Assembly (NCBI RefSeq): GCF_003967175.1
Contig: NZ_AP018553.1
Span: 1,302,001-1,366,000 of the forward strand
Source of the DNA: Sulfodiicoccus acidiphilus
GTDB taxonomy: Archaea; Thermoproteota; Thermoprotei_A; Sulfolobales; Sulfolobaceae
Direction: 5' to 3'
DNA length: 64,000 nucleotides
Numbering within the stretch: the stretch's first letter is position 1; every line of letters begins with the position of its first letter. Below the pieces are notes generated by a model that did no database searches, had not been told where the DNA came from, and saw only the letters and a program-made list of their open reading frames with translations. The position numbers were made by a program, and so were the translations under genes. This document shows, piece by piece, positions 1 to 64,000 of this stretch.

Positions 1-2
1 CT

Positions 3-332
3 ACCATGGACATGGTTAAGCTTGAGGGAGGTGAGCCGGCGGATTTTTACGACGTAGGAGGAGGTGCCAGCAGGGAGAGGGTAAAAGAGTGCGTAGTTAA
101 GGTCGGAGGTAATCAGAAAGTGAAGAAGATTGTGATCAACATCTTTGGAGGGATAACTAGATGTGACGAGGTGGCGGCAGGGATCGTCGAGGCTATGAAG
201 ATCGTGAAGAAGCCTATGTTTGTGAGGTTGGTGGGGACGAACGAGGAGGAGGGCCACAAGATCTTGAGGGAAAACGGTATAAAGGCCTATGCAGACGCGC
301 TTTCAGCCGTGAGGGATGCGATACGATCGTGA
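3..332 (+). CDS. sucC: Succinyl-CoA ligase (ADP-forming) beta subunit, C-terminal part
   Basis: This is the last 109 residues of the beta subunit, which with SucD interconverts succinyl-CoA and succinate with nucleotide phosphorylation in the cytoplasmic TCA cycle. The frame is open to the window edge, so the start lies upstream. The family is recognised from the block [20 protein letters not shown], the [13 protein letters not shown] segment and the [10 protein letters not shown] segment, all hallmarks of the CoA-ligase domain. It overlaps sucD by four bases (GTGA), so the two are translationally coupled in one operon. The identification is secure; only the 5' part is missing. Confidence 0.95.
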
Positions 333-1180
333 GCTCTAACACCAGGGTTATCGTTCAGGGTATAACAGGGAAGGAGGGTTCCTTCCACGCTCAGAGGATG
401 AAGTCCTACGGCACTAAGGTCGTTGCAGGAGTCACTCCTGGAAGGGGAGGGACGTCTGTCTCAGGCATACCTGTCTACGACACGGTGCAGGACGCCTTCA
501 AGGAACATGAGGCTGAGGCCAGCGTAATATTCGTTCCTGCGAAGTTCGCTGCGGACGCGGTCTACGAGGCCGTCGACGCTGGACTGAAGTTGGTCGTCGT
601 AATAACGGAACACATTCCAGTTCTAGACACGGCAAGGTTCGTCAAGTACGCCAAGGAAAGAGGAGTAATGCTCATAGGCCCTAACTGTCCCGGCCTTATA
701 GCTCCTGACAGGGCCCTTGTTGGGATACTCCCACCTAGGGCCTTCACTAGGGGCAAGATAGGAGTGGTGTCTAGGTCTGGTACGTTGACGTACGAGGTCG
801 CTGAAATGGTCAGGAACTTGGGTCAATCTACTGTAGTTGGAATAGGTGGAGATCCCATAATAGGAACAGATATGCCAACGATAGTCAAGAAGTTCGAGGA
901 GGACCCAGAGACCGAGAAGATAGTAGTTATAGGCGAGATAGGAGGGGACATGGAAGAGAGAGTCGCTAAGATGAAGGAGAATGGGGAGGTGAAGAAGAGC
1001 ATGGTGGCGTACATAGCCGGTATGACAGCGCCTAGGGAGAAGAGGATGGGCCACGCAGGAGCGGTAGTGTACATGGGTATCGGTACGTTTAACAGCAAAA
1101 TGGAGGCCTTCAAGAGAGCCGGTATACCGGTGGCTAGGTCCCCCTACGAAATCCCCAAGTTACTGGAGGATCGACCGTGA
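329..1180 (+). CDS. sucD: Succinyl-CoA ligase (ADP-forming) alpha subunit
   Basis: This 283-residue protein is the CoA-binding, phosphohistidine-bearing subunit of succinyl-CoA ligase. The N-terminal Rossmann-like CoA-binding part carries [14 protein letters not shown] (about residues 7-20), the central part has [10 protein letters not shown], and the active-site histidine sits in MGHAGAVV near residue 242. The length matches the family. The start is the GTG that overlaps the sucC stop codon. The next gene also overlaps its own stop by four bases, which suggests a three-gene transcript. Nothing is missing or unusual. Confidence 0.96.
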
Positions 1181-1407
1181 GTGACACGTGTTCTTATGAT
1201 TCTATCATCAAAGATACGGAAATCAGGAAAATAATGGATGCGTTAGATGGCGAGTCTAGAAAACATGCGTCAAGGCTACTATCAGAGCTCTACGTGAAGG
1301 GTGAGAAGCTGTCCATCAGCGAGGCTATCGTGAAGTACGGATCTTTAGGGGAAGCTAGGGTGAGGGCCCTTTACGAGAGGGAACTTTCTCTCCTCAAAGG
1401 TAGATAG
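1177..1407 (+). CDS. Small hypothetical protein in the sucCD operon
   Basis: This is a 76-residue charged protein with no family I recognise. It is predicted to be mostly helical, with one Cys near the N-terminus and no membrane segment. Its GTG start overlaps the sucD stop (GTGA), which is the best evidence that it is a real, co-translated gene. Codon use resembles sucD. It could be a small regulator or accessory factor of the TCA enzyme, but that rests on position alone. The downstream bases are AT-rich and the next gene is about 130 bases away. Confidence 0.7.
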
Positions 1408-1536
1408 GGACTATTTCCCTCCTTTCTGAAAATATTTAATGGGAAAAGATCTCTTCATGTAAGGATTAAAATCCATCGAAAAAGCGATCCTTGGAGAATT
1501 GTGCTCTAGGTACTGAAACCTGAAATTTGGTGCCTA

Positions 1537-2061
1537 ATGGGAAAGGAGGGTGGGAGGTCTGGAGAAATTCTCGATTCTCCTCGGGAGGTAATATCTGCAG
1601 CGTCTTCTTTTAACTTGTTTCTGACAATGGGACCATTCGTGGACATCCAAGAGGTAATCCTAAAGATAGGAGAGGGAATAGCACCAGAGGATTCTGTCGA
1701 CGCCCTAGCCGATAGGCTAGACGCCGAGAAGCTACTGAAACTTAGGCTCGACGTGTCCCTTTTCTACCTTCACAGGTCTGAGGAGACCAGTTCCCCCCAG
1801 CTTGCGTCGGAGTACCTTTTTAAGTCAGTTACGGAGGCGTTGAAGGGACTTGCCCAGTACTTGGGATTCAAGGGCTCAAGGAGCGAGATTGTGTCTCTAC
1901 TTACGGAGGCCTTGGGAGATTGGGTAGACGAGAGTTGGGAGGTGGCGATGGTTCTTCACTACGACGGGTATATAGACAATAATTTGGACGAGAGTGACGT
2001 GGCTCATTACTCTATAAGGGTAAAGGAGTTCTTGGCCAAGTGTTACGAAGTCCTTACCTAA
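1537..2061 (+). CDS. PaREP1-like (HEPN-type) helical protein
   Basis: This 174-residue protein is mostly alpha-helical. Residues about 85-110 (LASEYLFKSVTEALKGLAQ) resemble the core of the archaeal PaREP1 domain, a HEPN-superfamily fold. The family is multicopy in crenarchaea and its function is unknown; some HEPN proteins are ribonucleases, but no R-x4-6-H motif is evident here. The ATG at 1537 gives the longest frame. An ATG at 1627 is an alternative because the first 30 residues look non-conserved. The gene stands alone, with a mobile-element remnant just downstream. Confidence 0.7.
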   Translation: MGKEGGRSGEILDSPREVISAASSFNLFLTMGPFVDIQEVILKIGEGIAPEDSVDALADRLDAEKLLKLRLDVSLFYLHRSEETSSPQLASEYLFKSVTEALKGLAQYLGFKGSRSEIVSLLTEALGDWVDESWEVAMVLHYDGYIDNNLDESDVAHYSIRVKEFLAKCYEVLT

Positions 2062-2122
2062 GTCGGGAGTAATTCTACCGTTTTCTGATTCACTGCGTTC
2101 AATCTCAAGTATTAACTTGCTA

Positions 2123-2397
2123 GGGGAGAAGTCCCCTTCCGTGAGGACGGACAGCCCCCTTATGTAAACCCTTTATAGTCATCAAAATACTATTTCTACG
2201 ACCTCTACTGTGAGAGCTGGGTCGCACCCTCGGGACTGAGGGAACTCACGCCCGTGGAGAGGAAACCCTCCGTGACCCCCCTTCCACGATTTTCACAACG
2301 ATTCCACGGAACCTCCGCTACGTAAGGAGATCGAGGTCCCTCCGAGGAGCGGGACTCACCGCGAGGACGCCCCGTCCGTGAGGGCGGGGTAGTTCAC
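2123..2397 (+). repeat. Repeat family R1, copy A (short non-autonomous element)
   Basis: This roughly 275-bp non-coding element opens with a hairpin-forming segment (GTCCCCTTCCGTGAGGACGG) and ends in GGGCGGGGTAGTTCAC. Related copies lie at 34675-34818 (partial), 35454-35733 (inverted) and 42741-42991 (divergent). Shared internal markers are GTGAGAGCTGGGTCGCACCC, GGGAACTCACGCCCGTGGAG and TTCCACGGAACCTCC. It has no open frame. Paired end hairpins and the absence of long terminal inverted repeats suggest an IS200/IS605-derived miniature element. The rest of the 2062-2656 gap shows no gene. Confidence 0.7.
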
Positions 2398-2656
2398 TGG
2401 TTACAACCTATTCGTCAACCCTCGCAAGCGGAACTCATTCCTGTCCTGAAGGTGTTGGTTCCCCTTATACACCTAAGGGAGACATGTGTGAGGGAGAGGG
2501 CTCTTCCAATAGACTTCCAAAGAGCGACACCGTGCTAAAATTAGGGATAAACCCACAGCGTTGGAGTTAAGTTACTATTTTTAGAGGTTTTCAATTTAAT
2601 TTAGAGGAGCGAAGAGGAGAAAGAGTTATGAAGTACGAGTTGGTAGAGTGTAACTG

Positions 2657-2956
2657 ATGCTAACCACAACCCAATTGGAGGCAGAGATCGGCGCTGTGGC
2701 CATTCCCTTCATAATAGGATTGCTCATCGGTCTACTTATAAGGAAGATAATCAGTGTGGGAGTGATTTTACTAGCCTTAGTAGTGCTCCTACTTGCATTG
2801 GGTTACATAAGGCCTGAACAGATATCCGCTTTCCTTCAGATGGCCGGGGAGTACGCACAACAGGCGACCACGAGGGCTCACGAGATCTCGGGCTTCATTC
2901 CCTACTCCTCCCTCAGCTTCGTGATTGGTTTCGTGATAGGTATAGTGAAGGGATAG
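2657..2956 (+). CDS. FUN14-like small membrane protein
   Basis: This 99-residue protein has three hydrophobic stretches, at about residues 13-28, 31-50 and 82-98. The opening glycine-rich helix and the closing VIGFVIGIVKG helix match the layout of archaeal FUN14-family proteins, whose function in archaea is unknown. The gene begins at an ATG preceded by AG-rich sequence and lies 158 bases upstream of a MinD-like ATPase on the same strand. The separate promoter of that ATPase argues against a tight operon. The family assignment is by pattern and is moderately sure. Confidence 0.72.
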   Translation: MLTTTQLEAEIGAVAIPFIIGLLIGLLIRKIISVGVILLALVVLLLALGYIRPEQISAFLQMAGEYAQQATTRAHEISGFIPYSSLSFVIGFVIGIVKG

Positions 2957-3114
2957 AGAAGGGTTTCCGAACTTTTAGGGCATTCCTCCTAGATCGAATC
3001 AAGGGTTTGGGACAGGATATTATCAGAATATCATCCCCATGATCAAAGGTAAGGATTCAGTTGTCTTGTGGCTAGGTCACAAAACTTATAGACTTTTTAA
3101 AGCTGAGAAAGCTC

Positions 3115-3894
3115 GTGCGCCTTACTTTGTCAGGTGTCAAGGGTGGAGTCGGCAAGTCCACCTTGGCAGTTTCCATAGCCAAATTATTGGCAAGGAATGG
3201 GGACACAGTGCTCCTAGTAGACAGAGACATAATAGGGTGGTCCTCTAGGTTGCTCGGTCACGAAGGTCCCTCGCTCCTTCACTGTGCAGCTTCTGGAGAG
3301 GAGGGACAGTTCTGGGTGACTAGGGAAGAAGGAAAAGGTAGGTTGACGGCCGTGAGGATCAATCCAGATCCACCGTTGTTCGTAAAGGACTTCAAGGTAA
3401 TAAAGGAGGATCCGTCTCGCTTCAATAGGTACGTTAAACTCTACGAGGCGCTCCTGAGAAATCACGAGATAGTCGTAGTAGACAATCCTCCTAACGTATT
3501 CCAAGGCGATGAGGCTGTGGACCTAGAGCATAGGGCCTTTACTAACCTTAGGAGGGACGAGAGGTGGTACAGGGTCTACGTCTCAGATCCCTCGGAGAGG
3601 GGCATCTCGGCTGTCCTCCAGTACATGGAGGTGTTGGAGAGCTTCACAGAGACCGGCAGACCTGGAGCCCTTGTGGTAAATATGGTACCCCCTCTACCCG
3701 AGGAGGCCGCCCGGGCCTCTTCCTCCCTGAGGAGGGTCTGCGCGGAAAAGTCCCTTCCTGTCTGCGCCGTTGTGCCCTTCGACGAGAGACTTTACACTTA
3801 CGGTTCCTATATGGAACTTAACGAATTCCCAGAACAGGTAATTGCGCTATCTAAGGCATTGGTTCGTTTGCCTGAGAAAGCCTTAATAGAGTAA
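3115..3894 (+). CDS. MinD/ParA-like P-loop ATPase, copy 1
   Basis: This 259-residue protein carries the deviant Walker A motif [10 protein letters not shown] (residues 7-16) of the MinD/ParA/Mrp superfamily. A DRDIIGW segment follows at about 37-43, where MinD proteins usually have a D-x-D switch. VVVDNPPNVF near residue 122 is the Walker-B-like strand. Such ATPases position cargo or act in plasmid and chromosome segregation, but the partner here is unknown. The GTG start lies about 26 bases after a TATA-like CTTATAGAC, so the message is probably leaderless. A close paralog lies at 18557-19308. Confidence 0.85.
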   Translation: MRLTLSGVKGGVGKSTLAVSIAKLLARNGDTVLLVDRDIIGWSSRLLGHEGPSLLHCAASGEEGQFWVTREEGKGRLTAVRINPDPPLFVKDFKVIKEDPSRFNRYVKLYEALLRNHEIVVVDNPPNVFQGDEAVDLEHRAFTNLRRDERWYRVYVSDPSERGISAVLQYMEVLESFTETGRPGALVVNMVPPLPEEAARASSSLRRVCAEKSLPVCAVVPFDERLYTYGSYMELNEFPEQVIALSKALVRLPEKALIE

Positions 3895-3902
3895 AGATTT
3901 AG

Positions 3903-4163
3903 TCAGTCCCCCTTTCCCTCCTTTCCTTTGCTTCTCTCCACTCTCTCCCTCTTGACATCCAACCTTCCTCCTCCTGCCCTCGATCTGCACTCAGTTGACC
4001 AACTCTCCTTCTCCCCCTGTAGCTCACTGCATTCAAGACCGATTTCCCTCAGGGACTTTAGGTAGTTCCTAACATTTCTCATCTTCCTGAACTTCCTTTC
4101 AACAGTCACTTCCTTATCCTTAACGGTCAACCTTCCTGTTACGGAATACTTCACGGACTTCAT
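3903..4163 (-). CDS. Hypothetical basic protein
   Basis: This 86-residue, Lys/Arg/Glu-rich protein belongs to no family I recognise. The first 55 residues look ordered (a beta-rich start, then a helix around MRNVRNYLKSLREIG), whereas the last 30 are charged and probably disordered. A TATA-like CTTAATACC lies about 26 bases before the ATG, as expected for a leaderless gene. It converges on the MinD-like gene with an eight-base gap. Base composition is biased, so a chance frame cannot be excluded. Confidence 0.45.
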   Translation of the reverse strand: MKSVKYSVTGRLTVKDKEVTVERKFRKMRNVRNYLKSLREIGLECSELQGEKESWSTECRSRAGGGRLDVKRERVERSKGKEGKGD

Positions 4164-5137
4164 GTGGGCATGAGGAAGAGGACAGGGTATTAAGTTCTTC
4201 GTGCTTCCCTTAGATGGTTTGGAGAGGTTTTGGGAATTTTCTCTCAGTTAGCCGTAAAGCAGGTCCTTCCTTAGATCCTCGTAGGAACTCGTCTACACTA
4301 TTAAGTCGCTAGCGAACTAAATAGCCATAGTAGAGTAAAGACTGAAAACCTTAACATTTCCTTATACTTTTCCCTAAAACCCTTCTCTTATTAACTTCGT
4401 CCGATATCCAGGTTTTAGGTTTCTCAACGGGACGAACCTCTACGAGTTAGTCGCCAAGAGGTTCTATGTAACGGGGTAAGGTCGACAAGGTAGAAGCGTT
4501 CGAGGTAGAGCTAAGGTGTGGATGGGACTCACCAGTCTAGACCAGTGGTGGAGAGGTGGAGGCCTTTGAGAAGTTCGTGACGCCAGGCACTGAGGGGTAC
4601 AGAAATTCGTGAGGTTCCTCGAGGCGGAAGGACCTTCAGATCTGGCCGATAATACGTGATTCCGTGGGTTGCCTAAAATCGCGAGCGGTAGTTCTCTGTA
4701 GGGCAAGACTTCCTGGAACATTTCGTAATTGAAGACGCATGTGACGAACAAACGAAGCTAATGGTAAAGCCGCCCACGTCACTGAGCTTTCCCCTTCATT
4801 GCTCCTCAGAGCCATGGAGGTTTGGCCTTCCAGGGACAGACTATAGCACCTTCGCGCGACCAAACGCTTTCAATCTCTTCTAAACGTCCTTGTCTAGAGT
4901 TGCGTTCACGTAGTGCCACCCGAGGACTTCAGTCGACTACCCCGAACCGAGGACGGGCACCTCTCGAGAGGGTGGGGGACGAGGAAGGTGAGGGTGGTGC
5001 TCCCCTCCACCGGCCCCGAGGACTTGAGGGTTTGCGATCCCTTAAGGGTGGCCGGGGCGGAATTGGAGGTGGATGAGTTACGCCGCGGGTAAACACTTCT
5101 GAATATGCTTAAGAACTAGGTACGACGTTTAAACCTG
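4164..5137. other. Long gap without a recognisable gene
   Basis: This stretch of nearly 1 kb has open frames on both strands, but none has convincing codon use, a promoter or a family signature. The part from about 4380 to 5060 is GC-richer than a normal intergenic region and may be decayed coding DNA. I could not reconstruct a protein from it. The last 40 bases carry the promoter of the next gene (TATA-like GAATATGCTTAAG near 5101). Confidence 0.5.
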
Positions 5138-5770
5138 ATGAGGATTCCAGTCGTTATCGCCGTTGCAGTTATTGTGTTAGTGGTAGTGGTTGCCCTACTC
5201 TTCCCCGCAATGCACACTTCTCTTAGGAGCGACACAGGCACGGCAACACCTAGCAACTTAGCCCTCACCTTAAATCTTAACGCCTCGAGGATTACGCCTG
5301 GTCAAGGGATCGACATCACGGCAGACTTGTATTACAAGGGGAACCAGCCCATCTTAGTTAGCACAAAGGGCCCTGTTATACTCCCCTCACTTTATCCCTG
5401 TTCTCAGCCACTCCTCGTCGGTGTAAAGGTCCTGAAGGGCTACTACACTGTTTCTAACTACTCCTCCGGTAAATCCCTACAGGTCTTCAAGCCCGGTGTG
5501 TACCCCTGTCCACTCATTTTTGCGGTTACAACTTACCGGTTCCTCCCCATGAGCGACAGAGTCCAGCTCATCTACAACGGCACAGTTCAAGCCACGCTCA
5601 GCGACAGGACGTCGGCAGTGGTTTACGGCTACTACTTCCCTACCTCTCCCAACGTCAGCGTCCTGGACTTCTCGGCCTGGAACTTCACCTACTTCCAGCC
5701 CGGGGTTTACACCGTAGTAGCAATTGACTACTTCAATCAGACTGTCTTCGCTTACTTCACTGTGACTTGA
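5138..5770 (+). CDS. Exported or membrane-anchored beta-rich protein
   Basis: This 210-residue protein begins with a hydrophobic segment (about residues 4-24) that is a signal peptide or anchor. A Ser/Thr/Asn-rich, beta-strand-rich extracellular part with several N-glycosylation sequons follows (for example NLNAS, NYSS, NGT, NFT, NQT). Two Tyr-Pro-Cys motifs, at about 86-88 and 129-131, could form a disulfide outside the cell. No enzyme motif is visible. The ATG has a TATA-like element about 30 bases upstream. It is typical of the many unassigned Sulfolobales surface proteins. Confidence 0.75.
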   Translation: MRIPVVIAVAVIVLVVVVALLFPAMHTSLRSDTGTATPSNLALTLNLNASRITPGQGIDITADLYYKGNQPILVSTKGPVILPSLYPCSQPLLVGVKVLKGYYTVSNYSSGKSLQVFKPGVYPCPLIFAVTTYRFLPMSDRVQLIYNGTVQATLSDRTSAVVYGYYFPTSPNVSVLDFSAWNFTYFQPGVYTVVAIDYFNQTVFAYFTVT

Positions 5771-5988
5771 TCGTAGACAGAAGGCCGATGTTCAAAGAGG
5801 CCTGAGTGAATGGCTACTTATTGTGGGATTTCTATCACGAGTAAAGGTTTTCTGTCCTAGGAGCACTTTCTAGGGCTTACTATCTTGGCTCTACTCACTT
5901 TCCTGTCCACTACGCTGACCCGCATTACTATCTCTTCAGGGACTTGAACTACTGTGTTAGTTGACGGTGCTTCGGTAGGTCGATCGTG

Positions 5989-6921
5989 TTAGGTCTCCCA
6001 ACCGTAGAACGCCCTGTGAAGATATGAACCTATTTCTGCGACAGCTTGGCTTGCGGCTGGCGTCACGTCCCAGAATGAAAGGAAGCCGTGTATTTGTCCT
6101 CCGTATCTCACGTTAACAACCTCGACTCCAGCCTTCCTTAGTTTGGCAGCGTAGATCTCGCCTTGGTCCCTAAGGGGATCGTACTCCGCCGTTATCACGA
6201 GGGCTGGAGGTAATCTTGACAGATCGTCAGCTCTGGCCGGGGAGACTCGCGGATCGAGAATCTCGCTTCCCCTGTTGAGGTACTGTTCTCCGAACCACCT
6301 CATCATTTCTCTTGTAAGAAACAGTCCCTCTCCGAACTCCGTTACGCTGGGGGTCTCAGTGGCGAAGTCGGTTGCAGGATATATCAGTACCTGTTCCTTG
6401 AGTGGTATCCCAGAATCCCTCGCCATTATGGAGACTACAGCAGCTAGGTTTCCCCCAGCACTGTCTCCTGCTACCGCAATTGAAGAGATGCTCATTTCTC
6501 CCGCCTCATCCCTAGCCCATTTCAACACATCGAAGGAGTCAATCACTGCTGCCGGAAACTTGTTCTCTGGAGCGAGTCTATAGTCAACCGACGCGACTAC
6601 ACAGTTGCACGAGTACGCTATTGCTCTACAGAGGTTGTCGTAGGTGTTTATGTTACCAAATACGAAACCTCCCCCATGGTAGTAGATCGTGAGTCCAGCC
6701 TTCTCAGGCAAGTTGTGTGGGTAGTACAGGCGGACTGGGATTTCAGCCTGGGATCCCATAACCTTGATGTCCTCTACGTTCCTGAGCGGGGCCTTGTAAG
6801 TAAATGTGAGTAGACTACCTTGATCGAAGGCCTTCCTTGCCTCAGCTAAGTTCTGGGTTGAGGTAGGTGGGAGAAGCTTATATGCTTCTAGGATTTTGAT
6901 TAAGCCCGGTTCCAGGGGCAT
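5989..6921 (-). CDS. Alpha/beta hydrolase, hormone-sensitive-lipase-type esterase
   Basis: This 310-residue cytoplasmic carboxylesterase belongs to the HSL (family IV) group, which hydrolyses short acyl esters. The oxyanion-hole motif YYHGGGFVFG lies at about 79-88. The nucleophile Ser is in GDSAGGN near 153, the catalytic Asp in AEYDPLRDQG near 250, and the His in QIHGFLSF near 281. The length is normal and all catalytic residues are present. The ATG start is followed by a helical cap region, as in characterised archaeal members. The gene stands alone. Confidence 0.93.
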   Translation of the reverse strand: MPLEPGLIKILEAYKLLPPTSTQNLAEARKAFDQGSLLTFTYKAPLRNVEDIKVMGSQAEIPVRLYYPHNLPEKAGLTIYYHGGGFVFGNINTYDNLCRAIAYSCNCVVASVDYRLAPENKFPAAVIDSFDVLKWARDEAGEMSISSIAVAGDSAGGNLAAVVSIMARDSGIPLKEQVLIYPATDFATETPSVTEFGEGLFLTREMMRWFGEQYLNRGSEILDPRVSPARADDLSRLPPALVITAEYDPLRDQGEIYAAKLRKAGVEVVNVRYGGQIHGFLSFWDVTPAASQAVAEIGSYLHRAFYGWET

Positions 6922-7033
6922 TTCTTGTTATTCATTAGGCGGAATATAACACTTTACATGAGGATCCTACATATCTTTCGGCCCAACTAGCAGAGGCCAC
7001 TACCCAACTGGATGTCATCAATCACCATAACGG

Positions 7034-7734
7034 TTAAAGTGAAACCACAGATCCGTTTCCGAGGGGACTCCCCACCTCCAGCCACGCTGCGACAGAAGAT
7101 GATGCAACGTACTCCTCCCACCTATAGAGCTTGTAGTACTCCTCTTCCTCTTTAGCCCTGTTCAGGTTATAGTAGTTCAGGACGTGGAGTTCTGTGGAGG
7201 AGAGTGTGTGGTAAAGTAGGGCGCTGTTGAGCGAGGTCGATTCAGGGCCGAAAGAGTCCCTCAGCCTCTCCAGGGCCTCTCTAGGGGACAAGGAAGGGAT
7301 CCACCTCGCAAGTTCGTTTAAGAGGAGGAAACTGTCCGTGTAAGGGAGATCGGGCTCGTTGAACGCTTTCCTGAGCACTGACCCGTTGTGAGCAAAGAAG
7401 AGTTCGGCTGGGCCGCTCCTGACATGGTAAGGGTGTGTATGTCCGATACCTTTCAGCTCTTTTCTAGACGATCTCCTCGAGTGGATCACGCCCACACACC
7501 TCCCCCTTAAGAGGGACGATATCCCATCCAATGCGGGATCCTCGTATATGGGTTCTCCACTCCTGTAGTAGAGTTGTCTCCAAGAACCATTTACCTCAAC
7601 TAGCGCTGCCACCCCCCACCCGTCGGGATGGCTCCTCCCCCACTAAGGGGATCTGAGCGGGAAACTTCCCTCAGCGCTCTTATCACCTGTCGGGAAACTC
7701 CGTCTCTTACGTTAAACGCAACGAAACGGCACAT
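7034..7734 (-). CDS. Class II glutamine amidotransferase-like protein (one-base shift)
   Basis: Restoring one base gives a 233-residue protein that starts MCRFVAF, with Cys2 as the N-terminal nucleophile of class II (Ntn) glutamine amidotransferases. The shift lies in the C5 run at 7637-7641. Adding one base joins the N-terminal 32 residues to RSHPDGWGVAAL, and the H-P-D-G-W-G block is the family hallmark. IGHTHPYHVRSG and FFAHNGSV further on also fit a YafJ-like stand-alone domain. It could release ammonia from glutamine or act as a peptidase; the substrate is unknown. It directly follows the stop of the hydrolase upstream (TAGATG), so the two share a transcript. Confidence 0.85.
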
Positions 7735-8436
7735 CTACATTCTAATCATGAGTCCATCCCTGGCTATTATGGCTTTCCCGCCGACTAACTGTTCCGCCTC
7801 TTTCACAATCTGGGAAGGTATGTGGGTGAGCACTAGCCTCTTTCCTGAGAAGAAGTTGAGGGCCTCTTGAACTGACGTGTGTCCCCACCTGGAGCAGTCC
7901 TCCAAACAGGAAGACTCGTGGACTACTAAGTCGACTCCCTTGAGCTCCCTGAGTATGGGCTCGCAAGGTTCCCGAGTGTCACCACTGTAAAGCAACCTCT
8001 TCTTTCCGTCATCTACCACATACGCTACAGAGTATATGCTGTGACATCCCGGCACGGACCAAACTTCAACGTCACCTAAGGATGACCTAGGCAGGTCCGC
8101 CTCAAGGAGCTCCACTTCTATATCGTTTCCCGCAGCCTTCATCGCGGATAGCACGGGGCCCAATCCAGGTGGAGAAGCCACGAATAATTTGGGCATTGCG
8201 GTGATCTTCCTCAGAACTAAGTGGTCAGGCAGGCCATTGAAGTGATCGAGGTGAGTGTGCGTGACGAATAGCGCTTGGAACGACTTGGTCAGACCCATGT
8301 CTTCTAGTCTCAAATTTGCTCCTGCTCCCATGTCTAGGAGCACTCCAACAGCTCCACTCGCGACTAGGATGGAGGACCTGAACCTGGATGATCCGAGGGT
8401 CGCGCCCGCACCCGTGCCTAAGAACGTCAACTCCAC
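7735..8436 (-). CDS. Metallo-beta-lactamase-fold hydrolase, RNase Z-like
   Basis: This 233-residue protein contains the metal-binding motif THTHLDHFNG at about 58-67, a second ligand region at PGCHSIYSVAY near 129, and an Asp in YSGDTREP near 150. The order and length match the RNase Z/PqqB-like branch of the fold. The long tRNA-contacting arm of true RNase Z is not obvious, so the substrate is uncertain. It lies between a sugar kinase and an amidotransferase with almost no spacing, which implies a common operon. Confidence 0.88.
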   Translation of the reverse strand: MELTFLGTGAGATLGSSRFRSSILVASGAVGVLLDMGAGANLRLEDMGLTKSFQALFVTHTHLDHFNGLPDHLVLRKITAMPKLFVASPPGLGPVLSAMKAAGNDIEVELLEADLPRSSLGDVEVWSVPGCHSIYSVAYVVDDGKKRLLYSGDTREPCEPILRELKGVDLVVHESSCLEDCSRWGHTSVQEALNFFSGKRLVLTHIPSQIVKEAEQLVGGKAIIARDGLMIRM

Positions 8437-8438
8437 GA

Positions 8439-9307
8439 TTAAGACCTCACGTACTCTTCTATCTCCTCCATTCGAGGACCTAGAGCACCCACGGTAGTAG
8501 TGGACACAGCGGCAGCGAGGTTAGCGAACTTGACGGCCTCCTCTAGGTCATGACCCTTGTCCAGCATTACAGCTAGGGCCGAGTTAAAGACGTCCCCCGC
8601 TCCGGTGGTGTCGACTGCCCTCACTCTGAGGGTGGGAACCTTGGATGTTCCCCTCCTCGTTACCACCAAGGCCCCACTCTCCCTAGCGTCACTACCACTG
8701 CGTATCTCACTAACCTCAGGAGCGAATTAGCCGCGTCTACAACAGTGCTGGCAGAAGTTAGTTGCTTCGCCTCGACCTCGTTAGGAGTGACGACGTCGGC
8801 GTGTCTCAATAGGTTCACGTCCCTCAGGATCGCAGGCGCGGGGTTCAGTATCCTTATGCAGTCCACACATTCGATCAGCGCCTTCTTCACAACCTCCTCG
8901 CTCACCTCCAGCTGCGTCAGTAGAACGTCGGTGTACTCTAAGGAGTCGCCTAGATCGGCCGGCTCCAAGAGGGCGTTTGCTCCCCTATCTACAATTATCA
9001 TGTTCTCCCCTTCCCTGTCCACCACAACTATTGCGGTTCCAGTTCTAGCCCTCTTCACCCTCACGTACCTAGTTCCAACGTTTTCAGATTCTAGGAAGCT
9101 TATGGCCTTCGTACCGTAGTCGTCGTCTCCCACCGCGGCCACCAGTTGCACCCGACCCTCCAATCTCGACGCTGACACGGCTTGGTTCGACCCCTTACCT
9201 CCGTGAAGAACTAGGAGTTCCCTGCTGAAAACAGTCTCGCTAGGTGAGGGGAACCTGTCCACCTTCACTTCTAGATCTACGTTGTAGCTTCCTACTACAG
9301 TTATCAC
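8439..9307 (-). CDS. PfkB-family sugar/nucleoside kinase (one-base shift)
   Basis: Restoring one base gives a 289-residue PfkB (ribokinase-type) kinase. The N-terminal part has VGSYNVDLEVKVDRFP and the substrate-binding LHGGKGSNQAVSASRL. The C-terminal part has the second PfkB signature DTTGAGDVFNSAL, with the catalytic Asp. The shift is in the CCC at 8681-8683; one more base turns VVVTLGRVG into VVVTLGESGALVVT, the expected strand before the second signature. Ribose, adenosine or a related sugar is a likely substrate. It overlaps the following kinase by four bases and is part of the 7034-10512 operon. Confidence 0.9.
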
Positions 9308-10512
9308 CTAGCCAACACCTCCAGCTTATCGAGCAACTCCCTACTAGACTGAGCCAGCACCACCACCTTGTCTCCCTCAAGCAATACGTCGCACGGCTGG
9401 CCGCTCTCCTTAATTGTCAGACCATACTTCTCCGAGTTCCTCAACAACTTCTCCGTGAGCGACGTAGAGAGTCCAAGCCTAGAACCAGTTCTCCTCAGGG
9501 CAGTGGAAACTAAATTCTGGACCCCGAACACTATCGGGCCGTCCACCTTTATCCAACCCATGTATCTGATTATTCCACCTGCTAGAGTCGCTACCTCTGA
9601 GTAAGGGGTCATGTAACCCAAGTTAGCCTTATCTTCCGTTTTCAATAGAGCCACTATCAACTCCTTTCTCTCCTCTAACTTAAGCACGAGCTCCTCCAGT
9701 TCTTCTCTGGCCTTCTCTCTCTCTGCCAATCTCTCCACGTTAGCGAAGGGGTCCACTGGCCCTCTTCCCTTTCCAATCCTCATACCAGATGTTATAGACA
9801 TTGTGGTGAACTCCTTCGCCTCCCTCACCGCCTCGTGTAGTTTTCTCCCTCGAGCCAAGAGCGATGTTATTGCGGCCGATAGCACGTCGCCACTGCCGTG
9901 GGTATCCTTGGTCTCCGCAACAGTTCCTCTGAGGTGGTTGATCCTACCGTCTATCACCACTACGTCCTCTCCCTTTAGTCTCTCTCCTCCTTTGGCTAGA
10001 ACATTAGTTCCGAGTTGAGAGGACAGAAGCGCAGCTGCTTCTTCGAGGGTGTTGAGATCGTCGATTTTTGAACCAGTGAGTAGCTCGAGTTCAGCCAGGT
10101 TTGGAGTGATTATCAGTGAAGTCTTGGCCAGGTTTTTTAACGCCTCGAGGACGTCGTTCCCCGCCAGCCTATCGCCGGATTTGGCCACCATGACGGGATC
10201 AAGTACCAGGCCTACTCTGCTCTCCAACACCTTCCTTCTTACTACTTCCACGACCTCCGCTGTTGGGAGGACCCCCGTCTTCATGAATCTGACGTCGAAG
10301 TCGTCCAAGACCGCCTTCAGCTGGGCCTCCACAAAGCTAGGTGGTAGGGGGTAGATCGCGCTTACTCCCACCGTGTTCTGAGCAGTCACTGACGTGACTA
10401 CGGTCACCCCGAACGTCCCTAGGGACGTGAAGGTTCGTAAGTCAGCCTGAAGGCCCGCCCCTCCTCCCGAGTCGCTTCCCGCGATCGTTCCCACTACGGG
10501 CCTGCTCCTCAC
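9304..10512 (-). CDS. thiD: HMP-phosphate kinase ThiD with a C-terminal ThiN-like domain
   Basis: Residues 1-250 form a bifunctional hydroxymethylpyrimidine/HMP-phosphate kinase of thiamine synthesis, with AGSDSGGGAGLQADLRT at about 12-28 and DTHGSGDVLSAA near 204. A charged helical linker (about 262-300) leads to a domain of about 105 residues with TPYSEVATLAGGIIRY. In other archaea ThiD is fused to ThiN, a thiamine-phosphate synthase, and this domain sits in the same place but is shorter and diverged. I therefore call it ThiN-like without assigning activity. It could be a regulatory version. Its TGA stop overlaps the PfkB start. Confidence 0.88.
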   Translation of the reverse strand: MRSRPVVGTIAGSDSGGGAGLQADLRTFTSLGTFGVTVVTSVTAQNTVGVSAIYPLPPSFVEAQLKAVLDDFDVRFMKTGVLPTAEVVEVVRRKVLESRVGLVLDPVMVAKSGDRLAGNDVLEALKNLAKTSLIITPNLAELELLTGSKIDDLNTLEEAAALLSSQLGTNVLAKGGERLKGEDVVVIDGRINHLRGTVAETKDTHGSGDVLSAAITSLLARGRKLHEAVREAKEFTTMSITSGMRIGKGRGPVDPFANVERLAEREKAREELEELVLKLEERKELIVALLKTEDKANLGYMTPYSEVATLAGGIIRYMGWIKVDGPIVFGVQNLVSTALRRTGSRLGLSTSLTEKLLRNSEKYGLTIKESGQPCDVLLEGDKVVVLAQSSRELLDKLEVLAR

Positions 10513-10521
10513 GGGGAAGTT

Positions 10522-11700
10522 TCACCTCCCGGGGTTTAATTTCTGCTGATAAGCTCTCTCGGTCTTTACCCACACCTTCCTTCTTCTAGTGACTTCGAGG
10601 AATACGGCAGCCACATTGAGTGCTATGACCAAGTTAACATAGAGGTAGGAGAGAAGTCCATAGAAGGGCTCTATCAGGTGTCTCCTAGATATCATCATTG
10701 TAACCAGAAAGGTGAAGACAGTGGAAGTGCCGGCAGCTACTGAGGCCTCTTGAAGAACGTGAAGGGATGCAACTAGGGGCAGGAAGTAAGTCGATGCGTA
10801 CATTATCATTACCACAGGCGTGGCGATTGTAAGCAATGCGTCAACCGCCCTGACGTCTCTCCTCATACGTAGTAGGGTGATATCGACCTCTAACCTTCCC
10901 CTGTACCACCTGAGGCGCTGCTTCAAGAGGGACCTCAATCTGACCACCACTTCCCTTCTAGCCAGAACTGAGGGAGAGTAGACTACGGTGTAGCCGGCAG
11001 AGAGTGCCCTGAGGCTCAGCTCGAAGTCCTCCGTGAGCACGTCCTCCCTCCATCCTCCAAGCTCCTCCAGAACGCTTCTCCTGATGAACATGCAGGTGCC
11101 CTCTAAGGAAACGAAAGCCCCCAGTCTGGCTCTTCCCCCTAAGGCATACTCGCTCAGAAGCTCCTCAAGTGAGGCGAACCTAGCCAGTACTGTGTCTCTA
11201 ACGTTGAATGGGAGTAACCTTCCCTGAACCCCCGCTACCTTGGGGTCTTTGAACTTGGCCGCCGCGTAGGAGAGGACGTCTAAGCGAGGCATTGTGTCCG
11301 CGTCGAAGACCCCTATTACGTCTCCTTTGCTCAATTTGATCGCGAAGTTGAGGGCCTCGCTCTTTCCATTTAACGCCTTTCTCTGTATGTGAAAGCACTT
11401 AACGTTATCGTAGTTCATTTCATACTTCCTACAGACGTTCAGTGTTCCGTCAGTGGAACCGCTCTCTACTACCAACACTTCGTACTTCGAGCGATCGTAG
11501 TCTTGATTTAGGAGCGCGTCCATCAGTCTAGGGAGAACTCCCTCCTCGTTGCGAGCAGGGACCACCAGACTGAAGGTTACTCCTTCTTGCGATCTTTCTT
11601 CGACGGGTTTCCACGTGAATCCCAGTAAAGCCATGATCGAGTTGTAGGTCGTCCAAGAACTAACCACGATACTGAACGTCAGCAGGATATCGTCGATCAT
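10522..11700 (-). CDS. Membrane glycosyltransferase, family 2
   Basis: This 392-residue processive-type GT2 enzyme transfers sugars from nucleotide or dolichyl donors at the cytoplasmic membrane. The donor-binding block SLVVPARNEEGVLPRL lies near residue 45 and the metal-binding FDADT near 138. The acceptor/catalytic motif is TEDFELSLR, followed by QRLRW, the Q-x-x-R-W signature. There is one N-terminal and three or four C-terminal membrane helices. It may decorate lipid or S-layer glycans. The ATG lies 26 bases from a TATA box at 11721-11731, so the transcript should be leaderless. Confidence 0.9.
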   Translation of the reverse strand: MIDDILLTFSIVVSSWTTYNSIMALLGFTWKPVEERSQEGVTFSLVVPARNEEGVLPRLMDALLNQDYDRSKYEVLVVESGSTDGTLNVCRKYEMNYDNVKCFHIQRKALNGKSEALNFAIKLSKGDVIGVFDADTMPRLDVLSYAAAKFKDPKVAGVQGRLLPFNVRDTVLARFASLEELLSEYALGGRARLGAFVSLEGTCMFIRRSVLEELGGWREDVLTEDFELSLRALSAGYTVVYSPSVLARREVVVRLRSLLKQRLRWYRGRLEVDITLLRMRRDVRAVDALLTIATPVVMIMYASTYFLPLVASLHVLQEASVAAGTSTVFTFLVTMMISRRHLIEPFYGLLSYLYVNLVIALNVAAVFLEVTRRRKVWVKTERAYQQKLNPGR

Positions 11701-11720
11701 TCCGATTAAACTGCCATTCT

Positions 11721-11731
11721 CTTATATATTA
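11721..11731 (-). promoter_or_regulatory. TATA box for the glycosyltransferase gene
   Basis: The sequence reads AATATATAAG on the minus strand and is centred about 26 bases before the ATG at 11700, the spacing expected for a leaderless archaeal gene. Confidence 0.7.
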
Positions 11732-11812
11732 AGGCTACTCATGTCTCAGACTGGGTTCAGGCTTAGTGCATTCTCAGGAAATACTCTTAATCGCACACAC
11801 GAAGTTTCGAAC

Positions 11813-13297
11813 GTGAGAGTGCTGCTGGTCACGGGGAAGTTGGCTGAACGGGCCGTCAGGGAGGCCGCCTCTAGAGTTAGGGGTGCGGAGGTTGAGGTCA
11901 AGGTTCTAGACTACCCCGTGGCCGCTCTGATGACGGCCAAGTACGTCGCCGAGAAGTTGAAGGGGGTTGACGGCAATTTCGACTACATAGTTGTCCCAGG
12001 CCTGGTCTTCGGTGATGTTTCCGTAGTCGAGAGAAGCACCGGAGTGAGGACGGTTAAGGGGAGCCAGGATGCCTACGACATCCCTGTTGTCATCGAGGCG
12101 CTCAAGAGGGGGTTACCCCTATCTTCTCTGGAGCCCGCTGACGCGGTGATAGCTAGGATAAGACTTTCCGATCTGAGGAAGGAAATAGCAGAGATGGAGA
12201 ATAGTGCGGAATACGCCTTCGAACAGGATGGACTGAAGATCCCAATCTCTCCCCCACCTTTCAGGATATTCTTGGAGCTCGACGTAAAGTGGGACGAAGA
12301 GAGAGTGAAGAGGGAAGCCCTTAGGGTGAGGGACTACGTTGACGTCGTTGTAGTGGGTACTCCCGCTGGTAGCGACGATCCAGACTCTTTATCCCGGAAG
12401 GTGAAGACGCTTGTAGACCTAGGGTTCAGAGTAGGAGTGGACTCTGCTTCTCCGAACGAGCTGAAGGCCGGTGTGAGGGCGGGGGCCGGTTTCGTTTTCA
12501 ACCTTAACGAGACCAATTTGGACCTACTAGAGGAGGCAAAGGACGCGACGTTCATAGTGGCTCCAACGTATCCAGAGGAAAGGGCGAAGAGGTGTCTCTC
12601 CATTTTCAGGGATGCTCAGAGGAGGGGTTACAGGAAGTTGATCTTGGATCCAGTGCTTTCTCCACCGGTCTTAGGAACTTTCCAGTCGCTCACAGAGTAC
12701 GCTCAGGTTAGAAAGGAGCTCCCAAACGTCCCTACACTGATGGGAGTACTTAACGTCACAGAGTTGATCGACGCTGATAGCCACGGAGTCAACGCCTTGA
12801 TGGCTACCTTGGCCCAGGAGTTGGGAGTGGGAAACCTACTCACCATGGATAAGGGGAGAACTAGGTGGTCGGCGTGGGAACTCAGGACCGCAACATCGAT
12901 GGTGTCTTTAGCTCACGTCAGGAGGAAACCACCTAAGGACATCGGAGTAGACCTATTGATACTAAAGGACAGGGAAAGGGAGGATCGCGAGTTCCTCCAT
13001 GCCGACCAGGTGATCGAGGTGAGCGAGATAGAACCTAAGATGGATCGAGGATTCGTGAGGATAGGATTAGAGGACGATAAGTTGGCTTTGGTATTTAATG
13101 ATGGAAATCATAGAAGGAAAGTGAAGTTGATGAGCGAGAACGCACTATCTCTAGGAAGGGCCCTAGTGAGGAGTGTGTCAATGGATCCAGAACACGCACT
13201 ATACGTAGGTTACGAGCTCGCTAAGGCGGAAATGGCGTTACAGCTGGGGAAGAGGTACGCACAGGACTCGCCCCTTTTCAGAGTGAGGATGAAATGA
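11813..13297 (+). CDS. Dihydropteroate-synthase-related protein
   Basis: This roughly 494-residue protein matches the archaeal DHPS-related family: an N-terminal domain of about 170 residues, then a TIM-barrel pterin-binding domain. In the barrel I see FNLNETN near 235, YRKLILDPVLSPP near 300 and TLMGVLNVTELIDADSHG near 335, the last being a DHPS-like strand. It is a candidate for joining a pterin to an arylamine in the modified-folate (sulfopterin or methanopterin-like) pathway of Sulfolobales. I chose the GTG at 11813, where the conserved protein begins (RVLLVTGKLAERAV); an ATG at 11741 adds 24 poorly conserved residues. Confidence 0.85.
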   Translation: MRVLLVTGKLAERAVREAASRVRGAEVEVKVLDYPVAALMTAKYVAEKLKGVDGNFDYIVVPGLVFGDVSVVERSTGVRTVKGSQDAYDIPVVIEALKRGLPLSSLEPADAVIARIRLSDLRKEIAEMENSAEYAFEQDGLKIPISPPPFRIFLELDVKWDEERVKREALRVRDYVDVVVVGTPAGSDDPDSLSRKVKTLVDLGFRVGVDSASPNELKAGVRAGAGFVFNLNETNLDLLEEAKDATFIVAPTYPEERAKRCLSIFRDAQRRGYRKLILDPVLSPPVLGTFQSLTEYAQVRKELPNVPTLMGVLNVTELIDADSHGVNALMATLAQELGVGNLLTMDKGRTRWSAWELRTATSMVSLAHVRRKPPKDIGVDLLILKDREREDREFLHADQVIEVSEIEPKMDRGFVRIGLEDDKLALVFNDGNHRRKVKLMSENALSLGRALVRSVSMDPEHALYVGYELAKAEMALQLGKRYAQDSPLFRVRMK

Positions 13298-13749
13298 TAA
13301 GGGTGGCCCTGCCCGAGATCTGGGAGGTCAACGTCGACAGGAGGAGATGGTTGGCTGTGGCCGTCTGTACGCATCTAGTGACACCGGATGCAGAGGGGGA
13401 GTTGGGGGAAATGGCGAGGTACTTAGTAGGGACCTTCTCCCTGGGTACAGCAGTGGAGAGGTTCAGGTTGGGGTACCCTGCGATCTTCGGGGGAGTCTTC
13501 GTCATGAGCGGAAGGTCACCTGTGAGGAGATTCGAGTTCAGGGGATACGTCAAGAGGGTCCCCCTCGCATGTCCCACTGAGTTAAACTCCCTAAAGGACC
13601 TAGACGGTGCTGTGATAGGGGGAGAGAGAGGGGCGCTGACGTTTTCCTCAGTTAGAAAGGACGGTTATGTCCCCGTTGATAATGTGGGCCTGCGGTTCAT
13701 CACGGATACTCCACCGTCACGTACTGTTCCTTTCCCTCGTATATCCTGA
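13294..13749 (+). CDS. Conserved-looking hypothetical protein of the pterin cluster
   Basis: This 151-residue protein has no family I recognise. It is soluble and mixed alpha/beta, with a basic middle. Its ATG overlaps the stop of the DHPS-related gene (ATGA), so it is translated with it and probably serves the same pathway. Its last 50 bases overlap the 3' end of the PTPS-like gene on the other strand. The C-terminal dozen residues look non-conserved, so a missed base near the end is possible. Confidence 0.7.
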
Positions 13750-14116
13750 CTCTAACTGACTTTGGAGAGCCCAGTTTACTGTGTAGCTCTCTCGCCAATT
13801 CTGCCGCTATGAACTCGGCAGTTGGGAAGGGCGCATCGATCACCTTGATCTCTACCCTGAACGGGCCGCGTAGCTCCAGCTTCTCCACGTCCCTCGCTGG
13901 CACGATGAGCTTGTGGTCCCACTCCCTCAGGGTCTCCGTGAGTACCCTCCTCACCTCCTCGAAGTTGACCACGAACCCCGTGGACTCCTCAACTTCCCCC
14001 TCAACTTCGACGTTCACTTGGTAAGTGTGGCCGTGTATTTGGGAGTCGGCTGGAGAGGAGAGTGTGTAGTGGGCAGAATCTAGTGTGAACCCCTCAACTC
14101 CCACTCTGAACTTCAA
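13700..14116 (-). CDS. 6-pyruvoyltetrahydropterin synthase/QueD-like protein
   Basis: This 138-residue protein has the T-fold of PTPS/QueD. Zinc ligands are visible as DSAHYTL near residue 14 and HGHTYQV near 29; REWDHKLI near 66 and [11 protein letters not shown] near 97 are further hallmarks. The Cys that normally lies just before HGH is absent (the residues are DSQIHGH), so it is not a standard PTPS or QueD. PTPS-III-type enzymes with altered active sites make 6-hydroxymethyldihydropterin, which fits the MptE gene nearby. The start overlaps the end of the upstream gene. Confidence 0.87.
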
Positions 14117-14600
14117 CCAAGATCCTCCTCAGGTTCTTGTCTACATGTTCCCACAGTGCCTCCGTTAGATACCTGATCTCGTCGCAGGTCAACTTAATGT
14201 CCTGGTCCCTCTTCATCGACTCTAACACCTTCAGGGCCCTCATAAGCTTCTGGAACTCGCCCCTCACAACCGTCCTACCTTGAAATGTGAGGTCCTCACC
14301 TAGAACGAAGTCCCCACCAACCTCCAGTATCTGATATAGGGCAAACGTCGCTTGACTAGCGTCAGCCTCGAACTCGTTCAACCTAGTGATCACTTCCCTA
14401 GTTAGGGTAGAGACGTAGTCCCTTACGAGGTCGACGAGACTGTCTACCACTTCCATCCCCATTCTGAACTTGGGATTCGCCAATAGTTCTCTGAACTTCG
14501 AGTTGGTGAGGCAAGAGGTGTCACAGGGAACGGGAACCATAAGTGGCTCTATTACCATGGACGGCCTCTCCCTCATGAACTCCTCCTCGAGGGAAGCCAT
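14094..14600 (-). CDS. Hypothetical helical protein of the pterin cluster
   Basis: This 168-residue, all-helical soluble protein belongs to no family I recognise. It has two Cys in PCDTSC near residue 27. It is co-transcribed with the PTPS-like gene, which it overlaps by 23 bases. The ATG at 14600 is chosen because a TATA-like TATTATACA lies about 26 bases upstream; an ATG at 14609 is less well placed. A function linked to pterin synthesis is possible from position only. Confidence 0.72.
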
Positions 14601-14604
14601 GGGA

Positions 14605-14631
14605 AACAATATTACGGCCGTGTATAATAGC
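14605..14631. promoter_or_regulatory. Divergent promoter region, helical protein / NTase-like gene
   Basis: Two TATA-like elements lie within 25 bases. AATATTAC near 14608 serves the plus-strand GTG at 14637, and TATTATACA near 14622 on the minus strand serves the ATG at 14600. Both are about 26 bases from their starts, so the two transcription units begin almost face to face and may exclude each other. Confidence 0.6.
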
Positions 14632-14636
14632 TTGCC

Positions 14637-15089
14637 GTGGACGCTCTAACTGGACTTACTCGGATGGCCTTGGAGGGCTTTATGGAGTGGTTCGGTAAAG
14701 ACGTGGTGGGGATCGCGGCCCTGCGCTCCGATAATGAGATGCACGTTCTGATTCTCGTGGACGGCATCCGTGAGATCTCGATCACCGCTAGGACGGAAAT
14801 CTGGAGGAAGTTCTACGAAGCTCTCAGGACATCTCACCTCTTCTCCTCCTACGTCGAGGAGTTCGGGACTGCTCCACGTATAGTTGGGATCTTGCTTTCC
14901 CCAGAGGAAGTGGACTACCACATCCCGTGGGTCGTCCACCTCCTTCTCCAGGGGACAGTCCTCCTGGATCCGAAGGGCATTCTGAAGAAGGCAAGGGAAG
15001 TTCTGAAAGGGGTCAAGACGTTCCAGCATAGAAACGGGGCAGTTGTAGTAATGGGCGATCTCTCCAAGGGGGAGGTGGTTGACCTTTGA
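14637..15089 (+). CDS. Nucleotidyltransferase-like partner of a HEPN protein
   Basis: This 150-residue protein precedes a HEPN gene and overlaps it by four bases, the standard arrangement of MNT/HEPN pairs. The N-terminal 50 residues have the right strand pattern (VVGIAALRSDNEMHVLILV), but the G-S-x-Asp-x-Asp catalytic signature of active nucleotidyltransferases is degraded. The protein may therefore be an inactive or structural MNT relative. Such pairs act as toxin-antitoxin modules or as housekeeping complexes. Here the pair lies inside a pterin gene cluster. The GTG start is 26 bases from a TATA-like element. Confidence 0.65.
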   Translation: MDALTGLTRMALEGFMEWFGKDVVGIAALRSDNEMHVLILVDGIREISITARTEIWRKFYEALRTSHLFSSYVEEFGTAPRIVGILLSPEEVDYHIPWVVHLLLQGTVLLDPKGILKKAREVLKGVKTFQHRNGAVVVMGDLSKGEVVDL

Positions 15090-15499
15090 ACAACAGCGCT
15101 CTAGCCTCGGAATACATGCTCCGTGCCTCGAGAAGTCTAAAGGAGGCGAGACAGAGTCACGAGGAAGGAGACCTAGTAGGGGCCGTGGTCAGTGCTGGAG
15201 AGGCTGTGGATTACGCTGCTAGGGTGGTTCTGGCACTCTATGGGATCGTTCCACTCTGTCTTGGAGCATCCTTCGTTTTGGAGTACCTGATTTCCAAGGG
15301 GAAAGCCACCGAGATCGTCAAGCTGGTAGGGGAAATGGAGGAGATCGCGTTGAAGGGGTTACTGGCCGAGAAGCTCGACGAATCGTCCCTCAAGTCCCCC
15401 TCAGTCGTGGTAAGAGAGGTCGAGGTGAAGGCCACAATTGAGAGGGCCTCAAGGGTGATAGAGGCAGTGGAGGGGATTTTCGACGACTTTCACGATTGA
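15086..15499 (+). CDS. HEPN-domain protein
   Basis: This 137-residue four-helix protein of the HEPN type carries the typical core ASEYMLRASRSLKEARQ and AVVSAGEAVDYAARVV. I see no R-x4-6-H motif, so ribonuclease activity is doubtful. The TTG start overlaps the stop of the nucleotidyltransferase-like gene (TTGA), which indicates coupled translation and a likely complex. The following small gene starts two bases after its stop. Confidence 0.78.
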   Translation: MNNSALASEYMLRASRSLKEARQSHEEGDLVGAVVSAGEAVDYAARVVLALYGIVPLCLGASFVLEYLISKGKATEIVKLVGEMEEIALKGLLAEKLDESSLKSPSVVVREVEVKATIERASRVIEAVEGIFDDFHD

Positions 15500-15500
15500 C

Positions 15501-15689
15501 TTGGATTCCCATCAGTGTGGCACCGATCCTTGGGAAGCGCTTGGCCACTTGAGGGGGGAAGAAGTGTTGTTCAAGGTGAGTGCTAGCAATCCGCTTCTTC
15601 CAGAGCTCACTCGGGAACTCGAGATCGTGAAGGTTGAGGGTGGTGTACTTTTATTGAAGTTCAGAGATGGATCTCCTTCTACTCTCTAG
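15501..15689 (+). CDS. Small hypothetical protein
   Basis: This 62-residue protein is squeezed between the HEPN and MptE genes, starting at a TTG and overlapping the GTG of mptE by one base (TAGTG). It has a beta-rich C-terminal half (LEIVKVEGGVLLLKFRDG) and no family I recognise. Its tight packing supports it being real and co-translated. Confidence 0.6.
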   Translation: MDSHQCGTDPWEALGHLRGEEVLFKVSASNPLLPELTRELEIVKVEGGVLLLKFRDGSPSTL

Positions 15690-16306
15690 TGAGGTCAATG
15701 ATGGGTTACACCGAGTTGGCCGACTACTCTTCGGCTTCGCTCCTAAATTCCATGCTCCACGACGATCTTTCTGAAGACCTGGTGGACATGCTCAAGGGAA
15801 GGACAGTGGCCGTTGTAGGTGCTGGCCCTTCTCTGACTTCCGTGTCCCACTTCAGCGAAGAAAGGGTGATCGCAGCCGACGGTGCCTCAAGGTATCTAAT
15901 GGAGAAGGGCATAACTCCTGACGTAGTGGTGACGGACTTAGACGGCATTTCAGAAGTATTTCCCACGTTCTACGTAGTCCACGCTCACGGCGACAACTTC
16001 CATTTGTTGTGGAGAGTCGGGCTGATGAAGAAGGTTGTGGGGACGTGTCAAGTGGCGCCGTTCGGCAGGCTCAAGGTCTTCGGCGGCTTCACAGACGGAG
16101 ACAGAGCTGTGGCGCTGGCGCTTGCTGCGGGAGCGATGAAAGTGAGGCTTTACGGTATGGACTTCGACTCTGAGCTCACGGGGAAGTACTCTAAGCCAAC
16201 TCTCCAGGACGATATCCCTTCCTCCCCTACAAAGAGGGCTAAACTCAAGATAGCCAAGTGGGTAGTGGAGGAATTAATGCAGGACGGACTCAGGCACAAA
16301 GTCTGA
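15689..16306 (+). CDS. mptE: 6-hydroxymethyl-7,8-dihydropterin pyrophosphokinase, MptE type
   Basis: This 205-residue protein matches the archaeal DUF115/MptE family, which transfers pyrophosphate from ATP to 6-hydroxymethyl-7,8-dihydropterin and is unrelated in fold to bacterial FolK. Diagnostic segments are AVVGAGPSL near 43, AADGA near 67, VVTDLDG near 83, HAHGDN near 97, and FGGFTDGDRA near 126. With the PTPS-like and DHPS-related genes it completes a pterin branch leading to the modified folate of Sulfolobales. The start may be the GTG at 15689 or an ATG three to four codons later. Confidence 0.92.
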   Translation: MRSMMGYTELADYSSASLLNSMLHDDLSEDLVDMLKGRTVAVVGAGPSLTSVSHFSEERVIAADGASRYLMEKGITPDVVVTDLDGISEVFPTFYVVHAHGDNFHLLWRVGLMKKVVGTCQVAPFGRLKVFGGFTDGDRAVALALAAGAMKVRLYGMDFDSELTGKYSKPTLQDDIPSSPTKRAKLKIAKWVVEELMQDGLRHKV

Positions 16307-16323
16307 AACGTATGAACCCCCTT

Positions 16324-16357
16324 AGCCCAGAAGGGCGAGGCTTTCCGCCCCCTTAAC
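16324..16357 (-). repeat. Solo left-end remnant of repeat family R2
   Basis: On the minus strand this short segment (GTTAAGGGGGCGGAAAGCCT onward) matches the first 30 or so bases of the R2 elements at 23307 and 41063, but nothing of the rest of R2 follows. It is probably a relic of an excised or decayed copy, or a fortuitous hairpin acting in the 3' region of mptE. Confidence 0.5.
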
Positions 16358-16466
16358 TTCATCATTTTGTAAACCACCCTGCCGTCGCCGAAATAGACGT
16401 TAGAAGTAAAGAGATGAACTATCTAAGTTAGGAGCACTTTTAACTGAGTTAGTTGAGTCTAACCAT

Positions 16467-17446
16467 ATGAGTCTGATCCCGAGAGCGCCTAACGTTAAAC
16501 CTGGAGAGAAGTTCGATGTCATAGTTGTGGGTCTAGGTCCAGCAGCCTATGGGGCGGCTCTCTATAGTGCTAGATATATGTTGAAGACGCTCGTAATTGG
16601 AGAGACGCCTGGTGGTCAGTTGACGGAGGCCGGCGAGGTCGACGACTATCTCGGACTTGCTGGAATTAACGCTGGAGACATGATAAAGACCTTCTCTGCA
16701 CACGTCGCCAAGTACAACGTCCCAATACTAATGGACAGGGTGGAGTCGTTATCTAAGAGCGGGGAGGAGTTCGTGGTTAGAACGAAAAGGAGGGGCGATT
16801 ACAGCGCAAAGGCTGTAGTATTGGCTATAGGAGTGAAGAGGAGGAAGCTCGGTGTACCTGGCGAGGATCAATTCGCCGGGAGGGGAGTATCTTATTGTTC
16901 CGTCTGCGATGCCCCTCTGTTCAAGGGGAAGAGAGTTGTTGTAGTGGGGGAGGTAATTCAGCGCTAGAGGGGGCAGAGCTACTCACCCGTTACGCAACTA
17001 AGGTGTACTTGGTTCACAGGAGAGATGAGTTCAGAGCGCAACCGATATACGTCAAACTGGTCAAAGAGAAGCCCAACGTGGAGTTCCTCCTGAACTCGAG
17101 GGTGACCAAGATCGAGGGGGAAAAGTTGGTGAGGAGAGTTACAGTGGAGTCTCTCAAGGACGGTAAAACAACGGAACTAGAGGTCGACGGCATTTTCATA
17201 GAGATCGGATTCGACCCAGACGTCGAGTTCGCCAAGAGGAACGGTATCGAGACTGACGAGTTCGGCTACATAAAGGTGGACGAATGGATGAGGACGAACG
17301 TCCCTGGAGTGTTCGCTGCTGGAGACTGCACTCAGATGTGGATAGGTTTTAGACAGGTGGTCACTGCTGCGGCACAGGCAGCTGTAGCTGCACATAGTGC
17401 TTACAATTACATAAACGAACTCAAGGGGAACACTGGTGGAGCTTAG
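16467..17446 (+). CDS. trxB: Thioredoxin reductase-like flavoprotein (one-base shift)
   Basis: Restoring one base gives a 326-residue FAD/NAD(P)H enzyme that reduces thioredoxin or a similar protein. The FAD motif [17 protein letters not shown] lies near 22-38, the redox-active CSVCDAP near 145, and the C-terminal FAD motif VFAAGDCT near 288. The shift is in the G5 run at 16946-16950; one more G turns [10 protein letters not shown] into [17 protein letters not shown], the NAD(P)H-binding glycine motif. A TATA-like TTTTAAC lies about 29 bases upstream. The next gene overlaps its end by 11 bases. Confidence 0.93.
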
Positions 17447-18173
17447 GGCGGGCCTAGAAAAGGTGGCCCAGGACGTAGCGCACTTTCTTCGAGAGGTGAG
17501 GGACGACTCGCTCGACGTAGTTATAAAGAAGCACGGAACCGACTATACTAAGAAAGTGGACGAGTTGGCAGAGGCGAGGGTCTTTGAGGGGTTGGAAAGA
17601 GAGGGCTTCCACTTCGACGTGGTGAGCGAGGAGTCGGGGAGAACTGTGAGGGGGTCAGATTACGTTGTGGTTGTGGATCCGTTGGACGGGAGCACTAACT
17701 ACCTCTCTGGGATACCCTGGTGCTCCGTCTCACTGGCCCTTTTCCACAAGGGTGGAAGGCTTCTAGATAGTTTTGCTGGTGCTGTGGCCGAGATCTACAG
17801 GGACGTGGTATACTCCTACGATGAAGAAGGATCTTATGTAAATGGTGTAAGGACCTCGAGGAAGAGGCCTCAGGAAGTCGTGATAGGCTACTTCAACTCA
17901 TCCCAGTGGGAGCAGGCGAAGAGGATATTAGACGACTTCCCTGGGGCAAAGGTGAGAAGTCTTGGAAGTGCCTCCTTAGATATGATAAACGTCTGCCTAG
18001 GGTCAAGCAGAGCCTACTTCGACTTGCGGGGAAGGTTGAGGAACGTGGACGTCGCTGCATCCTTAGGCTTCTGTCTAAGACTCGGTCTGAGGCCCACTAG
18101 CTTCGACGGTTCGCCTCTTGAGGTTGATGTCGACGATGTAAGACAGATCCAGAGTATAGTCCTGAGAGGGTAG
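17436..18173 (+). CDS. Inositol monophosphatase/fructose-1,6-bisphosphatase-family protein
   Basis: This 245-residue protein is a Mg-dependent sugar phosphatase of the IMPase fold. The metal-binding signature [10 protein letters not shown] lies near 81-90, with VSEESG upstream and the closing [15 protein letters not shown] near 207. In archaea such enzymes can act on inositol-1-phosphate, fructose-1,6-bisphosphate or NADP(H); which one applies here cannot be told. The GTG start overlaps the trxB end, so the two are co-transcribed. Confidence 0.9.
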
Positions 18174-18302
18174 AACTTAGTCCATCATTTGGAACAATAA
18201 CAAGTTACGGCTCACTTCACTGGTTTCCTGTCGCTCTAGTCAATGGCTTGCATTAACCTGTGAAGTTTATATGTTTTGTACCTAAGGCAACATGTCATCA
18301 GG

Positions 18303-18437
18303 ATGGGTGTAGTTGTATCTGTGGGTATGGTGATTTCAGGTGTGCAGGTGTCCTCATCCGTTCTCGACACTCAGACGAGTCTTGCCACCCCACTAATGGG
18401 ACTAAGAGAGGTGAGCATTCTCGGCGACCTTAATTAA
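18303..18437 (+). CDS. Possible small hydrophobic protein
   Basis: This 44-residue frame has a hydrophobic N-terminal half (MGVVVSVGMVISGVQV). A TATA-like TTTATATG lies about 33 bases upstream, which suits a short-leader transcript. No family is recognised and the frame could be chance. The rest of the 18174-18556 gap shows an 11-G tract and no other gene. Confidence 0.35.
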   Translation: MGVVVSVGMVISGVQVSSSVLDTQTSLATPLMGLREVSILGDLN

Positions 18438-18443
18438 CCCCTA

Positions 18444-18454
18444 GGGGGGGGGGG
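18444..18454 (+). other. Eleven-G homopolymer
   Basis: Eleven consecutive G follow CCCCTA. A second 11-G tract occurs at 58086-58096. Such runs are rare in archaeal intergenic DNA and may be unstable in replication or misread in sequencing. Confidence 0.8.
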
Positions 18455-18556
18455 AGAATCACAAATCAGTGAAAAGTGAACTAAGGCACAACCCCCTGAA
18501 AAGCTGCGCTTAAACTCCCCCAAAACGATTTTTAGCTAAATAATCGAGTCCCCCTA

Positions 18557-19308
18557 GTGAGAATAGAAGTCTTGGGGTTAAGGGAGGGGTAGGTAAGTCC
18601 ACGGTGGCAGCGCATCTCGCGAAGGCCTTGGCAGAACTTGGAAGGAAGGTACTGTTCTTGGATAGAGACTACAACGGTTGGGGCTCTTGGTCCCTCGGTG
18701 TGGAGTCCAAGGGTCTCCTGTGGTGGGCCATGCATGGAGGCGAAAGAGACTTCATGAAAGAAACTAGGCCTAACCTGAAGGTATTGAAGTTGTATCCTCC
18801 CTCCCCCCAGTTTTACGAACTCATTCTCAGGGTTCACAGGAGCTTGGAGCTTATGACTAAGGGAGCTGAGGCATATAAAGAAGTCCTGAGGAGCGACGAC
18901 TTCGACTACTTCGTTGTTGATAACCCTGTCAACGTGGGTCCTGACGACGAAGCCGCCAGACACGAAAGGGAGTTCTTCTACCAGGCCAGGCCCGAGCAGG
19001 AAGGAGTAGGACTCTTCGTCTCTGATCCCTCTACACCAGGCCTCAGGGCTGTTGCTAATTACGTGAAGGCCTCCTCTACTTGGGTCAAACCCCTAGCCCT
19101 GGTGGTAAATATGATCCCTCCCACTCCAGACGAAGTTGAGAGAGTCCAGATGTGGCTCAGGGAGAACTGTCTCCCTCTCTCCTTCAAAATCTGTGAAGCA
19201 GTAGAATTCGACGACACTCTTTACCAGTATCGCCAGTTCCCTAATCCAGAAGTGAAGTGGGAGGCCATATTCAACTTAGCGAAAAAGATAACGGACCTGG
19301 GAAACTAG
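18557..19308 (+). CDS. MinD/ParA-like P-loop ATPase, copy 2 (one-base shift)
   Basis: Restoring one base gives a 250-residue protein starting [16 protein letters not shown], the same deviant Walker A block as the protein at 3115-3894. The missing base is in the G4 run at 18574-18577. Also shared are [10 protein letters not shown] near residue 36, [14 protein letters not shown] near 122, and [12 protein letters not shown] near 180. The two are clear paralogs of one unusual MinD-like subgroup. The gene converges on a membrane-anchored AAA ATPase with a four-base overlap. The GTG start follows a weak AT-rich promoter. Confidence 0.85.
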
Positions 19309-21089
19309 GTACCCTTCCCCCCCTTCTTCCTTATAGAGGGTCTAACCCTCTCTATGGCCTCCTCCAGGTCCTCGAACTTGAGGGTCCTGGAGGAGTTACC
19401 TGCGATCCTCTCCCTCAGCAACTTTATCTTGGCCTCCCGAGTCACGGCCGCTATATCGGCCCCAGAGTAACCCTCTGTCATCTGGGCCAACTTCTCACAC
19501 TTCAACGCGTCGCACACGTCTGCCCCTAGGTACTTCTTGAATATCTCGACCCTTTCTTCCAAGTTCGGCAACGGTACGTGTACCACCTTGTCGAATCTCC
19601 CAGGCCTCAGGAGAGCTGGGTCTATAGCCTTTATCCTGTTTGTCGTGGCAATAATCACCACTTCCTTCAACGACCTTATTCCGTCCATCTCAGTCAGGAT
19701 TTGGTTCACCACCTTGGACGTTTCGTTTCCCTTACTGTTCCTCCTGGAGGCTATTGCGTCTAGTTCGTCTAGGAGAATTATGCTGGGCTTGTTCTCTCTG
19801 GCCCTGTTGAATATTTCCTTTATTGCGTTCACAGCTCCCTCGTAGCCCTTGTACATCACCTCGGCTCCACTTAACGATATGAGTTTCACACCCAACGACT
19901 TCGCCAATGCCCTAGACATCATGGTCTTCCCTACTCCTGGGGGACCGTAGAGTAGTATTCCCCTTATGGGTGTGACGTTGAGTTCCTCCATCAGTTTAGT
20001 GTACTTGAACTGCATTTCAAGTAGCTCGTAGAGCTCCCTCTTTATGTCGCTATACCCTCCCACACTGTTCAGAGTGAGCCTTGATTCCTCCTCATCTCCC
20101 AGTTCCCTCCCTTTGAACCTCCTCTCGAAGTCCATCCTGAACTTCTCGTAGTCCTCCAGCATTTGGAGCGTTATGCTCGGCTTGTACCTCTTTATCACCT
20201 GCGAGAAGTCGTCCATACTTATCTTTCTTTCCCCCTTTTCTAGGGCTTCGCTGGCCACTCTTCTGGCGACTTCTTGGCACAAGTTAGCGAGGTCAGCTCC
20301 ACTGTACCTCTCGGTGGCGTCAGCGATCTTATCTAGGTCCACCGTTTCGTCCAGGGGCTTGTCGGAACAGTGGACTTTCAGGATCTGCCTCCTAGCATCC
20401 CTGTCAGGGGGTCCCACGAATATGACCTTGTCGAACCTACCGGCCCTAAGAAGGGCCTTGTCTAGGAGTTGCGGGACGTTAGTTGATCCCACTATGATCA
20501 CGCTATCGTCGCTCTGAAGCCCGTCTATTTCAGAGAGCATGAGGGAGAGCAGCCTTGGTGTCACCGAGTCTCCAGTGTGACTCTCCCTCTTGGTACCTAT
20601 GGTGTCTATCTCATCGAAGAACAATATGCAAGGAGCGGTCTTCCTAGCGCTGGCGAAGAGTTCCTTCAGTCTGGCCTCACTTTCCCCGTACCATTTACTC
20701 ATTATATCGCTCACGTTGACGTATATGAAGTTCAACCTCGACTCTGAGGCTAAGGCCTTCATCATGAGGCTCTTACCGCAGCCAGGGGGACCAAAGAGAA
20801 GTATACCTTTAGGCGGCTTGAGCCCGTACTTCCTAGCCAGTTCCCTGTTCTTCAGGGGAAGCTCCATGTACTCCCTTATCTCCTTCTTTACGTCGTCGTA
20901 CCCTCCAACTGACTCCCAACTCACCTCCCTGTCTCCCTGTTTTTTCTGCTGTCTTTGTCTCGACCTAGCTTCCTGTGGCTTCTCGGTGGGCATGAGCTTA
21001 GAAGTGTATCGTCGGGTAGCGTACACTAGGACACCCACTCCGAATGCCAAGGAGAGGGCGATCGTGAGGTACTGATCCACCAAACTCAA
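19305..21089 (-). CDS. Membrane-anchored tandem AAA ATPase (Cdc48-like)
   Basis: This 594-residue protein has two AAA modules. The first Walker A is GPPGCGKS (about 100-107) with FFDEID; the second is GPPGVGKT (about 376-383) with LLDELDA. Both modules carry AAA second-region-of-homology arginines ([16 protein letters not shown]). A membrane helix at about residues 7-24 and a basic, Gln-rich linker replace the N-domain of Cdc48/p97. It should unfold or extract proteins at the membrane. Its start is an ATG with AT-rich sequence upstream. It is distinct from the soluble Cdc48 expected elsewhere in the genome. Confidence 0.93.
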
Positions 21090-21555
21090 CGTACTCTAAT
21101 TACTGTTTGGAACACATCTTAAAATATGTTATATAGAAGAGGGTTAACAAGACGGAAAGCGCTCATAGATGAGCCTAGGCGCAGGCGTCCTCTAGGCCCC
21201 CGAAGGAGACAAGTTTTGTCTTGACTGAAGTTAAAGAGGAAGACACCCCCGTGGAACGGTCACACAGTTATATCCCCTTTTGTTAAATATACTTTGAACT
21301 AAAGATCACCGACGGAGCGGCCACCGAGACGTCTCCAAGCGAGGACGCCTCGGTTTCATGCGTTTTCAGAGCGGGAACAACCTTCAGTGCTCTGGAGCTT
21401 CACCCTATTTAGAGAGTTCTATTAGAGGGAGCTAACCAAGATTTATGCATGAACGTTTATCTCCTTATACCGAATATAAAGATGAAGACCATTACCACGC
21501 CGATTCCCTTCCACATGCCAGGTCTAGAACCAGAAACCACCAACTACCTGTTCGT
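21090..21555. other. Gap without a recognisable gene
   Basis: About 465 bases separate the AAA ATPase from the oxidoreductase. The first 50 bases hold the promoter of the ATPase. The middle (21170-21400) is GC-rich with short palindromes such as the GAGACGTCTC near 21330, but I see no frame, tRNA or match to the other repeats. Confidence 0.5.
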
Positions 21556-23106
21556 TTAAGTTTTATTGGGGAGAGTGAGGTCCTCCAGGACCTTCCTAGC
21601 TGCGTTATATCCAGGAGCCCCCGTTACTCCCCCTCCGGGATGGGTACCTGCCCCACAGAGGTATAGCCCCTCAATGGGGGTGAGGTAGTTGCTCATCCCG
21701 GGCACCGGCCTGAAGAAGTAGAGCTGGTCAGGAGTCATCTCCTCGTGGAATATATGCCCTTCCCACATTCCGAACCTCCTCTCCAAATCCAACGGCGTTA
21801 ATACTTCGTACCTCACCGGCTTGAAGTTAGGTGCGTACTCTCGAACCTTTCTAATAACTAACTCCCCGTACTCCTCCTTTACCTGATCTAGGGACTTGGA
21901 GTAAGGCAAGTACTGTCCGAAGATGGAGAAGGAGAACTTACCTGGGGGTGCTAATGAGGGATCCACGGCGGACTGTATGTTTAATGACAGCCACGGTTCC
22001 TTGGACATCCCGAAGCTCACCGCATCAGAATAAGCTCTTTCTACGTACTTGACGTCGGGCATTATCAATATTGAAGCGGAGTGTTCCGGCCTAAGTTCCT
22101 TCCCTCCTCCGAAGTCAGGAAGCTCCTCTAAATAGCCGACTACCTTGAACGAAGTACCCCTGGTCTTCGTGCTTCGCACTCTCCGTCTCACGTCTTCATC
22201 GACTTCCGTGTTCCTGAGGAGTTTGAGAAAGGTGGTCTTCGGGTCGGCGTTTGAAAGAACAATTTTGCTTTCCACTATCCTGTTATCCATCAGCCTCACT
22301 CCGGTAACCTTCCCGTACTTCACCAAGATTTCGTCCACTTCGATTCCCGTCATGATGGTCACACCTAAGTTTTCAGCTGCACCCTTCAGAGCTCGAGTAA
22401 CTCCTCCCATTCCTCCCTTTACGTAACCCCAAGCACCCTTGATCCCGTTCGCTTCTCCTAGCACGTGGTGTGCTAATACATAGGCCGTCCCCGGGGCCGA
22501 GGGAGGGGTGAACGTCCCCACAACGGCGTCTTCTATGAGGGCGGTTATTAGTTCCTCGGACTCGAACCATTCCCTCAACAACGACTCTGCGTCCTTAAGT
22601 AGTACTTGGGCCACGTCCTCTAGCTTGTCTTTAGCACTCTCCTTCAAGAGTTCCAAGAGGGACCCCCCTTCTTCCAACGATATTGGGGGAGTGAGCATTA
22701 GTACATCGAACAAGTCGTAAAGGTCCTCCCAGAACTTTACCCACTTGGGGTACTCCAACGCATCCTTCTGGGAGAACTTTGAAATCTCCTTGGCCGATCT
22801 CTGCACGTCAGACCACAGAGTTAACGATCTGGGCCTAAGTGGGAGGAAGAGTCCGGGGTCCTTGTTATAGACGCTAAGGCCGTGATCAGCTAGCCTCAGG
22901 TCCTTCACTATCTTAGGTCTGAGTAGGCTAAGAACGTAAGCCCCCGTGTTCACAGTTACCCCAGGCCAAAGCTCTTCTGAGACACACGCTCCTCCTACTA
23001 TGGGCCTCCTCTCTATTACGGTAACCTTGAGTCCTGCTCTTGCCAGATAGGAGGCTGCTACCAGTCCGTTATGTCCCCCTCCTACAACTACAACGTCAAA
23101 CTTCAC
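21556..23106 (-). CDS. FAD-dependent phytoene-dehydrogenase-like oxidoreductase
   Basis: This 516-residue protein belongs to the CrtI/PYROXD2-like flavoprotein family. The FAD-binding motif VVVGGGHNGLVAASYLARAG lies at about 5-24, followed by ERRPIVGGACVSEE. GGMGGVTRALKGAAE near 242 and the C-terminal LYLCGAGTHPGGGVTGAPGY complete the FAD fold. Family members desaturate carotenoids or oxidise unknown lipids; the substrate here is unknown. The GTG start overlaps the stop of a 33-residue membrane protein (GTGA), which suggests membrane recruitment. All motifs are intact. Confidence 0.9.
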   Translation of the reverse strand: MKFDVVVVGGGHNGLVAASYLARAGLKVTVIERRPIVGGACVSEELWPGVTVNTGAYVLSLLRPKIVKDLRLADHGLSVYNKDPGLFLPLRPRSLTLWSDVQRSAKEISKFSQKDALEYPKWVKFWEDLYDLFDVLMLTPPISLEEGGSLLELLKESAKDKLEDVAQVLLKDAESLLREWFESEELITALIEDAVVGTFTPPSAPGTAYVLAHHVLGEANGIKGAWGYVKGGMGGVTRALKGAAENLGVTIMTGIEVDEILVKYGKVTGVRLMDNRIVESKIVLSNADPKTTFLKLLRNTEVDEDVRRRVRSTKTRGTSFKVVGYLEELPDFGGGKELRPEHSASILIMPDVKYVERAYSDAVSFGMSKEPWLSLNIQSAVDPSLAPPGKFSFSIFGQYLPYSKSLDQVKEEYGELVIRKVREYAPNFKPVRYEVLTPLDLERRFGMWEGHIFHEEMTPDQLYFFRPVPGMSNYLTPIEGLYLCGAGTHPGGGVTGAPGYNAARKVLEDLTLPNKT

Positions 23107-23204
23107 TTCCTGAGCCTCCTGAAGGTAACTACCATTGCCAGCCCTACAACCATTATACCTAGGGCTGCAAAGGAGGCGACCTCTACCAGTTCAGTGAACC
23201 CCAT
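23103..23204 (-). CDS. 33-residue single-span membrane protein
   Basis: This very short protein starts MGFTELVEVASFAALGIM, has one hydrophobic span, and ends in a basic tail (TFRRLRK). It immediately precedes the phytoene-dehydrogenase-like gene and its TGA overlaps that gene's GTG. The span-plus-basic-tail design and the translational coupling suggest a membrane anchor or modulator of the oxidoreductase. No family is recognised. Confidence 0.65.
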   Translation of the reverse strand: MGFTELVEVASFAALGIMVVGLAMVVTFRRLRK

Positions 23205-23306
23205 TCTTTATCGTCCTATAGATTTCCTTTACGTTCTTATAACTATGTGAGGTTCGAAAGTTTGAACTTAGTGTATTCGGGGTTCCCTTAGTTTACAGAG
23301 AGGGGG

Positions 23307-23639
23307 TTGAGGGGGCGGAAAGCCTCGCCCTTCACGGCGGGGACGGACAGCCCCCTCATATTTATACTTCTTTGTGAAATTTCTCTTAGTGGTACTAACG
23401 ACGCTCCTCCCCAGCTCGATCGAGGGCTTAATGGGACTGAGGGAGGAGCGAGCAGCGGCTTCAATTTCCTTTAAGGGACTAGACGTAATGGGTGAAAGTC
23501 CCCTCCTCTTCAAATGGGAGTGGATCTCTGATCCACTCGACTGCCCACCAAACGAGACATGTAAACCCGAACCGATGGTGGGAACGACGATCCCTCTGGG
23601 AGGGAACCCTCGTCCCTTCCAGGGCGGGGAGGAAGTCAG
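23307..23639 (+). repeat. Repeat family R2, copy 1
   Basis: This 333-bp element is about 97% identical to 41063-41396. It starts TTGAGGGGGCGG with a hairpin (CCTCGCCCTTCACGGCGGGG) and ends with the hairpin CCCTCGTCCCTTCCAGGGCG, then GAGGAAGTCAG. The same right end occurs in family R3. It has no transposase. End hairpins without terminal inverted repeats indicate an IS200/IS605-type miniature element. A short open frame inside it is shared by the two copies but has no recognisable product. Confidence 0.8.
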
Positions 23640-24047
23640 TCTGGCCTATACTAGACGAAAGTTTCCTCATCATCGACGGGGATACTCTATTTCGAATCGT
23701 CGTGGAAATAGACCTTAGTAAAGGGCCCTCACGCCACCTCGCTCTAGTAGGCCCCTCCAGAGCAAGTCTCCATCGTCTATTCGAGACTAAGCTTCTCATC
23801 TGGCGGGCCGGTGGCACTATAATTTCCACACTAACGGTTGGAGTCCTTTGTGTATCCAGACGTCGAACCCACTCAGGCCCTTCTACAGTGGAGCTACCGG
23901 GGTAATGTCCTAGAAAAGACTTTCCCACAATACAAAGGGCCTAGGATTACGAGGTTGACCCTTTAACTCTATCTTTGTAATTTGTGATTGAAAGAAACTC
24001 TAACTCTGGGCCCAGTCATATATCGACTTATGGGGAAAAACGGAGAC
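23640..24047. other. Gap with possible decayed coding DNA
   Basis: After the R2 element comes about 400 bases with open frames on both strands. The plus-strand segment around DESFLIIDGDTLFRIVVEID is protein-like and faintly recalls the first catalytic strand of DDE transposases, but no further motif supports it. I annotate no gene. Confidence 0.4.
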
Positions 24048-24167
24048 TTATTCGTCCTCCTTTACTCCCTCGGTCGGCTTGACCACGTACTTGAGAAACG
24101 CGTAGCCACCTAATCCAAGAAGAATGAGAATTACAGCGTTTATTATTGCGAACTCTCCTACGCTCAT
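24048..24167 (-). CDS. 39-residue single-span membrane protein of the oxidase operon
   Basis: This small protein (MSVGEFAIINAVILILLGLG onward, ending KPTEGVKEDE) has one membrane helix at about 7-25 and a charged tail. It is the last gene of the B-type oxidase group, one base after the stop of the sulfocyanin-like gene. Small single-helix subunits are common in terminal oxidases of Sulfolobales, so it is likely an assembly factor or subunit. The start ATG is the only one available. Confidence 0.7.
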   Translation of the reverse strand: MSVGEFAIINAVILILLGLGGYAFLKYVVKPTEGVKEDE

Positions 24168-24168
24168 T

Positions 24169-24654
24169 TCACTCACCTATGAAGACGTATGGACTCACGA
24201 GCCCAGGTACTACATCCACGTAAGCTTGGTATTCTAAGTTAGTACCAGTGATGTATAGAGAGTAGTTCCCCACTTCTAACGAAGGTAAGGATATAAGCTC
24301 GGAACTGTTGGCTGGAACTACGTATTCCGTGGACGACCTACTGAACTCAATCGTGAGGTTGAATGGTTCTTCGTTGTAAACTGTTAAGTTCAAGGTCCAG
24401 TTGAAAGGCACAAACATTGTCACTCCACCGCTGCTGGTCCCGTTTACTTGGTCGTTTTCCACTGAAAGAGACGCTATCGCCGTCTGATTCACAGGGACCT
24501 CGCCGAGGGGACTCCCCACGTATCTCTTGAAGGGCGCTGGGTACTGCCTAAAAGGAGGTGATGAAGTAGCGACTAAGTTATAAGAAAGGAACCCTGCCAT
24601 TACAGCAGTTCCGACGAAAATCACCAACAGAACCGCTAGGCCAACCTTCGCCAT
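24169..24654 (-). CDS. Sulfocyanin-like protein lacking copper ligands
   Basis: This 161-residue protein has an N-terminal anchor (about 5-25) and a cupredoxin-like domain that aligns with the sulfocyanin at 34041-34640. VNGTSSGG and VPFNWTLNLTVYNEE match FNGTSFGS and VPAGWNLNITYENQE, and both end in DVV...PYV. The copper ligands are gone: the PHN of sulfocyanin is missing, and ACGITGHAASGM has become YITGTNLEYQA, with no Cys, His or Met. It probably serves as a structural subunit or docking site. Its ATG overlaps the oxidase stop (TAATG), so it is coupled to subunit I. Confidence 0.8.
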   Translation of the reverse strand: MAKVGLAVLLVIFVGTAVMAGFLSYNLVATSSPPFRQYPAPFKRYVGSPLGEVPVNQTAIASLSVENDQVNGTSSGGVTMFVPFNWTLNLTVYNEEPFNLTIEFSRSSTEYVVPANSSELISLPSLEVGNYSLYITGTNLEYQAYVDVVPGLVSPYVFIGE

Positions 24655-26153
24655 TACTCGCTCACCCCAGCGTAGTACTTGGCAACTACCCACTTCGTCA
24701 GCATGGAGAAGGCCGGAACCGCCATTAGAACGAACCCAATTCCGCCTAACCATGCGAACACAGTCATCACCTGCATGTAAGGTAGGAATTCGACCGGGTA
24801 AGCTATCTCCCTCCTAATCAGTCCTTGGTACCCCGCCGCCATCATGGCAAAGCCCACAACAAGGAAAGAACCGAACCACAGAAGCAGTCCAGCTCTTATT
24901 GATTTGAGACTAAGCCTCGAGAGAGGTGCGATTTTTCCGAACGCGTTGAGGAACTGATCCAAAATTATCCCCAGCGAGCCGAGTATTATAATGGTCCATA
25001 TCATAAGGTGGAAGTGACCGACGACGTAGTATGTGTTGTGAACGATAGGATTAAGGGCGTTCTCGGGAAGAATTAGTGCAGGCAATCCCGCTATTATGAA
25101 GCCCAGTAGTGCTAGGAAGTAGGCTAGTCCCCTAACGTCCTTGAAGTCGTAGGACTTGGCCAGAAAGAGCGTCAGTCCCAGGTTCAGAACGGTCACTCCA
25201 GAGCCCGCGGCGAGTATTAACGTACTTGCGTTGACGAAGCCTCTTATCCACACTGGTAAGGGCCAGGTGAGCATGTGGTGAGCCCAGACGAGCATTGTGA
25301 AGACGAAGAGAAGGAACAAATTCCACCTCGCCCACTTCTCGCTGAAGAGCTTTCTACCTGCGAACTTAGGTATGTAAGCGTAGAGCGCTCCGAACACTGC
25401 GAAAGGAACGAAGTAAACTACGGGGTGCCCCCAGCTCCAGAATAGGAGGAAAGCAACGGTCGGGTTCACGTAGACGTGCGCCAGTATGGCGAGCGTGTAC
25501 CACAGGAGCACGGCCATCAAGAAGGGAGTCGTGAACACTATCATTGCAGTGAAGGTGAGGGCGTAAGTGGGAAAGATCGAGAGCCTTCCCTTCGTCCTCC
25601 GAGTCTTCATTCCGTCGAAGACTGTTATTGCAGCAGCTCCAGTTATGCAGAGTTCCGTGATGAACAGTCCTATATAGGTGAGCGCTATAGCCGGCCCAGA
25701 GTAGAAGTTGAACGTAGTCTGAAGTAGTCCTAAGGGTGGAGTGATGTACCACGAGGTCATAGGCCCTCCGGCGAGGGCAATTATCATGCCCAGGTTGGCC
25801 AACCAGAATAGGACGTTAACCAGTGTGAAGTGAGAGATCTCCATTCCTTCCTCTTTGTACATGGCGTACATGCCTATCCCTATTGTCAAGAACGGAACCA
25901 GAAGGTACATTGCGATGTAGCCGTGGAGTGTCAGGAGAGAGTAGTATATCGGAGCTATGGCCTCAGTGTTGTAGGGGTTGAGGAGAATTATCCTGAAGAA
26001 GAGCGCCGCGAGTCCCATGACCGCGAGCCACACTAACCCCGCTGCAGTGAACAGTATCGACGTCCCTAGGGTAGTGTGGGAGAAGTACTTCTCAGTGAGA
26101 CCTTTTAGCATTGGAAGAGGTGTCCAAGGGAGGTTCCTTCCTAGGGTCGCCAT
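24654..26153 (-). CDS. Heme-copper oxidase subunit I, B-type-like
   Basis: This 499-residue, about 12-helix catalytic subunit reduces oxygen at a heme-CuB centre in the membrane. Ligands visible are His77 (TLHGYIAMY), His243 and Tyr247 (WGHPVVYF), His292-His293 (AHHML), and His379/His381 (VVGHFHL). The Glu of the A-type motif GHPEVY is replaced by Val, as in SoxB and ba3 enzymes. The ATG at 26153 overlaps the subunit II stop (TGATG). The neighbours supply subunit II, a sulfocyanin-like protein and a 39-residue protein. Related oxidases occur in the fox iron-oxidation cluster of Metallosphaera, but I cannot assign a fox name. Confidence 0.93.
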   Translation of the reverse strand: MATLGRNLPWTPLPMLKGLTEKYFSHTTLGTSILFTAAGLVWLAVMGLAALFFRIILLNPYNTEAIAPIYYSLLTLHGYIAMYLLVPFLTIGIGMYAMYKEEGMEISHFTLVNVLFWLANLGMIIALAGGPMTSWYITPPLGLLQTTFNFYSGPAIALTYIGLFITELCITGAAAITVFDGMKTRRTKGRLSIFPTYALTFTAMIVFTTPFLMAVLLWYTLAILAHVYVNPTVAFLLFWSWGHPVVYFVPFAVFGALYAYIPKFAGRKLFSEKWARWNLFLLFVFTMLVWAHHMLTWPLPVWIRGFVNASTLILAAGSGVTVLNLGLTLFLAKSYDFKDVRGLAYFLALLGFIIAGLPALILPENALNPIVHNTYYVVGHFHLMIWTIIILGSLGIILDQFLNAFGKIAPLSRLSLKSIRAGLLLWFGSFLVVGFAMMAAGYQGLIRREIAYPVEFLPYMQVMTVFAWLGGIGFVLMAVPAFSMLTKWVVAKYYAGVSE

Positions 26154-26610
26154 CAGATCACCTCGAGTGTTCCATACATGAATGAATGGCCTATCCCACA
26201 GTACTCGCTGCACCTCCAAGTGTAGTTGCCAGGAACGTGGGGGCGTAAAAGAACACGTAAGAGAAGGTCCCAGGCACTATGTCAACGTTAACTGTACCGT
26301 CCGGTAACTTCAGCATGAAACCGTGAACCACGTCCCTAGAGTGAAGTATCACGAGAACTGGCTGACCAGGCTTAGCAACGATCACGTCTGGAGTGTAGCC
26401 CCACTGAAATGCCGTCATATTGACCACCAGAGTCCCATTCGGCAGCGGCCTGGGCACGCCAGACGCTAAGGGCAGGCCATACCTGTAGTTAGTGGAGGTA
26501 CCGTTTGCCACCTCGGAGAGACTCCATCCGGCGAATATAGCTACCAAGATTAACAATACAATGAACCAAGTCAACTCACCGTGCTTCTTCACCCACTCTG
26601 AGGCTCCCAT
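26153..26610 (-). CDS. Heme-copper oxidase subunit II, CuA type (one-base shift)
   Basis: Restoring one base gives a 152-residue protein with one N-terminal membrane helix and an extracellular cupredoxin domain. The missing base is in the G5/C5 run at 26239-26243. Without it the frame ends in [13 protein letters not shown]; with it the end reads [20 protein letters not shown], the CuA site with two Cys, one His and one Met. The other CuA His is in DVVHGF near residue 91. The intact CuA site means the enzyme accepts electrons from a copper protein or cytochrome rather than from quinol. Confidence 0.9.
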
Positions 26611-26705
26611 AACTATCAGGAAAAGGTCTCCTCACTCATATTTTAAGTTTTATGTAGGTTATCTAAAAATGGGAAAAAGCAGGAAAATAGCTCAACTAAA
26701 TAGCT

Positions 26706-27473
26706 CTAGGCAAGCCTCTTCATCCTTAGGCCGATAGACCTCTGTCCACTCCTCAACAACGAGTTGAGTTGTTTCAGAGACATGGCAAGTACCGTGGTTG
26801 AGAGCACCGGTAGGCCGAAATAAACGATTACAAAGTAGCCTGGCGAGGCCAAGACCGAGAGTATGGTTGACGTGACCGTGGCCACAGAGGCAGCCAACGA
26901 AATCAGAAGAACGGTAGGAATCGCAAGGCAACAGGAGGTTGCAGAGAGTGCAGAGAGGATGGGAAGGAATCCAACGGTGCTCAACCTAGTCTTTCTGAGG
27001 TTATTCCTCAGCTTCACCGCTGCGCTGATGTTACCGGCAAGTAGAGATGCCACTAAGAAACCTATGAATGCTTGGAAGGGAGTTAGTGTAGGAACGTAGT
27101 TTCCTACTACCATCCAGATTCCTGGGCTCTCGGAGTCTATGTACGGAGCGTATATGAGCCCTCCAGTTGGATACGAGAAACCGACCCCCACACTCGAAGG
27201 TAATTGAAGGGGAGGAAGTGCACCTACCACTAGAAAAGTGAAAAGGAAGTAGTGGAAGAAAAGGTAGGGGAAGAAGACGGCGTAGAAGTACTTCGAGAGC
27301 CACGGCGAAAGGTTTCTCCACGACCACCTCAGGGAGGGTAAAGCTATGCCCGCGTAGAGACTCAGGGTGGAGCCCAACTGCAGGGCGTTCACTTTGCTTG
27401 ATAGCCAGGACCAATAGAGAATTATTGAAAGTACTACTAAAATAAAAGAAAGTAGACCTACTTTGGCTTTCAC
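26706..27473 (-). CDS. Polytopic membrane protein with a vicinal Cys pair
   Basis: This 255-residue protein has six or so membrane helices and no family I recognise. A striking feature is SATSCCLAIPTVLL near residue 190, a Cys-Cys pair followed by Pro at the start of a helix, as seen in metal-handling membrane proteins such as MerT. It lies between the two oxidase gene groups on the same strand, six bases from the SoxI-like gene. A role in copper or heme delivery to the oxidases is an inference from this. Confidence 0.72.
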   Translation of the reverse strand: MKAKVGLLSFILVVLSIILYWSWLSSKVNALQLGSTLSLYAGIALPSLRWSWRNLSPWLSKYFYAVFFPYLFFHYFLFTFLVVGALPPLQLPSSVGVGFSYPTGGLIYAPYIDSESPGIWMVVGNYVPTLTPFQAFIGFLVASLLAGNISAAVKLRNNLRKTRLSTVGFLPILSALSATSCCLAIPTVLLISLAASVATVTSTILSVLASPGYFVIVYFGLPVLSTTVLAMSLKQLNSLLRSGQRSIGLRMKRLA

Positions 27474-27478
27474 TTCCC

Positions 27479-27949
27479 TCAGTCCTTGTAGTACTGTTTG
27501 TAAACTACGAATATAACCGCACCCAGAAGGAACAGTCCCAGTCCTCCTAACATTCCCGTATCGAACTCGACCCCCGATGTACTAGGTATGGAGAGAAATT
27601 GTGAGATCACGTAGACGAAGACGAAGCCTACTACTATGAGGATGGGTAGAGCAACTTTGGTGTAGTCGGTCGGCTTCGCGCTTTCCACTTGAATCGCAGT
27701 CTCTTGAACGGCTCCAGCCCTGAACCTGACTGCCAGGAAAACTAAACTACCCATGAAGACTCCGAAGATTATCGACGCGAGCAAGTAGGTTATACTCCAT
27801 AGTTGTTGTACGTAGTCACCTGTTGGAGAAGAAGCTAAGTAGCCTAGTCTACCGAAGTCCCCCGCTATCATGAACATAGCGAAGAAGAAGAGCATCGTGA
27901 AGAGCCACATGACGTAGTCCTTCATGCCGAGTCTGGGACCCTGATCCAA
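27479..27949 (-). CDS. soxI: Small oxidase-associated membrane subunit, SoxI-like
   Basis: This 156-residue protein has four membrane helices (about 12-30, 52-72, 95-115 and 130-150) and a short polar loop. It directly follows soxH, soxG and soxF, as soxI does in the SoxM supercomplex locus. I base the name on this order and size; there are no metal motifs. The second Met, at 27925, may be the true start because the first eight residues overlap the spacing to soxH. Confidence 0.65.
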   Translation of the reverse strand: MDQGPRLGMKDYVMWLFTMLFFFAMFMIAGDFGRLGYLASSPTGDYVQQLWSITYLLASIIFGVFMGSLVFLAVRFRAGAVQETAIQVESAKPTDYTKVALPILIVVGFVFVYVISQFLSIPSTSGVEFDTGMLGGLGLFLLGAVIFVVYKQYYKD

Positions 27950-27955
27950 ACCTCC

Positions 27956-28402
27956 TCACCCAGTGGAGTTGGACGGAACCACTACCAATATTCCCTTCAT
28001 GGTGTAGTGACCTGGTCCACAGAACTCAGCGCAGTAAATGTTGTAGATACCAGGCTGGTTCACTACGATGTACATGTGGTACGTGTAACCTGGTATTGCC
28101 TCAAGCTTGTAGCCTAATTGGACGAAGTATAGGGCGTGTATAACGTCTTCGGACGTGATTAGTAGCTCGTAAGGTTGTCCTGCCTTCAACACTAGTTTAT
28201 CTGGAACAACTGTACCGTTAGGGTATTGGAAGAGCCAGACGTACTGCTTCGCTATCACCTTTATGACAATGGGATCCTGATGTTCGTACGTACCGTTGTA
28301 GATGTTGAGGTAGTAGTGGTAGGAGAGCAGACCCAAGAATGTTAATGACGCTACCGCAAACACTATTGTGGCTATTTCCGCATACCTTCCTATTTCGCTC
28401 AT
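27956..28402 (-). CDS. soxH: SoxM-complex oxidase subunit II (SoxH, CuA)
   Basis: This 148-residue subunit has one membrane helix (about 10-28) and a periplasmic-side cupredoxin domain with a full CuA site: His89 in SEDVIHALYF, then Cys124, Cys128, His132 and Met135 in CAEFCGPGHYTM. It takes electrons from sulfocyanin and hands them to SoxM. The ATG overlaps the cytochrome b stop by four bases. Length and motifs match SoxH of Sulfolobus. Confidence 0.92.
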   Translation of the reverse strand: MSEIGRYAEIATIVFAVASLTFLGLLSYHYYLNIYNGTYEHQDPIVIKVIAKQYVWLFQYPNGTVVPDKLVLKAGQPYELLITSEDVIHALYFVQLGYKLEAIPGYTYHMYIVVNQPGIYNIYCAEFCGPGHYTMKGILVVVPSNSTG

Positions 28403-29958
28403 CTTTGCTCACCTAGGAAAGTCACGTAAATGTAAGTCAGCATTCCCGCCAAAATCATGTCAGTCCCAATTAGCTGTCCGCCCTCGAATTGAAGGATCGT
28501 GGTATACCCTCCTTCCGCTAAAATTGATGCGAGCCTTATAGTCATGTAGGTAATAAGAATCAATAATACAATTGCAGAGAGCTCTAAGCTCCTAATTAGG
28601 GCACGAGGACTCACCTTCATTTTCGACTCATTTAATTGGACCGAATCGACAGCTTTCGTGGAGGTAAACCCTCTTCTCAGTCCTCCGCTCAAATGTTCAC
28701 CCTTTACGCTTCTACCTTGAAGGAACCTTAGAGTGGGGAAAAGAATTGCAAAACTGAGAAGGAAGATGAGTCCATCCACTTCCACCCCTATGGGTCCAAT
28801 GTCCCTTCCCGGAGTGAGGTCCGCCCATATACTGTTAACTACGAACGACACTATGAAGCCAGTCCCCAACGAAATCGCCGCCGGTCTCATTACTGGATGC
28901 GGGGCCTTGTGCCTGAACACGTACTGGTCTATGAATGGGAACAGTGCGGTTATCACTGCCCAGGCCAAGAAGAGGTCGGAGGCCAAGGTTGGTGTCACAG
29001 ACTTGAAGAAGAAGTAAACGAATAAGAAGTACCAGTCGGGAATTGGAGGGGTTTGGGCAGCCAGAGCGGCGTTGTATGCAGGCATCAGGTACTTCAGACC
29101 AGAGGCAGTTGCCTGAATGTCGAATGGTACCATCGAGGAAATGAGAAATATCGAACCAAAGATCAGCAGCATCGTCATCACGATCATTCCGAACGTTCTA
29201 GTGAGGGGCTGTAGCCTCCAGTTGGGGTCGCTCCTGAGTCTTTCTGGGTACTGATCTATGAGCTCAGGAGCGTTAGGTTCCTTAGTCAGTGGAGGTGTTA
29301 GCCCGTGTTTCTCGAATATGTAGAGGTGAAGCCCTAGCACTGCACCTATTAGGAATCCGACTATCCAGTGGAAGACGAAGAACCTCTGGATTAAGGGATC
29401 AACGTTCGAGGCTATTCCCGGTAGTGAGGGAAGGAGGGTGAAGGTCGAAATCAAGCTACCTAAGTTGAATGGCATATAAGTGAACAAATTCAGTCCGGTC
29501 GTCGTCGCGGTCCAGGATATGAGGTTGTACGGTAGCGAATACCCGAGGAAGGCTTCGGTCAAGGTGAGTCCTGCTAGTAAGGTCCCCACTATCCACATTA
29601 GTTCCCTAGGTTTCCTGTAGGCACCGTCTATGAAGTTCCTCGTCATGTGTACTAGGAGTAGGAAGACCATGGCGTACGCTCCCCAACTGTGCAGGCTGAA
29701 CAGGAGACCACCGTAGGGGACGTTCTGTATAAGGAAAAGGGTAGATTGATACGGGTCCCCAGGGACGTAATATATAGCCACTAGCATTCCAGTAATGACC
29801 TCGAAGACGAACGCCCCCAACACGAACGATCCCAACCAGTAATCCAGCCTGAATCCATATCTGGGAGACTGACGGAGGGTGTGGCCGTATATCCCCAACC
29901 TCTCGTCCAACCAATCCAATATCCTATCTAGAGTAGTTTTAGACTGCTCCTCTACCAC
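28399..29958 (-). CDS. soxG: Cytochrome b of the SoxM complex (SoxG-like)
   Basis: This 519-residue cytochrome b oxidises quinol in a bc1-like module. Heme ligands are seen in SLHSWGAYAMVFLLLVHM and FHWIVGFLIGAVLGLHLY. The quinol-site motif is PDWYFLF, where bacterial proteins have PEWY. About twelve hydrophobic segments follow the usual b6/subunit IV order, with a polar segment near 420-450. I chose the GTG at 29958, just after the Rieske stop and preceded by a GGGTGG ribosome-binding site; GTG at 29967 is an alternative. It is co-translated with SoxF and SoxH. Confidence 0.92.
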   Translation of the reverse strand: MVEEQSKTTLDRILDWLDERLGIYGHTLRQSPRYGFRLDYWLGSFVLGAFVFEVITGMLVAIYYVPGDPYQSTLFLIQNVPYGGLLFSLHSWGAYAMVFLLLVHMTRNFIDGAYRKPRELMWIVGTLLAGLTLTEAFLGYSLPYNLISWTATTTGLNLFTYMPFNLGSLISTFTLLPSLPGIASNVDPLIQRFFVFHWIVGFLIGAVLGLHLYIFEKHGLTPPLTKEPNAPELIDQYPERLRSDPNWRLQPLTRTFGMIVMTMLLIFGSIFLISSMVPFDIQATASGLKYLMPAYNAALAAQTPPIPDWYFLFVYFFFKSVTPTLASDLFLAWAVITALFPFIDQYVFRHKAPHPVMRPAAISLGTGFIVSFVVNSIWADLTPGRDIGPIGVEVDGLIFLLSFAILFPTLRFLQGRSVKGEHLSGGLRRGFTSTKAVDSVQLNESKMKVSPRALIRSLELSAIVLLILITYMTIRLASILAEGGYTTILQFEGGQLIGTDMILAGMLTYIYVTFLGEQR

Positions 29959-29959
29959 G

Positions 29960-30700
29960 TTATCCACCCTTAATGCAAGCAGGATTAGAGGGCACTGAGT
30001 AACCGTTGTATCGTGGGTCATACAGCAAATTGCTGGAAGGATTTATTCTTGGTACGGCCTCGGAGAAGTAAGGCGCGTTGGTTCCCACGGCATATATGTC
30101 TCCCGTGGAGTCATCGTACTCTAAAATTACGGCTGGAAGAGGCCTAGGTGCAGGTCCACCTACAACTAATCCTCCCTCATCTAACTTGTACATGGAACCG
30201 TGGCACGGACAATGAAGGATGGAGGTTGATGGATTTAGGCCAGGGTTGGAGGGACTACTCGTGAGCACCTGCGCCGGAAGTTGGCAGCCCAGGTGAACGC
30301 ACACGTCACTGAACGCGCATATCGAGTTATTGGGCCCCACCCCGGAGATTTCTTTGAAGCTCTGGTTTATCCTGAACTTGCCGTAGTAAGGATTATCGAA
30401 AGAGACGTCTTTCTCGTTGTTCAGCTTACTGAAATCTACTAAGAAGCAGGGTTCGTTGGTCAGTGGATAAGCAAAGAAGTAGACGGGGCACGAACCGCTG
30501 AGATCACTTACGTTGGCCACCTTGAACTTGGGGAATCCTTCTAGCCCTTGCTTGTTAGAGGCAACGTAATACTTCGACGATAGGCTCGGCAATTCTTCGT
30601 AGTAGAAACCCATGTAGTCGAACACTGGCTTAACCAGAGGCACAATGGAGAGCGCCCCACCCACTACAAGCGTCAGCCTAAGGAAGTCTCTCCTATTCAT
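29960..30700 (-). CDS. soxF: Rieske iron-sulfur protein (SoxF-like)
   Basis: This 246-residue Rieske protein carries the 2Fe-2S ligand boxes CVHLGC and CPCHGS. The N-terminus MNRRDFLRL followed by a hydrophobic helix is a twin-arginine export and anchor signal. It passes electrons from quinol at cytochrome b to sulfocyanin. The insert between the two boxes (about 30 residues) is typical of Sulfolobales. It is the first gene of the minus-strand SoxFGHI unit and is divergent from soxM with a 290-base promoter region. Confidence 0.94.
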   Translation of the reverse strand: MNRRDFLRLTLVVGGALSIVPLVKPVFDYMGFYYEELPSLSSKYYVASNKQGLEGFPKFKVANVSDLSGSCPVYFFAYPLTNEPCFLVDFSKLNNEKDVSFDNPYYGKFRINQSFKEISGVGPNNSICAFSDVCVHLGCQLPAQVLTSSPSNPGLNPSTSILHCPCHGSMYKLDEGGLVVGGPAPRPLPAVILEYDDSTGDIYAVGTNAPYFSEAVPRINPSSNLLYDPRYNGYSVPSNPACIKGG

Positions 30701-30972
30701 TAGAGTCTTTTACTTCAGTGGGGTTTTTTAATTTTACCTCATTATAATTATGGGCTGCTCCACTTTCCAGAACTTTGTATCTTCGAATGTTATTGTAGTT
30801 TATTTCGGAGTAGCTAGACTTTTTTACACACTCTTTCTATGTGTTTAAGTATACTTTGAATTCTGCCTGCAGCTAGCATTAATCATTTTAAATGAGGACT
30901 CTTTTTTTAGTAAAACCTATTGTAATAATATTCATGGACACTACTTTCTTTAAAAGGTACTTTTCAAAGAAT

Positions 30973-30980
30973 AATTTATA
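30973..30980 (+). promoter_or_regulatory. TATA box of soxM
   Basis: AATTTATA lies 14 bases before the ATG at 30991 and about 35 bases before an in-frame ATG at 31012. Because transcription usually starts about 26 bases after the box centre, the second ATG may be the real start. Confidence 0.6.
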
Positions 30981-30990
30981 AGCCCGGACC

Positions 30991-33402
30991 ATGGGTGAAA
31001 ACCTGAAGCACATGAGGAGAGTGAGTGAGTACTTCAAGATCGCACTCACCACGACCAACGCCTCAGACATAGGTATAATGTACATAATCCTAGCGCTGGT
31101 CAGCCTCGTCATAGGCTCAGCCGACGCCTCAATGATTAGAGTCCAACTCACTTTCAACGACATGAGCGCAGTGACCTATTACAACGCAGTGAGCCTCCAC
31201 GGCATATTCATGATATTCTTCATGGTGATGCCCTTCTCCACGGGTCTAGGGAACTACCTAGTTCCGAGAATGATAGGCGCTCGCGACCTATACTGGCCCA
31301 AGATAAACGCTCTCTCCTTCTGGATCCTTGTACCGGCCGTCATTATGACGGCTGTGTCACCTCTCTTCGGTCCTATTAACACCGGGTGGTACATGTACGC
31401 TCCACTTTCTACCGACCTCGCTGTGAACGGCGGCTACGGAGTTGACCTAGTGGAGATCGCCCTAATCGTTGCTGGTCTCTCCACAACGCTCACGGGAATA
31501 AATTTCATCATGACAATTTTGAGACTCAGGAAGGTGAAGTACTTCAAGATGCCTCTCTTCGCGTGGAGCTTCTTCGCCACGGCTATACTAATGATGGTGG
31601 CCTTGCCTCCCTTGACAGGTGGACTAGTGATGGCGTTCCTAGAGAGGAACTGGAACCTCCCATTCTTCAACTACAAGTTGGGAGGAGATCCGGTACTTTG
31701 GCAACAGCTGTTTTGGTTCTTCGGTCACCCCGAGGTGTACATTCTCATTTTACCCGCCATGGGTATAATAGGGGAGATATTACCTAGGATGGTGGGAAGG
31801 CCGATATATGGGTACAAGGCCCTGGCCTTATCTTCAATGGCAATAGCTTTCCTCAGCGTCTTCAGCGTTTGGATGCACCACATGTTCGTTTCCGTGATAA
31901 ATCCCATTGCCAACCTTATAACCTCCGCCATGACCATGGCGATAGCGATTCCATCCGGAATAAAAGTCCTTAACTGGACTGCCACTCTGTACGGAGGAAG
32001 ACTAAGGTTCACAGGACCAGCCATTGCGGCTCTGGGTTTCATAGCTCTATTCCTTGTAGGCGGGATAACGGGGGTGTTCTTTCCGCTAATTCCCTTGGAT
32101 TACGCTTTCAACGGAACCTACCTCGTTGTCGGTCACTTCCATTACATGGTGTTCGCCATCTTAGTGGGGCTTTTAGGTGGAGTGATGTATTACTTCCCTT
32201 ACTTCACAGGTAAAAGGTTCGACCACGAGCTAGGCAAGACTTCCATGTTGATGATCGTAGTAGGAGCTTTCGTGATAGCTACTGGGATGACAATCGACGG
32301 CGTGCTTGGCATGCCCAGGAGGTACGCAGTTGTTCCCGCACCCATGTACCAACCGTTCCAGAACTTCATAGACGTGGGAGCCGTGATAGAGGGATTGGGT
32401 CTATTGTTACTAGTTGGAACGTTGATCTGGGCCTGGTTGCGGGGTCCCAGGGTTGTCGGTTTGGACCCCTGGGGAGGAGAGGCGATTGGCCTTCCAGACT
32501 TCAACATAAGGCCAGTCGCACTACCTCTTACCTTCGGTAAGGAAATGGACGGCTCCGAGCCAGAGCACAGGCACGGAACGTTCTACCCCGCCGTGCTTGG
32601 GTTAATGCTCTCCTTCCCCGCGATCGGATTCCTACTGATTCTGCACGGCATGTTGCCTGAGGGACTACTCTCCATTTTAGCGTTCCTGGGCTTCGGCGTG
32701 GCGTGGATGTACCACGATTACTTCAAACCTTCAACTTTCGCCATGCCTCACGTAGGTTCTCTTCCTGGAGTCAAGGTCTCTTCCACCGTGACTTCACCTC
32801 AAGTCACCACTGAGAGTGAAGGGGTACCCACGATAGAGAGGGGGATCGAGCAGGCCAAGGAAGTGAAGACTCCGATACTTCTGTTCATAATAGCCGAGAT
32901 ATTCCTCTTCAGTTCCTTCATAGGAGGTTACCTATACGTGAGGAACATCACTCCGTCGGCTCAACTTCTCCCGCCCCTTAGGGTGGACTGGTACGGCCTC
33001 CCGTTGGCTATGACTGTGATCCTGTTGTCGAGCTCTATCCCAGCTCACTTCTCCCACCACTTCATGATGAAGGGGAAGGAGAAGTTGTTCAAGGCCACTG
33101 CAGCACTAACATTCCTAATGGGACTTACGTTCCTGAGCGGACAGATATACGAGTTCACTCACATAGTCCACTTCACACCTCAAACTGACGTCTTCACCGC
33201 TTTCTTCTACAGCATAGTCTGGTTACACGGTTTTCACGTCATGATGGGGTTAACATTGTGGGGCTTCACTTTACTGAGGACCACAAAGATCAGGCCATTC
33301 CAGGCCGCTACAATGTCGACCTACTACTGGCACTTCGTTGATGCTATATGGGTCGTGGTGTTCACGATGCTCTACCTTCAGTTGCCCATTTATCACCCGT
33401 GA
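30991..33402 (+). CDS. soxM: SoxM: fused heme-copper oxidase subunits I and III
   Basis: This 803-residue protein joins an A-type subunit I (about 1-570) to a subunit III domain (about 620-803). Subunit I ligands are in VSLHGIFM, FFGHPEVYIL (His near 246, with Glu and Tyr present), WMHHMF near 295, and VVGHFHYM near 381. Subunit III shows the seven-helix pattern ending in YWHFVDAIWVVVF. It is the oxygen-reducing core of the SoxM supercomplex. ATG 30991 gives the longest frame, but ATG 31012 (MRRVSEYF) fits the TATA spacing better. The opposing soxFGHI unit supplies its partners. Confidence 0.95.
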   Translation: MGENLKHMRRVSEYFKIALTTTNASDIGIMYIILALVSLVIGSADASMIRVQLTFNDMSAVTYYNAVSLHGIFMIFFMVMPFSTGLGNYLVPRMIGARDLYWPKINALSFWILVPAVIMTAVSPLFGPINTGWYMYAPLSTDLAVNGGYGVDLVEIALIVAGLSTTLTGINFIMTILRLRKVKYFKMPLFAWSFFATAILMMVALPPLTGGLVMAFLERNWNLPFFNYKLGGDPVLWQQLFWFFGHPEVYILILPAMGIIGEILPRMVGRPIYGYKALALSSMAIAFLSVFSVWMHHMFVSVINPIANLITSAMTMAIAIPSGIKVLNWTATLYGGRLRFTGPAIAALGFIALFLVGGITGVFFPLIPLDYAFNGTYLVVGHFHYMVFAILVGLLGGVMYYFPYFTGKRFDHELGKTSMLMIVVGAFVIATGMTIDGVLGMPRRYAVVPAPMYQPFQNFIDVGAVIEGLGLLLLVGTLIWAWLRGPRVVGLDPWGGEAIGLPDFNIRPVALPLTFGKEMDGSEPEHRHGTFYPAVLGLMLSFPAIGFLLILHGMLPEGLLSILAFLGFGVAWMYHDYFKPSTFAMPHVGSLPGVKVSSTVTSPQVTTESEGVPTIERGIEQAKEVKTPILLFIIAEIFLFSSFIGGYLYVRNITPSAQLLPPLRVDWYGLPLAMTVILLSSSIPAHFSHHFMMKGKEKLFKATAALTFLMGLTFLSGQIYEFTHIVHFTPQTDVFTAFFYSIVWLHGFHVMMGLTLWGFTLLRTTKIRPFQAATMSTYYWHFVDAIWVVVFTMLYLQLPIYHP

Positions 33403-33407
33403 TTTCA

Positions 33408-33978
33408 ATGGACTTGAGGAAGTTTTTTCCCCTTAGCCCTCCTTCTGTTTAACAATCCGCTGACTTGGGATCTCATACCACGATACGCTGCACTCTACGT
33501 CATGCTGCACTACTTGGACTACGGTACAGGCATCTTAGTGGGCAGATCGGTGAAGTTACGAGTAAGTCCAATAGCATCCCTAGTGGTGGGAGTGTCGGTC
33601 CCAGTCTTCTGGCACATTCCATATCCCTTTGCATTGGCCGCCTCCTCGTCGGGAGTCGAGGTCTTGGCAGTACTCACGCTCACTTGTTCGGGAATTCTGC
33701 TAGGTGGAATCCTAGACTCCCTGACTAGGAAGTTCAAGTTCTACCTGCTAGGTCTCTGGATGACAGGAGATACGGTCCTCTCCACCATTTTCATGACCGG
33801 TGGCGCCTACTACACGAGCAGATACATCGTCACCTCTCCTTACTCCTCGTCGCAGTTGGGATTCGCCGGAATTGCGATGTTTATCTTCATGAACGTGACC
33901 GTCGTCATACTCATAATAAAGCTCCTTAACGACATGTTCAGGGAAGAGTTAGATAAGACTGAATATCATAATGTATAG
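33408..33978 (+). CDS. DUF1404 membrane protein, copy 1 (one-base shift)
   Basis: Taking out one base in the T6/C4 tract at 33423-33432 gives a 189-residue protein starting MDLRKFFPLALLLF, with about six membrane helices. It then reads NNPLTWDLIPRYAALYVMLH, matching the N-terminal part of the paralog at 34873-35457. Both share WH(I/L)PYP/LFALA and a T-P-Y-S/T-S-S-Q motif. DUF1404 is confined to Sulfolobales and is unknown in function, yet it sits beside oxidase genes. It lies five bases after soxM and 63 bases before the sulfocyanin gene. Confidence 0.82.
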
Positions 33979-34040
33979 TTGTTTTAAGTTAAATGTAAAA
34001 ATAGATTTATTATCCGCTGTGCGTAAGTCACTTGAGAGGA

Positions 34041-34640
34041 ATGAAGGCGGTCTCCCAAACCTTTTCGGTCGTGGTCGCGTTCGTGGTAGCGGCCGTCGTC
34101 CTAGCTGCCGCTCTTTACGCTTACAGCCAGTATCAAGTACTCTCAGCCCCTCCTACAAGTTCAACAACGACCTCTTCTGGTCCCTCAAAGGTAATCTTGC
34201 CTTACGACAACTCCACTAAGACGGTTTACATCAAACTGGTCACCTTGTCCTCCAGTTCCTCACAGTTCAACTTCAACGGCACGAGCTTCGGTTCCATGAT
34301 CATATACGTTCCCGCGGGGTGGAACCTCAACATCACCTACGAGAACCAAGAGTCCCTCCCTCACAACCTCAATCTGGTCCAGAACAATACGGCGATTCCT
34401 CAGAGCGGAGACATAGCTGAGGACGGGAAAATTCTCCTCACAATCGGCGCGACGTCAAGCACCTACCAACTTCAAGGACTGAGCGGAGGCCAGAGCGCGT
34501 CTGGGTTATACCAGGACATAGCGCCCGGTGACTACTGGTTCGCTTGCGGCATCACTGGACACGCTGCCTCTGGTATGTGGGTGGATGTCGTGGTCTCGCC
34601 CTCAGTGACCCAACCCTACGTCGTGGTCTCGTCATCGTGA
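34041..34640 (+). CDS. soxE: Sulfocyanin, blue copper electron carrier
   Basis: This 199-residue protein has an N-terminal anchor helix (about 8-28), a Ser/Thr/Pro linker and a cupredoxin domain. All type-1 copper ligands are present: His in LPHNLNL near 117, and Cys, His and Met in WFACGITGHAASGM near 173-184. It carries electrons from the Rieske/cytochrome b part to the CuA subunit of SoxM. I chose the ATG at 34041; a TATA-like ATTTATTA lies about 30 bases upstream. A T-rich stretch after the stop may end transcription. Confidence 0.94.
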   Translation: MKAVSQTFSVVVAFVVAAVVLAAALYAYSQYQVLSAPPTSSTTTSSGPSKVILPYDNSTKTVYIKLVTLSSSSSQFNFNGTSFGSMIIYVPAGWNLNITYENQESLPHNLNLVQNNTAIPQSGDIAEDGKILLTIGATSSTYQLQGLSGGQSASGLYQDIAPGDYWFACGITGHAASGMWVDVVVSPSVTQPYVVVSSS

Positions 34641-34643
34641 ATG

Positions 34644-34652
34644 GATTTTTTA
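34644..34652 (+). terminator. T-rich terminator after sulfocyanin
   Basis: GATTTTTTAAC follows the sulfocyanin stop within a few bases. Archaeal transcription commonly ends at such T runs without a hairpin. The R1 element that follows would otherwise be read into. Confidence 0.45.
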
Positions 34653-34674
34653 ACTTTACGGGAGTCAAAGACGC

Positions 34675-34818
34675 GAAAGTCCCCTTCCGTGATGGTGGAC
34701 AACCTCCCTTATAGAAAGGTTTTATAATAATAAAAATAATTTTTAGACTCTGGGTGTAAGAGCTGGGTCGCACCCTAGGGGCTGGGGGAACTCATGCCTA
34801 TGGAGAAGCACCCTAGAA
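34675..34818 (+). repeat. Repeat family R1, copy B (left half only)
   Basis: About 140 bases match the first half of R1 and are the inverted partner of copy C at 35454-35733. Within GAAAGTCCCCTTCCGTGATG to GCTGGGTCGCACCCTAGGGG the two are nearly identical. The right half is absent; sequence identity stops near 34818, just before the promoter of the second DUF1404 gene. Confidence 0.75.
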
Positions 34819-34872
34819 GGAATTGAAAGTTTGATACAAACCCTAAATATCTTCGAATCATGGCAGTTTACC

Positions 34873-35457
34873 ATGGAAGCGATCCGATTCACGTGGTCTA
34901 GGAGCTCACTGAAGTACGTTGTTCCCGCCGCACTCCTAGTGGTTGCCTTCGTTAATCCACCCGTAGAAGAAGCCATAAGCCTAAACCCACTGCCTTACAT
35001 GCTATCCCATTACGGGTTAGTCTTAGCTGGACTGCTCCTCGGGTTCTCGACTTTCAGAACATCCTTAAGGGCTAGGAGATGGACCTTAGTTGTGGGTCTG
35101 ATACCTATAGTGGCCTGGCATCTCCCCTACCTTTTCGCTCTGGGTGCGGCATTCATCTGGGGGAGAGTCCTGGACGAGCTTACCATCACCCTCGGAGGGC
35201 TCCTAGTGGGCGCTTCCTTAAGGTTGTTCTCCTTCAACTTCAAGGTGATTCTCTTTATATTATACATGGTGGCGGACACAGCATTGTCCTTCCTTTTCAT
35301 GTTCTATAGCTACCCTTACACCAGAAACGCGATTCCGTTCTCTCCTTATACCAGTCCATCCCAATTCTTCGTGACGGGAGTGACAATGATAGTCCTAATG
35401 AACGCGTTTCTTGGGTACGTAGCGTACCTTTTCTTCAAGAAGCTATCAATTTTGTGA
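34873..35457 (+). CDS. DUF1404 membrane protein, copy 2, between R1 elements
   Basis: This 194-residue protein has six membrane helices and the DUF1404 signature segments NPLPYMLSHYGLVLAG, WHLPYLFALG and FSPYTSPSQFFVTG. It is a paralog of the protein at 33408-33978. The ATG at 34873 lies about 26 bases after CTAAATATC. Its TGA stop is made of bases of repeat copy C (GTGAACTACC), so the element arrived at, or cut off, the C-terminus; copy 1 continues for about a dozen more residues. Codon use is like its neighbours. Confidence 0.85.
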   Translation: MEAIRFTWSRSSLKYVVPAALLVVAFVNPPVEEAISLNPLPYMLSHYGLVLAGLLLGFSTFRTSLRARRWTLVVGLIPIVAWHLPYLFALGAAFIWGRVLDELTITLGGLLVGASLRLFSFNFKVILFILYMVADTALSFLFMFYSYPYTRNAIPFSPYTSPSQFFVTGVTMIVLMNAFLGYVAYLFFKKLSIL

Positions 35458-35733
35458 ACTACCCCACCCCCAGGACGAGGCATCCCCGCCTCGCGATGGA
35501 GACTTCCTGCTTCCCGGAGGAACCTAGATCCCCTTCCGTAGCGGAGGTTCCGTGGAACCTTTCTGTGAATAGTACGGAAGGGGGATCACGGAGGGTTTCC
35601 TCTCCACGGGCGTGAGTTCCCCCAGCCCCTAGGGTGCGACCCAGCTCTTACACCCAGAGTCTAAAAATTATTTTTAATTATAAAACCTTTCTATAAGGGA
35701 GGTTGTCCACCATCACGGAAGGGGACTTTCCCC
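35454..35733 (-). repeat. Repeat family R1, copy C (complete, inverted)
   Basis: This 280-bp full copy on the minus strand runs from GGGGAAAGTCCCC to GGGGTAGTTCAC. Its last bases form the stop codon of the DUF1404 gene. It forms an inverted pair with copy B and encloses that gene. The remaining 165 bases to the next gene are AT-rich promoter DNA. Confidence 0.8.
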
Positions 35734-35899
35734 TAACCCCCCTCTGTTAAAAACTCTAGGACGAGAAGCAACCTGTTCGTTGTAGGGTGATGAAAAGAGG
35801 TTTATGTACTTAATTTGACAGAAATAACTTTTTAATTAATTAGAAACTTTGACATAAAGTTTAATTACGCTAAATCCCCATAATCTTCAGTGTAGGTTT

Positions 35900-36850
35900 A
35901 TGGAAGGCGGGAAGGTAATCGCGAGGAGGAACGACATAATCTTCCTGCGAAAGCTCCTTAGGGCTATGAAGGATCCCAAGACCAAGTTCGACCCCTCTAG
36001 GTTCGCCAGCGAAGGGAGGGATTACCTTTACAATTACGTTAACGAGAACGTGGAGCCGGTTAACGAGGAGAGAAGGACCTTCTTAAAGGGCCTTATAATA
36101 GGAGTTAGCGCAGTCGCTGTTCTGGGGTCGATCCCTCGGGTTCTAGGGTACCTCAATCAACCCCTGACCACGCTGCCCAAGTTCCCGACTTTGTTGTTGG
36201 TGGACTCCAACGGTGATCCAGTAAAGGCCTCCGACACCACACTTATTCCTGTCAATTCCCCAATCATTACTCTTTTCACCTATCCCATGGTTAACGACCC
36301 AAACTTCATTTTGAGGTTGGGGGACGCCCAGGGGAACGAGGTACAGGTACCTCCAGCTAAGGTTACCGTCCCAGCGACAGGGGAGGTGTACTTGTTCCCT
36401 GGAGGAGTGGGTCCGAAGAAGTCCATAGTGGCTTACAGCGCCATATGCCAACACCTGGGTTGCAGGCCTCCGGAAATACACTTCTATCCCCCCCAATACG
36501 TAAGTCCAGCCCAGCTCAGCGCCGCTGACCCCAACCTATTGACTCCCCAGGCACTGGCCGCTGCCCGAGCCGCTAACGTCCCAGCTATAATACACTGCGA
36601 CTGTCACGGCTCCACCTACGATCCCTACAGGGGAGCGGCCGTACTTACTGGCCCTACCACGAGGCCCCTTCCTACAGCTGAGCTCGTGTGGGACCCCAGC
36701 ACTGATTACCTTTACGTGACTAGAATGATAGGTGTACCCATATTCGGGGCTCCAAACGGAAACGATTTGGAGGGATTCCCGTTACCGACGATGAACAGCG
36801 ACTACACGGGCACGACCGAGGTTGAAGCCACAATAAACACGTTCAGGTGA
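35900..36850 (+). CDS. soxL2: Rieske iron-sulfur protein, SoxL2-like
   Basis: This 316-residue Rieske protein has a long N-terminal cytoplasmic part (about 65 residues), one anchor helix preceded by EERRTFLKG, and ligand boxes CQHLGC and CDCHGS. The roughly 60-residue insert between the boxes (PPEIHFYPPQYVSPAQ onward) is typical of SoxL2. It belongs to a second quinol-oxidising bc1-like complex with the cytochrome b that begins seven bases downstream. The cbsA and cbsB genes found beside soxL2 in other Sulfolobales are not seen here. Confidence 0.9.
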   Translation: MEGGKVIARRNDIIFLRKLLRAMKDPKTKFDPSRFASEGRDYLYNYVNENVEPVNEERRTFLKGLIIGVSAVAVLGSIPRVLGYLNQPLTTLPKFPTLLLVDSNGDPVKASDTTLIPVNSPIITLFTYPMVNDPNFILRLGDAQGNEVQVPPAKVTVPATGEVYLFPGGVGPKKSIVAYSAICQHLGCRPPEIHFYPPQYVSPAQLSAADPNLLTPQALAAARAANVPAIIHCDCHGSTYDPYRGAAVLTGPTTRPLPTAELVWDPSTDYLYVTRMIGVPIFGAPNGNDLEGFPLPTMNSDYTGTTEVEATINTFR

Positions 36851-36856
36851 GTTAGC

Positions 36857-38520
36857 ATGGCCGAGGAAGACAGGGAGGAAAAGGAAGTTCCTGGAATCCA
36901 AGAGATAATAGAGAAGAAGTTCGGCCTCGACGATCTACCCTTCTTCAGGACACCCGACTACATGTATAAGCTGAACTACTGGCTCGGCGCCACAACGGCC
37001 GCAGCTTTCTTCTTCGCGGTCCTCACTGGACTTCCCCTCTTGCTCTACTACGACCCAGGCAACGCTTACAATCAAACTCAGTTCGTCATACACAACGTAC
37101 CCTACGGCTCCGTAATCCTATTCTCTCACCTTTACGCAGCCTACGCCATGATCGTCCTTCTCTACGTTCACGGTGTGAGGAACTTCTTCTCAGGAGCCTA
37201 CAAGAAGCCGAGAGAGTTCGTGTGGATTTTAGGTGTTCTCCTGTTCGCCGTAACGTTGGGTGCTTCCTTCTTCGGTTACAGTATGGTTGGCGACGTCCTA
37301 GGGGTAGACGCCATAGGCGTTGGCTCAGGCCTTATATCTCTAGGGATACCGGGGGAGATACGATAGAGAGCTGGCTGTTCGGTGCTGGCTCAGGAACTTC
37401 CCTGTTTTCCAGGCTCTTAGGTTGGCACATAATATTCGTGGCACTGCTGGGACTACTGTTCGGTGTGCACCTCTTCCTAGCTGAGACCTACGGAATGTTG
37501 CCGTCTAGGAAGGAGAAGCCTTACGCTCCCGCGTACTACAAGAAGTCGGAGTGGATGAAGTTCAACGCGTGGTGGCCGAGGAACTTCATATACATGATGT
37601 CAATAATATTGACCACTTGGGGGGTGATAATGATAGTCCCCAACACCTTGGCTGCTCTAAACCAGCTCATGGCAGTCAAGCTCCCCCTGCTTGTAAATCC
37701 GGCCCCAGCTCCAGCTCCCAATACTGCCGCCGCCGCCACAGTGCCCGCCTATCCACCTTGGTTCTTCCTCTTCTTCTATAAGATCGTTGACTTCCTACTT
37801 CCAAACGGTCAACCTCTCACACAGAGCGACGACATAGCAATAATGGTGGTGGGACTTGTGCTGCTGCTCCTAGTCCCCTTCTTGGACAGGAGCAAGTACC
37901 TGAGTCCCCTAAGGAGGAAGTTCTGGACCTGGGTGGGCATCGTCTTCGTCTCGGCCATAGTTGAGCTCACAGTGTGGGGTTACCTCGATCCTGGCGTGCC
38001 CGCTCCCTTCACTCAACAGGTGGAGGTTCTACTACCACCCGCAGTGATTGCGGCGTTGGTTGTGGCTCCGCTTAAGCCTAGAGAGAGAGGCTTCAACTTC
38101 AAGGGAATGTCCAGCCATTTGAATTCGCTTTACATGGCGGTGTTGATACTTCTGACTGCCGGTACACTGTTCGACTTCATGAGAAGTCCTAGCGTGGTAG
38201 GCCTTGGAATACTGATACCTCTCGTCGCTGGGCTTATCCTCAACACTGGTAACATGGTACCAAAGGCCTCTCTACCTCCCACTAAGGCACTCGAGACCAC
38301 CGTAGGAACTGGCGCGCAGGGAAGCTTAGAGTTCAAGAAGAAGTTGGCCACTTATGCCACAGTAGTGATGGCTATCCTGTCCGTAGCATTACTAGTTATA
38401 GTCTGGAACCTGCCAGTCACCGGCCCCCTCTCTAACGTGGCAGGAGCGCTCATAGGACTAGTGTTGGTCCTGTGGGGCCAGTCCATAGGCATGTACCACT
38501 TCGTGGCCTACGCTAAGTAA
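36857..38520 (+). CDS. soxN: Cytochrome b of the second bc1-like complex, SoxN-like (one-base shift)
   Basis: Restoring one base gives a 554-residue cytochrome b. The missing base is in the G5 run at 37351-37355: with it, GLISLGIPG continues into GDTIESWLFGAGSG and the second heme-ligand helix LGWHIIFVALLGLLFGVHL. The first ligand helix is VILFSHLYAAYAMIVLLYVH. PPWFFLFF takes the place of the PEWY quinol-site motif. A Pro/Ala-rich loop (about 275-300) and some twelve hydrophobic segments follow. It pairs with SoxL2 upstream. Confidence 0.92.
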
Positions 38521-38660
38521 ATTCGTTTTATAGCCGTCCTATGTTGAGCGTTCTCAGTCACAGGGATGTGAAAATTCTCCTATGAAGGAATCTCCCTCCC
38601 CCCCACGTAGAGTTAGAGTGATTTTCGGGCGATTTTGGCCGAGCGTCTCTCCTCATCCTC

Positions 38661-38903
38661 TTGGAGGAAATGAGAAAGATCGTGAACGCTTCCCTGCACC
38701 ATGGGGAATTCATAAACAGCTTGACACTAGTTTCCTACCTCTCATCTGGAGGTGCTCCGCGTTCAACCGCCATACTTAGACTTAACCTTGAACAGAGGGT
38801 GGGAACCATCGATGAGGGCGAGGGAGTAATATCCCTCTCTAAGTTCTCTCGTCACTGGTCTCTATCCCCTCCTGAAGCCAACCTTTTTAAGCTTAGGAAA
38901 TAG
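38661..38903 (+). CDS. Hypothetical small protein
   Basis: This 80-residue soluble protein has no family I recognise. It may start at the TTG at 38661 or the ATG at 38670 (MRKIVNASLH). It ends ten bases before the CBS-domain gene, whose promoter lies inside its 3' end (CTTTTTAAG near 38882). The 140-base stretch upstream, after soxN, contains a C-rich tract and no clear gene. It could be a regulator, but there is no evidence for that beyond size. Confidence 0.5.
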   Translation: MEEMRKIVNASLHHGEFINSLTLVSYLSSGGAPRSTAILRLNLEQRVGTIDEGEGVISLSKFSRHWSLSPPEANLFKLRK

Positions 38904-38912
38904 TCGCGTCGC

Positions 38913-39635
38913 GTGGAAGTAAACTTAGGGTCTTCCGTGAGGGAGGCCCTCAAGGGCATGATAGATAAGCAGGAGTATCACGCCGTGGTTCTGGATGAGG
39001 GAGAGGTGGTCGGAATATTGAGCCTTAAGGACGTAGCTTCACGCCTCTTCATTCCTATGGAGGAGGGCGTGGAACTCCTAGAGTTCGGGAACTTGGAGGT
39101 ACTAATGGAGACCGGAGTGGCTTCTGTGATGACCCCCGATCCCGTAGTTGCTCCGAACGAGGAGGAAGCCATAAGGTTGATGGTAGAAAGGAACGTAGGT
39201 GCGGTTCCGGTAGTTTCTACGACTTACAAAGGGACTGTGACGGAACACACTGTTTTACCCAGGTTGTTCCAGTCAGCTGTGGAGGCGAGATCCATATCGA
39301 GCAGGCCGATAATCTTCGCCGACGAAGAGTTCACCGTGGAGGAGGCTATGGAGCTCATGATAAAGAGAAACATAAGGAGGTTACCTGTGGGCTCTGAGAG
39401 TAACGTGAGAGCATTGACTACCTTGTTCCTGATCCTTAAGGGGGTCTTGCTGGACTACAGACCCGACATACTCTACGAGCCTGTCCTGAAGTTCTCGGAG
39501 GAGCCGATATTCGGCACGACGGTAGGGGAAGTCGCCAGGAAGCTCTACCAGAGGCCGGCGGTGGGGGCTGCCATAGTAGAAGATGGAATAGTCACGGAGA
39601 GGGACCTTGTAAGACTTTTATATAACGCACTCTAG
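38913..39635 (+). CDS. CBS-domain protein
   Basis: This 240-residue protein has probable tandem CBS repeats. Signatures are VVGILSLKDVASRL (about 31-44), ASVMTPDPVVAPNEEEAIRLM (70-90), GAVPVV, and a C-terminal TERDLVRLLY. CBS pairs bind adenine nucleotides and sense energy state; no enzyme domain is attached. The GTG start lies about 25 bases after a TATA-like TTTTTAAG. The next gene, a glycosyltransferase, starts nine bases after its stop, so they may share a transcript. Confidence 0.85.
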   Translation: MEVNLGSSVREALKGMIDKQEYHAVVLDEGEVVGILSLKDVASRLFIPMEEGVELLEFGNLEVLMETGVASVMTPDPVVAPNEEEAIRLMVERNVGAVPVVSTTYKGTVTEHTVLPRLFQSAVEARSISSRPIIFADEEFTVEEAMELMIKRNIRRLPVGSESNVRALTTLFLILKGVLLDYRPDILYEPVLKFSEEPIFGTTVGEVARKLYQRPAVGAAIVEDGIVTERDLVRLLYNAL

Positions 39636-39644
39636 AGGCGCCAA

Positions 39645-40694
39645 GTGATAGGTTACATCTTCGACGCCCTAGGTGCCATTGCCGCGGTTTTACTTCTGGC
39701 TCAGATTTGGAAGGAAAGGGAGCTCTTCGGCAACTCTGGAATGTTCTGCTGTCCCAAGGCCTCGGTGATAGTTCCGGTTAAGGGACGCGACATAGGCTTT
39801 AGGGACAACGTTCGTTCCCTCCTGTCCCAGGATTACCCGAACTACGAGGTCATATACGTCACCGACGGAGAGGACGAGGTATACCAGGAATTGGTGCAGT
39901 TGGGCGTGAAGTCGGTTGTGAGCTCCTTCAAATGCGACGGCTGCAGCGGGAAGGTGAGGGCTCAGCTTAGCGGCCTCGGGGTAGCGGGAGGCGAGGTGAT
40001 AGTCTTCGCCGATTCCGACACGTTTTACCCTAGCAACTGGCTCAGGACAATGGTTGCACCTCTCGACAGATACGCAGCCACCACCACCTTCTCTTGGCCC
40101 AGGCCCAACAAGCTAACTCTGAGGAACCTCCTGAGGGCGGGATTTTGGACTCTGGGTTTCGAGTCCCAGTTCGTAGGAGGGAGGTTCCTGTGGGGAGGTT
40201 CCATGGCCTTCAGGAGAGATTTCTTGGATCGGGAGGCCATAGAGGAGATGTCCAAGGAGTGGTGTGACGACTGCACCCTGACTAGGTTGGTTAAGGAGAG
40301 GGGAGGGAAGATAGCCTTCTTAGGGGAGGCCATTCCCGCTAACGTCTACGACGAGAGGAGCCTCCTCTCTTGGTCGACGAGACAGATAGTAACTATAAGG
40401 AAGTACTCGCCTCGTGGCGCTAGAGTTTTTCTCGTTATAGGTTCCTTCTTCTCCTTTCTCTTGATAGGTTCCCTCCTGACCGGAGCGTGGGTGGGATTGA
40501 TTCCCTTTCCACTGTGGGCCGCGAAGAACGCCTTGAGAGCGAGGAAGTTGAAGTCCTGGGCATTGCCGGGGATACTCATGTCAGTTCCAGCCATATTCTA
40601 CGCCTTCGCACTCCTAGTCATGAAGTGGAGGGAAAACAAGGTGATTTGGCGCGGAGTAGAGTACCACCTCAGCATCAAAGGTGAAAGACCTTGA
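39645..40694 (+). CDS. Membrane glycosyltransferase, family 2 (ceramide-glucosyltransferase-like)
   Basis: This 349-residue protein has an N-terminal helix, a GT2 catalytic domain and two or three C-terminal helices. Motifs are ASVIVPVKGRD near 38, FADSDTFY near 124 for metal and donor binding, CDDCTLTRLV near 206, and STRQIVTIRKY near 246 in place of the Q-x-x-R-W box. A Cys-rich patch (SSFKCDGCSGK) lies near 85. It probably glycosylates membrane lipids or a dolichol intermediate. The GTG start is close behind the CBS gene. Confidence 0.87.
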   Translation: MIGYIFDALGAIAAVLLLAQIWKERELFGNSGMFCCPKASVIVPVKGRDIGFRDNVRSLLSQDYPNYEVIYVTDGEDEVYQELVQLGVKSVVSSFKCDGCSGKVRAQLSGLGVAGGEVIVFADSDTFYPSNWLRTMVAPLDRYAATTTFSWPRPNKLTLRNLLRAGFWTLGFESQFVGGRFLWGGSMAFRRDFLDREAIEEMSKEWCDDCTLTRLVKERGGKIAFLGEAIPANVYDERSLLSWSTRQIVTIRKYSPRGARVFLVIGSFFSFLLIGSLLTGAWVGLIPFPLWAAKNALRARKLKSWALPGILMSVPAIFYAFALLVMKWRENKVIWRGVEYHLSIKGERP

Positions 40695-40724
40695 CAGAGT
40701 TCTCCCTCAGGACCCTAGGATCCT

Positions 40725-41805
40725 TCACTCGTTACAAGACCTCGAGGGATGTCCAGTTAGGCGCTGTTCCTTGTAGCTGGGAAAGTCGCTTCCGTAAATG
40801 GACTTCTCTAAAACTTGATCGAGCCTGGAAATGTAGCTCTTGAGCGATTCGGGAAGGAACCAAGAGAGCTCCAAGTAGATGTCGGGATAGCTTCTCGCCA
40901 AGAAGAAGGCTAGGTCCCACCACAAGGGCCTTCCTGCGTGGGCTATGACTACTGTAAGGTTGTTGTCCTTAATTACGTCGTCAAGGAGTATGGGATCGCC
41001 GTACTTGTTCCTATCCCCCTCACCCAAGCTGGTTCCGGTGTGAAACATTACAAAGTCGGGAGTTGAGGGGGCGTAAAGCCTCGCCCTTCACGGCGGGGAC
41101 GGACAGCCCCCTCATATTTATACTTCTTTGTTAAAATTTCTCTTAGTGGTACTAACGACGCTCCTCCCCAGCTCGATCTAAGGTTTAATGGGACTGAGGG
41201 AGGAGCGAGCAGCGGCTTCAATTTCCTTTAAGGGACTAGACGTAATGGGTGAAAGTCCCCTCCTCTTCAGATGGGAGTGGATCTCTGATCCACTCGACTG
41301 CCCACCAAACGAGACATGTAAACCCGAACCGATGGTGGGAACGATGAGCCCTCTGGGAGGGAACCCTCGTCCCTTCCAGGGCGGGGAGGAAGTCAGAGGA
41401 AACCTGTTGGGCTCGGCGAACTTGTAGACCTCTGCTAGTCCCTTCATTCCTCCCTCCTCCCTATAGCCATTAGGAGGACAACCGTGGTTGACGGGGTGAA
41501 GTTTCGCTCTAACGATCCCCGCAACATATTGACATTCCAAGATTCCCTCGCACTGTCACACTTTGGGTTAACGGTCCCTAGCTGGAAGAACCTTTCATCT
41601 TCCTTATACGCGCTTCTTTGTTGCCAAAAACCCGTCTTCAGAGAGTTTGGAGCAACAGGAAAAAGAGGGGACGAGTACCAAATTTCTCTATCTCCACGTT
41701 CTCGTCCTCCGATCTATCGCCGAGACCGTCCGTTACTTTCCTGAGTCTGTCGCAGTTGGACGGGAAGTCCACGAGTCCAAGGTGTAAGTGTGCGTCTACC
41801 ACCAC
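40725..41805 (-). pseudogene. Amidohydrolase-family gene broken by a mobile element and frameshifts
   Basis: Fragments of one metal-dependent hydrolase (amidohydrolase 2 family) can be read on the minus strand. VVVDAHLHLGLVDFP is at 41760-41805, with the His-x-His metal motif. AGIVRAKLHPVNHG and LAEVYKFAEPNRFPL are at 41400-41515. MFHTGTSLGEGD and KSIYGSDFPSYKEQ are at 40725-41048. Between the last two blocks lies R2 element copy 2 (41063-41396). Between the first two, at least two frame changes and a stop occur. The gene is therefore inactive. The function of the ancestor is unknown. Confidence 0.85.
41063..41396 (+). repeat. Repeat family R2, copy 2, inserted in a gene
   Basis: This 334-bp element is nearly identical to copy 1 at 23307-23639, with a handful of substitutions. 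It runs from TTGAGGGGGCGT to GAGGAAGTCAG. The amidohydrolase coding sequence continues on either side (PNRFPL on one, MFHTGTSL on the other), which fixes the element borders to within a few bases. No target duplication is apparent, as expected for IS200/IS605-type insertion. Confidence 0.85.
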
Positions 41806-41907
41806 GAGCTTCTGGGCTCGTCGATGGGAACGGGCACCTCAGCTTCTTGGTATACTTATAGCACCCTTCTGACTGGAGTACGAAACTCTCCCCCTCAGTT
41901 CTACCAC

Positions 41908-42195
41908 TCACTTCTCCACAGTCCACCACTTGTACGCTAAGGCAGCGGTGAGAGCGAAGGGAACGAATCCTACCCAACTCAAGGCAGCGGCCGACCTCAA
42001 CGCCTCTTCCGCTACCTCAAGGAAGGCCGATCCTAGCAGGAGGTAGGTGGATATCAAGAACACTTTCCAGAGAACCTCTAGTTCCCTCACTAACCTCCCT
42101 CTCAGTACAGCTGTAGTCAGCGCCATGCCCTCTGCCGCAAGTAGTCCCAGCGCCCCTAACTCCAGCCAAGAGCTGGGGAGTCCCATTAACTTCAA
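41908..42195 (-). CDS. Small membrane protein
   Basis: This 95-residue protein has three hydrophobic helices (about 10-30, 42-60 and 70-88) and no recognised family. Its start (TTG at 42195, or the in-frame ATG three codons later) lies nine bases after the stop of another small membrane protein, so the two are probably translated together and may form one complex. Confidence 0.62.
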   Translation of the reverse strand: MKLMGLPSSWLELGALGLLAAEGMALTTAVLRGRLVRELEVLWKVFLISTYLLLGSAFLEVAEEALRSAAALSWVGFVPFALTAALAYKWWTVEK

Positions 42196-42203
42196 CAGTA
42201 GGG

Positions 42204-42482
42204 CTAGGGGAGACTACCCCTTCCTATTATGGTCCCTGTGTTGAAATCGACCGCGACGAGCAGGATCTCCCCTACGATAGGTGCCAGACTTAGGACACCG
42301 ATCCCTAGGTCCCCTAGGAACACGTTGAAGAAGTAGCTGAAAGAGGAAGGATCCCCAGGACGAAGCAGGTTAAGGAAAGGTAAGAAACGTAGGTGGGGCC
42401 TGAGCTCCTCCCCCAAAAAAAGGAGGAACCACTGCAAAAGTGTGGCGGAAACCGACAGTCCCACCCTCGAACTAAGTTTCAT
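42204..42482 (-). CDS. Small membrane protein
   Basis: This 92-residue protein has a hydrophobic N-terminal helix and another near the C-terminus. I chose the ATG at 42482 because a TATA-like GATTTATATT lies about 26 bases upstream; an in-frame ATG at 42518 would lie upstream of the predicted transcription start. No family is recognised. With the following gene it forms a two-gene unit. Confidence 0.6.
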   Translation of the reverse strand: MKLSSRVGLSVSATLLQWFLLFLGEELRPHLRFLPFLNLLRPGDPSSFSYFFNVFLGDLGIGVLSLAPIVGEILLVAVDFNTGTIIGRGSLP

Positions 42483-42740
42483 CGATTTAGTTGGACTGAA
42501 GTAATATAAATCTTTCAATGAGGGGAAAACTCTCCTGTGCTCTCGCGTCAGGTGAGCTGACCGCTAGCTCAATTTCCCTCCCGATCCGCCCCAGGAAAGA
42601 TAACGACGAGTGCGACGCGCAGCGCGGTATCCTGAAAGTTTCCCAGTGCTGAAATGGTCCCTGCGCCCACTTTCATACTGTTGATTTAGAGTCCCTAGTT
42701 AATGTAGTGTTTAACTCATCGGGAGGGGGGAGGGCGGAAT

Positions 42741-42991
42741 TCTCCCTTCCTAGTGACGGTCCACTTATAGAAAAAGTTTTTTATAAAGAAAATTAATAAT
42801 ATTTTAGACCTCGGCTGTGAGTGTTGGGCACCCTAGGGACTGGGGGAACCAAGTGGAAAGCGAGGCTCTTAACCCCCTTTGGCGCGTTCCACAGAACTGT
42901 TCCATGGAACCTCCTCTGTGGACGGCCGTCGAGGTCGCTACGGGAAACCCTCGTCGCCAGGACGCGCGGTTGTAAGAGCGAGGTAGTTCAC
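42741..42991 (+). repeat. Repeat family R1, copy D (divergent)
   Basis: This roughly 250-bp diverged copy keeps the order of R1 landmarks: CCCTTCCTAGTGACGGTCCA, an AT-rich block ending TTTTAGAC, GTTGGGCACCCTAGGGACTG, TTCCATGGAACCTCC, and GAGGTAGTTCAC. The internal sequence has many changes, so it is older than copies B and C. The surrounding 42519-43721 gap has no gene. Confidence 0.65.
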
Positions 42992-43242
42992 AGACTAAAC
43001 GAAACCGTGTCTTAACTCAAACAGTTCGGGACCCTAGACTAGACCTTTGGAGCTATTCGAGGAAGACCTGCCAGTTACCACACCCTAATTCAAGATGATC
43101 ACTGTTTCCCAATTTACCCCACCTGTATGATGAAGGGAAGAGAATTCGAGGCCGCCTCTGTCTACCGCCTACCTTCCTAACCTCACCCCCCGTTGTAGGG
43201 GGAGAGTGAACCTCAACATTTGTCGACGTACTTCAGAGACGG

Positions 43243-43588
43243 CTGACCTCCTCCCCGCCCTAAAGGGCGAGGGTTCCCTTAGGGCGGATCACGGGTTCGT
43301 GGTTTACCGCCTTCACCTTCATCGCTTCGCAGATTGTGGGAACTACCCACCCCGCTCCGTTCGTCCAGAGGTGGACCACGGGGTGGGCCTTCAGCTCATT
43401 ACCCCTATCCCTCACTGGGAGTTGCCCTCCACTCCCAGATCCTCGGGACTCGGGGATGTGTAGAGCCCTTGTCGGGCATCCCCCCTACGGGGACACGTTT
43501 TATTCTACAAAAAATTTAAACATTCGGAGATTTAAAAACTTTTACCTCGCCCCTAGAAGGGGTGAGGCTCGTCGTTCTTTTGTCATCA
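43243..43588 (-). repeat. Repeat family R3, copy 1
   Basis: This roughly 346-bp element on the minus strand has a left-end hairpin (CCCCTTCTAGGGG) and the right end CCCTCGCCCTTTAGGGCGGG then GAGGAGGTCAG. The right end is close to that of R2. An almost identical copy lies in the opposite orientation at 57778-58103. Open frames inside it are not protein-like. It is a non-autonomous IS200/IS605-like element. Confidence 0.8.
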
Positions 43589-43721
43589 ACCCTTGACCGT
43601 TCGATTATATATCTGCCTAACTACCGTGGACTTACAAGTGGGTTTCCGTCCCGCAGGACCTAAGTTCCCTTGAACATCAAGGGAGATAAAGAATTTACGT
43701 AAGGGCTTGATCTATTAACTC

Positions 43722-44324
43722 GTGAGAGTGGAAGTTCCAGAAGTGAAGATCGCCGAGAAAGTAGTGCTCGATCCAAGGACGTCTGCCGTAGTCGTGGTAG
43801 ACATGCAGAACGACTTTGTGAGGAGGGAAGGTAAGCTTTACGTTCCCTCGGCGGAGTCAACCATATTACCAATTTCCAAACTAGTGAAGTTGGCTAGGAG
43901 TTCCGGTTCTCTAGTTATTTACACTCAGGACTGGCACATGAAGGACGACCCCGAGTTCAAGATATGGGGAGAACACGCCCTGGCGGGGAGCTGGGGAGCT
44001 GAAGTCGTGGAGGAGTTGAGGCCGATGGAGGGCGACTTGGTGGTCAAGAAGTACAGGTACGACGCATTCTTCGAGAGCCCCATGGACTACCTCCTAAGAG
44101 TCAAGGGGGTGAGGACGCTGGTGGTCACGGGGACAGTGGCCAACATTTGCGTCCTCCACACGGCAGCGAGTGCAGCCCTGAGGTGGTACGACGTGGTTCT
44201 CCCCAAGGACACCGTCTCTGCAATGACCGAGTTCGATTACTACTCCACTCTGAGACAGGTGGACTTTCTCTATAAGGGTACTATAACCACGTCAGATAAA
44301 GTGAGTTGGAGGAGGGAGGATTGA
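43722..44324 (+). CDS. Isochorismatase-family cysteine hydrolase, nicotinamidase-like
   Basis: This 200-residue protein carries the catalytic triad of the family: Asp27 in VVVDMQNDF, Lys in DLVVKKYRYDAFF near 107, and Cys143 in VANICVLHTA, the last preceded by a cis-peptide-type segment GTV. The TQDWH near 70 supplies a metal His seen in nicotinamidases, which convert nicotinamide to nicotinate in NAD salvage. The GTG start has AT-rich DNA upstream. The DHH gene overlaps its stop by four bases. Confidence 0.9.
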   Translation: MRVEVPEVKIAEKVVLDPRTSAVVVVDMQNDFVRREGKLYVPSAESTILPISKLVKLARSSGSLVIYTQDWHMKDDPEFKIWGEHALAGSWGAEVVEELRPMEGDLVVKKYRYDAFFESPMDYLLRVKGVRTLVVTGTVANICVLHTAASAALRWYDVVLPKDTVSAMTEFDYYSTLRQVDFLYKGTITTSDKVSWRRED

Positions 44325-45282
44325 GCTACGTCGCCGTGGTCCACAACGACTTGGATGGTACTTGTTCAGCCGCTGTTTACGCCAGGGCGGTCGGTGAACT
44401 TCCCTCGAAAGTCTTCTTTACCGAGCCCACTAGGGTACACAAGCTACTCAAGGAAATCAGGCTGGAAGGACTATCGGAGGTGACTGTAGCAGACCTAGGC
44501 CTGAACTCCTCAACGGTGAACGACGTGGTGGAGGCAGTTAGAAGCATCACTTCAGCGGGAGTGAAAGTGAGGTGGTTCGACCACCACGTCTGGAGGGAAG
44601 AATGGGCAAGGTCTTTGACTGAAGCGGGAGCGGAGGTCCACGTGGACACCTCGACCTGCGGTGCGGGGGTAGTACTGAAGGGCACTTCGTCTCAAGACGA
44701 GGTCTCTAAGAGGATAGTCTCCGCTGATTGTGCAGTAGACATGTGGTGGCACGACGATCCGTTGGGGGAGAAGCTTAGGAGGGTTGTGGAAGCCAGCAGG
44801 GAGTATTCCTGGAAGGAACATATGGTCAGGAAGTTCTTCGAGGGGAAGGTGTGGGACGAGGAGTTCCAACGGGTGCTGGAAGAGCAGGTGGACCTAGAGC
44901 TACGCGGGTACTCCGTGCTCCACAAGTACTATAGGGTTATCACTGTGAACGGAGTGAAGGTGGCCATAGCGCTGAGGTGGAAGGGAAGGCCGGACATAAG
45001 CTATGCGGCCCAGTACGTCATGAGCCGGAGCGGTGCCTCGATATTCGTCTCGGCTAACGGAAAGTCCATATCATTCAGGAGTTCTTCCTACCAGGTGAGG
45101 GAGTATGCTGTGAAGTTTGGGGAGGAGGGCACCCACTGGCCGCTGGAGGGCAGCTCAGGGTTCCTTGGATTAGGAGGTTCCTCTTCTCGTTAGGGGTAAG
45201 GGGTCCCGCGTTGAGCTGGGTGGCGTCTAGGGTAGTGGAAGTGATGAAGGAGGTCGGGTTGAGACCAGCTACGCATTCTTGA
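44321..45282 (+). CDS. DHH-family phosphoesterase (one-base shift)
   Basis: Restoring one base gives a 320-residue protein with the DHH signature near the N-terminus (VVHNDLDGTCSAAV, then VADLGLNSS and FDHHVW near 88). The missing base is in the G4 run at 45119-45122; with it the C-terminal DHHA1 motif reads FGGGGHPLAAGG, which is diagnostic. Without it the frame runs on into a non-conserved tail. Family members degrade short RNA/DNA or cyclic dinucleotides; which applies is unknown. I chose the TTG at 44321, which overlaps the upstream stop and follows a GGAGGAGGGAGG ribosome-binding site. Confidence 0.9.
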
Positions 45283-45362
45283 TTTACTTTGTGTAATAAT
45301 CCTTATGAACCTGTTCTAAGTCAAGTTTTTAAACGGCCGATGTAAGTGAACGTAGACCAGAA

Positions 45363-46007
45363 ATGAAGTTGTATCAGAAGTTTCCGGAAACCCAAGTTCT
45401 GACCACTAAGGGACCAATAGACTTCTACAAGGACGTCTTCGGGAAGGGGAAGTGGCTCTTCCTCTTCGCCCACCCGGCAGACTTCACGCCCGTCTGCACC
45501 ACGGAGTTCGTTGAGTTCCAGAAGGCGTACGAGGAGTTCAAGAAGCTCAACGTGGAGTTAGTGGGAATGAGTGTGGACAGCATATACTCTCACATCGCTT
45601 GGTTGAGCGACATTGAGCAGAAGTACGGGACAAAGATAGATTTCCCGCTCATAGCTGACCCAGACAAGAAGTTCGCAAGACTACTGGACATAGTGGACGA
45701 CGCCTCTGGGGTCACAATAAGGGCAGTGTTCCTTGTCAACCCAGAGGGGGTGATAAGGTTTATGGCCTACTATCCAATAGAGTACGGGAGGAAAATAGAG
45801 GAATTACTGAGAATAACCAAGGCGGCCATAGTCAACGCCAAGGCGAAGGTGTCCCTCCCTGCGAATTGGGAACCGGGAAAGGAAGTCATAGTCCCCGCGC
45901 CTACAATAATCGACGAGGCAAGGATGAGACTTAACATGCCCAACGCCAAGTCGTGGTACTTGATGTTCAAGAAGTACGAGGAGTTGCCCCCCGAGCAGAG
46001 AGTCTAA
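45363..46007 (+). CDS. 1-Cys peroxiredoxin (Prx6-type)
   Basis: This 214-residue peroxidase detoxifies hydrogen peroxide and organic peroxides. The peroxidatic Cys45 lies in DFTPVCTTEF, and the family's Prx6-like C-terminal arm (LPANWEPGKEVIVPAP) is present. No second Cys is seen anywhere, so it needs an external thiol donor. The ATG follows a TATA-like TTTTTAAAC by about 33 bases. A T7 tract after the stop is a likely terminator. All key residues are intact. Confidence 0.94.
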   Translation: MKLYQKFPETQVLTTKGPIDFYKDVFGKGKWLFLFAHPADFTPVCTTEFVEFQKAYEEFKKLNVELVGMSVDSIYSHIAWLSDIEQKYGTKIDFPLIADPDKKFARLLDIVDDASGVTIRAVFLVNPEGVIRFMAYYPIEYGRKIEELLRITKAAIVNAKAKVSLPANWEPGKEVIVPAPTIIDEARMRLNMPNAKSWYLMFKKYEELPPEQRV

Positions 46008-46016
46008 TTTTTTTAC
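46008..46016 (+). terminator. T-tract terminator of the peroxiredoxin gene
   Basis: A run of seven T (AATTTTTTTA) begins within three bases of the stop codon, typical of archaeal intrinsic termination. Confidence 0.6.
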
Positions 46017-46084
46017 TTTAATTGGATCGAGGTTTCCATACCGTGAACGTGAGAGAGAAGTTCTATTTTTACCAGCTGTAGAAA

Positions 46085-46789
46085 TTAACTGAAATCTGGT
46101 ATGGTTTGTAGGGAGGGAACCGGACCCCTTACAGAGATCGTGGAAGGACTTGCTAGTTGGAGTAGATTAATGTAAACGTCCACGTAGAAGTTCCAATAAT
46201 AGTAGTACCTTACTCCATACGGCGCACCGTAGGGAGAGACCACTACTAGTGCAGAGAAGTTCAGTCTAACATATTGGAACTTGTTCCACTGTGGACTTAA
46301 AGCGAAGGTCAGGTTGATAGCGTAAGTTCCCTGTCCAACTGTTAGGGTTGAGTTCCTAAGCTCACTGTTGAAAACTTCCGCCGTCTCGACCGAGCCTGTC
46401 GGAGAGGTTAGTTGGAGGGAGACTTCGGTCACAAGCGGTTTCTTATCGTGGGCAGAAACGTTGAAGTAGAAGGGATAGATGCTGACCACCTGATATGGAT
46501 AGTTCACGACGAGAGAGCTCACATTGAAGGACAGAGAGGGTGGACTCTGTGACTTGTAGGAAGGTAAGTAGACGTAAACGTAGTTCGAGAGTTCGCAGTT
46601 TTGATATAGCGAATAGGTGATCGCAAGTGGGGATATACTTAGCGTGACATATGTGAGAGCACTGACGACAGGAGTCTCTTTAGTTTCAAAGAGACCGTGA
46701 TAGAAATAAATAACGTGGGAAGACGCCACAGGGTCCAACAGAAGCATCGAATAAAGTAGAAATACAACGATCTTAGCTTTCGTTCCCAT
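46085..46789 (-). CDS. Exported beta-rich protein with a VIYFYHG start
   Basis: This 234-residue protein has a signal peptide (about residues 1-23, cleavage probably after VASS) and a long beta-strand-rich extracellular domain with several NxS/T glycosylation sites. The mature start HVIYFYHGLF resembles DVMYFYQGTI of the next gene. There is no C-terminal anchor. With the neighbouring gene 15 bases upstream it forms a two-gene operon. It could be a minor subunit of a surface filament. No enzyme motif is seen. Confidence 0.75.
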   Translation of the reverse strand: MGTKAKIVVFLLYSMLLLDPVASSHVIYFYHGLFETKETPVVSALTYVTLSISPLAITYSLYQNCELSNYVYVYLPSYKSQSPPSLSFNVSSLVVNYPYQVVSIYPFYFNVSAHDKKPLVTEVSLQLTSPTGSVETAEVFNSELRNSTLTVGQGTYAINLTFALSPQWNKFQYVRLNFSALVVVSPYGAPYGVRYYYYWNFYVDVYINLLQLASPSTISVRGPVPSLQTIPDFS

Positions 46790-46804
46790 CGGAGTGACCT
46801 TCTC

Positions 46805-47416
46805 TCAGGTGGGAGGTAGAGGAGCGTAGCTGGTTTGTTGGAATGGGTTGAACCCGAAGTAGAGCGACAATTCACCTAAGGACGTTCCAGGGGCGTCGTT
46901 TGGGAGTGGCAATGATGGCTGTACAAGTATGCTGACGTAGTACGTTCCTTCGGTTAGGGAGACGCCGCCGCTTGTCCCCCCGTTTCCGGAAGACTTGAAG
47001 ACTGGAGCTCCATCGCTGACTACTTGTATCACGTCTGGAAATCCAGTCTGGCCTTTGGCTTGGATTAATATGTATGCATTGTTTATGCTGCTCCCAGTGA
47101 GGGACTCGTTAGAGATGTACATGTACCCACTTGTCTTGACTTGAATCTGTACGACCTGGGAGTAGAAAGCGTAGCTAGAGTTAGTCAGGGATATGGTTGC
47201 CGTGAAACCTACACCTGCAGTTCCGTTAGTCACTGAGACGTAACTTCCGTACTGTCCGCTTGGATTGCCGTTTGGACCGTAGCCGAATATCAGTGGTTGG
47301 GAGGTGGAGACCACGTTTATCGTACCTTGGTAGAAGTACATCACGTCCGCCACTAGGACTGGAACCAGGGCAACAGCTAGAACGAGCCCAATTATGCCCA
47401 ATCTCTTCTTGTCCAT
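46805..47416 (-). CDS. Exported protein, candidate surface-filament subunit
   Basis: This 203-residue protein begins MDKKRLGIIGLVLAVALV, a Sec-type signal cleaved probably after VLVA, leaving DVMYFYQGTINVV at the mature N-terminus. The rest is Ser/Gly/Thr-rich beta sheet with few charged residues, no Cys and an NGT sequon. Size and make-up resemble the thread filament subunit of Sulfolobus acidocaldarius, whose N-terminal strand inserts into the next subunit. I infer, but cannot prove, that role. It is the first gene of the unit, with an AT-rich promoter upstream. Confidence 0.75.
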   Translation of the reverse strand: MDKKRLGIIGLVLAVALVPVLVADVMYFYQGTINVVSTSQPLIFGYGPNGNPSGQYGSYVSVTNGTAGVGFTATISLTNSSYAFYSQVVQIQVKTSGYMYISNESLTGSSINNAYILIQAKGQTGFPDVIQVVSDGAPVFKSSGNGGTSGGVSLTEGTYYVSILVQPSLPLPNDAPGTSLGELSLYFGFNPFQQTSYAPLPPT

Positions 47417-47507
47417 GTTTTCTATGTACCGCAGTTCCTTGTTGATTATAAGGCTTTCTTAGTGAAGGTTAAATTTAGGTGTTTCAGAGGACGACCTAGG
47501 AAAATAG

Positions 47508-48370
47508 ATGCGAGAGGTGGCCGAGCGCCTGGGCGTAGGTAGAGCGGAGATAGGAGCTCAAGGGGCTCTGGCTTTAGCCCTGTTAACTTCTTACTTCCTC
47601 CTTCCCACGTATCAGCTAACTTCAACTATCTACTTTCAGTCTGTCAACGGTCTGGGACTAGAAATCGACTTCATGGGTCACAGGACCCACTTGTTGCTGG
47701 CCTCGTCCCTCGCGTCGGCGACCATGTTCGCCATCTCGGGGTTAGCCCCGATCTTCTGGAGGAGCAAGTACTCACTCTACTTATCAACTCTCGCCGCTAG
47801 CCTGGGCACCTCCCTGACCTTCTCTACGTTAGTGTTCAGGGAAAGGTACTTCAGTTACAACGGCTTCTCGATCTTACCTACAGTTGATGGTGCCTTCTAC
47901 GTGCGCGTTCCACTAACTCAAGAACTGGGACCTCCACTCTACCTTTCGGCCGTCCTCCTCGGGTTAACAGTGATGAACTCATGGACGGGAGGAAGGTGGA
48001 TCCCGTGGGGGAAGGAACCCCTTATTGATAGGGTGGTGTCCCAAGTGGTACGGGGGATTTCGTTAACGCGCTAAGGAGGCTAGCCCACGAGATGGGAGCG
48101 GAGATCGAGGAATTAGAGGAAGGGAGACTTGTAGTGAACGGGCTCGAGGTGACGAGGTCCTCACCCAACCTGAGGTCGGTAGATTTCTTCTTCCCCAGGT
48201 CTAGAGGGAGGGAAACTCTCCTACTTGGCAAGGAAAGAGCCATCCTCCTGGACAGGAGAGGTGTTAAAGTGATGAGCGTAGAAAGGGCGGTGAAACATTT
48301 GGCTTCCAGGATGTTGGAAACCGAGGTATCGAAGCGTGAAGCAGTCCGAAGTGAGGCGGAGAGCCCTTAA
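47508..48370 (+). CDS. Membrane protein with cytoplasmic C-terminal domain (one-base shift)
   Basis: Two frames (47508-48074 and 48092-48370) read as one 287-residue protein if a G is added to the G5 run at 48052-48056. The junction then reads VVSQVVRGDFVNALRRLAHE, a natural continuation. The first 190 residues hold four or so membrane helices with extracellular loops (YFQSVNGLGLEIDF). The last 95 form a soluble alpha/beta domain. I recognise no family. It is divergent from the filament-like genes and may help export or assemble them. If the shift is real, there are two genes. Confidence 0.65.
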
Positions 48371-49122
48371 CCTCTTAGTAAGTAAAGGTTCACTACCTGG
48401 TACTCGACTCTGGTTGGGTAGTGGAGGATTACCCCTAGGTAACCTCCCTCGTAGATCGTGCCAGGTGGGGTATTGTAAGAGTAGACCACGCCGGTGAGAT
48501 TGTAGTCTAGCTGTACTTCGACGAAGTGAACTCCGTAAGGAACGGTCAGGTTAACCTGCTCCGGACTAGTCTGTCTGGCTAAGGCAACCGAAGTGTTGGC
48601 GTTCACTATGTAGAAGGAGGAGAGGTTTGTGAGGGTGACGTAGACCGGACTGTTTACCTCCAGTGTGAGGTAGCTCACCCCTCTAGAGTAGGAGAAGTTA
48701 TAGAGGGATATGGAAGTTCTGACGCTCACCGAGGCTACCTGGGAAAAGGTGACGTAGATCTGGCTACCGTTCATGTAGCCACTGACGTAACCCGTCACGT
48801 CCAGTGGGGAAGGAACGTTTGGAATTAAAGGGAGGCTTACGTTGAACGGCCGATCGACTTCTGGACGCGTTAGGTTGACGCTCTCGTTGAGCTGTGGGAG
48901 CTCTACCTCTCCTCCTACTGCCTCCATGGGGAGCGACGAATTGAGGTAGAGTTCCACACTCACGTTTCCGCCCGTAACGTAGACTCCCACAACTTCCACG
49001 GTGGGAGGTGGGAAACTGGCACGCTGGACGTAAACATGTGAACCGGTGTAGATCACTGCCGCCACTGATAGTGCCACCAGGATCAAGGCCGCCACTAAGA
49101 AGGTCCTGAACTCACTGTCCAC
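48367..49122 (-). CDS. Membrane-anchored extracellular beta-rich protein
   Basis: This 251-residue protein has one N-terminal helix (about 7-25) and an extracellular domain of repeated short beta strands with more than ten NxS/T sequons, so it is likely heavily glycosylated. No Cys is present. There are two Fn3-like halves, suggested by repeats of NVSVELYLNSS and QVNLTVPYGVHFVEVQL, but the match is loose. It converges on the membrane protein with a four-base overlap and probably belongs to the same surface-structure locus. Confidence 0.72.
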   Translation of the reverse strand: MDSEFRTFLVAALILVALSVAAVIYTGSHVYVQRASFPPPTVEVVGVYVTGGNVSVELYLNSSLPMEAVGGEVELPQLNESVNLTRPEVDRPFNVSLPLIPNVPSPLDVTGYVSGYMNGSQIYVTFSQVASVSVRTSISLYNFSYSRGVSYLTLEVNSPVYVTLTNLSSFYIVNANTSVALARQTSPEQVNLTVPYGVHFVEVQLDYNLTGVVYSYNTPPGTIYEGGYLGVILHYPTRVEYQVVNLYLLRG

Positions 49123-49891
49123 AAGAGATCACTGGAGAACCAAATAAAATTCGGTTCCCTACCGCTGAAGTTCAAACCTTGTGTATGCTCACCTCCTAGA
49201 GACCTGAGGGCATGTCCCAAGGGAAGAACGCACTTGCGGACGCGATTGTAACTATTCCGGAGGCCTCTAATAGATGTCGATTAAGGAGAGCGTCTCGACG
49301 CTTCCCGCGTAGCTCGTGATCTGAGGAAGGCCGTATAGTCTATTAGCATAAGGACCTAGTGAGGTCTCTTACTACGTCTTAAGCTGGTTCAAATAGGAGG
49401 CCGTCCCCCACAACGACCGCTAACCAGTATGGTACCCTCGGCCAACCGGTCTAGAAGACGATGAGAGCTGAGAACGTTAAGGTTTCGATGGTAGGTACGA
49501 ATAGACGCTCACTCCAGACCAGTCGTGGCATTCAGTAATTCTGCGACCCTACCATGGCTTTCGATGTACCTACAAGGACCAACCGCATTGGTACGCTTGA
49601 GCTTAGCTTGCCAAGTCCTAAGAAGAGCTAGAACACTCCACCCAGGACCCATTCCACGATCGAGGCCGGCCCTGCAGGAGCCACCATCTCTACGATGCCG
49701 AATGGGGCTCGGTTTCCACTTCTTCAGGTATTATTGAAATGAATGGATCCCAGAACTTGAGTTCTTTCCTTGATTTAATAAGGAATAAATGTATTTAAAA
49801 TTTTAATTTCTTTTCATCACGATCAAAGGGAGTACAAGTGCATAGTTTCGTAATGAGGATTAGTAGAAAGTGACAAGAAATACTAAAGTGT
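49123..49891. other. Gap without an intact gene
   Basis: About 770 bases show no frame with good codon use, no RNA motif and no match to R1-R3. The 49200-49740 part is GC-rich with long broken frames, which suggests decayed coding DNA, perhaps a transposase, but no motif is firm enough to name. The last 150 bases are AT-rich and end the thermosome gene. Confidence 0.45.
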
Positions 49892-51571
49892 TCAGTCTCC
49901 TCCGAAGCCACCCATTCCTGGCATACCGCCACCGGCCTCTGGACCTCCCCCTCCTCCTTGTGGTGCCTTCGTCGGTGCGGCAGCTATGATATCGTCTATT
50001 TTCAACACTGCTGTGGCAGCCTCAGTGGCGCTCTTTATGACCTGTTCCTTGACCCTCACCGGATCCACTATGTTTAGTGCTATCATGTCGTCGGCCAGTT
50101 TTCCTTTCATCACGTCAACTCCGCTGTTTGAAAGTCCCTTGGAGTGTTTGTTCCTGAGCTCCACCAGAGTGCTCACGGGCTCTAGACCCGCCGTCTCGGC
50201 TAGGAGCAAGGCCATCTCCTCAACGGCCTCTGCGTAGGCCTGAACAGCTAGCTGTTCTTTTCCACCTACTTGAGTGGCGAACTGTCTCAGCTTGTAGCTC
50301 ACTTCCTCCTCTACTGCCCCTCCTCCTGCCACTATGCTTGGGTTCCTCAACAGGTTCCTGAGCGCGTGAAGGGCGTCGTTTATGCTCCTCTCGGCCTCGT
50401 CTATGGCCATGTCGTTTGAGCCCCTCAGGAGTACATTGACGACCCTCTCCTTCTTCACTCCTTCTATGAACACCATCTTGTCGTTACCTACCTTCCTCTC
50501 CTCCACGAGGTCAGCGTAGCCTAGGTCATCCTGAGCGGCGTCCTTTACGCTGCTTATTATCCTGGCGCCGATGGCCTTCTCCAGCTTCTCGATGTCGCTC
50601 CTCTTCACCCTCCTAACGGCCATTATGCCCTTCTTGGCCAGGAAGTGCTGGGCTACGTCGTCTATACCCTTCTGGCACACCACCACGTTCGCCCCTATTG
50701 CGGCCAGTTTGTCTACCATCTCCTTGAGGTACTTAGTCTGCTCGTCCAGGAAGTTCCTTATCTGCTCTGGGGAGGTGATGCTTATCTTGGCCGTGATCTC
50801 CGGTTTCTCGACCTCCAGACCGAAGTCAACGACAGCTATCTTGGCCTTCTCGACCCTCCTTGGCATGGCAGCGTGTACAACCTCTTTGTCCAAGATGAGC
50901 CCCCTCACTAGAGCGGAGTCTTCCAAGGAGCCCCCTTTCTTCTTGTCTATCTTTACGTTGTCCATGTTCACGTTGTAGGTTCCGTCCTCTCTCCTTTCCG
51001 CCACACCCCTTATGGCGTCTATCACGAGCTGCACCAACTTGTGGGAACTCTCTCCCACCATGAACTTGCTCGACAGGGTGGTCTCCACCACCTTCCTCAT
51101 GCCTTCCTCCGCTTGCTTGGAGTGCAGGTCAGTCACGTCCACCTTAACACCTACTTGGCTGATCGCCTCCAACGCCCTCTCCTGGGCCCTCTTGTACCCC
51201 TCTATTATTATCGTGGGGTGGACGTTCTGGTCGAGGAGCCTCTCCGCCTTCTCCAGGAGGAGGCCGGCCAGCACCACCGCGCTGGTGGTGCCGTCCCCCA
51301 CCTCCGAGTCCTGGGCCTTGGCCGCCTCCACCAGGAGCTTGGCCGCAGGGTGCTGTATCTCCATGTCCTTGACTATTGTGGCGCCGTCGTTGGTTATGGT
51401 GACGTCGCCGAAGCTGTCTATGAGCATCTTGTCCAGCCCCTTGGGCCCCAGGCTGGACCTCAGTATCTCGGCCAAGGTGCGGGCCGCTATTATGTTGTTC
51501 CTGAGGGCGTCCCTGCCAGTGGACCTGGAGGTGCCTTCCCTCAACATTATTACTGGTGTTCCACTTGCCAT
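49892..51571 (-). CDS. thsA: Thermosome (group II chaperonin) subunit, alpha-type
   Basis: This 559-residue subunit of the cytoplasmic folding chamber binds ATP through [12 protein letters not shown] near 90 and [10 protein letters not shown] near 402. The sequence [20 protein letters not shown] follows the alpha subunits of Sulfolobus closely. The C-terminus ends in a [20 protein letters not shown] tail, as in GGM-tailed chaperonins. The ATG at 51571 ([10 protein letters not shown]) is chosen because the TATA box at 51602-51610 predicts transcription from about 51580; an ATG at 51592 and one at 51613 lie upstream. No frame problem is seen. Confidence 0.95.
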
Positions 51572-51601
51572 GTTATACCATCCACCCCCCATTGTTTCGG
51601 T

Positions 51602-51610
51602 CATATAAAA
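51602..51610 (-). promoter_or_regulatory. TATA box of the thermosome gene
   Basis: TTTTATATG on the minus strand, preceded by purines that could serve as a BRE, predicts transcription about nine bases before the chosen ATG at 51571. Confidence 0.7.
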
Positions 51611-51694
51611 CATTTTCTAGGGTACCATAGTGCTCCAGTAGGTTCACTCTGCTCAACCTTAGGCCCTTGTGTACTACCAGCGGGCTCCTTGAAG

Positions 51695-52111
51695 TCAGGA
51701 GCCGTCGTGTTCCTTCAAAAGGATGGGCAAGATCATCAGTACGCCCATGGCTTGGGCCAAGCTACAGTAAATGCACACAGAGCGTATCAGTAACTCCGTG
51801 TAGACCAAGTAGCCCACGAAGACAGTCGCCAGCACCCAGAGGTAGGGTACAGTCCACCTTCCCTTATTCCAATTCCACAGGAACGCTACCAACAGGAACC
51901 ATACTAGTCCCAGAAGGGCGACGGGAACCCCAAAGAAGTGAGAGAAGGGACTGAACTCTACTTTCGCACAGTCTACTGGACCGGAAACGCCACAGAGGCT
52001 GGGAGGTTTACCGACCTCGGTCAGGACAAGTAGGTAAGCGGAGTCAGCAGCTCCCACGGTCAACAACGCGTTAGAGAGGGGTCCCGCAAGTTTACTCCCT
52101 TTCTTTTCCAA
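51695..52111 (-). CDS. VKOR-family membrane thiol oxidoreductase
   Basis: This 138-residue protein has four membrane helices. The VKOR redox residues are present: the loop pair in SLCGVSGPVDCAKVEFS (about 38-54) and the quinone-side pair in SVCIYC near 112. Such proteins oxidise a thioredoxin-fold partner outside the membrane and reduce quinone, so making disulfides in exported proteins. The TTG start follows a GGGGTG ribosome-binding site, 13 bases after the iron-sulfur gene, so both share a transcript. A CPYC partner lies at 54796-55923. Confidence 0.9.
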   Translation of the reverse strand: MEKKGSKLAGPLSNALLTVGAADSAYLLVLTEVGKPPSLCGVSGPVDCAKVEFSPFSHFFGVPVALLGLVWFLLVAFLWNWNKGRWTVPYLWVLATVFVGYLVYTELLIRSVCIYCSLAQAMGVLMILPILLKEHDGS

Positions 52112-52124
52112 GCTTAGAGCACCC

Positions 52125-53653
52125 CTAAATCTTGACCTTCAGCTTCTTTAGCTTATTTCTAACGTCGAGTATGAATATGTTGTCGTGGGGGCAGTCGTCG
52201 ATGCACTCGCCAGCACCGATGCACTTTAAGGCCTTGAATTCTCCCCTCTTTACGAAGGAAGACCTCATGTCTGTTAGGCCCACCGGGCAGGCCTTGGCGC
52301 AGTCAACTGTCCTGCACTTGAGGCAAATCGCTGGATCTTTCGCCTTCACTCTAAAAGGCCCTAGGTAACCGAAGAACTGGTTGAAAGTCCCCCAGCCACA
52401 TATTCCATGAGTGACGCAGGCGTAGTCCCCCAGGTAAGGAGATGCCAAGAATTGAAGGTACCACAGGAAGTTGAAGTAAAACGCGGTGGCTACCATTGTG
52501 GGATCGTTGCCCAGTATCGAGAAATGGATCACTCTCAGGGAGTTCAGGAGGGAAAGCACTGCGAAGGTGAGGAGTGTGGTCCAGGTTAGGGTAGAAGAGA
52601 CCTTAAACGCCCTCGAGATCCTTGAAGTTAGGGTTTTTCTCCCCAGTCTCGACGTCCTATTGTACTTCTTGAGCGAATCCATGAAAGTACCCTGGAGCAT
52701 GTAAGGGGCAGTGCACGTAACAGAACATATTTGCCTAGATCCCAACATGAAGGAAAGAACCGCAGTTACCGCGTAAGTCCCCAATAGCCCGATCAGGAGG
52801 GATGGCTCGACGGGGCCGAAAGTACCTAGCCCGTTGAACCAGGAGTACGGGATAGCTGGGAATTGGGAAGCTATAGGAGAGAAGGAGGGCAGATATATGC
52901 TGTAGACCCAGTAGGAAACGAACATTAGGACGAGTCTTATCTTGTTCCCCTCTTCTTGGTCTCCCTCACCTTGTCCAACACTAACGCACCCAGCCACACA
53001 CCCATAGCTACCATGAACCACGGGCTCCCCGTCACCGTGACCAGGAATGATAAGGTGTCCCAAATTGCGCCTACGAAGTTCCACTTGACGAAGCCGAGGG
53101 CCAACTCGGAAGAGACGTTCGCGACCCCATAGAAGTTCACGGCCGTAGCCGAGAGGAAGGATGATGTTAGGGCCGACAGCAACATCGCAGCTGTCAAGAG
53201 CGGAGAGTCTAGGTAATTTCCCGTAAAGGAGCTAGGCCTCACGTACCTCAGAGTGTAGTAGAAAAGAAGGAGGGGCGCTAACACTAGTGGAAATAAGTCG
53301 AGAGCCCTTGTCGCAAGTAATCCTGCCACTCCAGCTAATAGAGCTAGGTGGTCCGCCGATCTTCCTAAGTTAACTGTGCTTCCCCTGTGTCTGTAGAGGT
53401 AGAGAAACTCGGTTCCCACCAACGAACTTACCAGAATCGAGACTGTCATTAACAACGTGATATATAGAGGGCTTAACCAAGCTGCACATATCGCGATCCC
53501 CACAGCCCCACTCATACGATCTCTCCTCATGTGTAGCGAAGTCGAGACCACAGTCCATCCAGAAATCACTAAAGCCAATAATTCGGGCCCATTTATATAT
53601 CTATGAGCGAGATAATTCAATAATTCTGTAACGGCGTCTCCATAGAAATACAT
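52125..53653 (-). CDS. NapH-like polyferredoxin membrane protein (one-base shift)
   Basis: Two frames (52937-53653 and 52125-52950) join into one 509-residue protein if one base is added to the C4 run at 52947-52950. The junction then reads RETKKRGNKIRLVLMFVS. The N-terminal 230 residues hold some seven membrane helices. Further helices follow, then CSVTCTAPYM and a C-terminal double [4Fe-4S] domain with CLKCRTVDCAKACP and CIGAGECIDDCPHDN. The NapH/YccM-like layout suggests electron transfer across or along the membrane. It precedes VKOR in one operon. The iron-oxidation (fox) loci encode a similar protein, by general resemblance. Confidence 0.82.
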
Positions 53654-53785
53654 GGACGGAGCGAGTAATGTAAAGGCTATATGGATGTGTAAAATCTCTT
53701 TTTACATTCGGGCAGGGAACCTCTCATTAGGCGTTAGGTGTTTTCTAACACAAGTTTTACACTTAACCGAGTCTCTTAACTGCTA

Positions 53786-54772
53786 ATGAAGTCGCGAAGA
53801 GCAATTTCAAATACCGTATTCGCAGCCGTAACTATAATTTTAGTAATGGTTGCGGCCCTAGGGTTCGGACTTTACTTGACGATGCCTAGGACAGTCACCG
53901 TGACTAAGCCGGTGATTATGAATCAGACAGTTACTAAGACGATATACCTAAACAGGACAATTTACGTAAACAGAACTATAACAATTCCCGAAGCCAAGGC
54001 AATTTCTGGCGCCTTCCTGAACAGCCAGGTCATAACTTTCAACTACACGGCCCAGTTCATGTGTACACCAAATCTCATTCAATTCTTCCCAAACCAGACT
54101 CAAGCTAACCAAGTAGCCATGGGCTGTGAGGTTGGGGCCGTCAACTCGTCTGCCTTCCCAGCTAACGCAGCTCCGGTCTACGTGGTGGTTCCAGCTTTCG
54201 CTGGCATCTCCATATTCGGTGTCCAACAATTGGGTGCTAACCCGTTGGGCTTCCCGGTATTCCACTACAACGGTCAGAACTACACGGTGGTGACCCAATG
54301 TGGGGCCGCAGGCACACCAACCGCGTGTCCAGACCACATGACCTACATATACTCCCCGGCATTCACCGCAGTGGAACAGTCGCTGGGCATAAAGAACGGT
54401 GTGTTCGGCCTACCTGAGGGAGTCCTGCCCACTCCGGCCCACGAACACGTGGTTACCTTCAGCACTAACACCTCCATCCCCTGGTATGTAGTGGTCGTAC
54501 TGGACTTCAACCCCAACATATTCCCCAACCCAGTCACTGGACAGTGCCAGGCCATAGTTCCCTCTAACCAGAGTAGTCCCACTGGACTTTGCTTGAACTC
54601 TTACAGCAACGTGCAGAAAGCCCTCCATACCTACGATAGCGCTGTGATGACAGCCAACCAGGCCAACCCCATATGGAGTACATTGCTTAAGAGTTCCTTG
54701 GACGCTGTGGAGGTTCCAAGCAACATGGTGCTGTACTTCAGTGACCCTTCGACATATCCGTATCCCCTATAA
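53786..54772 (+). CDS. Exported protein with a class III (pilin-type) signal
   Basis: This 328-residue protein begins MKSRRAISNTVFAAVTIILV, with a basic end, an Ala before the likely PibD cleavage site and a long hydrophobic helix. That is the type used by archaeal pilins and binding proteins. The rest is extracellular, Asn/Gln/Pro-rich, with many sequons and several Cys (CTPN, GCEVG, TQCG, TACPDHM, GQCQA, GLCLN). A cluster of His/Met (AHEHVV, CPDHMTY) could bind copper. It is divergent from the iron-sulfur/VKOR operon and lies 23 bases before the CPYC gene. The precise role is unknown. Confidence 0.8.
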   Translation: MKSRRAISNTVFAAVTIILVMVAALGFGLYLTMPRTVTVTKPVIMNQTVTKTIYLNRTIYVNRTITIPEAKAISGAFLNSQVITFNYTAQFMCTPNLIQFFPNQTQANQVAMGCEVGAVNSSAFPANAAPVYVVVPAFAGISIFGVQQLGANPLGFPVFHYNGQNYTVVTQCGAAGTPTACPDHMTYIYSPAFTAVEQSLGIKNGVFGLPEGVLPTPAHEHVVTFSTNTSIPWYVVVVLDFNPNIFPNPVTGQCQAIVPSNQSSPTGLCLNSYSNVQKALHTYDSAVMTANQANPIWSTLLKSSLDAVEVPSNMVLYFSDPSTYPYPL

Positions 54773-54795
54773 CCTAGTCCAGGTGCATTAAGGCC

Positions 54796-55923
54796 ATGTC
54801 GAAAAAAGGTAACCTAGCTGTTTTTTCACTTGTAGTGGTAGTGGTTGTTGCGTCCCTAGCTTATGTGGAACTCCAGTCATCATCACTATCCTCAGGTCCC
54901 ATATACACGAAAGTAGCTCCGTCGGTTGAGCTCCAGCTGAGAACACTTGCCTCCACAGGCTACTCTATCTACGATAGATCCTACGACTCTTTCGCAAACT
55001 TCATCGGTAACGGATCGGAGCTCACGTACGACGGTAGGCCAGTGGTGATATTCGTGGGGGCAGAATGGTGTCCCTATTGTGGTGCGGAGATGTGGCCACT
55101 GATCCTGGCACTTAGCAGGTTCGGAAACATCAGTGGCTTAGAGTACATGTTGTCGAGCTCCACCGACGTTTACCCTAACGTACCCACCTTCACTCTAGTC
55201 AACGTGAGCTACACCAGCCCTTACATATCCCTATTAGAGTACGAGTATCAGGACAGGAACCACAACCCACTCCAGGCCGTCCCTTCGAACGTTTACGCCC
55301 TATGGGAAAAGTACACTTCGGGCGGAATACCGTTCATCGACGTCGCTAATGTCTACATCGACGCCGGCTCGACAGTGAATCCGGCCCTTCTGTCGGGCAA
55401 GAACTGGACGTACGTACTAAACACCTTATCCAACGACCCCAACTCCACGTTGTCGAGGGAGATATACTACACTGCTAACCTCTTGACGGCTGAGATATGT
55501 CGAGTTGACGGTAATTCTCCTTCCTCCGTTTGCTATCAGTCGGGAGTACAAACGATGGAGGCGTACCTATCGCACTTCCAGGCAACTAACGTAACTACAT
55601 ACGTATCCTCGACACAGCTTATCTCCAACGCAGTCTCAATACCAAACAGCGCCCAATTCGCGATCTATCGATATCTGACTACACTACACGACGTGGAACT
55701 GGCCTCTAACCCGTTAGCGATGAGGGAACCAACCTCAATTCTAGGTCAGTTCCATCCCACCCCTACCTCCATTCGTCGACCCATCTCGTCCCTTCGCTTC
55801 CAAACAGCGAGAGGCGTCCGTTATAGTACAATACCAACGGAAACCCCTTTATTACGTAATAAGAGACTTCAACCACCCGTTCTATTGTCATATCTAAATA
55901 TATTTCTGGAGCTAACGCAATAA
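54796..55923 (+). CDS. DUF929-like thioredoxin-fold protein with CPYC site
   Basis: This 375-residue protein has an N-terminal anchor (about 8-28) and an extracellular thioredoxin-like domain with the active site GAEWCPYCGAEMW near residue 95. The layout matches crenarchaeal DUF929. A second Cys pair (EICRVDG and SVCYQSG) may form a structural disulfide. The last 70 residues, from about 55700 on, have poor codon use, and the stop lies in a tandem duplication, so the original C-terminus may be lost. It is the natural partner for the VKOR protein nearby. Confidence 0.82.
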   Translation: MSKKGNLAVFSLVVVVVVASLAYVELQSSSLSSGPIYTKVAPSVELQLRTLASTGYSIYDRSYDSFANFIGNGSELTYDGRPVVIFVGAEWCPYCGAEMWPLILALSRFGNISGLEYMLSSSTDVYPNVPTFTLVNVSYTSPYISLLEYEYQDRNHNPLQAVPSNVYALWEKYTSGGIPFIDVANVYIDAGSTVNPALLSGKNWTYVLNTLSNDPNSTLSREIYYTANLLTAEICRVDGNSPSSVCYQSGVQTMEAYLSHFQATNVTTYVSSTQLISNAVSIPNSAQFAIYRYLTTLHDVELASNPLAMREPTSILGQFHPTPTSIRRPISSLRFQTARGVRYSTIPTETPLLRNKRLQPPVLLSYLNIFLELTQ

Positions 55924-56032
55924 CTAGAGAATAATGTGGTGATTTTTCTGGCAATTACCATCTCTAAATATATTTCTGGAGCTAACGCAATAACTAGAGA
56001 ATAATGTGGTGATTTTTCTGGCAATTACCATC
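55893..56032 (+). repeat. Perfect 70-bp tandem duplication
   Basis: Two identical 70-base units, 55893-55962 and 55963-56032, start TCTAAATATATTTCTGGAGC and end GGCAATTACCATC. The stop codon of the CPYC gene lies in the first unit. Each unit has a TATA-like CTAAATATATTT. No third unit and no spacer exist, so it is not a CRISPR. Confidence 0.95.
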
Positions 56033-56097
56033 CAAATCTATTCTTATATTGGAAGACAACAGGATCCAGGGGAGTTTACCTTTACATAGGAAGAGAG

Positions 56098-57297
56098 TTA
56101 CCTACTTCCCATCACTTCCTTAGCTACCTTAACAGCGTCTTGAGGTGTAACTCTCTTTCCTTCCCCTGCCATCTCCTTCACCCTCTCCAGGACTATCCTG
56201 ACCTTGTCGTCTGGAAGTTCTATCCCTCCCTCCCTCAACATGGTCTTCAGTCCGTGTATCCCGCTGTGCTTTCCCAACGCGATCCTCCTGAAGTTTCCAA
56301 CCTCCTCCGGAGTCATGGGCTCGTAGGTCTCGGGGTTCTCGAGGACACCGTGAACGTGTATTCCAGCCTCGTGGCCGAAGGCATTATCCCCTACAATGGG
56401 CTTGAAGAAGGGAACAGGCATACCCGTCATTTCCGAAAGCATCCTACTGGTGTCGTAGAGCATCCACGTCTTCACGTTTACCTCGAACCCTCCCAGCTTC
56501 TTCAGTGCCATGACGACTTCCTCTAGTGAGGCGTTTCCAGCCCTTTCTCCTATGCCGTTAACTGTCACGTGTACCTGAGAGGCCCCTGCTACCACCCCCG
56601 CCACCGAGTTGGCAGTGGCGAGTCCGAAGTCGTTGTGGCAGTGGACGCTCACTATCCTACCCTTACTCACAGCCACAACGTCAGAGATCAGCTCCCTCAT
56701 TCTGAATGGGTCCATCACTCCCACAGTGTCTGGTATGTTGATCCTGTCCGCGCCTGCGGAGATAGCGGTCCTCACGGCGTGTAGCAGGAATTCCCTGTCT
56801 GTCCTTGTAGCGTCCTCTGGGCTGAACTCGACCGTGACTCCTCTGTCCTTCGCATACTTTATCATTGTGTATATCCTGTCCTCCACTTGCTCCCTAGTCA
56901 TCTTCAGTTTATACTTCAGGTGTATGTCTGAGGTGGCAATGAACAAGTGTATGCTTTCTACTCCACTCTCCAGTGTCCTGTCTATGTCTTCCTTCACCAT
57001 CCTAGAGAGGCCAGTGACTTCTACGTCCTTACCTACTAAATTGTTGATCTTCTTCGTTGCCTCGAACTCGGCCGTCGACGAAGAGGGGAAACCCGCCTCA
57101 ATCACGTCCACCCCTAAGTCCCTCAACCTAACCGCCACTTTGAGCTTTTGATCGACGGTCAGGTCGATGTTAGGGGCCTGCTCTCCATCCCTTAAAGTAG
57201 TGTCGAAAATACGTATTCTCCTAGAGAATACGATTACCCATTTTTCCTCGAATAGGACATGCCATAAACTGGCATATAAATGTTTCCGACGTCTCAT
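56098..57297 (-). CDS. Homocitrate/2-isopropylmalate synthase family enzyme
   Basis: This protein of the LeuA/homocitrate synthase (DRE-TIM metallolyase) family condenses acetyl-CoA with a 2-oxoacid, for leucine, lysine or isoleucine synthesis. [17 protein letters not shown] near the start carries the catalytic Arg-Asp and metal Asp; [12 protein letters not shown] and [14 protein letters not shown] carry the metal His and the family signature. The regulatory C-terminal domain of LeuA is missing, which favours a homocitrate- or citramalate-type enzyme. The only in-frame standard start is ATG 57297. The TATA-like box at 57273-57281 predicts a start near 57241, reachable only if one G is removed there. 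Confidence 0.9.
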
Positions 57298-57404
57298 AGG
57301 CCGAAGCGAAGAACCGTAAACATCTCCTTCTGGATTCGCACCTCTCCCCTTTAGTGATATGTGTCCCGATCAAATTATCCAGTAGACTCAATGATCCTAC
57401 CTCA

Positions 57405-57777
57405 TTTTGGAAGCTTCACAAGTACCGATAAGGTATAGTTTTCATCGGATTCCACGACATTAGGTGTGGATACTTGACCCTCGGGCTTAACCAAAATCGC
57501 GACTACGTTCATCACCTCCGGTGGGATCAACCAGATCCACTTCACCGTGGCGAAAAAGAGGTAAGGAAACCCGCCTCGATGTTGCTCGGGTAAACCCGCA
57601 GCCACCTATCCGAGGAGAAGCTGCACCTAAGAGTCCTGTCGACCTTTCTGGGCTCAACCGCATTTGGAGCAGGACTCGAGGTGAAGCCTCACCTCCCCAA
57701 ATTAAGGGATCGTAAAGCGATTCTTTGTACTTAAACGCGTGGGGTACGATACCCCGAAAGGTCTTAGACCTTTTCCA
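57405..57777 (-). pseudogene. Possible decayed TnpB/OrfB remnant
   Basis: On the minus strand, broken frames beside the R3 element show pieces resembling the C-terminal zinc finger of IS605-family TnpB: HLESCSKCG and then RCSFSSDRW in another frame. Further residues (FRGIVPHAFKYKESLY) are also protein-like. No intact frame is left. If correct, the remnant is the former coding part of the element whose end is R3 copy 2. The match is weak. Confidence 0.35.
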
Positions 57778-58103
57778 TGACACAAAAGGAACGAAAGCCC
57801 CCCTTCTAGGGGCGAGGTAAAAGTTTTTAAATCTCCGAATGTTTAAATTTTTTGTAGAATAAAACGTGTCCCCCGTAGGGGGGATGCCCGACAAGGGCTC
57901 TACACATCCCCGAGTCCCGAGGATCTGGGAGTGGAGGGCAACTCCCAGTGAGGGATAGGGGTAATGAGCTGAAGGCCCACCCCGTGGTCCACCTCTGGAC
58001 GAACGGAGCGGGGTGGGTAGTTCCCACAATCTGCGAAGCGATGAAGGTGAAGGCGGTAAACCACGAACCCGTGATCCGCCCTAAAGGGGGGGGGGGAGGT
58101 CAG
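57778..58103 (+). repeat. Repeat family R3, copy 2 (inverted partner of copy 1)
   Basis: This roughly 326-bp element is nearly identical to 43243-43588 but in the opposite orientation. Its right-end hairpin is damaged: about 20 bases of CCCTCGCCCTTTAGGG are replaced by an 11-G run before GAGGTCAG. Small length differences in G/C runs between the two copies (for example GTCCCCCGTAG against GTCCCCGTAG) are further examples of homopolymer variation. Confidence 0.8.
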
Positions 58104-58237
58104 AGGAAGCCATCAGCGTCTTCAAACACCATTGCTTGTCGAGTTTCTCTGGAGCTAAAAATGTCACGATGTAAATCCGTTCGCCTTAACCCCCGCACTT
58201 TTAATATTTCCCCCTCTCTTACTACTTCAGACTCTCA

Positions 58238-58840
58238 TTGCTCACTCTCCACGGACACTCCATGATCTCCTTGGACTCGGTAACCGTAGACCCCCACGAC
58301 GGGGGGAGCATAGGTCTTCCCAGGCCGGTCGCTGAGGCAGAAGTCTGTTTAGTTACTCACCCCCACTACGATCACGATGCCTGTCACCTCGTCGGTGGGA
58401 GACAGGTGGTGAGATTCTACGGCTCCGCAACGTTCTCTGGACTCAAGGTCTCTGGACTTAGGGTATATCACGACAGGGAGAACGGGAGGAGGAGGGGGGA
58501 AGTCTCCATCTATTCCCTCGAGAAGTCCAGTTTCAGGCTGGTCCACTTGGGTGACCTAGGGCACTGGCCCTCTGAGTCCACGCTAAAGGAGATTTCTTCT
58601 CCCGACCTACTGGCAGTGCCGGTGGGGGGAGTGATAACGATAGATGGAAAGGAAGCTGCTAGGCTCGTGAGAACGGTGCAGCCGAAGGCAGTGGTGCCCA
58701 TCCATTACTGGGTGAGGGGACACCTAATGCCTCTCGACGATCCCACCACGTTTCAGCAGGAGCTCGGATGGGAACAGAAGACTACCAAAAACTTACGAGA
58801 GGACGAGATATCTTCCAAGACCGTCTATCTACCTGTCTAA
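58238..58840 (+). CDS. UPF0173-like metallo-beta-lactamase-fold hydrolase
   Basis: This 200-residue protein carries the metal motif [12 protein letters not shown] at about 40-51, [11 protein letters not shown] near 104 and VPIHYW near 150, in the order seen in the UPF0173 branch. A TTG start lies about 30 bases after a TATA-like TTTTAATATT. The reaction is unknown; some relatives act on phosphorylated lactones. It converges on a small ribbon-helix-helix gene with a four-base overlap. Confidence 0.87.
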
Positions 58841-59013
58841 ATCTTTATCTTCTCGACCCTAGCGAAGGGAACCGTCTCCTTGTTGAGGTCGTCCTTCACT
58901 AGGCTCTCTAGAGCCCTCCTTATCACCTCGCTCCTGTTGTAGCCGTGTTTTATGGCGTACCTGTCTAAAAGCTCCAACAGGTCCTCCTCGAGCTTAAAGG
59001 TAACTACGCGCAT
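58837..59013 (-). CDS. Ribbon-helix-helix (CopG-type) regulator, short
   Basis: This 58-residue protein begins [20 protein letters not shown] and continues [16 protein letters not shown], the strand-helix-helix pattern of RHH DNA-binding proteins. It should dimerise and bind a palindrome through the N-terminal strand. A TATATATA box lies just upstream of the ATG. It shares a 142-bp divergent promoter region with another RHH gene and may control it. Confidence 0.82.
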
Positions 59014-59155
59014 CTTATGTCATATATATACTTATCGTTCCTCGGCTTAAGTATTTTCTGGAACGATATTATTGTAGTCCTATAGCAGGAGGCCTACTGA
59101 ATTAGAAAGATTAATATAAAGCTACTCCGTATATTTCTCATAAGAGGTCCTACAT

Positions 59156-59452
59156 ATGCCAACCATCCACCTCTCCCTTCCTGAACAGCTCTACAGCGAG
59201 CTGAAGAAGAGGTCCGAGGAGATGGGAATACAAATGACCGATTTGGTGAAGGTCATGATAAGGAACGCTCTGGAGGGGAGCGTGGAGGATTCTTCCAACG
59301 AAAATACAGGTCGCTTGGAGGAGAACATAGCTTTCTTAGAGGCGAAGGTTGCCCAGATGGATGCCCTAATAGGGGAGCTCCTGAGGAGAGTCAAGTCCCT
59401 GGAGGAAGAGAGGGAGTTGACAGAGGAAGAGGCGGAAATAATTAAAGGGTGA
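59156..59452 (+). CDS. Ribbon-helix-helix regulator with coiled-coil tail
   Basis: This 98-residue protein has an RHH domain at about 1-45 (TIHLSLPEQLYSELKKRSEE, then TDLVKVMIRNAL). A Ser/Asn linker and a Glu/Leu-rich coiled coil (about 55-95) follow, which would stabilise dimers or bind a partner. The ATG lies about 25 bases after GTATATTTC, so the transcript is leaderless. It faces away from the 58-residue RHH gene. Confidence 0.82.
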   Translation: MPTIHLSLPEQLYSELKKRSEEMGIQMTDLVKVMIRNALEGSVEDSSNENTGRLEENIAFLEAKVAQMDALIGELLRRVKSLEEERELTEEEAEIIKG

Positions 59453-59467
59453 AGTTAGGAGAGATAG

Positions 59468-59526
59468 TTGGGCCTATGTGAATTGCCCTCGAGTCACGAG
59501 GGTCCGTGAGCATAGGAGGGTCCCAA
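59468..59526 (+). ncRNA. Candidate structured RNA
   Basis: The plus strand can fold into a long hairpin. TTGGG (59468-59472) pairs with CCCAA (59522-59526) and CCTATG with CATAGG, leaving AGGGT bulged. A 7/8-base internal loop follows, then CCCTCG pairs with CGAGGG around AGTCA. The internal loop between two stems recalls the pocket of archaeal H/ACA guide RNAs, but no ACA box is in place. It could also be a 3' structure of the RHH message. Another hairpin, CCCCTCG/CGAGG, lies at 59613-59631. Confidence 0.4.
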
Positions 59527-59661
59527 TTTCTGGAGGACTGGTAGAGTGATGTAGCAAGGGACGTTCTGAAAGGGTGAAGAGTGTTTTTAGGCCTGACTAA
59601 ATTAGAACTAAGCCCCTCGCAGCAACGAGGCCCATTAAATACGAATGCCCCTGGAAAAACT

Positions 59662-59904
59662 TCACATTACTATCAGGGTGACGGTCCTCAGAATGGAGGG
59701 ATTCCTCCTGACTTCAGCTATTATCTTGTTCAGCCCCTGGAGGTCCTTGTTTTCTAGTTCTGCCACGACATCATACTCGCCGTACACCGCGTTGGCCTCC
59801 TTCACTCCCCCTATCTTCCTAAGGAACTCCACCACTTCCGTCTCCTTCCCCATGGCGGTGACGATGAGAATGTAGGCTTTCACCTCTGACTTTTGACTAC
59901 TCAT
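59662..59904 (-). CDS. Lrp/AsnC-type ligand-binding domain, stand-alone
   Basis: This 80-residue protein consists of a single RAM domain ([20 protein letters not shown], then [12 protein letters not shown]) without a DNA-binding helix-turn-helix. Such free-standing domains bind amino acids and can modulate full-length Lrp proteins. I chose the ATG at 59904; a T-rich element lies about 28 bases upstream. It lies 32 bases after the ABC permease gene's stop on the same strand. Confidence 0.85.
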
Positions 59905-59936
59905 GTAAGTAATCTCTTCTTCACACACTAAAAAAA

Positions 59937-61112
59937 TTACCTAAAGAGTAACTTCTCTGGGTCTAGCAGTCTAACCGAGAACCAAATTAAGAAGAGCGAT
60001 ATTAAAAGGGTCCCCACCACGTAGATTCCAGCCCCCACGTACAGGCCGGCAGCGAAGTCCACGAGTGCGGCGCTCAACTGCACGTAAGGCACAATGAGGA
60101 GGAGCGATCCTGGGAAGGACAGGGCCGTGAAGTTCAGGAAGAGCGATGAGAATGAAGCCAAGAGTATGAAAGTGAAAACCAGTGTAGTTATCAGTTGGGC
60201 GTTCCTCGTCGACCCACCCAACAGCATGAGCACTAGGACGCTCAGGGAAGCCGTCAAGAGGACGGTCTCGATGTACACCAACACCACTATTCCCAGGAAG
60301 GGAAGGGCGAAGTTGAGGGAGGTGTGGGCGTAGAGGTTCAGGGCCACAGAGAACACCAGTATCCCTATTACTTCGCTCAGGGACGATAACACACCTAAAA
60401 GCGACCCGGTCGCCACCTTGGTTAATATGAAGGAGGAGGGCCTCATTGGGGTCGATAGAAGAGATTCCAACGTCTTCCTCTCCCTCTCCCCAGTTATCCC
60501 CTCCACTATAAAGAACACCGCCGGAAGGGCCGAGGGGAAGAGGACCAGGGACAGGACCTTGGTGAACTGAAAGAGCTGATCTTGTTGTTGTGAGACTGGG
60601 TGGTTGTTGGGAGACCTGTAGCCCAACAGGATTCCGAGCGGGTTAAATATTGCCTGAGGGGATACGTCGACGTGAGCTTCCCGGGCCAGTGAGGCGATCC
60701 TTGTGAGGGTCACGTTCTCCGACAGGTTGAGGAGGGCGTTCTCGACCACAGAGAGGGCGCTTGATCCGGAGCTCACGCTTACGTATATCCTGAGGTACGC
60801 AGTAGAATTGATCTCGCTTATGTTCCTGTAGAAAGAGTTGGGGAACATCAGGGTGACGTCGGGAGTCACGTTAGGATCGTTGTACACCACCCTCGCCCCC
60901 GAGGAGGAGATGTACCTACCGACGTACTTCACGTAGGGCTGGTTAAGCGGGTTCTGGTTGACTATCTCGACTACGGGGGGGTGCACTATGGACGCAAGAA
61001 GCACTCCTCCCACCAGTGGCAACATCACTAGAGGAAGCAAGATCGAGCCCAAGAGGAGCCTCCTGTCCCTCTTCAGGTCCAGGATCTCCTTCCTAAGGAG
61101 TTCACGAATCAC
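59937..61112 (-). CDS. ABC-2 type transporter permease (NatB-like)
   Basis: This 391-residue membrane protein has one helix at about 20-40, a large extracellular domain (about 45-190) and five helices in the C-terminal half. [22 protein letters not shown] near 225 is the coupling helix region of ABC-2 permeases. It exports an unknown substrate with the ATPase upstream. I chose the GTG at 61112, preceded by GGTGG; GTG 61121 is an alternative. It overlaps the ATPase stop by 11 bases. Confidence 0.88.
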
Positions 61113-61847
61113 TCCTACCACCCGAGGCCCTAAGGAATACCTCCTCCATGTCGTCGGTAGAGAAGGCCTCCTTGAGTTCTCTTGGGGTCCCCTGAACGGC
61201 CACCATCCCGTCGTTGATGAGTACTACGCGCTGGCAGAGGTACTCGACCTCCAACATGTTGTGCGACGAAAGCACTACGGCCCCCCAGAGGAGGGAGCGT
61301 CCCTTATGGTCCTCCTGACTCTCACGGAAGACTCGATGTCTAACCCCGAGGTTGGCTCGTCTAGTATGGAAAGGGGGGCCTCAGTCATTAGTGTCCTAGC
61401 TATGAGGAGCCTCCTCTTCATCCCCCTGCTGTACTCTGACGTCCTCCTGTGAAGGGCCTCCCCTAAGGCTGACAACAGCGCTCCCCTCTCCACCATCTTC
61501 GCCGCCCTCTCCTCGTCCCCTCTCGCGTACAGCGTGGCGTAGAATTGAAGGTTCTCGTAGCCCGTCAGTCTCTCGTAGGGGTAAGCCTCCTCTGGAAGGT
61601 ACGCCACTTTACCCTCAGTCCTGGCCTTCCCAGGGGTGGTCCCCGCGACCATCACTTCCCCCTGATAGTTGGTTATTATACCCGCCGCAACTCTGAGTGT
61701 GGTAGTCTTACCTGCACCGTTGGGGCCCACCACGCAGGTTACCTCCCCCGCGTTGGCCCTGAACGTCACCCCGTGCAACACCTCCCTCCTCCCGAACTTC
61801 TTCACCAGTCCAGTAATATCCAGGACCGCCCCCGAGAAAGTACTCAC
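61102..61847 (-). CDS. ABC transporter ATP-binding protein (one-base shift)
   Basis: Restoring one base gives a 248-residue ATPase. Walker A GPNGAGKTT lies near 42, the signature EYSRGMKRRLLIAR near 136, and Walker B LSILDEPTSGLD follows. The missing base is in the C6 run at 61281-61286. With it SSGGP* becomes SSGGAVVLSSHNMLEVEYL, the switch histidine region, and the frame continues to a TGA that overlaps the permease. The GTG at 61847 is 26 bases after TATATAAT, so the transcript is leaderless. Confidence 0.92.
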
Positions 61848-61868
61848 AAGAGGATGTTGGGAAGTGCC

Positions 61869-61876
61869 TATATAAT
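61869..61876. promoter_or_regulatory. Shared TATA element of two divergent genes
   Basis: TATATAAT is nearly symmetric. It is centred about 26 bases from the GTG at 61847 (minus strand) and about 24 from the ATG at 61897 (plus strand), so one element may serve both leaderless genes. Confidence 0.6.
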
Positions 61877-61896
61877 TCGTTTTCCAAAGTTCGTCA

Positions 61897-62553
61897 ATGC
61901 TGGGCGAGGTTAGGGACCGAGTCGCCGAAGCGCTACTCAAGCTCGGAGACAGAGCGGAGACCGTCCTCAGGGCTGCTCTAGAGGTCTCTGAGGCCAGGGC
62001 CGACCCACAGCTCGGGGACTTCGACTACAGGTCGGTAGCGGAGAGGTTGAGGTCCTCGGGGATGGGGGACCCCAAGATGGTACTTCGTGTACTCGAGAGG
62101 GACTTCGGCGTGATAGAGACCTCCTATCACTCCTACAACCAGCACTGGTGGAAGTTCGTGGACAGGGACCAGGTGATCGAGGCCCTAGGAGAAACGTCCA
62201 TGGAGGATCCAGAGGTGCAGCTAGTGAGAATACAGTTCAACAGCCTGGGAGTGGAGGAACTCGAGAGGAAACTGAGATTCATGGCCACCAAACCGACTAT
62301 AACCGACTCGGACAGGAGGTCCTTCAGGGAACTGGCCTTCGACGTCCTCCCCTCCCTCACAGAGCTCTACAGGAGGGCCTCAGTTCACGAATCTACAGCG
62401 TACGTCTGTGAAGAGGTGTTGAGGATCATGAACCTCGCGAACGTCGTATCCAAGAGGATGTCAACTAAGAGGACTCCGTTCGGTCAACTCAACTCACTGG
62501 GCCAGCTCAAGGAGCCTCTGAGAGATGAACCTCAGGGCCTCGTGAAGGACTGA
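61897..62553 (+). CDS. Hypothetical helical protein
   Basis: This 218-residue soluble, mostly helical protein is of no family I can name. The part at about 45-90 (DYRSVAERLRSSGM, then MVLRVLERDFGVIE, then WWKFVDRDQVI) has the look of a winged-helix domain, followed by a helical bundle. It may be a DNA-binding regulator. Its 3' end overlaps the phosphopantothenate synthetase gene on the other strand by 60 bases. Leaderless start at the ATG. Confidence 0.7.
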   Translation: MLGEVRDRVAEALLKLGDRAETVLRAALEVSEARADPQLGDFDYRSVAERLRSSGMGDPKMVLRVLERDFGVIETSYHSYNQHWWKFVDRDQVIEALGETSMEDPEVQLVRIQFNSLGVEELERKLRFMATKPTITDSDRRSFRELAFDVLPSLTELYRRASVHESTAYVCEEVLRIMNLANVVSKRMSTKRTPFGQLNSLGQLKEPLRDEPQGLVKD

Positions 62554-63236
62554 GGTGTTATTGTAGGACTTGAGGACCTGTTCTAGGTCTGTCCTCCCCT
62601 TCATGTTCCGAGCCGCCTCCACCATAGCTGGGAAGGCGCGGACAACGTTGTCGACCACGGTGACGGTTGAGGTGACGGCCGTCCTAGAGAGCGGGTTCAA
62701 GTCGACCGAGACCACTTTCTTCCCCATTCTCACTAGGGCCTCTGTCCTGTCTCCGTCTTCCAGGGCCAAGAGGACCACATCTGCGGAGAATATTCCCTCC
62801 TTGTTCACCCTTCTCCTCTCGCTGAACAGCTCTGGTATTGTCTCGTCCGTGTCCCCGGCTCCTAACACCTCCCTCGCCCCGGCCCTCCTCAGGACCTCAG
62901 CCACCGCCTTCTCCCTCTCGGGCGTCCTGTAGAAGAGGTTCACCTCGATCCTAGCTCCAGCGACCTCACTGAGCCTCACTACGTGTTCCGGGACTAGCGC
63001 TGCGACGTTGCCGTTAACGGATATGACTGGCCTCTTAGCGGTAAGGAGTAGTGCGACTGCCGCCTCCACCGCCCTCCTGGCGAAGTCCTGAGTTGCCTCC
63101 CCCAACAGGTAGTCGAAGCACTCCCCCTGCCGTGGGCTATCAGTCCCTCAGGGGCCAGGACTCCAGACCGCATGGCCTCCACCAACTTCTCCCTGATCAA
63201 CAGCGACTCCCGCCTCGGGTGGCTACTGGGTATCAA
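62494..63236 (-). CDS. 4-phosphopantoate-beta-alanine ligase (phosphopantothenate synthetase; one-base shift)
   Basis: Restoring one base gives a 247-residue enzyme of the archaeal coenzyme A pathway, which joins phosphopantoate and beta-alanine. N-terminal motifs are [19 protein letters not shown] and [29 protein letters not shown] and [10 protein letters not shown] follow. The missing base is in the C5 run at 63123-63127, and restoring it produces the [13 protein letters not shown] block. I chose the TTG at 63236, which overlaps the pantoate kinase stop (TTGA). The last 60 bases overlap a gene on the other strand. Confidence 0.92.
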
Positions 63237-63976
63237 CAAGGACCTGCTCCCTCCAGCATAGGTTCGTGCCTCAGGGCACCCTCTGGGGCCTCCCCTAAAA
63301 ACATTATCAACCCCTTCTTCCTGAAGGCGTTGGGTGCAGGAGGAGGGAAGCCGAGCGAGGAGTTAAACTCCGCCGCCATCCGGAAAAAGGCGGCCAAGGT
63401 CCTCTCCTCGAGGAACTTCCTAATTAGGAACTCGGCGTTAGCTCCGCCCTCTAATATGATTCGGGTGGGGATCCTTTGGAGGGGGACAGAGTACACCGGG
63501 CTCCACTCCACCGGAACTGGTTCGGCTTCCCCCACTCCAGGGGCCCCGGGCGACTTCCTGTACACGACCCCTCCTCCTGTGAACTGGGAGAGGACGTCTC
63601 CCAACCCGTTCCCCGACAAGACTTCTGCCACGTGGGCTGTTCGGAGCGCTCTCCACCTGTTCACACCGTAAATCTCGGTTGCGGCCAGCGCGTAGGCCAA
63701 GCTGAGAGCCCCGCTTAACCCGTACCCGTAACCCAGTGGGACTGCGGAGTCGACCTCTAGCCTAACTTCGCCCAGCTCCTTCAAGTAGTCCAAGTTTGGT
63801 AGCTCTATGGACATGCCGTTGAAGGTTAGTCCTACCCCCCTCCTGGCCCTCGCCCTCATGGGTGGTCCCAGCGTCAGGCTCACCCCCACAGATCCAGTGG
63901 TCACTGGGTCCTCAGTCCTCCTCGGTGACCAAACCCCGGACACGTTAAGTGGCACCTTAACGCAAGTCTCGTCCAC
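63233..63976 (-). CDS. Pantoate kinase (GHMP family)
   Basis: This 247-residue GHMP kinase phosphorylates pantoate with ATP, the step before the synthetase that overlaps it. The ATP-binding loop is [17 protein letters not shown] near 83-99. The N-terminal [13 protein letters not shown] and the C-terminal [11 protein letters not shown] match archaeal PoK. The GTG at 63976 gives a family-typical N-terminus, but the frame stays open to the window edge, so a start further upstream is possible. Confidence 0.9.
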
Positions 63977-64000
63977 TGGGGCCCAAGGGCCGAGAAAGGT

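Follow-up and report, generated by a model that had tools for sequence, protein, structure and literature searches.

To our knowledge, the synthesis of the folate-like cofactor of Sulfolobus has been only partly worked out. A locus of Sulfodiicoccus acidiphilus raises the question of what a set of small, unfamiliar proteins is doing among the enzymes of pterin synthesis: whether they supply missing steps, regulate or assemble the pathway, or serve another process altogether. All eight open reading frames of this pterin cluster were found between positions 11813 and 16306 of the window, a 64,000-nucleotide stretch of contig NZ_AP018553.1, in the following arrangement:

11813..13297, plus strand: DHPS-like protein, 494 aa (TIGR00284; DUF6513 with a C-terminal PterinBD-DUF4346)
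13294..13749, plus strand: U151, a Sulfolobaceae-only protein adjoining DHPS in 31/31 genomes
13700..14116, minus strand: PTPS-like protein, 138 aa, with the motif DSQIHGHTY and no catalytic Cys
14094..14600, minus strand: U168, a mostly helical, Sulfolobaceae-only protein of 168 aa counted from ATG
14601..14636, unstranded: divergent double promoter of U168 and NT, with TATA-like elements on both strands
14637..15089, plus strand: NT, a degenerate minimal nucleotidyltransferase lacking GSX10DXD
15086..15499, plus strand: HEPN protein (PF05168) lacking RX4HXY and the RGPxxYG segment of intact relatives
15501..15689, plus strand: U62, a small Sulfolobaceae-only protein, read from TTG 15501, the first canonical start
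15689..16306, plus strand: predicted MptE-like 6-hydroxymethyldihydropterin diphosphokinase, 205 aa (PF01973)

A preliminary description of this DNA had proposed to look for the cluster order in Sulfolobales, and had named absence of the unknown genes from the cluster in most relatives as the outcome that would speak against it. That outcome did not occur: the same eight-gene order and orientation is kept in 27 of the 31 Sulfolobaceae genomes. Because this arrangement is so widely shared and the dN/dS of close pairs is well below 1 for every cluster gene (about 0.01-0.26), conservation of the cluster is far beyond chance. Broken and partial clusters are more independent evidence of linkage than the intact order, and the four exceptions provide them. 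G007 retains the cluster in three pieces only (DHPS-U151, PTPS-U168 and NT-HEPN-U62-MptE). Both genomes of the genus Aramenus lack NT and HEPN jointly and retain the pterin genes; NT-HEPN is thus dispensable in that genus. The cluster of G002 is reduced to DHPS-U151-MptE, directly adjoining one another, and has lost U62, NT and HEPN, so these three are dispensable there. Thioredoxin reductase, a neighbour of the cluster, is also often conserved, and part of the cluster synteny is therefore general conservation.

The genes had been described as locked in by overlaps. The overlaps themselves are real (4 bp for DHPS/U151, 50 bp tail to tail for U151/PTPS, about 23 bp for PTPS/U168, 4 bp for NT/HEPN and 1 bp for U62/MptE), but the cluster comprises three transcription units, with U168 and NT divergent across a 36-bp gap. 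Within this gap, the TATA-like element AATATTA (14608-14614) would serve NT and TATAATA (14623-14629, read on the minus strand) would serve U168, each centred at -26, and the start-to-start gap between the two genes is 30-36 bp in all 27 genomes compared. Searches for an RNA element in the cluster and for tRNA found none.

Taken together, the predicted enzymes of the cluster fit a methanopterin-like folate route. The DHPS-like protein belongs to TIGR00284, which it matches over residues 1-488 at 468.9 bits (cut-off 256.65), and probably joins 6-hydroxymethyldihydropterin diphosphate to an arylamine; MptE falls equally within PF01973 (78.2 bits, cut-off 34.6). In several other genomes of the phylum, a homologue of the DHPS-like protein has MptE close by, and one locus in a genome from the same order (L223) groups DHPS, PTPS, MptE, MptA and RFAP synthase. 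The RFAP synthase of Sulfolobus is known (SSO0370, ST1329; PMC6787355). Like archaeal methanopterin/folate clusters of the L223 type, with MptA, MptE, a TIGR00284 DHPS-like protein and RFAP synthase, the Sulfolobaceae cluster links MptE, the DHPS-like protein and PTPS. Unlike them, it belongs to a family with neither MptA nor MptD, its PTPS is free of Cys, and U151, U168, U62, NT and HEPN have been added. MptD, the usual archaeal aldolase, was found in none of the 31 Sulfolobaceae genomes, and GCYH-IB is likewise missing in all 31. The pterin route claimed in the preliminary description is therefore upheld by the TIGR00284 and PF01973 assignments, the Cys-free PTPS and the absence of MptD.

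The PTPS-like protein has the PTPS fold (81.9 bits against PF01242, cut-off 22.4), with HGH and other family residues kept, but it belongs to neither of the subfamilies to which it was compared. The PTPS-I (QueD) motif CxxxHGH occurs in 0 of 29 PTPS-like proteins; position -4 is D or N, and the 28 relatives contain no Cys anywhere. The gene is present in a single copy per genome and was undetectable only in G002, whose cluster also lacks U168. Stand-alone QueC is present in only some genomes and the distribution of PTPS does not track it; identity with QueD is thus ruled out by both motif and distribution. Since MptD is absent, the PTPS-like protein is probably the enzyme that forms 6-hydroxymethyldihydropterin, a candidate activity that it would have in common with PTPS-III (COG0720; PMC5041015, PMC2229834), along with the PTPS fold, the HGH motif and replacement of the usual Cys. 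The Glu of ExxHGH that defines PTPS-III, however, is present in only 3 of the 29 proteins and absent in 26, the window protein having S.

The three lineage-specific proteins matched no known family, and no homologues were found outside Sulfolobaceae. U168 could also start at TTG 14609, giving 171 aa; in that numbering Cys29, Cys33 and Cys142 are invariant. The ORF of the 62-residue protein described earlier is real, although its start is unclear: U62 in this genus lacks a clear start codon, and ACG 15483 stands at the site of the conserved ATG; 62 residues is thus an uncertain figure. Several candidate identities were rejected. A TusA/SirA sulfur carrier was plausible by eye for U62, but hhalign gave a probability of 0.9% and Pfam no match; DUF7665 matched one member of U151 only (E 0.025), with no support from the family; and a relationship of U168 to HEPN was rejected by hhalign profile comparison. 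Searches of PDB sequences with profiles of U62, HEPN, NT, U151 and U168 returned no credible match. We propose U151 as a putative partner of DHPS, U168 of PTPS and U62 of MptE.

NT and HEPN retain the gene order of a type VII toxin-antitoxin system, MNT upstream of HEPN, and are adjacent in 28 of 28 pairs (the 27 intact clusters and the G007 fragment). In the GSX10DXD motif of MntA, the second Asp is found in none of the 28 cluster NTs and the first in one, whereas catalytic G, S, D and D are retained in 16 of 16 outside MNTs; RX4HXY of HepT is absent from all 28 HEPN proteins. Alignment by hhalign to intact adjacent MNT/HEPN pairs gave 98.6% and 97.7% (controls, 0.5% and 0.1%), indicating that the two genes derive from a Class II MNT-HEPN pair. 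Close-pair dN/dS (NT, 0.06-0.14; HEPN, 0.02-0.26) is similar to that of the enzymes. Because the motifs are lost and yet both genes are under purifying selection, they probably represent a domesticated, non-catalytic pair. The Class II HEPN/MNT modules (PF05168/PF01909) described beside type VII HepT/MntA (PMC7641770) share with the cluster pair adjacent genes, MNT first, a PF05168-type HEPN and, for intact archaeal pairs, clear profile homology. The cluster pair differs in that the MNT active-site motif is gone from every member, as is the HEPN RGPxxYG segment, and in being fixed within a biosynthetic cluster under purifying selection. Domestication of MNT-HEPN proteins and of inactive HEPN domains, such as the MtlR regulator (PMC3710099), likewise places in a metabolic operon a domain that was once of the toxin type and no longer has its catalytic residues; here both halves are kept as separate genes, both without motifs, and a regulatory role is our proposal.

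An insertion of a working toxin-antitoxin or defense module at this locus would explain the adjoining genes, MNT first, and their homology to intact pairs, but it is contradicted by the loss of both motifs in 28/28, by the lack of any PADLOC match for NT/HEPN, and by the identical place of the pair in the 27 intact clusters and the G007 fragment, and we regard it as highly improbable. Absence of the MntA/HepT-type motifs from all 28 members also makes it unlikely that NT/HEPN catalyzes a missing step, as had been suggested. Alternatively, U151, U168 and/or U62 might be enzymes of missing steps such as GTP ring opening, dihydroneopterin triphosphate dephosphorylation or reduction: the lack of GCYH-IB and MptD throughout the 31 genomes leaves steps unaccounted for, Cys, His and Glu residues of U168 are strongly conserved, and U151 is universal in Sulfolobaceae. 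For U151 and U168, however, AlphaFold gives confident models that match no solved fold in Foldseek and no known enzyme fold; U151 has only six invariant residues, its Cys mostly lost in this genus, and U62 only two (one Cys, one Gly); and other Thermoproteota with DHPS and MptE (in one locus also MptA and PTPS) do without all three. We therefore consider such a role rather unlikely.

The five small genes might instead belong to a different process, redox or stress control for instance, and have nothing in common with the pterin genes beyond their promoters. This would be in keeping with the general synteny around the locus, thioredoxin reductase included, and with the loss of NT-HEPN where pterin genes remain. 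The genes nevertheless stay linked in G007, whose cluster has broken up, and in G002, the genome without PTPS, U168 is missing from the cluster too; this explanation appears distinctly unlikely.

Built on the observed gene content, order, motif loss, purifying selection and promoter spacing, the best reading, to which we give about an even chance, is of three enzymes with dedicated accessory proteins, NT/HEPN acting as a non-catalytic complex, and a shared divergent promoter. The cluster would supply the methanopterin-like folate of Sulfolobaceae with its activated pterin and join this pterin to an arylamine. In place of MptD, the PTPS-like protein may act on dihydroneopterin (tri)phosphate, cleaving its side chain to yield 6-hydroxymethyldihydropterin, which MptE would convert to the diphosphate and the DHPS-like protein would couple to an arylamine presumably derived from RFAP. 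U151, U168 and U62 may be physical partners of DHPS, PTPS and MptE, respectively, while NT and HEPN most likely form a complex that could regulate or assemble MptE or the whole set. The shared promoter would couple expression of PTPS-U168 to that of NT-HEPN-U62-MptE. More tentatively, and on balance doubtfully, a toxin-antitoxin-type pair may have been captured once by the Sulfolobaceae ancestor and, having lost both activities, now serve structurally or as a regulator within a complex for pterin synthesis whose enzymes each have a lineage-specific partner. In the most extreme form of this captured-pair scenario, U168 with its invariant Cys residues could complete the active site of the Cys-free PTPS in trans.

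The cluster ties to the pathway five proteins that are either lineage-specific or repurposed, and the family includes members open to genetic work. It also provides an example, of unusual clarity, of a toxin-antitoxin-type pair in which both partners are without their motifs and which has yet been retained in vitamin synthesis; intact relatives are available for comparison.

The host genome (2,353,189 bp, one contig) belongs to the Sulfolobaceae, the family of Metallosphaera and Sulfolobus, and all eight genes claimed for the cluster in the preliminary description were found in the window. Their directions give three transcription units: DHPS-U151 (+), U168-PTPS (-), and NT-HEPN-U62-MptE (+). 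The first two meet tail to tail with an overlap of 50 bp, and U168 and NT are divergently oriented. We searched the MptE neighborhoods of 31 Sulfolobaceae genomes from 11 genera with iterated profiles and found the full set, in identical order and orientation, in 27/31. The unknown genes, whose absence from the cluster in most relatives had been named as counting against it, are thus retained, and the conserved cluster is confirmed.

The exceptions are informative about linkage. In two genomes from the genus of Candidatus Aramenus sulfurataquae (G005 and G014), NT and HEPN are both missing and the other cluster genes are kept. In genome G002, DHPS, U151, and MptE immediately adjoin one another, and PTPS, U168, NT, HEPN, and U62 are missing from the locus. 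A search of the whole assembled genome (79% complete) detected no PTPS; its lineage could have another source of 6-hydroxymethyldihydropterin, or the PTPS gene could lie in an assembly gap. In genome G007 the cluster is split into DHPS-U151, PTPS-U168, and NT-HEPN-U62-MptE; since the breaks fall between operons, linkage is demonstrated at the operon level. U151 is linked to DHPS in 31/31 genomes, U168 to PTPS in 30/30, and U62 to MptE in all of the 31 except G002. A thioredoxin reductase gene is also a common neighbor of the cluster, so part of the synteny reflects general conservation. In the window, a frameshift in a run of G near 16948 breaks its open reading frame (16467-17446), either as a true lesion or through an error of sequencing; in L044, a relative from the same genus, the gene is in one frame.

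In most relatives the ATG of U62 lies within the codons of the conserved FDEFH end of HEPN. The homologous codon is ACG in both genomes of the window's genus, with no ATG, GTG, or TTG there. Candidate starts in the window would be ACG, ATT, or TTG in the following region:
15462-15501, (+) strand, U62 start region, an open frame overlapping the HEPN end

U151, U168, and U62 appear to be confined to the family. U168 and U151 were present in 15/15 sampled Sulfolobaceae and 0/285 other Thermoproteota, and U62 in 10/10 and 0/190, respectively. The DHPS-like protein is far more widespread (57/200), and in several other genomes of the phylum it and MptE are close together with none of the five small proteins beside them. 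AlphaFold models of U151 and U168 were confident (pLDDT of 91.5 and 93.7), and Foldseek matched neither to a solved structure at an E value below 0.001. Invariant residues are C29, C33, C142, E53, E150, W153, H155, and N159 in U168 (numbering of the 171-aa form) and one Cys and one Gly in U62; no relationship of U62 to TusA was detectable. A loop of some nine residues that relatives outside the family have is missing from the cluster DHPS, and two short loops and a C-terminal stretch are likewise missing from MptE; the small proteins could possibly compensate. These proteins may plausibly serve as partners of the core enzymes.

NT alone had no Pfam match. Its profile matched ordinary MNTs in other Thermoproteota, nearly all with a HEPN gene directly behind (PF01909, PF05168), and profile comparison with outside MNTs and HEPNs gave 98.6% for NT and 97.7% for HEPN (unrelated controls, 0.5% and 0.1%). 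Loss of the catalytic motifs is strongly supported. When the two groups are aligned together, all 16 outside proteins conserve the active-site Gly, Ser, Asp, and Asp, and the cluster NTs retain the second Asp in 0/28 and the first in 1/28. RX4HXY occurs in no cluster HEPN, and two segments of outside HEPNs, HDV and RGPxxYG, are missing. Class II HEPN/MNT modules (PF05168/PF01909) also lack RX4H but carry GSX10DXD and an adenylylatable Tyr (PMC7641770); in contrast, the cluster pair has neither the MNT motif nor the Tyr of that segment. Close-pair dN/dS (NT, 0.06-0.14; HEPN, 0.02-0.26) is within the range of the cluster enzymes. The cluster NTs form a single clade (support of 1.0, midpoint-rooted tree), and the HEPNs also group together, a grouping that carries no support value. 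Taken together, these features may be read as one capture followed by domestication.

The U168 and NT start codons are 30-33 bp apart in 25 genomes and 36 bp apart in both genomes of the window's genus. AT content has one peak centered at -26 relative to NT and another at -27 relative to U168, where an archaeal TATA box lies if both messages are leaderless. On the U168 side, the -27 peak is slightly outscored by an AT-rich stretch at -7, which corresponds to the other box's start region. Two boxes are predicted in the window:
14608-14614, TATA-like box AATATTA, at -26 on the NT side
14623-14629, TATA-like box TATAATA, at -26 on the U168 side
Two boxes so close and face to face suggest that the U168-PTPS and NT operons may be coupled or compete for initiation.

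PTPS occurs exactly once per genome in 30/31 Sulfolobaceae. The claim that it is without its usual Cys was borne out: the 28 aligned relatives contain no Cys at all. Its motif is [DN]xQ[IL]HGHTY, and the PTPS-III Glu position holds S, D, Q, N, E, or A (E in 3/29), fitting neither the PTPS-I nor the PTPS-III published motif (PMC5041015); that paper names PTPS-VI as a validated folate enzyme. MptD (PF04038) was found in 0/31 Sulfolobaceae genomes by a search that was positive in three other archaea, GCYH-IB/MptA (PF02649), which would be a candidate for the first step of the pterin route, was likewise detectable in 0/31, and stand-alone QueC occurs in only some. A Plasmodium PTPS with Glu replacing Cys forms 6-hydroxymethyldihydropterin from the triphosphate (PMC2229834), and we infer that the cluster PTPS also produces 6-hydroxymethyldihydropterin.

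One of the other genomes with the DHPS-like protein near MptE (L223), from another family of the same taxonomic order, carries a compact set:
L223 1860-8609, methanopterin-type cluster of MptE, a dihydromethanopterin-reductase-like flavoprotein, DUF1464, MptA, a CxxxHGH PTPS, RFAP synthase, and the DHPS-like protein
DUF1464 is therein a further candidate for the pterin pathway. Sulfolobus RFAP synthases have been reported (SSO0370, ST1329; PMC6787355), and 5-(p-aminophenyl)-1,2,3,4-tetrahydroxypentane is named as a component of the S. solfataricus modified folate in the title of a paper (Zhou and White 1992, PMID 1320614, cited in PMC3261824). The L223 gene set ties the DHPS-like protein (TIGR00284) to a methanopterin-type route with an RFAP-derived arylamine. 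The proposed assignment of the cluster to the pterin pathway of Sulfolobaceae is well supported.
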